The position numbers were made by a program, and so were the translations under genes. The notes under the pieces are model-generated. The model searched no databases. It saw nothing but the letters and a program-made list of their open reading frames with translations, and was not told the origin of the DNA. From a virus, in the IMG/VR virus record IMGVR_UViG_3300020442_002207, positions 1 to 27,489 of that record: DNA of 27,489 nucleotides; one strand, given 5' to 3'. The number at the start of each line of letters is the position of its first letter. The first letter of the stretch is position 1. Positions 1 through 27,489 of the stretch are shown here, piece after piece.

Positions 1-302
1 AAAAAGGCTTGATAAACAGCAGTATTTGCATTAGCTCCGCAGTGAGGTTGAACATTAGCAAATTCGCTTAAATATATTTTTTTTAAAGTATCAATTGCTA
101 GTTCTTCTATTTCGTCCATATGCGAGCAACCATTGTAGTACCTTTTATTAGGATAGCCTTCTGCATATTTGTTTGTAAAAACACTACCGCACAGTTTTCT
201 TACAGCCTTGCTTGCAAAATTTTCACTGGCTATTAACTCGAAAGTATTTTTTTGTCTATTTTTTTCTTTTTCTAGGATATGTTCAATTTTGTTGTAGATC
301 AT
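1..302 (-). CDS. glyA: Serine hydroxymethyltransferase, N-terminal part (cut by window edge)
   Basis: This is the first ~100 codons of a PLP-dependent serine hydroxymethyltransferase, which converts serine and tetrahydrofolate to glycine and 5,10-methylene-THF, the one-carbon donor for thymidylate or hydroxymethylated pyrimidine synthesis. The translation carries the family's N-terminal signatures in order: [28 protein letters not shown], then [15 protein letters not shown] and [11 protein letters not shown]. The PLP lysine lies beyond the window edge, so activity cannot be judged. ATG at 302 is the only nearby start; it begins inside the last 20 bp of the upstream glycosylase gene, suggesting coupled translation. 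It is the last visible gene of the cassette running down from 3148. Family identity is very clear; the role in phage nucleotide supply is inference. Confidence 0.9.
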
Positions 303-690
303 GTTCGATATATCTTAATAATTCTTTGTCTTGTACATTGGCTGGAATATTATTCTTGTAAAAAATTTCGTAACTGTCGCTACCGTACTTGCCTATGCCG
401 TGCAGTTTCCTAGCATCATTTTTGTCCCAGGTAATGAAGTCTTGAGACATACGGAATAGGCGCTTTGTGCGGACATCTCCCATTCCTAGTGTGCCAACTA
501 ATTCTTTAACCTCATCAAAATCTGCTGTCAAAAAATCTTCAGGAGTAGACCAACGGCTAAAAAACTCTGGTAGTACACGTTTTACCTGCTTGCGATTAGT
601 GAGATTTAAACAGATAACACCAACCATATGTTGCCATTTGTTAGCAACCTGCTGCTGTACCATTAGTTCATCTACCATATTGCCCCACAT
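283..690 (-). CDS. MBD4-like HhH-GPD DNA glycosylase
   Basis: Short (135 aa) helix-hairpin-helix DNA glycosylase that aligns with the catalytic domain of MBD4, a mismatch glycosylase removing T, U or 5-hydroxymethyl-U opposite G. Visible matches are an N-terminal helix with a [11 protein letters not shown] segment, [11 protein letters not shown] (residues 68-78), the hairpin [16 protein letters not shown] (95-110) and the [11 protein letters not shown] tail (120-130). In that tail D121 aligns with the catalytic aspartate of MBD4 (Asp560, in the motif EDHKLNKY). There is no iron-sulfur cysteine cluster, unlike EndoIII/MutY. Start 690 has GGGAAG upstream; ATGs at 678 and 663 are possible because the gene overlaps the phosphoribosyltransferase by 23 bp. 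It sits between nucleotide-metabolism genes, so a repair, base-editing or host-DNA role is plausible. Substrate is unknown. Confidence 0.78.
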
Positions 691-1234
691 CTTCCCAAGG
701 ATAAACTAACCATACATCTTCTTCTGCCTTGTTAACAGTGTCTGCATAGTAGCTTACCAGTTCAAATTCACTAGATAAGTTTTCTGTCAATGCTCCAAAA
801 CGAACTGACTTACCCCATATCTGTTTCCAGATATCTAAATTTTCAGGTAAGCAACTAGCTTGCCAATCATTAACAATCCAATTAAAAGTTTTTCCGCTGT
901 CATTAATATCGTCTATGATTAGGATATTTTTACGCCGATCAGCTACACTACCTGTTGTGTCTTTAAAATATCCCTCTTGCGGAATCACACCATATCCAAA
1001 TGCATCTTCGGCCATCCATGCATTACTTTCTGTATATAAACCATTGTCGCGGAAATTAACTTGTAGTGTGTCAGCAGGAATGTCTGTCATGTTGCTAATT
1101 ATTGTAGCAGGTACATTACCTCCACGGGTAAGTCCTACTATATAATCAGGCCGCCAATTGTCAGCATACAGTTGATTAACAATTTGTATGCACATTGTTT
1201 CAATATCATTCCACGAATAATATTTCTTCTTCAT
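668..1234 (-). CDS. Phosphoribosyltransferase-family protein (type I PRTase)
   Basis: The 188-aa product has the PRPP-binding signature of type I phosphoribosyltransferases at residues 104-117 (ILIIDDINDSGKTF: hydrophobic strand, two acidic residues, then the SGKT loop). It also has an upstream GLTRGGNVPA loop (34-43), typical of xanthine/hypoxanthine-type enzymes. Such enzymes join a base to PRPP to make a nucleotide. The hood region that sets base specificity is not diagnostic here, so the substrate is left open. The start at 1234 forms a TAATG stop-start overlap with the upstream gene, and the end overlaps the glycosylase. Neighbours (SHMT, glycosylase, TGT-like gene) suggest nucleobase salvage or modified-base supply, which is inference. 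Confidence 0.75.
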   Translation of the reverse strand: MKKKYYSWNDIETMCIQIVNQLYADNWRPDYIVGLTRGGNVPATIISNMTDIPADTLQVNFRDNGLYTESNAWMAEDAFGYGVIPQEGYFKDTTGSVADRRKNILIIDDINDSGKTFNWIVNDWQASCLPENLDIWKQIWGKSVRFGALTENLSSEFELVSYYADTVNKAEEDVWLVYPWEDVGQYGR

Positions 1235-1515
1235 TATGCCTTTTTAGTTTTAGATTTGTAATCTGCTTTTACTAAGTCGTATATTTGTCGGAAATTTCGA
1301 TATGCTTTATTTAATGAGGGATATTCTGCACACATCTTTTCAACTTCGCCTGTGTTTATTAATTCGTTAAATGTAACAGTGTTATCCCATATTGTTGTAG
1401 TATAAGTAAAGCTGTTAGGATCTACTGCTGTTGTGTCATTAGCCATAGTATCATATGTTAGAACCTGTGAGTCTTGATCATCTAATGGTATAGTGATTGT
1501 TACAGGCCTAGTCAT
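1234..1515 (-). CDS. Hypothetical protein, 93 aa
   Basis: I do not recognise this protein. It begins with a beta-rich, acidic half (PVTITIPLDDQDSQVLTYD, then an FTYTTTIWDNTVTFNELI stretch) and ends with a helical, lysine-rich tail (YKSKTKKA). No membrane segment, cysteine pair or known motif is visible. It overlaps the glycosyltransferase gene by 4 bp (ATGA-type junction) and meets the phosphoribosyltransferase in a TAATG overlap, so it is embedded in the same transcription unit and probably translationally coupled. Retention inside a compact operon supports it being real. Confidence 0.6.
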   Translation of the reverse strand: MTRPVTITIPLDDQDSQVLTYDTMANDTTAVDPNSFTYTTTIWDNTVTFNELINTGEVEKMCAEYPSLNKAYRNFRQIYDLVKADYKSKTKKA

Positions 1516-2576
1516 TTTAATGCATTATATAAACGTGTGCCTGAAAAGAATTTATTTTCTAAAAATTCTTTCTGTTCTTTTACTTGTCCAAGATACGTAT
1601 TATAATTTTCAATATAATGTAAAATTCTTTCCATTAAACTTATTTTATGTTCTTTGTAAGAAGCAAAGCTAGTAGTCCAAGCACTGGGATATTTAAAGTC
1701 ATCTAATGCCATTTCTTTGTAGCTTAGTCTGTCAGGAATCATAGGAATACAATCTACAAGTAAACCTTCATACCAACTTATTCCTAGTGTTTCTTGTAAG
1801 TTTGCACTAAAGATAATTTTGGCTCGACCTAATAATTCGTGATATTCTTTTTTAGTCAATTTTTTATCTTGACAAGTAACAAATTCATATTGTGGTAAAG
1901 ACTCTTTTAAGTCTAGGAAAATATCATGTTGCTTTTCTGGAGCTATCCTGTGTGGAAATACTATTATATTTTCTTTTTGGCGACCTCTATTCCCAAACAT
2001 ACTATCGCGTAGGTATTCCATAGGCCAGCCAACACGTTTAATTTTATGCAGTTTTTGTTCATCTATTTCTGCTTCATCCTTCCAAAATGTTTCTGTAAAT
2101 AAATCAATATGGAATTCTGTTGCAAAAAAATTGTCATCATAGCATTCATACATGCTCATTTCTGCATGCCTAACCCACGGACAATCACCGATTAGTCTAC
2201 CTAAAAAATCATGCGTGTCATAAGAGCCAGCATGCCACATACCACCGATTTTAATTTTATATCCTAGTAGTTCTGCCATATATTTTAGCTGAATTACAGT
2301 TGGATTCCATGCATCGGTATATAAAAAATAATCACCATCTTGTATTTCATTATTGCAAAACATAGTAGCAATTATTTCTTGCTGCTTACTTTTGTAGACA
2401 TTAGTTCCACCAAAATTTAGAAAAGCACCAGGTGTTGTGTCTTGTGGTGTTTCTCCTCCACTAATTGTTATAACAGCTAGTCCTGTAGCTTTCTCAATTT
2501 GTTTAGGAAGCCAATCTTTCCACTGTTTCGTGTATCTAGTTTCAACAGCTTCTAAGTCTACTATGTAGATAGTCAT
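1512..2576 (-). CDS. GT4-type glycosyltransferase (GT-B fold)
   Basis: A 354-aa protein with the C-terminal sugar-nucleotide domain of a GT-B enzyme. It has an FPHRIAPEKQHD segment (207-218), the counterpart of the phosphate-binding R/K region in GT4 enzymes, and a QETLGISWYEG segment (261-271) that carries an E-x7-E motif (E262, E270). PMIPDRLSYKEM follows, as expected for the donor-binding end. The N-terminal half, with an IYIVDLEAVETRY start and GDYFLYTDAWNP, is the acceptor domain. Donor and acceptor are unknown: T4-like phages use such enzymes to glucosylate hydroxymethylated bases, but they also decorate virion proteins or host surfaces. Location in a cassette with base-metabolism genes and a TGT-like enzyme favours a nucleic-acid acceptor, as an inference only. 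Confidence 0.75.
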   Translation of the reverse strand: MTIYIVDLEAVETRYTKQWKDWLPKQIEKATGLAVITISGGETPQDTTPGAFLNFGGTNVYKSKQQEIIATMFCNNEIQDGDYFLYTDAWNPTVIQLKYMAELLGYKIKIGGMWHAGSYDTHDFLGRLIGDCPWVRHAEMSMYECYDDNFFATEFHIDLFTETFWKDEAEIDEQKLHKIKRVGWPMEYLRDSMFGNRGRQKENIIVFPHRIAPEKQHDIFLDLKESLPQYEFVTCQDKKLTKKEYHELLGRAKIIFSANLQETLGISWYEGLLVDCIPMIPDRLSYKEMALDDFKYPSAWTTSFASYKEHKISLMERILHYIENYNTYLGQVKEQKEFLENKFFSGTRLYNALK

Positions 2577-2759
2577 CTATTTTCCTCGTGTGTTTTTGTT
2601 TTCTTTATTTTTACACCAAATTAAATAGCTTTCCCAAACACGATCACCTTTTTTATATAAACTAGATTCATGAAAATACTTACCTTCAAATCTACAATAA
2701 TCGCGAAATGCATCTAGATCGTCAAAAATTTTGCGAATAAGCGGATCTTTAATTGCCAT
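2577..2759 (-). CDS. Small conserved-type protein, 60 aa
   Basis: Function not recognised. The protein is charged and aromatic-rich (DPLIRKIFDDLDAFRDYC near the start, KGDRVWESYLIWCK in the middle) with a basic tail, and has no membrane segment. It lies 2 bp downstream of the T-fold gene, and its TAG stop abuts the glycosyltransferase start, with no intergenic space. That spacing argues that it is translated as part of the unit from 3148. It could be a small accessory subunit of one of its neighbours, but nothing in the sequence proves this. Confidence 0.6.
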   Translation of the reverse strand: MAIKDPLIRKIFDDLDAFRDYCRFEGKYFHESSLYKKGDRVWESYLIWCKNKENKNTRGK

Positions 2760-2761
2760 TT

Positions 2762-3148
2762 TTATTTCTCTTCATAATTGTTATAAATGATTTGACAGCC
2801 ATTTTCGCCGTCTTCTGCTACATCGATAATTACAAATCTACCAGGATACTTTGCATGTATATGCCAATATAAATCATCTGAAATCATCTCACAGCTTTTG
2901 TAATCTAATTGTAATGTACCTGTGTTATACAAATTTTCACACCAGCGTTTAAATTGTATGAATTCAATTTCTCTGTCATCGTGAAAAACTTCTATTTGTA
3001 CTTTGAAATGAAAAATATGTCTGTGCGGGTGTCCTAAAAAGCTAACATCGTATTCGTCGCCTGTTGCAAGATTAGGATCTGTCAACGCAGCAGGATATTG
3101 ATGAATACCTTCTTTCCTAAAAGTTATCCAGATACTTCGTTTATTCAT
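2762..3148 (-). CDS. T-fold protein resembling QueD/6-pyruvoyltetrahydropterin synthase
   Basis: The 128-aa product follows the T-fold order strand-strand-helix-helix-strand-strand. Comparable points with QueD are a histidine after the first strand (IHQYPA, 15-20), a histidine-rich HPHRHIFHFKV segment (40-50) where QueD has its zinc-binding HGH, EFIQFKRW (62-69) for the DFxxLK helix, SCEMISDDL (85-93) for PTSENLA, and VAEDGENGC (110-118) for the closing glutamate strand. The catalytic cysteine before HGH and the DH dyad of QueD are not evident, so it may be a diverged or non-QueD T-fold enzyme (QueF and FolE share the fold). Two genes upstream is a TGT-like enzyme, which uses 7-deazaguanines made by this family. 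Start ATG lies 19 bp after a predicted late promoter start. Medium-low confidence in the function. Confidence 0.5.
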   Translation of the reverse strand: MNKRSIWITFRKEGIHQYPAALTDPNLATGDEYDVSFLGHPHRHIFHFKVQIEVFHDDREIEFIQFKRWCENLYNTGTLQLDYKSCEMISDDLYWHIHAKYPGRFVIIDVAEDGENGCQIIYNNYEEK

Positions 3149-3171
3149 AATTACCTTTTAGTTTTATTTTA

Positions 3172-3179
3172 TATTTATT
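3172..3179 (-). promoter_or_regulatory. T4-type late promoter candidate (AATAAATA)
   Basis: The minus strand reads AATAAATA, one base off the T4 late consensus TATAAATA. It overlaps the stop codon of the upstream gene and would start RNA near 3166, 18 bases before the ATG of the T-fold gene. It may give the 3148-to-1 cassette independent late expression. In AT-rich DNA such octamers also occur by chance. Confidence 0.45.
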
Positions 3180-3699
3180 TAAGGATTGTGTCAAGTGTAT
3201 AATCTTTCCATTTTGTAAATTTGTCACTGTCCATTAAATCATGAAGACGATGACACCATACACCTGGATTTGTACTGTTATAAGATTTATCATCAATCTT
3301 AATCATTGTATTATAATTCCAAAGTTTTACATATGGTACAGGCACTCTAATTTGAGGAATGAAATTATTAAATTCACATAGCCCTCCTTCATTAAATTCT
3401 TCAACTGCACTAAATGGAATGTCTAAGCTGCATAAATGTCCTTCTTTTAAAAAATGTTGTATCATTTGTTCCCATTCATTCCATTCTTCAGATGTTTTAG
3501 GATCAAAAGAATGGTTTGCACCAAAGAAAATATGTTCAGCTTTTAATTTTCCAATTGCATTTGTTATATCTAAAATAGGTTGAACACCTACTACAAATAA
3601 AGTATTCATTGCGTATGCAGGTGTCTTTTCTACTTCTCTACCGTAAAATAATTTTACATCATCTCTATCTAATTTTTCATTGCTGTAATTCCTGTCCAT
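3175..3699 (-). CDS. Hypothetical protein, 174 aa, coupled to TGT-like gene
   Basis: Not recognised. It has an alpha/beta look: NTLFVVGVQPILDITNAI (32-49) is a strand-helix pair, KAEHIFFGANHSFD (53-66) the next strand, followed by an acidic, tryptophan-containing helix and a proline/aromatic region (IRVPVPYVKLWNY). A late CHRLHDLMD stretch contains H, C and D residues that could bind metal, but no family motif is clear and there is no cysteine triad of a radical-SAM enzyme. Its start overlaps the stop of the TGT-like gene (TAATG), so the two are probably made together. I infer a partner role with that enzyme. Confidence 0.65.
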   Translation of the reverse strand: MDRNYSNEKLDRDDVKLFYGREVEKTPAYAMNTLFVVGVQPILDITNAIGKLKAEHIFFGANHSFDPKTSEEWNEWEQMIQHFLKEGHLCSLDIPFSAVEEFNEGGLCEFNNFIPQIRVPVPYVKLWNYNTMIKIDDKSYNSTNPGVWCHRLHDLMDSDKFTKWKDYTLDTILK

Positions 3700-5165
3700 T
3701 ATACCTCTTCAAAGAGTTCGTTAAATTTTGTTGTAGCGTTGGTCATTTTTTTACCAGTTAATCCTCTAGTACCAATTATGCTATCAAGGTAACGTTGATA
3801 ATCATCATTTATTTTATTAGCGATATCTCTATTATCTGTTGCAAATATTTCGTTGACTACAGATTTAAATTCTTGAACAATTCCTAAATATTTTTCATTA
3901 ATAAGCATTGAAGGATAACATCCGCTATCGTATTTTTTATTTGCCTCTTGAACAGCGTTGATATGCATCCATACATTGTGGCCCATCATAATAGCATAGC
4001 TAAAACTGTCCCATGAAGTTTTTCCTTCTTTGCCTATTTTATTTAGATCACCTGGGCCGTAAATGCATATATCTTTGGCAGTAAGTCCTGTTGTGATTGG
4101 AGAATTAAGAAAACTTTTATGCTTTCCTTCTCGAATAAATGCTTGGCTGAACGGAGTTGAATCGGAAGAAAAAGACTTATCGTCAATACTTGGTACCATT
4201 CGGTACACCCATTTTTGTTTATGATCTGTTTCTAGTTCACAATATATTTGACCGTTAGCAGTAGCAAGGAAAGGACTTGCACAATCAAATGTAATCATAA
4301 AATTTTCATTATGATATTTTCGTACAGCTCTTTGGATATCAGTTAATAAAACAGCCCATTCTAATTTGCTAGTACCTAAGAAGTGCATAACATCATGCAC
4401 ACCTTTTTCAAGCAATCCGTCATATCTTAGGCTAATTAGTCTCTTTAATGCTAAATGGACGTCGCACATATTTTGACCCCCCATGCTCCAACCATTAAAG
4501 TGATTTGCAGGATATTTTTTTGGATCACAATAATCTTTCATTTGTTGATACCAATCGTCTGCATCTGTATGATTTTCACCTTGGAGTACGTTTAAAAATT
4601 TACATGCTCCTGATCTATTTTTCATCCAATAATCATTATTGACCCGTGTTGCATTCACTGCTTCTTGATATGTTGTTACACCTGTTGCTTTTTTACCTTC
4701 TTCACTCCTAGCAACCCAAGCAGGTATATCTAAAATCATACCATAGTCCATATAAGCATCCATCCAACGTAGAACATCGTTCCGTTTTTTGCTTGCTTTT
4801 GGGCATGAAGGGTCTTTCCAATCACCTTCCCATACACCTTTACCAATTTGAAATCCACCACTATCACCTAGTAACCATGTGTTATTCCTATCACGGTTTC
4901 TTATCATATCTTCTTTAGGTGAATTTTTAGAAATATCTAAATCGGCATGTCCTGCAGAATACAACGTCCATTTATAATAGAAGTTACCTTCGTGCTTATT
5001 AAGATAGTTTAAGCTTTCAACACCATTGATTAAATTTGGAGGAATTCTAGATTTGTCAACATATTCTTCAGCTCTTTGCTTGCCTATAAAAGTAGCATAA
5101 AATCCACTCAATGCAGGCAAGAACAGAGCATAATCTTGTTGTGTGTTGGTTAAATTTATGTTCAT
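3699..5165 (-). CDS. tRNA-guanine transglycosylase-like enzyme (TGT/DpdA superfamily)
   Basis: A 488-aa protein with the catalytic landmarks of the TGT superfamily, which swaps guanine in a polynucleotide for a 7-deazaguanine base. LLGDSGGFQIG (98-108) carries the DSGGFQ base-pocket motif. VLQGE (193-197) matches the IVQGG loop. GWSMGG (225-230) matches the AIGGLAVGE loop. HFLGTSK (261-267) matches the YLMGVG strand, and ITFDCASPF (291-299) places D294 at the nucleophile of bacterial TGT (DMFDCV). The CxCxxC zinc site of bacterial TGT is not evident, and the C-terminal ~170 residues are different. Phage and genomic-island relatives called DpdA act on DNA rather than tRNA. This may be DpdA-type, supported by the nearby T-fold gene, but DNA versus tRNA specificity is not shown by sequence. 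Start overlaps the clamp gene stop. Confidence 0.75.
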   Translation of the reverse strand: MNINLTNTQQDYALFLPALSGFYATFIGKQRAEEYVDKSRIPPNLINGVESLNYLNKHEGNFYYKWTLYSAGHADLDISKNSPKEDMIRNRDRNNTWLLGDSGGFQIGKGVWEGDWKDPSCPKASKKRNDVLRWMDAYMDYGMILDIPAWVARSEEGKKATGVTTYQEAVNATRVNNDYWMKNRSGACKFLNVLQGENHTDADDWYQQMKDYCDPKKYPANHFNGWSMGGQNMCDVHLALKRLISLRYDGLLEKGVHDVMHFLGTSKLEWAVLLTDIQRAVRKYHNENFMITFDCASPFLATANGQIYCELETDHKQKWVYRMVPSIDDKSFSSDSTPFSQAFIREGKHKSFLNSPITTGLTAKDICIYGPGDLNKIGKEGKTSWDSFSYAIMMGHNVWMHINAVQEANKKYDSGCYPSMLINEKYLGIVQEFKSVVNEIFATDNRDIANKINDDYQRYLDSIIGTRGLTGKKMTNATTKFNELFEEV

Positions 5166-5896
5166 TATTTAGTATGACAAGGGAGAATGTATTCATAAGT
5201 TGCTAGTCCACTGTCAATCGCTATTTTCATAACACCATCATCTGAAATACTAATATTAGAATCGCCAGATAAACTTAAAATACTTTGAACTTCTAATACA
5301 GGATATTTCTTTTTGGTATTTAATTTACCTCCAGCTTTATGCTTAAAGACAAATTCTCCCGATTGCGTAGAGTCATTACCAAATGAAAAAACTAAATTTT
5401 CTTCGTCGCTTCTCACTTGGAAATGAGGTTCCTCTGAATGAATAGCACTCATTAACTTCATTCTAGTAATACTAGCAACAGGTGGTTGGAAGTCAAGTTG
5501 CCAGTTCGCACCTTTGAATTTGAATGTTTTTAGATTAGAATCGATTATTTCTTTGTTAATAAATCTATAGTCATTTTGAAAATCACCAATTACATTTTCG
5601 AAATGAATATATGCAGGATATTCTTGATCGTCTTTTTGTTTTTTTACAATTTCAATTTTTGCGTCTTCTTGATATTCAGGATTTTTTAACAGTAAATTTA
5701 GTTTTTCTAAGTAAGCCATGCCAAATGTTCCTGTAAAATCGTCAATTCTTTCATGTGTGGTTGCATTAAGAATTACACTTCGATCATCAGTAATGCTTTG
5801 AATGGTAGTATTATGTTCATCTGTTACAACTTTTAAAGTTGATAAAAAACCTAGTGCATGTGTGTGGGAAACAATGTCTTGTAAAATGTCTTTCAT
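5165..5896 (-). CDS. Probable DNA polymerase sliding clamp (gp45-like, divergent)
   Basis: A 243-aa protein whose size and strand pattern fit a gp45/PCNA-type clamp, the ring that tethers gp43 to DNA and, in T4, activates late transcription. Features are an N-terminal helix, an acidic loop DDFTGTFGMAYLEKLNLLL (52-70) comparable to the T4 gp45 segment DFDVAIYDLNGFLGILSLV, a mid-protein domain linker, and a C-terminal VMKIAIDSGLATYEYILP (222-239) resembling the closing strand of PCNA (HLKYYLAP). gp43 lies 4 kb upstream in the same direction. The adjacent 1181-aa gene is an obvious paralogue. It has its own AAAGGAT ribosome site and starts 14 bp after that gene. Clamp loader genes are not in the window, so the assignment rests on sequence pattern and context; a structure prediction would settle it. 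Confidence 0.6.
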   Translation of the reverse strand: MKDILQDIVSHTHALGFLSTLKVVTDEHNTTIQSITDDRSVILNATTHERIDDFTGTFGMAYLEKLNLLLKNPEYQEDAKIEIVKKQKDDQEYPAYIHFENVIGDFQNDYRFINKEIIDSNLKTFKFKGANWQLDFQPPVASITRMKLMSAIHSEEPHFQVRSDEENLVFSFGNDSTQSGEFVFKHKAGGKLNTKKKYPVLEVQSILSLSGDSNISISDDGVMKIAIDSGLATYEYILPCHTK

Positions 5897-5910
5897 TTAT
5901 CCTTTTGGAG

Positions 5911-8900
5911 TTATGTGTTAGTTGTGCCTTGTAGTATATAATTGTATATACCATTTGGGCTCTTTACAGTTATCATTAAACGGCCTTCGTCTGATATTCG
6001 CATAACCTTATCGCCGTTGAGCAAAAATATAGCCATTATCTGTTGCATATGGTATGTCCATCTTTTATCAAGGTAGCTTACGGTTGTTAAATAAGAATTT
6101 CTATCATTAACAAATATTTTAGCTTCATTTCCTAAACCTGTCAATGCTGGATTGGCAATTATTTCTTTTATATAATCTTGCCTGACTTCAAATGTATATA
6201 CATATTTTTTATCTAAATTAATTTCATTTACAGGTCTGCGTATATCAAATGCTTTACTTACATTTTGATCGATATATTCGGGTGAGGTAGGAGGAAGGGC
6301 TGGAGGTACACTTATGTTACCGCTCATGTGTGTATGCCAAGGACATAAGTAGTAATAGGTGTTGTTTTCAGTTACAGTCCAGTTTACAACAGTTGTGCCA
6401 TTGCCGTACGAGCCAGGTGCGTGATATCTTGTTTTTCGTTCTAATTTTGTTTTAATCCAAAAAGGATGTTCCGCAGCAGTGCTTGGGTCTATTATGAATT
6501 GAACTTTATCGCCAATGTTAAAAGATAAATTAGGCATAGTAGAAAGGTTAAATGTACCATTCCTATCCTCGCCTGTCATTACATATTCTTCTAGTACATT
6601 AGTAATAGTTATTACATAGTTTGGTGTAAAAATAGGAGAAAGCGCACTACGTCCATACAAATAATCGTTGTCTTCATAATAGTACGGGCCCCATATACTG
6701 TTATCCTGAGGCAATGGCAAACTTACATTGTTAAATATATGATCATAAGGTTTTGTGTTTGGAATAGGATTTAAATCACTATGATATAGATTTTGTCTTG
6801 TGTATAAAGTAGGAGGATTACTAATTGTTGTGGTCTCTGTGCCTATATAACTTGTGAAAACAAAACCATTACCAGTGTCATGTTTAATAAAAAATTGTCC
6901 ATCTGTATTGTCTAATATTTTTATTGGACCGTTAACAGTGTCTGAAATTTTAATCCTATTGTTGTTTAATATGTCTTTGATATAATAAGTTTGATCCTCT
7001 AAGATACCAGTGTCTTCTAATGGACTGTTATTTTGATACGCTTCAAACTTAATTGGCATATCTTGTCTAAACCATGTAGTATCGTCTACATGTAATTCGT
7101 TTGCCTTGTGATATATTTCAAATTGGAAATTACTATATGGAACTGGTTTTACTGGACCCCCTATAGTTTCTGAAATCGTAAATTCTACTCTAACAAAATC
7201 TATTTTCATTTCAAATTCAAAATTTGAATAAGGTAATAGTAATTGTTCGCCGTACAGTTCGTTGCTTAATGTGAAAAATCCTCCAGGATAAACTTCTAGT
7301 ATGTAAAATTTCCTGTAAGGATCGGGATTCAAAGGGTCTTCTAATTCAGCTTCTTCCAGTGCGCCAGTTGAGTCTGGTAAATTAGCAAAATACACTTCAA
7401 CACCTGGATACAACACATCAATAAATCCTTCTTCTTCCGACACATCTAATGAAAGTATTCCGTCACTATCTACGCCCGTTACTAAGAAAGTCTCTTCTCC
7501 GTCATAAAATTTTGTTATTTCTTTGACATAATATGTTTGTTCTGGATCTAGCTCTGCTTGTTGTAGTGCCTCTGCAGAATCTGGCGGATTCCTAAATTTA
7601 ATAGGTAAGTTTGGTTCTAAATATTTCCAAAGCTCTTTGCCATTAGTTTGAACTGGGTATGCACCAGTAAAATCAAAAAGTTGATATATATTGCAATCTA
7701 TAGTTAAAAATAATTCAAAATTAGAATAAGGGATGATGTGAGCTGGCCCGTTTATTGAATCAGCAAACGTGAATCGTTCGCAGTCTAAAATCTCTTTAAC
7801 ATAATATGTTGCTAAAGGATCTAATCCAGCTTGCAAAACTGCATCTGCTGAGTCCGGAGGACCTGTAAACCTAATTGGATTGTTTTCTTTTAAAATACTT
7901 GTATCTGCTATAGTAATTACAGTGTTTTCTTCTTCTTCAAAAGGACCAATAAAATAATTCCTACTAGGCATTTGCCTATATATGGTATCATTGTATTCTG
8001 CATAATTAGTTACAATTGTTTTAAAATTTTCTATAATGCGTGGAATGTAAGTTCCTGTAATGTTCTCCTCAAATACGATTTCGCCGAAATTAGGATTGTC
8101 TTCACCAAAATAAAATTCTAAATTGTTTTCTACCTTCTTGTCACTTGCTGTTACGATATTTACAAAAAAATCAAAATTGGCAAATGGTAATAAAAGGGTA
8201 TCTCCCCCTTGACTATCAGATATTGTGAACTTACCATCGCTGTATGTAGTTTTTACATAATAGACCGTATTTTCTAGTAAACCTATTTGATCTAATGCAG
8301 CAGTTGAGTCGCTTGGATTAGTAAAAAGTATACCTGTTCCTGGACCTACAACAAAGGTAGGAGAGATCAATCTACTATCAGTATCAACTCCTGTGACTAA
8401 ATTAAAACTAGTTCCTTTTGTATATAAATCAAATGTTAAGTAATCGGTATAAGTTAAAGCCATGAAGTCAAATCTTGAGATTTGTGTTTCTGTAATATTT
8501 AAACCAAAATTCCACAAACTGTTTTTAAAATCCAGCATAGGGTGTTGTTCTAATACATTTGATCTATCGATTAATTGATATTCATCTAGGAATGTAGCAT
8601 CGGCATTAGAAAAATTTATTTTAGTTGAAACAAATTCATTTTGTTGATCTTGATTATTAACTACAATGGAGCTATTAGTTGGATATTCTTGTAGATTTTC
8701 TAGTATGTTGAATAGTTTATATAAATCAACCATTCCAAATTCTTTATTAAAATCACGTATTTTTTCGTCTGTCCTAGCTTCTAAATATACAATGGCATCT
8801 CTCGTTACACCTTCAATAAATGTTTGATCTTGTATTATTTCAAAACTAGTGATGTGTGACTGAGCAAAATGTTGAAAATTGTAATGAGAGTCAGGCACAG

Positions 8901-9456
8901 AATTTTCTAGGTGTTGAGAAGTGCTAATTCTTATCTTGTTATCATCGTAGATGTCGTAAATAAAATATTTTGTTAATTCTGAAATTTCTGCAATGCTTGC
9001 AAGTTTTGATCCTGGTGTAGGGTATTCTTCAAAAATTATACGCATCCCAATGTCTAGCCAGGATGTATCTTTTACAATTAAATAGCTCCTGTCATAGAGT
9101 ATATTAAAAGATCCTGTACTTGTAGTCAAAGACAAAACCTCTCCAGGTAGTTCAGTCTCTCCTATTGAAAATTTAATACAATTTGTTCCTCCTACAATAT
9201 TTTTTACATAATAATATTTGCTAGGTCCTATTTCTGTAGCTATACCTGCAAATCTTACTTTCATTTTTTCTTCTAACCACGGTACATTGCTTAAAGTTGT
9301 GACTAATTGATTAGTTTCAGGTTCAACCCTAGTAATAATACCTGTCAAATCTGGAATTATTTCTATTACTTCGCTTTTTATGTGGTATAATTTTAGAAAA
9401 TGAAAAAGTGTATTATTATAAGTATAATCTAAAATTTCTTGTAGAATTTCTCGCAT
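5911..9456 (-). CDS. Giant clamp-like paralogue with virion-type repeat and cupredoxin insertions
   Basis: A 1181-aa protein whose scattered segments match the 243-aa clamp-like neighbour: 1-33 to clamp 1-33 (MREILQEIL vs MKDILQDIV); 219-301 to 37-118 (EKIRDFNKEFGMVDLYKL vs ERIDDFTGTFGMAYLEKL); 315-347 to 133-165; 444-471 to 166-193 (NNLEFYFGEDN vs ENLVFSFGNDS); and 1135-1179 to 198-242 (ISDEGRLMITV vs ISDDGVMKIAI, ending YNYIL vs YEYIL). Between them sit three insertions (about 34-215, 351-440, 475-1075). These contain tandem units of the kind seen in marine phage structural proteins (xIKFxxPPDSAxAL, TYYVKEI, FTISDSxxGP, PYSNFEF). A cupredoxin-like domain lies at about 955-1052, with candidate copper ligands H997, C1038, H1041 and M1044. 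The frame is uninterrupted. It has its own late-type promoter (9504-9511) and GGAG ribosome site. Function is unknown. Confidence 0.8.
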   Translation of the reverse strand: MREILQEILDYTYNNTLFHFLKLYHIKSEVIEIIPDLTGIITRVEPETNQLVTTLSNVPWLEEKMKVRFAGIATEIGPSKYYYVKNIVGGTNCIKFSIGETELPGEVLSLTTSTGSFNILYDRSYLIVKDTSWLDIGMRIIFEEYPTPGSKLASIAEISELTKYFIYDIYDDNKIRISTSQHLENSVPDSHYNFQHFAQSHITSFEIIQDQTFIEGVTRDAIVYLEARTDEKIRDFNKEFGMVDLYKLFNILENLQEYPTNSSIVVNNQDQQNEFVSTKINFSNADATFLDEYQLIDRSNVLEQHPMLDFKNSLWNFGLNITETQISRFDFMALTYTDYLTFDLYTKGTSFNLVTGVDTDSRLISPTFVVGPGTGILFTNPSDSTAALDQIGLLENTVYYVKTTYSDGKFTISDSQGGDTLLLPFANFDFFVNIVTASDKKVENNLEFYFGEDNPNFGEIVFEENITGTYIPRIIENFKTIVTNYAEYNDTIYRQMPSRNYFIGPFEEEENTVITIADTSILKENNPIRFTGPPDSADAVLQAGLDPLATYYVKEILDCERFTFADSINGPAHIIPYSNFELFLTIDCNIYQLFDFTGAYPVQTNGKELWKYLEPNLPIKFRNPPDSAEALQQAELDPEQTYYVKEITKFYDGEETFLVTGVDSDGILSLDVSEEEGFIDVLYPGVEVYFANLPDSTGALEEAELEDPLNPDPYRKFYILEVYPGGFFTLSNELYGEQLLLPYSNFEFEMKIDFVRVEFTISETIGGPVKPVPYSNFQFEIYHKANELHVDDTTWFRQDMPIKFEAYQNNSPLEDTGILEDQTYYIKDILNNNRIKISDTVNGPIKILDNTDGQFFIKHDTGNGFVFTSYIGTETTTISNPPTLYTRQNLYHSDLNPIPNTKPYDHIFNNVSLPLPQDNSIWGPYYYEDNDYLYGRSALSPIFTPNYVITITNVLEEYVMTGEDRNGTFNLSTMPNLSFNIGDKVQFIIDPSTAAEHPFWIKTKLERKTRYHAPGSYGNGTTVVNWTVTENNTYYYLCPWHTHMSGNISVPPALPPTSPEYIDQNVSKAFDIRRPVNEINLDKKYVYTFEVRQDYIKEIIANPALTGLGNEAKIFVNDRNSYLTTVSYLDKRWTYHMQQIMAIFLLNGDKVMRISDEGRLMITVKSPNGIYNYILQGTTNT
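6301..6594 (-). other. Cupredoxin-like domain within the giant clamp paralogue
   Basis: Residues about 955-1052 of the 1181-aa protein read as a small blue-copper fold: PNLSFNIGDKVQFII, then AEHPFWIKT with H997 at the position of the first plastocyanin copper ligand, and YYYLCPWHTHMSGNISV with C1038, H1041 and M1044 in the order Cys-His-Met. The Cys-x2-His spacing equals plastocyanin; the His-Met spacing is shorter (x2 rather than x4). Copper binding is likely but unproven. Confidence 0.6.
6886..8334 (-). repeat. Degenerate protein repeats inside the giant clamp paralogue
   Basis: At protein level, units of about 55-60 residues recur at residues 375-430, 527-586, 618-648 (truncated), 687-750, 755-781 (tail half only) and 800-857; a weaker copy is at 66-120 (9261-9097). 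Each complete unit runs: hydrophobic strand plus PPDSAxALxxAxLDP, then TYYVKEI, then FTISDSxxGPxxxxPYSNFEF. A separate linker motif (VTGVDTDS, VTGVDSDG, MTGEDRNG) recurs at 354, 659 and 960. Spacing and sequence are too diverged for recent duplication, but the order is consistent. Confidence 0.75.
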
Positions 9457-9503
9457 TACAACTCCGTTTCTTATTATTAGTATTTAACTAAAAAATCATA
9501 GAG

Positions 9504-9511
9504 TATTTATG
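9504..9511 (-). promoter_or_regulatory. T4-type late promoter candidate (CATAAATA)
   Basis: Minus strand CATAAATA overlaps the stop codon of the 184-aa gene and would start RNA near 9498, about 40 bases before the giant gene's ATG, which has GGAG upstream. One mismatch to TATAAATA. It suggests the clamp-paralogue pair can be transcribed late, apart from gp43. Confidence 0.5.
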
Positions 9512-10061
9512 CTGCATCATCAAAAGGTTTAGGAAGATTATTTACAATTATTTCTATTTTGTTATCGTCGTCTTTTAATTTAATAGAGATATTTTGATTG
9601 TCTTCTAAAGTAGCAGTATGTTCGATACCATCTTGTTTAATGCTAATTATTTTTGCATCGGTCATTTTCTTTAATTCTGTTCCGCCAAACAGTAAATTAT
9701 GTATATCCATGTATCCACAATCCATACCTACACCGTACATACTCATATCAAAACCAAAAATTTGATATAGTACATATCTATAGCTTCCGTTTTTTTCAAT
9801 GTCTCCTTTATGAATTCGTTTACAAACTGCATAAAAAGCTTTTTCTCTTTCTTCTTCACTAAGAATATCCCACCATTTGTCATTGTCAGCTTCGTACTGT
9901 TCTGTGGCTTCTTTATAGGCTTTTTGCGCTTCTATAAATTCTGGAGAGTTAATACTATCTAGTAGTCTTTTCTTTTTAAGTTCTACTGCATGTCCATTAA
10001 ATGATTCTTCCCATTTGGAAGATATTTCTTTTAATTTTTCTGGATTTTCTTCATCAGTCAT
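9507..10061 (-). CDS. Hypothetical protein, 184 aa, downstream of gp43
   Basis: Unknown function. The N-terminal ~70 residues are strongly charged and helical (EKLKEISSKWEES, EEEREKAFYAVCKR), likely a coiled coil. The centre holds a glycine/tyrosine stretch (DMSMYGVGMDCGYMDIHNLL) that looks conserved in character. The last 50 residues alternate as beta strands (IISIKQDGIEHTATLED, ISIKLKDDD). It starts 3 bp after the gp43 stop, with GGGAG upstream of its ATG, so it should be co-transcribed with the polymerase. A replication accessory role is a guess from position. Confidence 0.65.
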   Translation of the reverse strand: MTDEENPEKLKEISSKWEESFNGHAVELKKKRLLDSINSPEFIEAQKAYKEATEQYEADNDKWWDILSEEEREKAFYAVCKRIHKGDIEKNGSYRYVLYQIFGFDMSMYGVGMDCGYMDIHNLLFGGTELKKMTDAKIISIKQDGIEHTATLEDNQNISIKLKDDDNKIEIIVNNLPKPFDDAA

Positions 10062-10064
10062 TAT

Positions 10065-12734
10065 TTACTCCCATTCAAACAGATTATTGAAATTATTATT
10101 TTGTTTTGTTTCGTCTAAATTATAATCTAGCACACCTATTAAATTGTCTAATTTTTTATCGATAATTGCTTCTTCCATTCCGTCACTGTCAAAAGGAAGT
10201 TCTTTAAACCAGTCAGGTAGTCTTAGTTCGTCTACAGGATATGCAACACTTGTGTAGCCAATTGGATTAGCTCTTAATTTACATACAATTACTTTCATGC
10301 CATCAACAATGTCCATGCTATATTTGTCATTGTGTATTTTTTTAAGGGTATTCCAATTTAAGCTTGCTCTAACATGTCCTGGCAAATTAGCTTTTCCTTT
10401 AGATTCTTCTAGTCTCTGATAATATCCTATTTTATTTGCACGTTTAGGAGATCCTTTTTCCCATCCTGGTCTTTCTTTAAAATCTGCTCTAAATTCTGTA
10501 ATACGATCAATGATCTTGTCTTCTGCAACTTCTTGCAGGACCATCATTAAAATTTCCATTAAGAAATCTTGCATATATGTCGGAGTATCTGATCTACGCA
10601 AATCTAAACCCATGGCTTTTACTTTACCAGGTTTTCCGTCTACATCTTTCCGTTCGCCTTCTAAGTCATATACTAAAGCTGCATAACGTTTTTTAGTTAT
10701 ATATAAACCAGATTCTGCTACAATTTCACGCCCTGCTGCAATTACAGTTGATCTACTTACTGGACAATGGAAAGCATTAGCCATAAAATCTTTAAAAGTT
10801 TTATTTGCTTCCTCTGCGATTTGATCATATAGTGTTATAACAGACTCTTTAGACCATGGAATAGATCCATTATCTATCTCTTTTTTAAGCACCGGATACG
10901 CACTGAAATAAACTGAATCAGTGTCGCCGTATATGACAGCTTTTCCTACGTGATTGTAATCACCAGTTATTACCTTATTTACTTCTGCACTCATATGTTT
11001 AACAATTTGTCTACCAGTTAATGTAGTTGACTGGCCTATACGCTTGTCGAAAAATCTACATCCTGGATTTAGTATTGCACCATACAATGAATTTAAATTA
11101 ATCTTTTTTACTAACTGTCTCTTATCCCAAAAAGCAATTTCTAATTGATTTCCTGCTTCAATAGCTTTCTTTTTCATTGCTTGTAGTTCTTTACGTTCAG
11201 CATACCAACGTTTTAATATTCCTGGTATCACACCCTCAAATTCTGTAGTAAATATAGTGCCATTTGCACTTAACATCCAAGGCATTCCGCTGTCGAATAT
11301 TAATTTATATATTTCAGCACCGCTCATTATTTTAGATTCTTCATTTTCAAAATCAACTGTTATTACAACGTCTTTCTTTTGAGCAATGACAGCTTCATAC
11401 TCTTCAGTGCCAAATTTACCTTCCCATGCACTTGCAAATGACTTTTTTTGTAATGTTATGGCTTCTTGGATTGTTGCATCTGTTTTTTCTGGTCTTAATT
11501 GTCCTATAATTGTTTCTGGAGCCATATTTAACGCTCGAATTACACTTGGATATAGACTGTTTAAATCCATACTTCCTATCCATTTGTGTACACCTTTTTT
11601 TGGAAATGCAACATACGCACCAGCAGCAGCAGTATTTTCATCATCTCTTTTTGGACGATTAGGTACTCTCATACCTCTTTCATGTGCTTCATTTATTATA
11701 GCTTGTTCTGTTACTGCAACTGCACCCATTGTTGTTTGGAGTAATACAGTGTTTGCATGGGCAAGTTCGTTACTTAGATCAATAAATTTAAGCTTTTTGT
11801 CTAATTTGTCTAGTAGTGCTACGTCTTGTCTGTTATATTCTATAAATGTTTTAAAATCGTTATTGTATAATTGGTCAAGGGTGCCTTCATATACAGTTTT
11901 ACGCTCACCTACCTCCATTTCCCCTATCGCATCAAGTCTATAACTATGGCGTTCTTCGTATGTGTATTTTCTGTATAGTTCTAAACTGTCCAAATGAACA
12001 CGGCCAACTAGGTCGAATGTTTCAGCTTTTTTACCAAACTTTTCATATTCTCGTTTCTTTGGTAATTGTTTCCACAAGCAAAAACGTCTTGTATCATCTT
12101 TGCTTAAGATTCTACTTACACGATTAACTGTATACGGAATATCGTAACCTTCGGAGTTCCAACCGCTTAATACGTCGGCATCTTCTATAAGATCAAGGAA
12201 TGTTTCAAGCATCTTTCCTTCGTCGGTAAACAATAGGACTTCTTCGCCCCATTCTGCGACTTCATGTTTTGCTTGTTCTAGTGAGAGTGTTTTAGGCGGA
12301 AGTGCTAGTGTAATTAATGCATCCAACCATTGCAAATTTACAGTTATTGCAGTAATTGGCATAAATGGATCTGCTGGATCAGCAAATCCTCTATCAGGAT
12401 CAAAGTCTGTTTCTATATCAAAAAATGCAATATTTAATTTTGGTGCATCTTGATTTAGATAATTTTCACTTAAACATTGGAAGATAGGATTTATATCGCT
12501 TTCGAAGAGAGTTTTGTCTCTATTTATTGCTATTTCTTTACGGAAATCTTTAGTATTACGGCAAGTTATTTTGCTTAACGGATCACCGTATATACTTAAA
12601 TATTTGCCTTTAGGATCTTTGTAATAAAAAGTATATTTTACCGGATATTCGGTAAATTTTTTCTTACCTTCTTTCCTTTCTACAATACGAATTAAATCTT
12701 CATTTCTATCAAAAATAGCATCAACATAACTCAT
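10065..12734 (-). CDS. gp43: DNA polymerase, T4 gp43 type (family B)
   Basis: Replicative family B polymerase of 889 aa, near the length of T4 gp43 (898). The 3'-5' exonuclease is intact: AFFDIETDFD (103-112, D106 and E108), GWNSEGYDIPY (191-201, D198) and EYNRQDVALL (299-308, D304). Polymerase motif A is MDLNSLYPSVIRAL (389-402, catalytic D390), motif B KKINLNSLYGAILNPG (543-558), and motif C YGDTDSVYF (602-610, two aspartates). The protein ends FNNLFEWE, which could be the clamp-binding tail found in gp43 relatives. All catalytic residues are present. The leader contains an ATAAATA late-type box (12807-12814), and read-through from the dsbA promoter could give earlier expression. The clamp-like gene lies downstream on the same strand. 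Confidence 0.97.
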   Translation of the reverse strand: MSYVDAIFDRNEDLIRIVERKEGKKKFTEYPVKYTFYYKDPKGKYLSIYGDPLSKITCRNTKDFRKEIAINRDKTLFESDINPIFQCLSENYLNQDAPKLNIAFFDIETDFDPDRGFADPADPFMPITAITVNLQWLDALITLALPPKTLSLEQAKHEVAEWGEEVLLFTDEGKMLETFLDLIEDADVLSGWNSEGYDIPYTVNRVSRILSKDDTRRFCLWKQLPKKREYEKFGKKAETFDLVGRVHLDSLELYRKYTYEERHSYRLDAIGEMEVGERKTVYEGTLDQLYNNDFKTFIEYNRQDVALLDKLDKKLKFIDLSNELAHANTVLLQTTMGAVAVTEQAIINEAHERGMRVPNRPKRDDENTAAAGAYVAFPKKGVHKWIGSMDLNSLYPSVIRALNMAPETIIGQLRPEKTDATIQEAITLQKKSFASAWEGKFGTEEYEAVIAQKKDVVITVDFENEESKIMSGAEIYKLIFDSGMPWMLSANGTIFTTEFEGVIPGILKRWYAERKELQAMKKKAIEAGNQLEIAFWDKRQLVKKINLNSLYGAILNPGCRFFDKRIGQSTTLTGRQIVKHMSAEVNKVITGDYNHVGKAVIYGDTDSVYFSAYPVLKKEIDNGSIPWSKESVITLYDQIAEEANKTFKDFMANAFHCPVSRSTVIAAGREIVAESGLYITKKRYAALVYDLEGERKDVDGKPGKVKAMGLDLRRSDTPTYMQDFLMEILMMVLQEVAEDKIIDRITEFRADFKERPGWEKGSPKRANKIGYYQRLEESKGKANLPGHVRASLNWNTLKKIHNDKYSMDIVDGMKVIVCKLRANPIGYTSVAYPVDELRLPDWFKELPFDSDGMEEAIIDKKLDNLIGVLDYNLDETKQNNNFNNLFEWE

Positions 12735-12805
12735 TTTTTTACCTTTCTGTTACTTTTTGGCTAACTAACCATCTTCTTGCTCGTAAGTGAGCGATTCATA
12801 AAAGT

Positions 12806-13402
12806 TTATTTATTTAATATTAACTGATTTGCTCCGTCATTAGAGCCTATCGTTCCGTTAATAAATGAATTAAAGGATAAACTTATTCTTGTATATTTTT
12901 CATAGTTAATAGGAGGAACATAATGTTCTAGATAAGAAGGAAACATTATTAAAAAATTATTACATACAGTCTGGATATATTCCCCACCGTGTTCATTACA
13001 TCCTATCATTAATTGACTTTTGATAGGATGAACAAATCTAATGCAGTCACTTTCTTCTGATACATTTATATAAAAAACACCACTTATAATACTATTGCTG
13101 TGACTGTGGACATGATGAAAATCATTTTTACCGTTAAAAGTTATCCAGCTGTTAGTTATATAAGGGTTAATATTATTATCTATATTGTACAGATGTTTAT
13201 AGTAAATTTTAAGATGTTCCTCAATAAAAAGTTTGATATCTACAAATTCTTCTAAAAATAATACATTTTTGTTTGTAGATAGATAATTGCCAATGTTTCT
13301 TGTAACGTTATCAGAAATGTTTTCAATTGGTTCTTGTAAATTTAAATTTTTTCTATATATAGTTTTGTATATTTCTATAGGAAATATTTGTTCTACGGAC
13401 AT
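12806..13402 (-). CDS. 2OG-Fe(II) dioxygenase family protein
   Basis: A 198-aa non-haem iron, 2-oxoglutarate-dependent oxygenase of the type frequent in marine T4-like phages. The core is visible: a strand WITFNGKNDFHHVHSHSNSI with candidate iron ligands H99 and H101, SGVFYIN next, the distal ligand in FPSYLEHYVPP (H160), and YTRISLSFN with R172 to hold 2OG. A longer reading frame reaches 13477, but ATG 13402 makes a TAATG overlap with the upstream gene, and the extra 25 residues are cysteine-rich shadow of that gene. Substrate is unknown; nucleobases, proteins and small molecules are all used by relatives. It is the last gene of the dsbA operon. Confidence 0.85.
   Translation of the reverse strand: MSVEQIFPIEIYKTIYRKNLNLQEPIENISDNVTRNIGNYLSTNKNVLFLEEFVDIKLFIEEHLKIYYKHLYNIDNNINPYITNSWITFNGKNDFHHVHSHSNSIISGVFYINVSEESDCIRFVHPIKSQLMIGCNEHGGEYIQTVCNNFLIMFPSYLEHYVPPINYEKYTRISLSFNSFINGTIGSNDGANQLILNK
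12807..12814 (-). promoter_or_regulatory. T4-type late promoter candidate upstream of gp43
   Basis: Minus strand AATAAATA overlaps the 2OG oxygenase stop codon and would start RNA near 12801. The leader then carries a short GCUC/GAGC hairpin (12779-12792) and a T-rich stretch before the gp43 ATG. The polymerase is normally an early gene, so this may be secondary or accidental. Confidence 0.35.
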
Positions 13403-13686
13403 TAGTACCAACCCATTGCACGACCAAAACCGAAAACATGCAAGCATGCAAAGTATATAGTCATTACAAGAGGCCATCCGACACCTCGTCTAACAAATGC
13501 AATTATACTAAATACTGCTCCTGTAAAACTAACAGGATATATTAGATGCATAGGCGGATGCTGTGCTGTAACAGATATCCATGTCATACTTGTAAACACA
13601 CAAATACTTGCAATTGTTTCAAAATAAAATGCAACACGATCGCTAGTATAACTCCTAATCCAAAAATCTTTAATTTTTTGCCACAT
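13402..13686 (-). CDS. Small inner-membrane protein, 94 aa
   Basis: Three hydrophobic segments are visible, around residues 20-38, 46-64 and 71-90, with a basic RRG turn between the second and third and a positively charged start (MWQKIKDFWIRS). No enzymatic motif. It is joined to both neighbours by TAATG stop-start overlaps, so it is made with DsbA and the 2OG oxygenase. Early position suggests a host-takeover or envelope role, but this is inference. Confidence 0.7.
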   Translation of the reverse strand: MWQKIKDFWIRSYTSDRVAFYFETIASICVFTSMTWISVTAQHPPMHLIYPVSFTGAVFSIIAFVRRGVGWPLVMTIYFACLHVFGFGRAMGWY

Positions 13687-13946
13687 TAATGATCCTTGCC
13701 GACTGTGGCTATTAAAGTTTCTAAATCTTCAAACTCATCTGCAACACGATGCCAATCTGCCTTATGTGCAATTTTTATTGCTTTATTAATTAAACTAGGT
13801 TTAACATTTAATTCTTCTGCCACCGCTTTTACAGTGTCTTTTAATCCTTCATTTAAGTCTTGGATTTCTTGTAATACTGTGCATCCCTCATTAACTAATC
13901 TTTCTAGTTTGGCTTTTTCGTCAATACCATAGACTCTGTCGCTCAT
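13686..13946 (-). CDS. dsbA: DsbA-like dsDNA-binding protein (late-promoter binding)
   Basis: An 86-aa helical protein matching the size and pattern of T4 DsbA, which binds double-stranded DNA near late promoters. The order is an N-terminal helix EKAKLERLVNEG, NEGLKDTVKAVAEELNVK (33-50), a helix-turn LINKAIKIAHKADWHRVAD, and an acidic C-terminal helix EFEDLETLIATV. T4 DsbA shows a comparable run (NELIKDIRIRAKDELGVDGK, then ALYHKDERD, then an acidic end). A strong AAGGAG site precedes the ATG, and a perfect sigma70 promoter lies just upstream. Several late-type promoters in this window would be its targets if the assignment holds. Confidence 0.7.
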   Translation of the reverse strand: MSDRVYGIDEKAKLERLVNEGCTVLQEIQDLNEGLKDTVKAVAEELNVKPSLINKAIKIAHKADWHRVADEFEDLETLIATVGKDH

Positions 13947-13965
13947 AATTCTCCTTTAAAATTAT

Positions 13966-13994
13966 ATTATAGTTTGTAAATAGTAAATTGTCAA
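13966..13994 (-). promoter_or_regulatory. Consensus sigma70 promoter for dsbA operon
   Basis: The minus strand has TTGACA (13994-13989), a spacer of exactly 17 bp, and TATAAT (13971-13966): both hexamers perfect and the spacing optimal. It starts directly after the stop codon of the upstream gene and sits about 20 bases before the dsbA ATG, which has its own AAGGAG site. A host-polymerase (early) promoter is the simplest reading. Confidence 0.88.
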
Positions 13995-13996
13995 TC

Positions 13997-14632
13997 TTAT
14001 TCTGATTTCCAAAAATATTCATCTGTATCACCAAGTCTGTATGTGTAACCATTTTCAACTTGATAATATTCCGTGCTTACTTTGAAATCAGGATTTTTTG
14101 GATTATTTGGAGTTAGACTATTGTCGTATACACGCATCCTATTGTTCGGGTAGGCTGCATATTGACCATTTTCTAATTCTATTATGTTAAAACTTTTGTG
14201 TTCTTCCGGTACTTCACTTGTGCAATAGTCTATTTCATCGGCACTTTCGTGATAATTATCTAGTGTTAATACATATGTGCCTTTTATTACCTTATGACTA
14301 CGTGTAAATATTTCAAAATCCATACTGCCTATAAATTGTTTGTATATAGCAGTTACGCCATAATCCATTGCATTCCAAAATTGTAAGTCTTGTAATGGTA
14401 AATCTGGATCTGGTTTTTTAGGTTCATTTACAAATGCACTTATTGGTAGTTTATCGAAAAGTGCAGCATATTCGGGGAGATAAGTTTCGAAGTAAAAAGC
14501 CCTACCAGGTATACTTTTTACAGTAACCCAGTGACCTTCTACAAATTCGCCATGTCCGCCTTTAAAATCCATTAGATATTCTTTGCGGACATAGACTTTA
14601 GTGTTAGGTAAATTTGCTAATAAAGCACTCAC
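13997..14632 (-). CDS. Hypothetical protein, 211 aa (GTG start)
   Basis: Function not recognised, though its style resembles proteins conserved in marine T4-like phages. It is beta-rich, with motifs such as KVYVRKEYLMDFKGGHGEFV (12-31), GRAFYFETYLPEYAALFDKL and a C-terminal KVSTEYYQVENGYTYRLGDT. The HKSFNIIELENGQYAAYPNN segment also looks ordered. No membrane segment or catalytic motif is seen. The start codon is GTG at 14632, overlapping the TAG of the gene before it. It is the last gene of the small-protein run and precedes the sigma70 promoter; a virion role is possible. Confidence 0.7.
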   Translation of the reverse strand: MSALLANLPNTKVYVRKEYLMDFKGGHGEFVEGHWVTVKSIPGRAFYFETYLPEYAALFDKLPISAFVNEPKKPDPDLPLQDLQFWNAMDYGVTAIYKQFIGSMDFEIFTRSHKVIKGTYVLTLDNYHESADEIDYCTSEVPEEHKSFNIIELENGQYAAYPNNRMRVYDNSLTPNNPKNPDFKVSTEYYQVENGYTYRLGDTDEYFWKSE

Positions 14633-15204
14633 TATACACCTTTTCTTACACGATCTGAGGTATAATCTGTTGTGCGAGATTTTACTTTATGAACACCTGG
14701 AGCAGTCTGCTTTACATCTGCACTTGAGCTTGCTTGACTGGTTTTCCTGCCCATTGCATCGTACCTTGTGTCATCAGTACCGCTTACAGTATGATCTCCT
14801 ACATTACCATCATGTGTTCCTGCAGGACCATCTCCATCTATGTGTCCTCCAGTGTTTGCTGTAGTATTTCTTACCCTACCAAACTTATCTACTGTTGTAG
14901 TAACCTTAACCACAGTCTGTTTACCACCTTCGCCTTTTACATAACTGTCAACGGTGTATGTGCCCATTCCTGTCTTAGGATCAATGCCAGTCCATTCGTA
15001 ATCGTTCGGTCCTTTTGTAGTCTTAAAAGGTTTAGCCCACTTACCAGGACCGCCCATAGAAATATTTTGTGCTACTTTTTTACCAGCGGCTGCGCCTTTT
15101 TTCTTAGCCATCCGCATAATTGGATCATCATATTCATTAATGATTCCAGCTTCTATCAAGTCTAATGTTTCTTGTAGTTGTCTAATATCATCTGCTACGC
15201 TCAT
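14632..15204 (-). CDS. Glycine/threonine-rich protein with possible gp21-type cleavage site
   Basis: Unknown function, 190 aa. The N-terminus DIRQLQETLDLIEAGIINE is helical and ends in LIE/AG (residues 17-21), matching the [IL]-x-E/[AGS] site cut by T4 prohead protease gp21. A basic AKKKGAAAGKKVAQN follows. The rest is low-complexity beta: DPKTGMGTYTVDSYVKGEGG, TTVDKFGRVRNTTANTGG and histidine/aspartate-rich turns. No cysteines or membrane segments. Composition suits a head-internal or virion protein, but no family match is recognised. It shares the operon with other short genes that have similar leaders. Confidence 0.6.
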   Translation of the reverse strand: MSVADDIRQLQETLDLIEAGIINEYDDPIMRMAKKKGAAAGKKVAQNISMGGPGKWAKPFKTTKGPNDYEWTGIDPKTGMGTYTVDSYVKGEGGKQTVVKVTTTVDKFGRVRNTTANTGGHIDGDGPAGTHDGNVGDHTVSGTDDTRYDAMGRKTSQASSSADVKQTAPGVHKVKSRTTDYTSDRVRKGV

Positions 15205-15213
15205 ATTTTTTCC

Positions 15214-15681
15214 TTATTTTTTAACACAAGAGCCTTTCTCGCCTCTTTTTTTACCAGGAACTTTTTTGTATCCATCCCAGCATTTATCATAAATTTTACT
15301 ATTACCGTGGGCTTCATCAACTTCATTGTCAGTTTTAGTTTTTGACTTTTCTTGTATATTTTTTGTCAAATTACGCGACAGTGAACTTTTGTAAGCACTT
15401 TCAAAAGGTAGTTCTTCGCTAGGCTCATTTTTCTTTTCAAAATTTATCTTGTAATCTAGATTATGATAAACATTGCCTAAGCCTTCTGCAGCTTTTGTAA
15501 TCTTTGCCTGTACCCAGCCTTCTAAACCGTCTTGTTCGCTAACACCTTTAAGCATGTCGTGTAGCTTTATTGCATATTTTGCAATTTTATACAGATCTGA
15601 TCTAGCCATTTGTACTTCATGGTCTAGCTCTGCTGCATGGGCAAGGTCGCCTAAACCTTCTTTAAATTCTTCTTTTCTCAT
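15214..15681 (-). CDS. Small charged protein with C-terminal Cys pair, 155 aa
   Basis: Unknown. It opens with charged helices (MRKEEFKEGLGDLAHAAELD, then DLYKIAKYAIKLHDMLKG) and has a Lys/Glu-rich centre. It finishes with SKIYDKCWDGYKKVPGKKRG then KGSCVKK, a basic ending with two cysteines (CWDGYKK, GSC) of a kind that recurs in small marine phage proteins. ATG at 15681 has GGAG upstream, and a GATAAATA box would start RNA only 18 bases earlier. Possibly a head or virion-associated protein; this is inference. Confidence 0.65.
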   Translation of the reverse strand: MRKEEFKEGLGDLAHAAELDHEVQMARSDLYKIAKYAIKLHDMLKGVSEQDGLEGWVQAKITKAAEGLGNVYHNLDYKINFEKKNEPSEELPFESAYKSSLSRNLTKNIQEKSKTKTDNEVDEAHGNSKIYDKCWDGYKKVPGKKRGEKGSCVKK

Positions 15682-15704
15682 GAGTTCTCCAAATATATTT
15701 TCTA

Positions 15705-15712
15705 TATTTATC
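15705..15712 (-). promoter_or_regulatory. T4-type late promoter candidate (GATAAATA)
   Basis: Minus strand GATAAATATAG would start RNA near 15699, with GGAG then ATG at 15681. It overlaps the stop region of the 149-aa gene. Position directly before a gene with a good ribosome site supports it. Confidence 0.5.
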
Positions 15713-16157
15713 TTTTTATAACTTTACCGCCCATAAGGTTTATATCAGTGTCAATAGCATTCTTAGCTGTACCGTCTTTTTTTAACGCTTGTGGTGCTTT
15801 TGGCAATCCGTTCTTACCTTTTTTAATTTTCCTATATGCTGCAGGAACACTTGAAACAGTAGCTATATTACCTGATGCAGTAGCACCTGCTGTCGCTGAT
15901 TCTAAAAAGCTGCCGTCCATTTTACCAAATGGCCTACGTTTTGGTTTAGATTTGTGTTGAGATCTTCTTTGTTGTTGTCTGCGTTGGCCGTATTTATCTA
16001 ATTCATTAGGTATTTTTTTGTTAAACATCCAATCTACAGCATCTCTACCAACTTGATCTGGATCCATTTTTTTTATATTTTTTCCAAGATTTATTGCTTT
16101 AATAACATCTTTAAATCCAAATTCTAATAAACTTTCGTCAATGTCTTCCAATTTCAT
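15708..16157 (-). CDS. Highly basic small protein, 149 aa
   Basis: Unknown. It begins MKLEDIDESLLEFGFKDVIK, a capsid-targeting-like leader. A very basic, glutamine-rich stretch follows (about 76-94, RRQQQRRSQHKSKPKRRP type), then FLESATAGATASG (104-116) and another basic tail. Basic low-complexity sequence fits a DNA-packing or internal head protein rather than an enzyme. It overlaps the 71-aa gene by 4 bp (ATGA-type junction). A virion role is inference. Confidence 0.65.
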   Translation of the reverse strand: MKLEDIDESLLEFGFKDVIKAINLGKNIKKMDPDQVGRDAVDWMFNKKIPNELDKYGQRRQQQRRSQHKSKPKRRPFGKMDGSFLESATAGATASGNIATVSSVPAAYRKIKKGKNGLPKAPQALKKDGTAKNAIDTDINLMGGKVIKR

Positions 16158-16369
16158 TTTTTCCGTCCTCTAAATTGTACAGGGCCAGTCATGTAAGGTT
16201 GACTAAACCAAAGTTTAAACCAATCTTGATCTCCTGGTTGCAAACCCATTTCTTTTTCTTTTTTCTTTAGTGCAGTTGCAGTTTTACTTGGATTTTCATC
16301 TATCTTGTACGCTGTATATCCTTGGAATTCTGCAATACCTGCTAGTTTTTTAAGCTCGTCTATATTCAT
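16154..16369 (-). CDS. Small protein, 71 aa, tightly overlapped
   Basis: Unknown. It begins MNIDELKKLAGIAEFQGY, which resembles the leaders of its neighbours, has a lysine-rich centre (KTATALKKKEKEMGL) and an aromatic end (DWFKLWFSQPYMTGPVQFRG). It overlaps the nucleotidyltransferase gene by 20 bp at its start and the basic 149-aa gene by 4 bp at its end. Such packing supports coupled translation. No domain is recognised. Confidence 0.6.
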   Translation of the reverse strand: MNIDELKKLAGIAEFQGYTAYKIDENPSKTATALKKKEKEMGLQPGDQDWFKLWFSQPYMTGPVQFRGRKK

Positions 16370-16940
16370 TTTTTTCGTTTACGCCTAACAGTCCTTGTAG
16401 CTTCTTAAACATGTTTTCTGCATAAGGTTGTGCAGCTTGTGTTATGCCAGCTTGGAATGCATCAAAATCGTTGTTAATTACAGATTGTCGTAATTTTGTA
16501 GCACTCATGCCTCGGGCTCCTGGATCGTCTGGATCTCTTTCTAATCTAACAAGGTCGATATTATCAAAATTATAATTATGCATAGAAGCTTCTACACCGT
16601 TATATTTTTTAATAACAGTACCCATTTTCGCCTCACCTTCAAGATATATTAAATTTCTATACCCCATTTTGTATAATCTGTCTGCAGCAATCAAAGCATT
16701 TTTTGCTAAACCCACAGCAATATTATTGAAACTTTTTTGCGCCCAATCTAATTTTTCTTCACCTGATAATGGGTCGGAGGGTAATTTGGCAGGTCTATCA
16801 CTTAAAAACAGGAAAGCATCTCCAGGTTGTTTGACTACTTCTTGTACTAAAAGCTCATGACCATTTGTTGCAGGATTTAATCTGCCGAATGCAAATGCAG
16901 CAGTCTTACCGTTTGCTTCAAATAGTTGTCTGAGTCTCAC
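16350..16940 (-). CDS. Cytidylyltransferase/NMNAT-like nucleotidyltransferase with processable leader
   Basis: A 196-aa nucleotidyltransferase of the HxGH superfamily, which couples a nucleotide to a phosphorylated substrate (cytidylyltransferase or nicotinamide-nucleotide adenylyltransferase type). AFAFGRLNPATNGHELLV (14-31) holds the T-x-G-H active-site motif. FLFLSDRP follows as the next strand, NLIYLEGEAKMG sits mid-protein, and GARGMSATKLRQSV (about 140-153) is the counterpart of the ISxTxxR nucleotide-binding motif. It begins MRLRQLFEANGKT: LFE/A at residues 6-9 fits the [IL]-x-E/A rule of T4 gp21 and would leave the enzyme start almost intact. T4 packages the Alt enzyme this way. The substrate is unknown, and packaging is a hypothesis. 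Confidence 0.8.
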   Translation of the reverse strand: MRLRQLFEANGKTAAFAFGRLNPATNGHELLVQEVVKQPGDAFLFLSDRPAKLPSDPLSGEEKLDWAQKSFNNIAVGLAKNALIAADRLYKMGYRNLIYLEGEAKMGTVIKKYNGVEASMHNYNFDNIDLVRLERDPDDPGARGMSATKLRQSVINNDFDAFQAGITQAAQPYAENMFKKLQGLLGVNEKNEYRRA

Positions 16941-17272
16941 TTATAATCGCCTTTTTCTATCTGCTTTATTTCGTCTTCTCTAACTTTATTAAGTAAACGT
17001 TGGCGATGATCTTCATGGAAGATGTCATCCGGCATGTTTGCAAGTTTGTATTTTTTACAGTAAGAATTTATCCCTCTAGTTATCATAGGTTGTAATAGAG
17101 GAGTAGGATCATAAGAGCTATTTTCTCTATAATAGTCTGCCATTTTAGCTACTGTTGGAAAATAATCTTTCCTGTAAAACATAGGATCGTTTTTCATAAA
17201 AACTATAGCATCCTCAACAAGGTCAAAATCAATACCTTTGTCAAATTTTAAGCCTAATTCATCTAATCGCAT
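16937..17272 (-). CDS. Hypothetical protein, 111 aa
   Basis: Unknown. All-helical look, with MRLDELGLKFDKGIDFDLV at the start, DAIVFMKNDPMFYRKDYFPT in the middle and a charged C-terminus (DEIKQIEKGDYK). The NDPMFYRKDYFPTVAKM part looks structured, the tail like a coiled coil. It overlaps the nucleotidyltransferase gene by 4 bp (ATGA-type junction) and lies 3 bp after the 113-aa gene. No enzymatic motif. A virion or chaperone role cannot be told apart from sequence. Confidence 0.65.
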   Translation of the reverse strand: MRLDELGLKFDKGIDFDLVEDAIVFMKNDPMFYRKDYFPTVAKMADYYRENSSYDPTPLLQPMITRGINSYCKKYKLANMPDDIFHEDHRQRLLNKVREDEIKQIEKGDYK

Positions 17273-17275
17273 ATA

Positions 17276-17617
17276 TCACCATTTTCTGCAAGACCAATAC
17301 CGTGCTTTTGTACGAGGTCCAGGATTGTCACAGTTGTGTCTTGCTCTAAAACTTTTTCTTCTTTTAGGGTTTGATTTTTTAATTTTCATGTTAGGATCAC
17401 CAAAATTTACTTTTTTAACATTTCCTGTGCTTGGATCTTTTACATACACTTTAAATTTTTTTACATCACCCTGCATTGGTTTACCTAACTGTACTTTCCT
17501 TCCTTGATATTCAGCTTCGTCTAAAATGTTATCGTTATTATACCAGAGTGTTCCGTAAACTTCATCAAATTCGTTTCCAGAATATATTTCTTCATTCAAC
17601 ACTTCTGCTAGTTTCAT
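17276..17617 (-). CDS. Small Cys-containing protein with capsid-targeting-like leader, 113 aa
   Basis: The protein begins MKLAEVLNEEIYSG and carries NILDEAEYQGR (30-40); LDE/A at 32-35 matches the gp21 cleavage rule. The second half is basic, with KVYVKDPSTGNVKKVNFGDP, then a KKSNPKRRKSFRARHNC run and a final RYWSCRKW. The paired cysteines in this basic end suggest metal binding or a disulfide. The KSFRARHNCDNPGPR segment looks strongly constrained. Exact function is unknown; a small head or tail-completion protein is one possibility. Confidence 0.65.
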   Translation of the reverse strand: MKLAEVLNEEIYSGNEFDEVYGTLWYNNDNILDEAEYQGRKVQLGKPMQGDVKKFKVYVKDPSTGNVKKVNFGDPNMKIKKSNPKRRKSFRARHNCDNPGPRTKARYWSCRKW

Positions 17618-17626
17618 AATTGTTTC

Positions 17627-18016
17627 CTAATGATTTAGCATAATTGATGTTACAGAGCCATCAGACCAATTTGTAATTGCTATCCTTACCCATACATAAT
17701 TACCTGTAAAATTTTTTACGAATGCACCATTCCGTGTAGTTTCATCTTCGATGACTGATTGATGAATTGTGCTTGCAATAGTGGACCAGTCTTCTTCTAA
17801 AGGAGTTGTCGCAAGTGTGCCTTGGACAACAATGCTTCCAAGGAAACCATTTAGATTATACTGAACTGTATGGATACCGTCTGATCGACTGTAATAGCCG
17901 TCACCTTTTAATTTATCAGATTGTAATGACATATTAGAACTGTCACCAATATGCGTAATTTGTGTTACTGTATCTGAATTCTGTAAAAAATTAAATATTT
18001 CACTGTTATTTGCCAT
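17627..18016 (-). CDS. Beta-rich protein, probable virion component, 129 aa
   Basis: Unknown family, but the alternation of strands (HTVQYNLNGFLGSIVVQGTL, then WSTIASTIHQSVIED, then NYVWVRIAITNWSDGSVTSI) is that of a jelly-roll or discoidin-like domain often found in phage decoration or fibre proteins. No cysteines, no membrane segment. Its ATG at 18016 lies only five bases beyond a GATAAATA box, so a transcript started there would have almost no leader. It is separated by 4 bp from the gene upstream. A structural role is inference from composition. Confidence 0.6.
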   Translation of the reverse strand: MANNSEIFNFLQNSDTVTQITHIGDSSNMSLQSDKLKGDGYYSRSDGIHTVQYNLNGFLGSIVVQGTLATTPLEEDWSTIASTIHQSVIEDETTRNGAFVKNFTGNYVWVRIAITNWSDGSVTSIMLNH

Positions 18017-18020
18017 ATAA

Positions 18021-18731
18021 TTATTTATCTAAATCTTTGCAATATACAAGCTCATCAGTTCGTCCCAGATTGTTTCCAGTTATTAATGTTACTAAAGTTA
18101 ATACAGATTTATCTCGTACATACATAAAGCATCCTTCTAGCCCGTAGCTTTTTTCCATATATTCTATGGTGCTGTCAGAAATTTTAATTTTGTCTCTATT
18201 GTTTTTACACCATTTAGCAAAGTTAGGATTGCCCTTGTTGCTATTAAATTTTACTTTCCATTTATATGCTGGAGGTTTATCAACAAGGATGATATGCCCG
18301 TTTTGTAATAATGTATCAACATATTTGGGATCCGGTTGATGAAATTCAAAAGCACAATCAACTCTAGTAGCCATCTCTAATAACCATGCTTTGTCGTTTG
18401 CATAAAACTTAGCAGTTGACGGCCAATCTATCCTAACTTTAAATTCTCGACTACAAAATTTTTCACTTAGGCATTTATAAATTGTTTGTGCATCTCTAAA
18501 ATGACGATATTGAATCTTGCCTTGACTTATTTCCTCTCTTATGTGATGTGGAATATCTGAAGATAATTTTTGCTTATCTTCAAAATAAGGTCGTAGACCA
18601 TCAAGTATTCTTCTAGCCCAGCTAGCACTTGATTGGCATCCGCGAAAAATAGTAAGTAGAGGATTTTGACATTTTAAAGCATAAAGATATTCATTATAAT
18701 ATAACTTAGTTGTTTCAATGTGCCGCAACAT
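18021..18731 (-). CDS. Hypothetical protein, 236 aa, translationally coupled to clpA
   Basis: Unknown. The N-terminus MLRHIETTKLYYNEYLYALK is helical and aromatic. The C-terminal half contains FAKWCKNNRDKIKISDSTIE and YGLEGCFMYVRDKSVLTLV. The frame is open to 18794, but ATG 18731 is preferred. It is preceded by GAGGAGGAG, a strong ribosome site made by the three glutamate codons near the end of clpA, and it overlaps clpA by only 17 bp. Tight coupling to clpA makes a substrate adaptor or regulator of ClpA conceivable; sequence alone does not show it. Confidence 0.65.
   Translation of the reverse strand: MLRHIETTKLYYNEYLYALKCQNPLLTIFRGCQSSASWARRILDGLRPYFEDKQKLSSDIPHHIREEISQGKIQYRHFRDAQTIYKCLSEKFCSREFKVRIDWPSTAKFYANDKAWLLEMATRVDCAFEFHQPDPKYVDTLLQNGHIILVDKPPAYKWKVKFNSNKGNPNFAKWCKNNRDKIKISDSTIEYMEKSYGLEGCFMYVRDKSVLTLVTLITGNNLGRTDELVYCKDLDK
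18022..18029 (-). promoter_or_regulatory. Possible late promoter giving a near-leaderless mRNA
   Basis: Minus strand GATAAATA also codes the end of the upstream gene (Asp-Lys-stop). By T4 late spacing RNA would begin at the A of the ATG at 18016. The match may be accidental, because the same bases are under coding constraint. Confidence 0.25.
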
Positions 18732-20952
18732 GCTCCTCCTCGATTGAGATGTCAAATTCATTATTATTAATAACAATCTTGCATTTCCCACCATTCTTTA
18801 AGCTGCCGAATAACATTGCTTTACTAAGCGGCTTTTTAATTTCTCGATCAATAATTCGTTGTAACGGCCTTGCACCCATTTTGCTGTCATAGCCTTTTTC
18901 TACTAGCATGTCAAGTGCTTCGTCGTCGATTGAAATTGTAATATTTTTATGCTGTACTTGTTGTCTAAGCGCATATAAAAATTTTCCTACAATTTTCATC
19001 ATTGTTTCTTTGCTCAGTTTACCAAATGTAACAACACCGTCGAGCCTATTTCTAAATTCCGGAGCAAAAAAGTTTTTAAGTTCTGTATCGGAATAGTCTT
19101 GATCAAATTCATTACCAAAACCTATAGTGTTTTTCTCTGCTTCCTCTGCGCCTAGATTAGTTGTAAGGATTAGAATGCAATTTCTTGCATCCGCTTCTTT
19201 ACCATGCGACCCTGTAATACGTCCATTGTCCATAATCTGTAATAAAATCTGCGAAACATCTGGATGCGCTTTTTCAATTTCATCCAATAACAAAACGCAA
19301 TTAGGGTGTTCTTCTAGTTTTGTGATAAGTAACCCATTACTTTCTTCGTATCCTACATAACCAGGAGGTGAACCAATTAATTTAGCTACACTGTGTTTTT
19401 CTTGATATTCACTCATATCAAATCTTACAAGTTTTACTCCTAAATGATTAGCAAGTTGCTTTGCTGTTTCTGTTTTACCAGTTCCAGTTGGCCCCATAAA
19501 TACAAAACTGCCAATTGGTTTTGTTTCTTCTTTAAGCCCAGCTTGTGCAATAAGAATTTTATCTACTAGGTCATTGATTGCTTTATCTTGGCCGTAAACA
19601 CTATCTTTAATATTTTTTTCTAGATTTGCTAAATTTTCTGTTTCTCTTTCTGCTACTTGTTCTGCAGGCAAATTAATTATTTTTGCCAGCTCAAACTGGA
19701 TAGATTTATCATCAATAGTTCTAGCAGCATCATCTGGCAGCAAATTAAATCTACTACAAGCAACATCGATTAGATCAATCGCTTTGTCGGGTAATTTTTT
19801 ATCAGATTGATATTTCACACTTAGTTTTATTGCTGCTGCTATTGCACTGTCAGTGATTTCAGTTTTATGAAACTCTTCATAGTATTTTTTAATACCGTTC
19901 AAAATGTCAACAGTAAGCTCGGGTGAAGGTTCGTCAACTGTAACACGCTGGAATCTCCGCATTAATGCACGATCTTTTTCAAAATACTTCCTATATTCTT
20001 CCCATGTTGTACTTGCAACAACTTTAATGTTACCTTTGCTTAATGCAGGTTTAAGCATATTGGCTAAATCGTTAGAGTCTTTGCCTCCGCCTGCACCGGC
20101 TCCGTTTATCATATGCGCTTCGTCAATAAAGAGGATTGTTTTTCCTTTGTTTTTTAACCCCTGCAAGATTAATTTTAATCTTTCTTCAAAATCACCTCGA
20201 TATTTTGTACCTGCAAGCAAACCACTAATATCTAAATTATATACTGAATATTCATTCAAAAATTCAGGAACCTCCTTATGAACAATTTTATAGGCCAATC
20301 CTTCTATAATTGCAGTTTTTCCTACTCCAGGATCTCCTACTAGAATAATATTGTTTTTTTGTCTACGTCCTAATGATAATGCAACAGATTCTATAATATC
20401 TTCTCTACCAATTACTGGATCGATTTTATTTTTTTCTGCTTCTTTATTTAGATTTACAGTAAATGCTTTCAATGCACGTTGCGCTTGACTGTTAGACTCT
20501 TCCTCTTCTAACTCAGGTTCTAATTCATTGTGTAAATATTCTGTTAAATTTTCTTTTATAACGCCGCCCTTTTCTAAATAAAAAGCAGCCATAGATTTTT
20601 TTTCAGCAAGGATGCTTTGTATAATATCTGTAAGATCAATACTAGGACGGCCGGCAAATAAACACTGGGTAAAAGCACGGTTGAGGACACGTTCTACAGA
20701 TTGCGTTTTTCTTGGTTTATGATTTTGATCTTCAGTTTTGATATCTTCACAATTATTTTGTAAATAATGCTCTAAATTTGCTTTGATAAAATCAACGTCC
20801 GCACCAAATCCTTTTAGGATATTATAAAGATTTTCACTACACATAGCAGCAAATAATAAATGCTCTAATGTAACATATTCATGATTTAGATTCTTAGCAT
20901 CCTTGATTGTTTTTTCAAAAACAAGCTTTAATTCTTCGCTAGGTTCTACCAT
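18715..20952 (-). CDS. clpA: ClpA-like AAA+ unfoldase
   Basis: A full-length Hsp100 unfoldase (745 aa; E. coli ClpA is 758). It has an N-domain (about 1-145, ELKLVFEKTIKDAKNLNHEY start). AAA1 has Walker A GDPGVGKTAI (206-215) and Walker B ILFIDEAH (273-280). AAA2 has Walker A GPTGTGKT (487-494), a GYVGYE pore loop (531-536), Walker B LLLDEIEK (554-561) and RNRLD (634-638). The loop that docks ClpP is kept as NTIGFGNEF (IGF at 610-612; ClpA uses IGL). It should therefore engage a ClpP, presumably the host's, since no clpP or clpS is seen here. A sigma70-like promoter precedes it, and dnaJ lies upstream. The role may be host takeover or virion protein turnover (inference). Confidence 0.95.
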   Translation of the reverse strand: MVEPSEELKLVFEKTIKDAKNLNHEYVTLEHLLFAAMCSENLYNILKGFGADVDFIKANLEHYLQNNCEDIKTEDQNHKPRKTQSVERVLNRAFTQCLFAGRPSIDLTDIIQSILAEKKSMAAFYLEKGGVIKENLTEYLHNELEPELEEEESNSQAQRALKAFTVNLNKEAEKNKIDPVIGREDIIESVALSLGRRQKNNIILVGDPGVGKTAIIEGLAYKIVHKEVPEFLNEYSVYNLDISGLLAGTKYRGDFEERLKLILQGLKNKGKTILFIDEAHMINGAGAGGGKDSNDLANMLKPALSKGNIKVVASTTWEEYRKYFEKDRALMRRFQRVTVDEPSPELTVDILNGIKKYYEEFHKTEITDSAIAAAIKLSVKYQSDKKLPDKAIDLIDVACSRFNLLPDDAARTIDDKSIQFELAKIINLPAEQVAERETENLANLEKNIKDSVYGQDKAINDLVDKILIAQAGLKEETKPIGSFVFMGPTGTGKTETAKQLANHLGVKLVRFDMSEYQEKHSVAKLIGSPPGYVGYEESNGLLITKLEEHPNCVLLLDEIEKAHPDVSQILLQIMDNGRITGSHGKEADARNCILILTTNLGAEEAEKNTIGFGNEFDQDYSDTELKNFFAPEFRNRLDGVVTFGKLSKETMMKIVGKFLYALRQQVQHKNITISIDDEALDMLVEKGYDSKMGARPLQRIIDREIKKPLSKAMLFGSLKNGGKCKIVINNNEFDISIEEEHVAAH

Positions 20953-20983
20953 ATTTTTTGCCTTTTAAAAAGAGATAATAATT

Positions 20984-21012
20984 ATATTACTTGAAAATAT
21001 TCATTTTGTCAA
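20984..21012 (-). promoter_or_regulatory. Sigma70-like promoter for clpA
   Basis: Minus strand TTGACA (21012-21007) contains the dnaJ stop codon. A 17-bp spacer leads to TAATAT (20989-20984), and TATAAT occurs 3 bp further on with a 20-bp spacer. A plausible host-type promoter that would let clpA be expressed apart from dnaJ. Confidence 0.55.
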
Positions 21013-21860
21013 ATATTTTTTGCTCTAAACTGCTTAATTTTTTCTATTGTATGCTTATCGTATTTAGGAATTTTGCATTTGACCTCAACAAAAAAATTGC
21101 CACGTTTATTTGTGCTTATATCAGGTATCCCATGACCTGCAACGCTGAATACAGTATTAGGTGTTGTTCCAGGAGGTATTGTTAACGAAATGTTTTTGTT
21201 ATCTGGGGTTTTTAAATCGTGCTTTGTACCGACTATCAAATCAAAGACATCTACAGTTGATTGTGTGTATACGTCATTGTGCTCACGCCTAAACTTAGGA
21301 TTTGGACGGATACGGACCTGCATAATTAGATCACCACGTGGTAAGCTTTGGATACTGTGATCGCCATAACCTTGGAATTTTATATTATCTCCATGCCTGA
21401 TTCCTGGAGGTATTTTAATTTCCAAAAATTCAATCTTGCCATTTGGTAGTTTATAAGATATTGTATCTGACTTGCCGGTAAATACATCTACAAATTCAAT
21501 TTCGTATCCAATTTTTATGTCTTTATTTTTTGGCATTCTTTGGTTAGCAAAACCTTGTCCAAAATGAGCACCAAAACCAAAATGCCGTAATATATCATCA
21601 AAATCTGCTCCAGAGCCTGATGTAAAATGGAAACCGCCTGAGTTCATTTGTGCTTGTTGAGGATCAGTAGTTCCAAATTTATCATACATCTGCTTTTGCT
21701 GTGGATCAGATAGAGCTTGATATGCTTCGTTTATTTGTTTAAACTTTTCAGGATTGCCACCCTTGTCAGGATGGTTTTTCATTGCTTGTCTTTTATAAGC
21801 GGTTTTAAGTTCGTCTGCCGAGGCTGACCGCTTAACCCCGAGTATATCGTAGTAGTCCAT
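21009..21860 (-). CDS. dnaJ: DnaJ/CbpA-type co-chaperone without zinc finger
   Basis: Hsp40 co-chaperone of 283 aa. The J domain (1-70) starts MDYYDILGVKRSASADELKT and contains HPD at residues 30-32, the residues that stimulate DnaK ATPase. A Gly/Phe-rich region (about 75-110, SGGFHFTSGSGADFDD) follows, then the two substrate-binding beta domains (KIPPGIRHGDNIKFQGYGDH and SLTIPPGTTPNTVFSVAGHG). The CxxCxGxG zinc repeats of true DnaJ are absent, so CbpA is the closer model. It probably works with the host DnaK. It sits 12 bp after the nuclease gene and just before clpA, forming a chaperone/unfoldase pair. Confidence 0.92.
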   Translation of the reverse strand: MDYYDILGVKRSASADELKTAYKRQAMKNHPDKGGNPEKFKQINEAYQALSDPQQKQMYDKFGTTDPQQAQMNSGGFHFTSGSGADFDDILRHFGFGAHFGQGFANQRMPKNKDIKIGYEIEFVDVFTGKSDTISYKLPNGKIEFLEIKIPPGIRHGDNIKFQGYGDHSIQSLPRGDLIMQVRIRPNPKFRREHNDVYTQSTVDVFDLIVGTKHDLKTPDNKNISLTIPPGTTPNTVFSVAGHGIPDISTNKRGNFFVEVKCKIPKYDKHTIEKIKQFRAKNI

Positions 21861-21872
21861 AATACTACTTAG

Positions 21873-22307
21873 TTATATTTTTACTATGCCTTTGCTAATT
21901 AGAAGCTCGCGGTTACGTAGATGTGCTTCCTGTATTACTGTTTTGCTTTGCCCATTGTATGCTACTCCGTACCCTTCTTTTATCATTGTTTCTACAAGCA
22001 TCTTATCATCCTCAATAACAAAGTCGCCAAGAATCCTGCCAAATTTACCTCGCATGTCATCTCCGTCCTTGTCCACTTTTGTTTTTAATATTTGTTTAGA
22101 CCCTATAGGTAATTTATTTTTTACAAAATCCTTTGCTGCAAATCCAAACAACTTTTCAGTTGCATCACGTGTACGGCTTTCTGGCGTATCGATTCCGTGC
22201 ATTCTTATACGCTGATCCCGTAACCAAACACCAAAACCTAGATCTATATCAACATCAACCGTATCACCGTCAACTACATAACGGATTTTTGTGTAATATT
22301 CATACAT
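21873..22307 (-). CDS. Thermonuclease (SNase)-like nuclease
   Basis: A 144-aa staphylococcal-nuclease-fold protein that would cleave DNA or RNA using calcium. VVDGDTVDVDIDLGF holds the first acidic cluster. RIRMHGIDTPESR carries the R, D and E that correspond to Arg35, Asp40 and Glu43, and KFGRILGDF carries the arginine corresponding to Arg87. All key residues appear present. No signal peptide, so it acts inside the cell or in the virion. The reading frame is open to 22415, but ATG 22307 makes a TAATG overlap with the upstream gene and starts exactly at the conserved strand. A role in host DNA degradation is an inference. Confidence 0.88.
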   Translation of the reverse strand: MYEYYTKIRYVVDGDTVDVDIDLGFGVWLRDQRIRMHGIDTPESRTRDATEKLFGFAAKDFVKNKLPIGSKQILKTKVDKDGDDMRGKFGRILGDFVIEDDKMLVETMIKEGYGVAYNGQSKTVIQEAHLRNRELLISKGIVKI

Positions 22308-22705
22308 TATCTTTTGCTTCCTGTGTATAAACCAAACCAAGCAGCACCTGCGCCTACTACTATGCTTATTAGCCCAGATTGTTCTAAAGTAGGATTTGCT
22401 AAGTCCATATACCATAGCACACTCTTATGCAATAATATAATATAGGTTAAGATAAAGATACGGGGAAAAATTCTCCAGCTATCTACAGCATGAGCTAAGT
22501 GTATCCATTTTGCATAAGGATTTATTCCTAAATCCTTGGCACTTGCATCTACCTCTAAATCTAATTTTACTCTTTTAGTTGCTCTTCCGTCCGTAGCAGG
22601 AACAGCAACTTGTTCGTCATATTTGTATTTGTCAAATCCAGTTTCAGTTGTGTTTTCAACTATATCAGTTTTTTCAGTCGCTGAGAGGGTTTTGGCCCGT
22701 GGCAT
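22307..22705 (-). CDS. Two-helix membrane protein, holin candidate
   Basis: 132 aa. A charged soluble N-terminal half of about 75 residues is followed by two hydrophobic segments, FPRIFILTYIILLHKSVLWY and GLISIVVGAGAAWFGLYTG, with a short polar turn between, ending SKR. Size, topology and position near lysis genes fit a class II-like holin, but many phage membrane proteins look the same. It overlaps the MscS-like gene by 32 bp at its start and the nuclease gene by the TAATG junction at its end. Confidence 0.55.
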   Translation of the reverse strand: MPRAKTLSATEKTDIVENTTETGFDKYKYDEQVAVPATDGRATKRVKLDLEVDASAKDLGINPYAKWIHLAHAVDSWRIFPRIFILTYIILLHKSVLWYMDLANPTLEQSGLISIVVGAGAAWFGLYTGSKR

Positions 22706-23153
22706 CTTTTGGTACCTCCAATGGTTTTTTGTAAGTTGTTTGAGCCTTTGCTATAAGCTCCATTATTTGTTGACCTTTTTCGATGTCTGTATCGAGATGT
22801 AGGTCTCTATGTACAATTTTTTCTAGTTTGTGAAATTCTAATTTTTCGTTTGGAACGTATTGCCAAGTATAACCTTTTTCAGTATATCTGCCAAATACAG
22901 TTTCCTTCATACCAATCTTAATAACCATAGCTTCGTGTCCGTCAAGGATAACTTGATCGCCTTCACGAAAGGTACCAGCATATTTGAAGGACATTCCAGC
23001 CACTAGATTTTGTGCAAACTCCTTAAACCAAAATACCGCTGCTATGCTTATAAGTATTGCTATCCAGGGTACAATCAAATCAGTCAAATGCATACCTAGC
23101 ATTTGGAAACTTTCTGCTTGTCCCATACCCTCTACTCTTGATGCTAAATCCAT
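22674..23153 (-). CDS. Miniature MscS-like mechanosensitive channel domain protein
   Basis: A 159-aa protein with one transmembrane helix (about 22-45, LTDLIVPWIAILISIAAVFW) running into KEFAQNLVAGMSF, which resembles the pore helix of MscS, followed by the beta-domain signature FREGDQVILDGHEAMVIKIG and QYVPNEKLEFHKLEKIV (MscS: FRAGEYVDLGGVAGTVLSV and VIPNGKIIAGNIINF). MscS has three helices and 286 aa, so this is a minimal version that could form rings or mix with host channels. Possible uses are osmotic control during lysis, holin-like pore formation, or exclusion of other phages; none is shown. It is the first gene after a GCTAAATA promoter with a GC-rich hairpin leader. Confidence 0.72.
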   Translation of the reverse strand: MDLASRVEGMGQAESFQMLGMHLTDLIVPWIAILISIAAVFWFKEFAQNLVAGMSFKYAGTFREGDQVILDGHEAMVIKIGMKETVFGRYTEKGYTWQYVPNEKLEFHKLEKIVHRDLHLDTDIEKGQQIMELIAKAQTTYKKPLEVPKDATGQNPLSD

Positions 23154-23170
23154 ACGTTGCCCCCATTACT

Positions 23171-23182
23171 CGCCCTCGGGCG
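23171..23182 (-). promoter_or_regulatory. RNA hairpin at 5' end of MscS-like mRNA
   Basis: The minus strand folds as CGCC-CGAG-GGCG (perfect 4-bp GC stem with a tetraloop). Predicted transcription starts at 23184, so the stem begins at about +3. A similar layout precedes both plus-strand genes. Confidence 0.55.
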
Positions 23183-23189
23183 TACATAG

Positions 23190-23197
23190 TATTTAGC
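23190..23197 (-). promoter_or_regulatory. Late-type promoter candidate (GCTAAATA) for MscS-like gene
   Basis: Two mismatches from TATAAATA, keeping TAAATA. T4 geometry would start RNA at 23184, next to the hairpin. Position in the divergent intergenic region, ahead of the first minus-strand gene of this block, supports it. Confidence 0.4.
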
Positions 23198-23236
23198 GAT
23201 ACAAGTGTTACATAACTCTGATATCTTATGTAACAT

Positions 23237-23244
23237 AATAAATA
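23237..23244 (+). promoter_or_regulatory. T4-type late promoter candidate (AATAAATA), plus strand
   Basis: AATAAATATT reads toward the 75-aa gene at 23304. By T4 geometry (box at -13 to -6) RNA starts at 23250, the first base of the stem GTGGG of the hairpin that follows. Confidence 0.5.
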
Positions 23245-23247
23245 TTA

Positions 23248-23266
23248 AAGTGGGAGAAGCCCACTT
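23248..23266 (+). promoter_or_regulatory. RNA hairpin at 5' end of small membrane gene mRNA
   Basis: Perfect 7-bp stem (AAGTGGG / CCCACTT) with 5-base loop AGAAG. If RNA starts at 23250, the stem is 5 bp at the very 5' end, a form that protects mRNAs from 5'-end-dependent decay. Confidence 0.65.
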
Positions 23267-23267
23267 C

Positions 23268-23292
23268 AACAAACATGGATGTTTGTTTTTTT
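23268..23292 (+). terminator. Hairpin plus U-tract in leader (terminator-like, possible attenuator)
   Basis: AACAAACAT / ATGTTTGTT form an inverted repeat (23268-23287) followed by seven T's at 23286-23292, then directly the AAGGAG ribosome site. It looks like an intrinsic terminator, but there is no plus-strand gene upstream, so it would act on the leader itself. Confidence 0.55.
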
Positions 23293-23303
23293 AAGGAGAA
23301 AAT

Positions 23304-23531
23304 ATGGAAATTATTAACAAAGTATCTGGATGGGTACGTGGTGTCACGGAAGTGGCTTTAAGTGTATTAATGTTAGGAATTGTTGTACAGATCATTTTTG
23401 GTGCAAGTACAGTATTCTTACCATTTAATATCTTAGAAAATGTAATTGGTTTCGTATCAGCTCTTGGCAATCAAGGTTTGGTAGGATTAATTGCACTGTG
23501 GATTCTTTGGTCTATTTACAGTAAGAAATAA
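23304..23531 (+). CDS. Small two-helix membrane protein, 75 aa
   Basis: One of only two plus-strand genes. It has hydrophobic segments at about 16-38 (EVALSVLMLGIVVQIIFGAS) and 54-72 (LGNQGLVGLIALWILWSIY), with a short loop and a C-terminal YSKK. A strong AAGGAG sits 5 bases before the ATG. The leader carries a late-type promoter and two hairpins, and an intrinsic terminator follows the gene, so it is a self-contained transcription unit. Position between the holin-like/MscS-like genes and the spanin genes fits a holin, antiholin or other membrane lysis factor, but no family is recognised. Confidence 0.75.
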   Translation: MEIINKVSGWVRGVTEVALSVLMLGIVVQIIFGASTVFLPFNILENVIGFVSALGNQGLVGLIALWILWSIYSKK

Positions 23532-23551
23532 TCCAATTACGCACAGACGTG

Positions 23552-23580
23552 AGACTGGCCGTTCATTTGCCAGTCTTTTC
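23552..23580 (+). terminator. Intrinsic terminator after the plus-strand membrane gene
   Basis: Stem AGACTGGC / GCCAGTCT (8 bp, perfect) with a 9-base loop (CGTTCATTT), followed by TTTTCCTTTTCC. It lies 20 bases after the gene's stop and overlaps the end of the convergent spanin gene. No T-run on the minus strand, so it acts mainly on plus-strand RNA. Confidence 0.75.
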
Positions 23581-24003
23581 CTTTTCCTCATAATATTTTT
23601 TATATTGCGCTATTATTTCGTTTTGTTTGATTATGTATGCACGGATTTGTGCAAAGTTTTTGCTGAGAGTTTCGTAACCGTCATCTGTTAAACCGAACAA
23701 TACAACATCTGCATTTTTTCCTTTTAATTGTGCAAATACTTCTGCGTAATTATCTTCAGTTATTAATATCCAGTTTACTTTGCTCATTTCTACTGGGGCA
23801 GGTTTGTCTAAGTTGAGGGGAGTTTTTTCTATATACTTTGTTACTGTTTCTATTTTTTTAACAGGAGGAGGTGTAATGTCTTTTGTACAACTGTTTACAA
23901 AAAACAACACAGGTAATAATAATGCAAATGTTTTAATACTGTACAAATTTAGGATTTGCAATGCTAGTACATTCAGGATTGATCTGTGATTTTTTTGTTG
24001 CAT
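23563..24003 (-). CDS. Outer-membrane lipoprotein, o-spanin candidate
   Basis: 146 aa as drawn from ATG 24003. It contains a hydrophobic signal KTFALLLPVLFFVNSC with a plausible lipobox ending in cysteine 39, then a proline-rich linker (TPPPVKK) and a soluble helical domain (LSKNFAQIRAYIIKQNEIIA, KYYEEKEKTGK). Starting at TTG 23946 would give a normal 19-residue lipoprotein signal, MYSIKTFALLLPV in effect, and reduce the overlap with the upstream i-spanin gene to 14 bp. Overlapping i- and o-spanins are standard for the Rz/Rz1 pair that fuses inner and outer membranes at lysis. Longer than most o-spanins, so the role is probable rather than certain. Confidence 0.65.
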   Translation of the reverse strand: MQQKNHRSILNVLALQILNLYSIKTFALLLPVLFFVNSCTKDITPPPVKKIETVTKYIEKTPLNLDKPAPVEMSKVNWILITEDNYAEVFAQLKGKNADVVLFGLTDDGYETLSKNFAQIRAYIIKQNEIIAQYKKYYEEKEKTGK

Positions 24004-24445
24004 TTTTTTCTTCTTCTGTAAGCGGACTACCCATAGCTATTTCTACACATCTTAAAGCATTTGCACTTGCACGATTAATGATCTTTTCTATTGCTTTTGT
24101 CTTTTGTACTGCAAGATTACCGATATCTCGCTTTTCGCCACTTGCATTTATCTTGTTAAATTTTGTGTCAAGTGCTGCGTATTCTTTTACAAGTGTTTGA
24201 TTAACGTTTTCTAGTTTTTTATTTGCTGCTGTAATATCTTTAAAGTCTTTTTGTAATTGGTCTAACGCTTCTTGCTGTTTACCTATTTCACCTTCTAACA
24301 ACTGTGAGTTTGCTTCAGATGTTGCGAGGTTAGCTTTTGTTTGTTCTAAATTTACTCGTAATTCTAGTACATAATCATAGGCTGCAAATCCTGCAAGGAC
24401 TACAAGTCCAATTAATCCAAATTTAATTGCAGCAAAGATACCCAT
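23933..24445 (-). CDS. Inner-membrane coiled-coil protein, i-spanin candidate
   Basis: 170 aa with a single N-terminal membrane anchor (IKFGLIGLVVLAGFAAYDYV), then a long coiled coil (about 30-100, LRVNLEQTKANLATSEANSQ, LDQLQKDFKDITAANKKLEN) in the periplasm and a C-terminal part with two cysteines (RCVEIAMG, NPECTS). This is the Rz-type layout. It lies 2 bp after the endolysin gene and overlaps the lipoprotein gene, together making a lysis cassette. Confidence 0.7.
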   Translation of the reverse strand: MGIFAAIKFGLIGLVVLAGFAAYDYVLELRVNLEQTKANLATSEANSQLLEGEIGKQQEALDQLQKDFKDITAANKKLENVNQTLVKEYAALDTKFNKINASGEKRDIGNLAVQKTKAIEKIINRASANALRCVEIAMGSPLTEEEKNATKKSQINPECTSIANPKFVQY

Positions 24446-24447
24446 TA

Positions 24448-25299
24448 TTAACCTAGCATTGCTTTGATAGTCTTAGGCCCAACTATACCATCTGGATAAA
24501 GACCATGATGTTCTTGCCAAAGTTTTACTATTGATTCTGTTCCATATCCGAATATACCATCAGCTGGATTAATATCTAATTTTTCTTGTATCTCTGTAAC
24601 TAAAGGACCTCTTGAACCGACTTTAACAACTTGATTATAATTTATTTCATATTCTTCATAATCTCCGCCTAAAACATCTAGTGCGTGTAACCAATGTTTT
24701 TTCCTGTCTTGGTAGCCTATTGTTCCACCGTTTATGCGCTTAGACATTCCTAGTATATCTTGTTCGTCACAATAGCGATTTATATTATTAGTGTCCCAGA
24801 ACCAACATGCACTATCTAAAGCACCTTTTTTTGTCCTTACATAATTAACACTATCATCTACAGTAATATCCATTTCTTTTGAAAATGCTGTATAGTTATT
24901 ACAACCTGTTAGTTGTAATATGCCACCTCCTCTATATTTCCAGCCATCACCACTAGTTTCGTCTCCGTTGCCCATCCGGTTAGCGTATATAACATTTGCA
25001 ATTCGTTCAGGTTGTCTATGATAATCTTTGGCATCTTTGCCTGCACGGACGAAATATTTTGGAAAGATGCGATTAAGTGCGGCTGCTGAGTAGTTTAGAT
25101 TTTCAGTCAGTATAGCAAAGTTACGCGATTCGTGACCACATTGAGCAATAAATCCTGCTACACGATCAATAGTGTTTATTTCCCAGAGTGGCAAAATCTC
25201 ACACATTGCATTATACCAATTATTCCATTCAATATTTCCATGTAACAATTCTTTTACCATTGGTGGTTCAAATGCAAATTTAAAATCTGATTTTGCCAT
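24448..25299 (-). CDS. Endolysin: GH19 lysozyme/chitinase-like plus peptidoglycan-binding domain
   Basis: 283-aa muralytic enzyme. The GH19 catalytic domain (about 15-215) contains FIAQCGHESRNFAILTENL, with candidate catalytic glutamates E57 and E66, then WKYRGGGILQLTGCNNY (GH19 signature) and a substrate-cleft segment MSKRINGGTIGYQDRKKHW. A C-terminal PG_binding_1-like repeat (about 225-282) contains GSRGPLVTEIQEKLDI, ADGIFGYGTE and DGIVGPKT. No signal peptide, so it needs a holin. AGGAG lies 8 bases before the ATG. Spanin genes follow directly, confirming a lysis unit. Confidence 0.9.
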   Translation of the reverse strand: MAKSDFKFAFEPPMVKELLHGNIEWNNWYNAMCEILPLWEINTIDRVAGFIAQCGHESRNFAILTENLNYSAAALNRIFPKYFVRAGKDAKDYHRQPERIANVIYANRMGNGDETSGDGWKYRGGGILQLTGCNNYTAFSKEMDITVDDSVNYVRTKKGALDSACWFWDTNNINRYCDEQDILGMSKRINGGTIGYQDRKKHWLHALDVLGGDYEEYEINYNQVVKVGSRGPLVTEIQEKLDINPADGIFGYGTESIVKLWQEHHGLYPDGIVGPKTIKAMLG

Positions 25300-25309
25300 T
25301 ATGTTCTCC

Positions 25310-26026
25310 TTAAGATATACGTTCTACAACTAAAGTTTTTCCTTTATTTTCTAAGGTAAGTTTATTACCATATTTTGTTATATTATAATCACCAATATAT
25401 TTTGATAGATATATAATTTCTGCAAAATCCCAAGGATTAAAACTTTCTGCTAATCTATCAAATACATCTTGTTTGTTGCCAAAGTCTAAAAATCGTAGTT
25501 GTAACTTTTCTGTGTGTGGTTTTTGTAATATAATTGTTTCACTTAGCATTTCTATACTATCACAGTAACTGTTACTAAAGAAATGCTTATAATTTTCCAT
25601 TGTTGTTTGTTCTAATTTTACACTGTAATCATCAGCACTTGTTGGTATTGTTTCTGTAAGAGCTTCAAGTGTTGCTTCTTTGCTGTTAAAGTTTTTATAA
25701 TAGCGGAATTTTAAATTATTTACTCCGCTTATTTTTTTAACACCATCTAGCATTTCAAATAAATTGTCACCTATATGGCGATCTCTTTCAATTTCTACAA
25801 AAACTTTATAATTACCGTCTTGCAGTTCACCTGCTGAAACGTCTGCATCGAGTATAAAACTGTAGCCACTTTCTAAAAATTTCACAAGATCTTCTGCAGG
25901 TGCTTTATCTTTCATTGTAAAACTTACAACTACAATGTCTTGATCTTCTCCCATTTTACTGCTGTATGAATCCACTTCAAAAATATCATACATCATGTAT
26001 TTTAAGTCATGCTTATGTAAACTCAT
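25310..26026 (-). CDS. Hypothetical protein, 238 aa
   Basis: Unknown, although its style resembles proteins kept in marine T4-like phages. It has regular strand/helix alternation: KMGEDQDIVVVSFTMKDKAP, then EDLVKFLESGYSFIL, then GNYKVFVEIERDRHIGDNLF, and a C-terminal half with LQLRFLDFGNKQDVFDRLAE and a final KYGNKLTLENKGKTLVVERI. No membrane segment, cysteine cluster or catalytic motif. Its start forms a TAATG overlap with the 197-aa gene, so the two are coupled. It precedes the endolysin by 10 bp. Confidence 0.7.
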   Translation of the reverse strand: MSLHKHDLKYMMYDIFEVDSYSSKMGEDQDIVVVSFTMKDKAPAEDLVKFLESGYSFILDADVSAGELQDGNYKVFVEIERDRHIGDNLFEMLDGVKKISGVNNLKFRYYKNFNSKEATLEALTETIPTSADDYSVKLEQTTMENYKHFFSNSYCDSIEMLSETIILQKPHTEKLQLRFLDFGNKQDVFDRLAESFNPWDFAEIIYLSKYIGDYNITKYGNKLTLENKGKTLVVERIS

Positions 26027-26619
26027 TATACTGCTCCTGCTGGTGCTGCTCCAGCCTCAGGTGGTGCTGCTCCAGCCTCAGGTGGTGCTGCTCCTCCCAT
26101 ATCCATTTCTTCTGGCATTCCTCCTGCTGCTAGGTCATCTGCTGGTTGTGTAGTTCCAGGTGCTGTTGCTTCTGTAGCAGGATCAGTAATCCAATCCCAT
26201 TTTTCTTTGTAGCCGCCGTATATATCTGCAAGTAGTTTTTTTGGCATCATAATACTGACTATCCATATAGGATGGCGATCAAGTTTTCCTTTTTTTGTTC
26301 CTGGTCGCATGTCATCTGGTTTACGTATTTTCCTTGGTTTGATTAAATGGGTTTTTTGATATGTTATTTTGCAATCATAATCTATTAATCTTTTACCGCC
26401 CATTGGATCTGGCATCTTATTTCTATCCCAGAAAAATTTGCAAGTTACCCAGTGTCTATCTATAATAGGGCCTTCGGCTAATTCTCCATCTTCCCAATTA
26501 TCGTAAACATATAAATCTAGTTCATCTAGTACACGTTCAAAATCTTTTAGGATTTTGAAACCTGTATTACTTTCGTATATTTTTTCTACATTTTTTATAA
26601 CGTCATAAATGTCTTGCAT
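26026..26619 (-). CDS. Hypothetical protein with Pro/Ala-rich tail, 197 aa
   Basis: Unknown. The first ~140 residues are folded (DIYDVIKNVEKIY, ILKDFERVLDELDLYVYDNW, then RHPIWIVSIMMPKKLLADIY). The remainder is a disordered tail of Ala, Pro, Gly and Glu with a 7-residue repeat (PPEAGAA). Such tails often tether virion proteins. The ATG at 26619 follows two overlapping late-type boxes, so it heads the minus-strand unit that runs into the endolysin. Identity cannot be assigned. Confidence 0.7.
   Translation of the reverse strand: MQDIYDVIKNVEKIYESNTGFKILKDFERVLDELDLYVYDNWEDGELAEGPIIDRHWVTCKFFWDRNKMPDPMGGKRLIDYDCKITYQKTHLIKPRKIRKPDDMRPGTKKGKLDRHPIWIVSIMMPKKLLADIYGGYKEKWDWITDPATEATAPGTTQPADDLAAGGMPEEMDMGGAAPPEAGAAPPEAGAAPAGAV
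26042..26094 (-). repeat. 21-bp tandem repeat coding PPEAGAA units
   Basis: A 21-bp unit (plus strand GGTGCTGCTCCAGCCTCAG plus two bases) occurs twice exactly and once in part. It codes the Ala/Pro tail of the 197-aa protein. The perfect copies suggest recent slippage and likely length variation among relatives. Confidence 0.8.
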
Positions 26620-26633
26620 TTTAGGTAATCCTA

Positions 26634-26654
26634 TATTTATTATAATTATTTATC
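26634..26654 (-). promoter_or_regulatory. Pair of late-type promoter boxes, minus strand
   Basis: GATAAATA (26654-26647) and AATAAATA (26641-26634) both face the 197-aa gene. Starts would be near 26641 and 26628. They lie back-to-back with the plus-strand phoH promoter in the divergent region. Confidence 0.45.
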
Positions 26655-26688
26655 GTATTTTGTGGTAACTTTACCGTTAAAAGGTGTT

Positions 26689-26696
26689 GATAAATA
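26689..26696 (+). promoter_or_regulatory. T4-type late promoter candidate (GATAAATA) for phoH
   Basis: GATAAATATTTG on the plus strand places the predicted start at 26702, one base before the stem of the leader hairpin. Same layout as the other plus-strand gene. Confidence 0.5.
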
Positions 26697-26702
26697 TTTG
26701 TG

Positions 26703-26740
26703 TAGGGCAAAAGCCTTACTGGAAAGGTTATGCCCTATTT
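26703..26740 (+). promoter_or_regulatory. Long RNA hairpin at 5' end of phoH mRNA
   Basis: Outer stem TAGGGCA / TGCCCTA (7 bp, perfect) encloses an inner stem AGCCTT / AAGGTT (one G-U pair) with a small loop, followed by TTTT. The stem begins at the predicted +2. It may shield the mRNA or act as a terminator-like switch; the ribosome site lies 10 bases after it. Confidence 0.65.
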
Positions 26741-26762
26741 TATCCATATAAGGAGGAACTTA

Positions 26763-27485
26763 ATGGGTGCAAGACGTTCGGCTCGCAAGCCGAGATATGA
26801 AGAAGCAACTAATAACGTTGTTGAATTTGATGCATATAAGAAAAAGCGTCAAGTTAGAGTCCTACCACGTAATAAAAATCAAGAAACTTACATGTTAAAA
26901 TTGCTAGATAAAGATAAAGACATCGTCTTTGGAATAGGTCCAGCTGGTACAGGTAAAACATTGTTAGCAGTCCAAATCGCTGTAAAACTGTTTAAGGAAG
27001 GTGAGGTTGAAAAAATTATTGTTACTCGTCCTGCAGTTAGCGTAGATGAAGACTTAGGATTTTTACCAGGAACGCTAGAGCAAAAGATGGCTCCATGGAC
27101 ACGCCCTATATTCGATGTTATAAGAGAATATTTCACTGCCAGAGAAATAACTATGATGATTGATGAAGGCATTATAGAAATAGCTCCACTAGCTTACATG
27201 AGAGGACGAACATTTAAGAACAGTTTTATCCTAGCAGATGAAATGCAGAATGCAACACCTAATCAGATGAAGATGTTATTAACACGCATTGGTGAGGGTT
27301 CTAAGATGGTTGTTACTGGGGATTTAGCACAGGCAGATAGACTTACAGACAATGGTTTAGTGTCATTCATTCGACATTTGTACACTCGTGATTTAACCCG
27401 ATTAGATATTGTTAACTTTGAGCATCGTGACATTGAACGTCACGAAGCAGTAAAAGAAGTACTAGAAATCTACGGAGACGAATAA
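26763..27485 (+). CDS. phoH: PhoH-like ATPase
   Basis: 240-aa P-loop protein of the PhoH family, common in marine phages. Motifs are Walker A GIGPAGTGKTLLA, VTRPAVSVDEDLGFLPGTLE, AYMRGRTFKNSFILADEMQN (Walker B, ADEMQN), LLTRIGEGSKMVVTGD and a C-terminal FEHRDIERHEAVKEVLEIY. The phage version is shorter than E. coli PhoH (354 aa) but has the whole ATPase. The frame is open from 26730, but ATG 26763 is chosen: AGGAGG sits 6 bases before it, and 26730 lies inside the leader hairpin. It has its own promoter and divergent orientation. The link to phosphate stress is often assumed and is not shown by this sequence. Confidence 0.95.
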   Translation: MGARRSARKPRYEEATNNVVEFDAYKKKRQVRVLPRNKNQETYMLKLLDKDKDIVFGIGPAGTGKTLLAVQIAVKLFKEGEVEKIIVTRPAVSVDEDLGFLPGTLEQKMAPWTRPIFDVIREYFTAREITMMIDEGIIEIAPLAYMRGRTFKNSFILADEMQNATPNQMKMLLTRIGEGSKMVVTGDLAQADRLTDNGLVSFIRHLYTRDLTRLDIVNFEHRDIERHEAVKEVLEIYGDE

Positions 27486-27489
27486 CCCA

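Follow-up and report, generated by a model that had tools for sequence, protein, structure and literature searches.

Sliding clamps such as PCNA and T4 gp45 are two-domain, trimeric proteins, and duplication of the clamp with divergence from the standard form gave rise to archaeal PCNA1/2/3 and the eukaryotic 9-1-1 clamp. The archaeal PCNA1/2/3 proteins form mixed heterotrimeric rings. In PCNA itself, ubiquitin or SUMO on K164 adds a binding surface. K164 is carried by the βB2-βC2 hairpin (numbering checked) and lies on the back face, which is the face with prominent loops (PMC7225939). The clamp fold, paralogues of clamps and modification at the K164 hairpin are already known, but we found no earlier description of a clamp paralogue that carries large fibre-type inserts in three of its loops. 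To our knowledge, no sliding clamp has whole domains inside its loops, and our literature search, which covered openly licensed papers only, returned no example.

Such a paralogue is encoded in the window, by which we mean the whole 27,489-nucleotide stretch of viral DNA analysed here. Its gene (BIG; positions 5911..9456, minus strand, ATG start) encodes 1181 residues with three loop inserts, and its 3' end lies 14 bases ahead of the ORF of an ordinary 243-aa sliding clamp (5165..5896, minus strand). Like PCNA, T4 gp45 and the jumbo-phage family phrog_12062, BIG has a collinear clamp core with the same order of secondary structure elements, and its gene lies beside clamp and polymerase genes; unlike them, it carries three inserts, retains few of the conserved connector-loop residues and not the C-terminal front-face motif, and is dispensable. 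Like archaeal PCNA1/2/3 and 9-1-1, BIG is a clamp paralogue that arose by duplication and has departed from the standard form, but those proteins have no large fibre-type loop inserts, and a mixed ring has not been shown for BIG. The extra domain that insert 2 places at the βB2-βC2 hairpin of the back face recalls ubiquitinated or SUMOylated PCNA, whereas the BIG domains are genetically built in, occupy three loops and are not ubiquitin-like, and there is no evidence of the same function. We propose, with a probability of roughly 0.4, that BIG derives from a clamp and serves as a ring-like scaffold on which virion-type domains are displayed, its setting probably being a virion or an adhesion structure; its trimerisation, the projection of domains from the back face and the role itself are inferred.

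The 243-aa neighbour, which had been called clamp-like from its sequence, gave a confident AlphaFold2 model (pLDDT 92.9) with a two-domain, PCNA-type fold, and its best PDB matches were PCNA (Foldseek E 1.5e-11, probability 1.00), so that it can now be described as a PCNA-fold clamp. Homologues are found in the jumbo phages PA5oct, Phosso, Atu_ph07 and Vibrio 2.275.O, where the gene comes directly after the DNA polymerase gene or one small gene later, and the clamp adjoins the polymerase in the relatives of the window as well. The family B DNA polymerase of the window (10065..12734, minus strand) ends in a clamp-binding-like C-terminus, FNNLFEWE, and such a tail is present in 66 of 69 relatives. 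This is a sequence motif without binding data, reminiscent of T4 gp43, gp55 and gp33, which bind gp45 through related C-termini (PMC2988020). Because the PCNA-fold model, the polymerase adjacency in jumbo phages and the polymerase tail agree, the 243-aa protein is most likely the working clamp. Its family, phrog_12062, is listed with 'unknown function' in PHROGs, and the RaK2 authors found no gp45 homologue (PMC3622015); the present analysis identifies phrog_12062 as an overlooked jumbo-phage clamp family. The external phrog_12062 profile was also matched by two relatives of BIG, L079 (800 aa, 37-39% identical; 5e-7) and L133 (full-length, 57%; 6e-6). Sequence searches of Pfam, NCBIfam and the PDB with BIG and the 243-aa clamp gave nothing useful, and the PA5oct clamp as a query found no further relatives in IMG/VR.

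BLASTP aligned BIG with its neighbour in three collinear matches (residues 202-361 with 18-176, E 3e-9; 443-468 with 165-190, E 0.002; 1129-1175 with 192-238, E 1e-5). Against a clamp profile built from 63 IMG/VR homologues of the 243-aa protein, BIG gave an E-value of 5.9e-31 and a score of 105.5 bits, compared with 5.7 for the best of 1000 shuffles. Four segments of BIG (1-33, 204-350, 441-472 and 1128-1181) correspond, in the same order, to residues 1-240 of the 243-aa family, and each region matched the profile alone: residues 1-40 at profile positions 1-25 (E 2.7e-4), 200-350 at 27-165 (E 7.5e-24), 436-485 at 164-192 (E 6e-7) and 1125-1181 at 191-240 (E 1.5e-14). The inserts showed no match to the clamp profile. 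With the inserts removed, as the original prediction had proposed for a profile check, the spliced core aligned with the clamp family over its full length (hhalign probability 99.9, E 3e-32). By these sequence comparisons, BIG is a duplicated sliding clamp and a paralogue of its neighbour, homologous from its first to its last residues. The homology put forward in that prediction is upheld by BLASTP, the profile, the shuffles and hhalign alike; the order of its clamp segments stands, while their number is four and not five.

The positions of the inserts were set by alignment to the secondary structure of the 243-aa clamp model. Clamp segment A (residues 1-33; 9358..9456, all features here on the minus strand) supplies helix A1 and strand B1 and is followed by insert 1 in the βB1-C1 loop (34-203; 8848..9357), in which the repeat HMM and the alignment place two repeats (45-122 and 120-208). 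Segment B (204-350; 8407..8847) contains the remainder of domain 1, the interdomain connector, helix A2 and strand B2, and leads into insert 2 (351-440; 8137..8406), defined by the same two methods, which holds one repeat (358-435) in the βB2-C2 hairpin at the position of PCNA K164. A direct profile alignment between the clamp and PCNA domain 2 failed, and the K164 equivalence therefore depends on the order of the secondary structure elements. Segment C (441-472; 8041..8136) forms strands C2 and D2, and insert 3 in the βD2-E2 loop (473-1082; 6211..8040; repeat HMM, structure and alignment) contains four repeats, a linker and a cupredoxin. The C-terminal part (1083-1181; 5914..6210) starts with an extra conserved strand-helix unit and ends with segment D (1128-1181), which comprises strand E2, helix B2 and strands F2-H2. 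The inserts measure ~170, ~90 and ~610 aa, matching the three insertions of ~870 residues in total that had been predicted, and they leave the helices and ring-contact strands of the clamp core uninterrupted. Since these turns of an antiparallel sheet share one edge and the pseudo-sixfold of the ring relates one domain to the other, all three inserts should lie on one face, the back face, as inferred from topology. In the AlphaFold model of BIG, confidence is good for parts of the repeats and the cupredoxin but for nothing else. Its clamp core has low confidence (pLDDT ~25-40 in segment B), with helices and strands mostly at the expected places, and Foldseek with the whole model returned the cupredoxin only. 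The clamp fold of BIG is thus read from sequence without a reliable model, which weakens the scaffold reading.

The inserts contain seven copies of an 80-aa repeat (eight HMM hits, one repeat being split), distributed as two, one and four copies in inserts 1, 2 and 3. The split repeat (halves 602-650 and 754-784) has another repeat nested inside it (671-753; 7198..7446, minus strand; repeat HMM). The cupredoxin-like domain (941-1053; 6298..6636, minus strand) is supported by profile, structure and ligand motif; it matches plastocyanin and amicyanin with a Foldseek probability of ~1.0, though with E-values of only 0.01-0.1. Its candidate type-1 copper ligands, H997 together with C1038-x2-H1041-x2-M1044, are complete in the group of the window and in L133 and have been lost in one clade (L016, L073 and L094). 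The domain is related to the tail families phrog_677 (baseplate wedge-tail fibre connector) and phrog_15006 (S-CAM1 tail fibre), and the same cupredoxin-like domain occurs in the marine myovirus tail-fibre and baseplate-connector proteins of phrog_9158 and phrog_27200. It is C-terminal in phrog_9158 and phrog_677, whereas in BIG it sits inside a clamp loop; two cyanophage tail-protein examples scanned for a clamp gave no match. Both the repeats and the cupredoxin-like domain had been predicted and are present, and the virion character ascribed to the inserts holds for the cupredoxin and has only weak support for the repeat, for which a single match to a cyanophage 'fiber protein' (E 0.001) was obtained. 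This weak tie to virion proteins is a further point against the scaffold reading.

A metagenome search for homologues, as had been suggested, found BIG in 17 other IMG/VR contigs, full-length or split, some of them without insert 2. In a tree, the BIG cores form one clade with a long stem, from which we infer that BIG has one origin. It was found only in one phage clade and always beside an intact clamp. No BIG relative was found in bacterial and archaeal genomes, and neither full BIG nor its repeat block, the latter searched at E up to 10, had a relevant tblastn match in the phage collection, so that there is no cultured carrier in that collection. Insert 2 is absent in L016, L073, L094, L079, L099 and L085, the last three of which also lack the nested repeat; because of these absences, the parts of BIG were probably added stepwise. 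The absence of one insert at a clean site in relatives, together with the repeat inside a repeat, agrees with the predicted loop insertion as opposed to end fusion. BIG thereby shows which clamp loops tolerate large inserts, and versions with an empty site or a split gene are at hand.

That the large ORF might be an assembly artefact or a decaying pseudogene is suggested by its occurrence in several pieces in L079 and L085, where in the latter it consists of three ORFs, the last of which (126 aa) contains the C-terminal clamp strands, and by its absence in two close relatives. However, the gene is present in 17 other contigs, which rules out the misassembly named beforehand as a possible refutation, and dN/dS is ~0.13 for the whole gene and at most ~0.3 in any region, low in clamp parts and inserts alike. 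The split forms, with two or three ORFs, belong to one clade. The split into two ORFs, made by a 4-base ATGA overlap in L079, L096-L098 and L099, is identical in L096, L097 and L098 and is kept in L099 at 81% identity. BIG is under purifying selection, and an artefact or pseudogene can be practically dismissed. There is also no sign of an intein or intron, since the inserts keep the reading frame, consist of repeats and are under purifying selection. The two close relatives without a counterpart of BIG, L010 and L011, are both nested among carriers, which indicates that BIG can be lost and is dispensable. Its evolution is rapid and modular: BIG is 71% identical where the polymerase is 92% identical, and domains have been gained, swapped or split.

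The gene order in every carrier is polymerase, 184-aa gene, BIG and clamp, which is a replication cassette and not a structural gene cluster, and this setting argues against the scaffold reading. The 184-aa protein (9507..10061, minus strand; function unknown) has a constant place between the polymerase and BIG or the clamp in this group, and BIG lies 7-15 bases ahead of the clamp in single-ORF carriers. Such a location would suit an intracellular replication or late-transcription factor that forms mixed rings with the 243-aa clamp, or its own ring on DNA, with back-face arms tethering the replisome or other phage proteins. The same branching order in the BIG and clamp trees of these phages, the placement of insert 2 exactly in the K164-equivalent hairpin and the almost neutral DNA-facing helices (charge sum +0.2, as in the distant true clamps of PA5oct, Phosso, Atu and Vibrio at +0.6; near clamps, +1.9) point the same way. 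However, fibre-type modules are unusual in a replication protein, and the front-face and connector residues of BIG have diverged. Its connector loop keeps 2 of 11 conserved clamp residues, although distant true clamps themselves keep only 3.5 of 11; the connector charge goes from +2.8 in the working clamp to -1.0, and the C-terminal ILPxxxK of the clamp is replaced by ILQGT. We regard this explanation as possible but doubtful. A conserved 15-base element, TTTAGTTAAATACTA (9478..9492, minus strand), lies ~20-35 bases upstream of the BIG start and is a candidate operator or promoter element. The exact element was found only before BIG, which suggests that this gene is controlled separately. The window contains no T4-type late promoter (TATAAATA), and this was uninformative as to timing.

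In phages whose polymerases share 89-97% identity, the clamp and the gene after it (488 aa) fall into distinct allele types: identity between types is 53-70% for the clamp and 59-81% for the 488-aa gene, and within types it is 93-99%. One clamp allele is common to L008 and L006, which have BIG, and L010, which does not (95-96% to BIG carriers). This argues against the need for a private clamp partner and indicates that the clamp does not depend on BIG, which, with the absence of BIG from two close relatives, counts further against a replication role. The alleles suggest recombination at the clamp cassette, and no clear partner tracking BIG was seen among the genes within 27 kb checked for co-occurrence. 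Allelic diversity is also what would be expected of a locus pressed to change, and BIG, which is accessory and fast-evolving, could be a decoy or shield: a clamp mimic whose arms bind, and so divert, host factors able to recognise or inhibit the phage clamp, while the clamp locus diversifies in response to the same selection. A decoy has, however, no need of seven repeats plus a cupredoxin, allele swapping could have other causes, and we know of no host factor or defence system that targets this clamp, all of which makes a decoy improbable.

The scaffold reading is favoured because the clamp core is retained, the inserts are one-sided, the cupredoxin is of tail type, evolution is fast and modular, the front-face motifs are mostly not kept and the gene is dispensable. 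In the proposed scheme, a duplicated clamp would keep the clamp sequence end to end while three loops of one face became filled with virion-type modules. The core, by itself or together with the ordinary clamp, would form a trimeric, ring-like hub, from whose back face the seven repeats and the cupredoxin would project as arms, as the topology implies. These arms would bind a surface or another phage protein, and BIG would most likely be a component of a virion or adhesion structure, or assist in its assembly, instead of serving as a processivity factor. The analysis demonstrates the duplication, the conserved clamp core, the insertion into three loops, the nested repeats, the purifying selection and the dispensability, together with steps of the build-up in relatives, and it points to a replication ring that came to be used as a scaffold outside replication. 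The scaffold reading also draws support from the PA5oct clamp homologue, which is annotated as a 'structural protein' with a note of ESI-MS/MS. Contamination of particles by an abundant protein may explain that note, and this, as well as the lack of proteomic data for any carrier, counts on the other side. We are more hesitant about the narrower proposal that the sliding clamp has become a ring in the structure of the virion, or in that of an adhesion complex associated with it, with the core as a trimeric hub and fibre-type arms from the back face; if true, BIG would represent a new class of structural protein in phages, one with its origin in the replisome.

A ~250-aa upstream gene in relatives was considered as an insert-free second clamp and rejected, since by sequence it is a sugar-nucleotide epimerase and has no similarity to the clamp. 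The carriers of BIG are a group of large viruses of bacteria, and BIG is about five times the size of the ordinary clamp.

The working clamp, the ordinary sliding clamp encoded beside BIG, and the adjoining gene for a 488-aa protein form a variable region (window 3699-5896). Among the window and the related contigs L008, L006, L010, L011, L093 and L095, clamp alleles are 53-70% identical between types, and the 488-aa gene likewise falls into discrete allele types with 59-81% identity between them, whereas the family B DNA polymerase of these phages is 89-97% identical. Compared with the conserved polymerase, the variability of this working replication clamp is unusually high.

The 488-aa protein (window 3699-5165, minus strand) had no family match in the family searches. 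It contains a DSGGFQ motif, which recalls tRNA-guanine-transglycosylase and DpdA-type enzymes, and its C-terminal end, KFNELFEEV, resembles the clamp-binding-like tail of the polymerase. Similar C-termini also occur in relatives of the BIG-carrying contigs (14 of 72 overall). The 488-aa protein may be a DNA-modifying enzyme that is brought to the clamp.

In the carriers L079 (4238-7962) and L085 (4218-7974), BIG, the clamp paralogue with three loop inserts, is in pieces, comprising two or three ORFs that meet by 4-base or near overlaps, and the last ORF encodes the C-terminal clamp strands. In both, the cupredoxin is replaced by other domains and proline-rich linkers. The split genes would imply a clamp assembled from separately translated pieces, which would be unusual. 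An extra conserved strand-helix unit precedes the last clamp segment of BIG (residues 1083-1127; window 6076-6210, minus strand) and recurs in L085, where the third ORF encodes it separately; the unit may belong to a clamp half-domain that was duplicated.

Upstream of BIG, TTTAGTTAAATACTA (window 9478-9492, minus strand), which contains the short inverted arms TTAGT/ACTAA, is unchanged across three clades, and no further exact copies were found in the contigs of those clades. BIG may have its operator or promoter in this element. TATAAATA, the core of T4-type late promoters, has no occurrence anywhere in the window, against 5.4 ± 2.1 expected from shuffles.

A 2OG-Fe(II) oxygenase-like gene (window 12806-13477, minus strand; PF13759, 5e-16), located between the polymerase and a small gene, is patchy, being present in G002 and L011 and absent from G001 and G003. 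In many BIG-less relatives (L013-L088), a sugar-nucleotide epimerase-like gene precedes the clamp, overlapping its start by 4 bases, while in L079 (8735-9451) and L085 (8729-9454) it lies after the clamp rather than before it.

Follow-up and report, generated by a model that had tools for sequence, protein, structure and literature searches.

A predicted hairpin leader on the late phoH mRNA of water-dwelling giant phages

Does a late promoter in a T4-like phage yield a transcript that is folded from its first base, and is such a fold a property of late genes in general or of a single gene? The question is raised by a virus record of 27,489 bases, the whole of which was analysed and is called the window. 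Its T4-like gene set includes a family B DNA polymerase, ClpB-like and DnaJ proteins, virion proteins, and phoH, and its lysis cassette consists of an endolysin and two Rz-like spanins. For three divergent promoters of the window, the original prediction had claimed a common layout of a late-type box followed by an RNA hairpin at the transcription start (+1). The positions given for the boxes and hairpins are exact (26689/26702, 23237/23248, and 23197/23182 on the minus strand), and each stem lies within 0–3 bases of +1, as claimed, when +1 is taken as base 5–6 after TAAATA. The features of the phoH site are as follows.

26689..26696, plus strand: late-type box of phoH, GATAAATA, present in 56/57 related leaders
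26702..26738, plus strand: hairpin I, in which GTAGGGCA (26702–26709) pairs with TGCCCTAT (26731–26738), from folding and covariation
26712..26717 with 26724..26729, plus strand: inner stem of hairpin I
26713..26719, plus strand: GCCTTAC, the proximal strand with which GTAGGGC can pair instead, complementary at 7/7 positions, with a second complement kept in relatives
26741..26769, plus strand: hairpin II, with the 5' arm TATCCAT opposite ATGGGTG and the start codon in the stem, from folding and an energy test
26750..26756, plus strand: Shine-Dalgarno (SD) sequence of phoH, AAGGAGG, from sequence
26763..27485, plus strand: phoH, 240 aa, Pfam PhoH, E 7e-74

The open reading frame list starts phoH at 26730, which falls within hairpin I; the SD indicates 26763 instead.

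The assignment of +1 draws on the distribution of TAAATA. In the window the hexamer is not over-represented overall (52 copies vs 63 expected). In four related genomes (1.05 Mb), 20–26% of its sites lie in gaps before genes, compared with 2–15% for other AT-rich hexamers, and the spacing between TAAATA and ATG shows a sharp peak, with 20 genes at 4 bases, 38 genes at 5 bases, and 0–2 genes at neighbouring distances. An ATG 4–5 bases past the box is most simply explained if +1 falls on base 5 or 6 and these mRNAs are leaderless. The stem of phoH starts where this ATG peak lies, which is evidence for, though not proof of, a hairpin at +1. The predicted +1 of the late phoH transcript is G26702, and a start at this base would place the 5' end within hairpin I from the first base. 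In T4, late transcripts start about one helical turn downstream of the TATA box (PMC2988020). The promoters described here resemble those T4 late promoters (gp55/gp33/gp45) in their TAAATA core, in a conserved TATAAATA-like box, and in a spacing that fits the predicted +1. A gp55-like late sigma factor (phrog_12791, E about 1e-78) was found in two records, G003 and G005, both of which bear the phoH leader, while four other records, of uncertain completeness and perhaps fragments, gave no gp55 match. The TAAATANNNNATG site is missing from T4, whereas in these phages the predicted +1 of many late genes coincides with the ATG.

Conservation of the phoH leader was assessed at 80 viral loci, each with a gene for a PhoH relative (73–99% identity), on contigs of up to 358 kb, from which 57 distinct leaders remained after removal of identical copies. 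Nearly all relatives carry, 5' of phoH, the series TAAATA, 4–5 bases, GTA[A/G], hairpin, SD, and ATGGG or ATGAG. The one leader without TAAATA has TAAGTA, and the gap from the box to GUA[A/G] is 5 bases in 48 leaders and 4 in the other 9. In 57/57 leaders a stem lies no more than a few bases from the 5' end, this end being the predicted +1 only, and on folding most leaders form two hairpins. The mean shuffle z of hairpin I is about −4.0 (53 leaders) and that of the inner stem alone is −3.3. All leaders were realigned with a covariance model, and the resulting alignment (A2) was fitted to the stem-I structure and is hence biased toward stem I. The outer stem contains 21 two-sided changes vs 5.1 in shuffles, a count reached in 0/500 shuffles, and sliding the partner strand abolishes the covariation signal. 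Moreover, the stem I cells hold 41 G-U pairs and 1 A-C, which indicates selection on the sense-direction phoH RNA rather than on DNA or on the opposite strand. The phoH hairpin layout at 26689–26771 is real and far beyond chance.

In 1.07 Mb, the covariance model matches the four phoH leaders only, which rules out the leader as a general late-gene element. The phoH genes of cyanophage, Vibrio, Klebsiella, Salicola, Agrobacterium, and Sinorhizobium phages lack the leader, although TAAATA still stands 5' of phoH in the Salicola, Agrobacterium, and Sinorhizobium phages. In PA5oct-like Pseudomonas phages, which grow on strain PAO1, phoH is preceded by TAAATA, ACAA, and a hairpin, but a TATAAT also occurs some 8 bases 5' of the box. 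A conserved hairpin leader on the late phoH mRNA is predicted to be common to a large group of water-dwelling giant phages. No Rfam family was matched by the leader or the window and no description of the leader was found in the literature searched; the element is new as an RNA, although its general kind is known. The PhoH protein was matched in 3,439/50,697 phage records. phoH is among the commonest phage genes, its role in infection is to our knowledge poorly understood, and the leader RNA offers a direct handle on the timing and mode of its control.

Downstream of hairpin I, the stretch that precedes the SD (ATCCAT, ACTCAT, TTCCAT, and others) is able to base-pair with ATGGGT or ATGGGA, which places the start codon in the stem of hairpin II; the inner stem and loop of this hairpin contain AAGGAGG. 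Hairpin II is weaker than hairpin I (mean shuffle z −0.95, p 2e-12). Complementarity counts alone do not discriminate (48/57 leaders vs 41 in shuffles), whereas the energy test did. The phoH start codon is predicted to be 27% unpaired at 30–37 °C vs 45–49% in other late leaders, and the predicted exposure of SD and AUG is flat from 10 to 42 °C. Neither this second start-codon hairpin nor the alternative partner of the 5' strand formed part of the original prediction.

The 5' strand of hairpin I has two possible partners. With the proximal strand, located in the inner loop region, it forms a compact hairpin (26702–26719); the distal partner is the outer 3' strand (window positions 26732–26738), and the two pairings are mutually exclusive. 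When a complement is required to match at least 6 of the seven bases that open hairpin I, at least two downstream complements are present in 47/57 leaders, compared with 12.3 (maximum 19) when the rest of the leader is shuffled. Both complements tend to track changes of the 5' strand between lineages. When strands were dealt at random among leaders, one leader being kept for each of the 12 distinct 5' strands, the preference for the own partner gave p 0.0007 for the proximal strand and <0.0005 for the distal strand. The difference in energy between the own and the consensus 5' strand was not significant. The extended form is the more stable in 36/45 leaders, by about 3 kcal on average, and the first base is predicted to be paired in both forms; hairpin I looks like a bistable element with an always-closed 5' end. 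The SD is 0.41 unpaired in the compact vs 0.51 in the extended form and the AUG 0.35 vs 0.29, and a strong translation switch is not predicted from so small a difference in exposure of the ribosome binding site. The two-state form is not universal, since two leaders (L007 and L054) have the compact hairpin only and a third (L045) is shortened.

Genome-wide, the pattern of TAAATA followed by a hairpin was expected to be enriched, and this expectation was borne out in part. The layout is no general design of late genes: most late-type promoters have short leaders without a hairpin, and at many the ATG is 4–5 bases past the box, which implies that no leader exists. At late-type promoters with long leaders (40 nt or more), a hairpin below −8 kcal at bases 4–7 occurs in 15/55 cases vs 25/395 control hexamers (Fisher p 1e-5). 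These 15 include L029, a phoH leader that had escaped the filter, and without it 14/54 remain; +1 hairpins are about four times commoner at these promoters than at controls. Ten bases further downstream the same promoters have no hairpin excess. Some of the +1 hairpins precede orthologous genes in different genomes. The clearest case is the hsp20 gene, which has a hairpin of −6 kcal or better at bases 4–9 after the box in 48/52 distinct leaders, and 4/5 hsp20 leaders tested from related phages match Rfam ROSE_3 (RF02523) at E 0.001–0.03, below the cut-off. The box-then-hairpin layout is supported for hsp20 in related phages, where it is proposed to be combined with a ROSE-like thermometer. The gp32 leaders were rejected as a further example; their TAAATA is part of the spacer in a sigma-70-like promoter, the −10 of which is overlapped by the repeat. 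At least three forms of T4-type late promoter are suggested in giant phages, namely those with no leader, with a short leader, and with a long leader that starts with a hairpin.

The reading favoured here, with a probability of roughly 0.6, is that a T4-type late promoter is joined to a cis-acting phoH leader RNA that controls the message post-transcriptionally. The box, its spacing, the RNA pairing, the specificity for phoH, the pairing of the start codon, and the covariation with two partners are supported at the level of sequence, and the mechanism built on them is a proposal. The 5' strand GUAGGGC could pair with the proximal strand in a compact hairpin, which would become available after about 18 nt of transcription, or with the distal strand in the extended, usually more stable hairpin. 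Bacterial mRNA is subject to 5'-dependent decay, and by analogy the buried 5' end of the phoH mRNA may slow it. Hairpin II, possibly together with hairpin I, may set or gate translation of phoH. A protein partner, PhoH or another, could be the driver of a switch. That the leader is a bistable switch placed at the extreme 5' terminus of a late phage mRNA, in which the choice of partner is set by co-transcriptional folding or a bound protein and controls phoH expression, is put forward tentatively and with some doubt. The very stable late mRNA of the original prediction would fit the anatomy of the leader.

A rival account in line with the original prediction, whose odds are somewhat short of even, makes the +1 hairpin a 5'-end stabiliser only, which guards the late mRNA from 5'-dependent decay and the sequence of which hardly matters. 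The strict box-to-stem spacing, the predicted +1 base inside a stem in both states, the hairpin enrichment at other long late leaders but not ten bases further on, and the hsp20 leaders that likewise begin with a hairpin are in its favour. On the other hand, the 5' strand is conserved beyond the needs of pairing, with changes mostly on the 3' strand, the element is found at phoH only, and the account offers no explanation for hairpin II or the proximal partner. A second rival is a protein-bound translational operator, such as putative PhoH autoregulation in analogy with T4 gp32/gp43 autocontrol. Such an operator would be consistent with an element specific to phoH, with the conserved GUAGGGC and loop YYUAC, with a start codon held in a hairpin, and with the T4 precedents 5' of genes 43 and 32 (PMC3014915), and is considered less likely than not as the explanation.

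A temperature sensor of the kind proposed for hsp20 is improbable at phoH. A layout of two hairpins, the latter of which contains the start region, and the sub-threshold ROSE_3 matches of related-phage hsp20 leaders would suit a thermometer; the flat predicted exposure of SD and AUG and the lack of an Rfam match in the window argue against it, and with no ROSE model match and no predicted opening with heat the idea was dropped. Inverted repeats beside promoters are often operators at the DNA level, and chance structure may arise in AT-rich gaps. An explanation of this kind is possible for the hairpin at 23182, which is no better than chance; for phoH it is ruled out by the covariation, the shuffle z, and the G-U and A-C counts, and as an account of the whole it is the least probable of all.

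Among known systems, 5'-terminal stem-loops stabilise mRNA in Escherichia coli ompA and in the T7 gene 10 leader. The phoH stem resembles them in its predicted position at or beside the first transcript base; unlike them, the phoH leader has a conserved sequence, a start-codon hairpin, and an alternative partner. With ROSE_3 it shares the two-hairpin layout, without a model match or a predicted temperature response. In the T4 gene e and I-TevI leaders, transcripts from the late start lack the 5' half of a hairpin that is inhibitory (PMC3014915). At phoH, too, a late promoter adjoins a hairpin of the RNA close to the ribosome binding site; in contrast, hairpin I is placed wholly at or after the predicted +1. 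A T4-style late start that relieves a hairpin formed by read-through was rejected for phoH; the upstream gene is divergent. T4 genes 43 and 32 have autoregulatory RNA structures (PMC3014915), from which the phoH leader, known here from its sequence, differs in opening a late transcript and in belonging to a different gene.

The window contains six promoter-like TAAATA sites, and the three other than those discussed here have no comparable hairpin. The box-then-hairpin design claimed for three sites stands at phoH, where it is conserved and covarying; at 23237 it is suggestive only, and at 23182 on the minus strand no better than chance. The features of these two sites are as follows.

23190..23197, minus strand: late-type box of the MscS-like gene, GCTAAATA, kept in L135–L139
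23171..23182, minus strand: weak 4-bp hairpin CGCC-CGAG-GGCG, from folding
22674..23153, minus strand: MscS-like protein, 159 aa, Pfam MS_channel_2nd, E 1e-4
23237..23244, plus strand: late-type box AATAAATA, 5' of the gene for a 75-aa membrane protein, from sequence
23248..23266, plus strand: perfect 7-bp hairpin AAGTGGG-AGAAG-CCCACTT, arms 23248–23254/23260–23266, from sequence and folding
23268..23292, plus strand: second hairpin, AACAAACA-TGGA-TGTTTGTT, then a T run, just 5' of the SD, from folding
23304..23531, plus strand: putative membrane protein, 75 aa, adjoining the lysis genes, without a family match

The 23182 hairpin (−5.5 kcal) is not beyond chance in the window. The hairpin and its box are kept in five close relatives (L135–L139), a conservation that carries little information because the adjoining gene is 85–88% identical. 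The 23237 stem is only suggestive because six close relatives lack the downstream 75-aa gene, for which no homologue was detected. By itself, the 23248 hairpin is about a 1-in-16 event, given that 25/395 control sites reach −8 kcal.

The leaders of phage hsp20 genes (loci L152-L231, region upstream of hsp20, gene start at locus position 1001) comprise a late-type box, a hairpin at +1, and then UCUUGCUU opposite AAGGAGA. The Rfam RNA thermometer family ROSE_3 matches four of five leaders tested, at E values of 0.001-0.03, under the family cut-off. By its sequence, the region looks like a heat-sensing leader carried by phage immediately downstream of a late promoter. Two more sets of leaders have a hairpin at +1 and are similar across genomes:

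L102:10858, +, before a secreted repeat-rich protein
L133:17874, reverse-strand coordinate, before a secreted repeat-rich protein
L090:3084, reverse, before a secreted repeat-rich protein
L092:9684, reverse, before a membrane protein of ~318 aa
L100:12669, +, before a membrane protein of ~318 aa

In the four related genomes G001-G004 (loci L082-L134), ATG lies 4 or 5 bases after TAAATA in 58 genes (4 bases in 20, 5 in 38), while neighbouring distances account for 0-2. The late mRNAs of these genes appear to lack a leader and to begin with AUG itself. In contrast, T4 has no TAAATANNNNATG site.

Upstream of gp32 (loci L232-L311), a promoter of the TTGACA-TATAAT type has its -10 overlapped by a conserved inverted repeat, and some leaders have TAAATA inside the TTGACA-TATAAT spacer. 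This arrangement looks like an operator or a dual promoter.

Near the lysis cassette of the window, the 23248 hairpin is followed by one more hairpin, which precedes the SD of the gene for the 75-aa putative membrane protein and could be an attenuator:

23268-23292, +, hairpin resembling a terminator, followed by a T run

A phage gene adjoining the cassette (22674-23153, minus strand) matches the MscS (mechanosensitive-channel) beta-domain.
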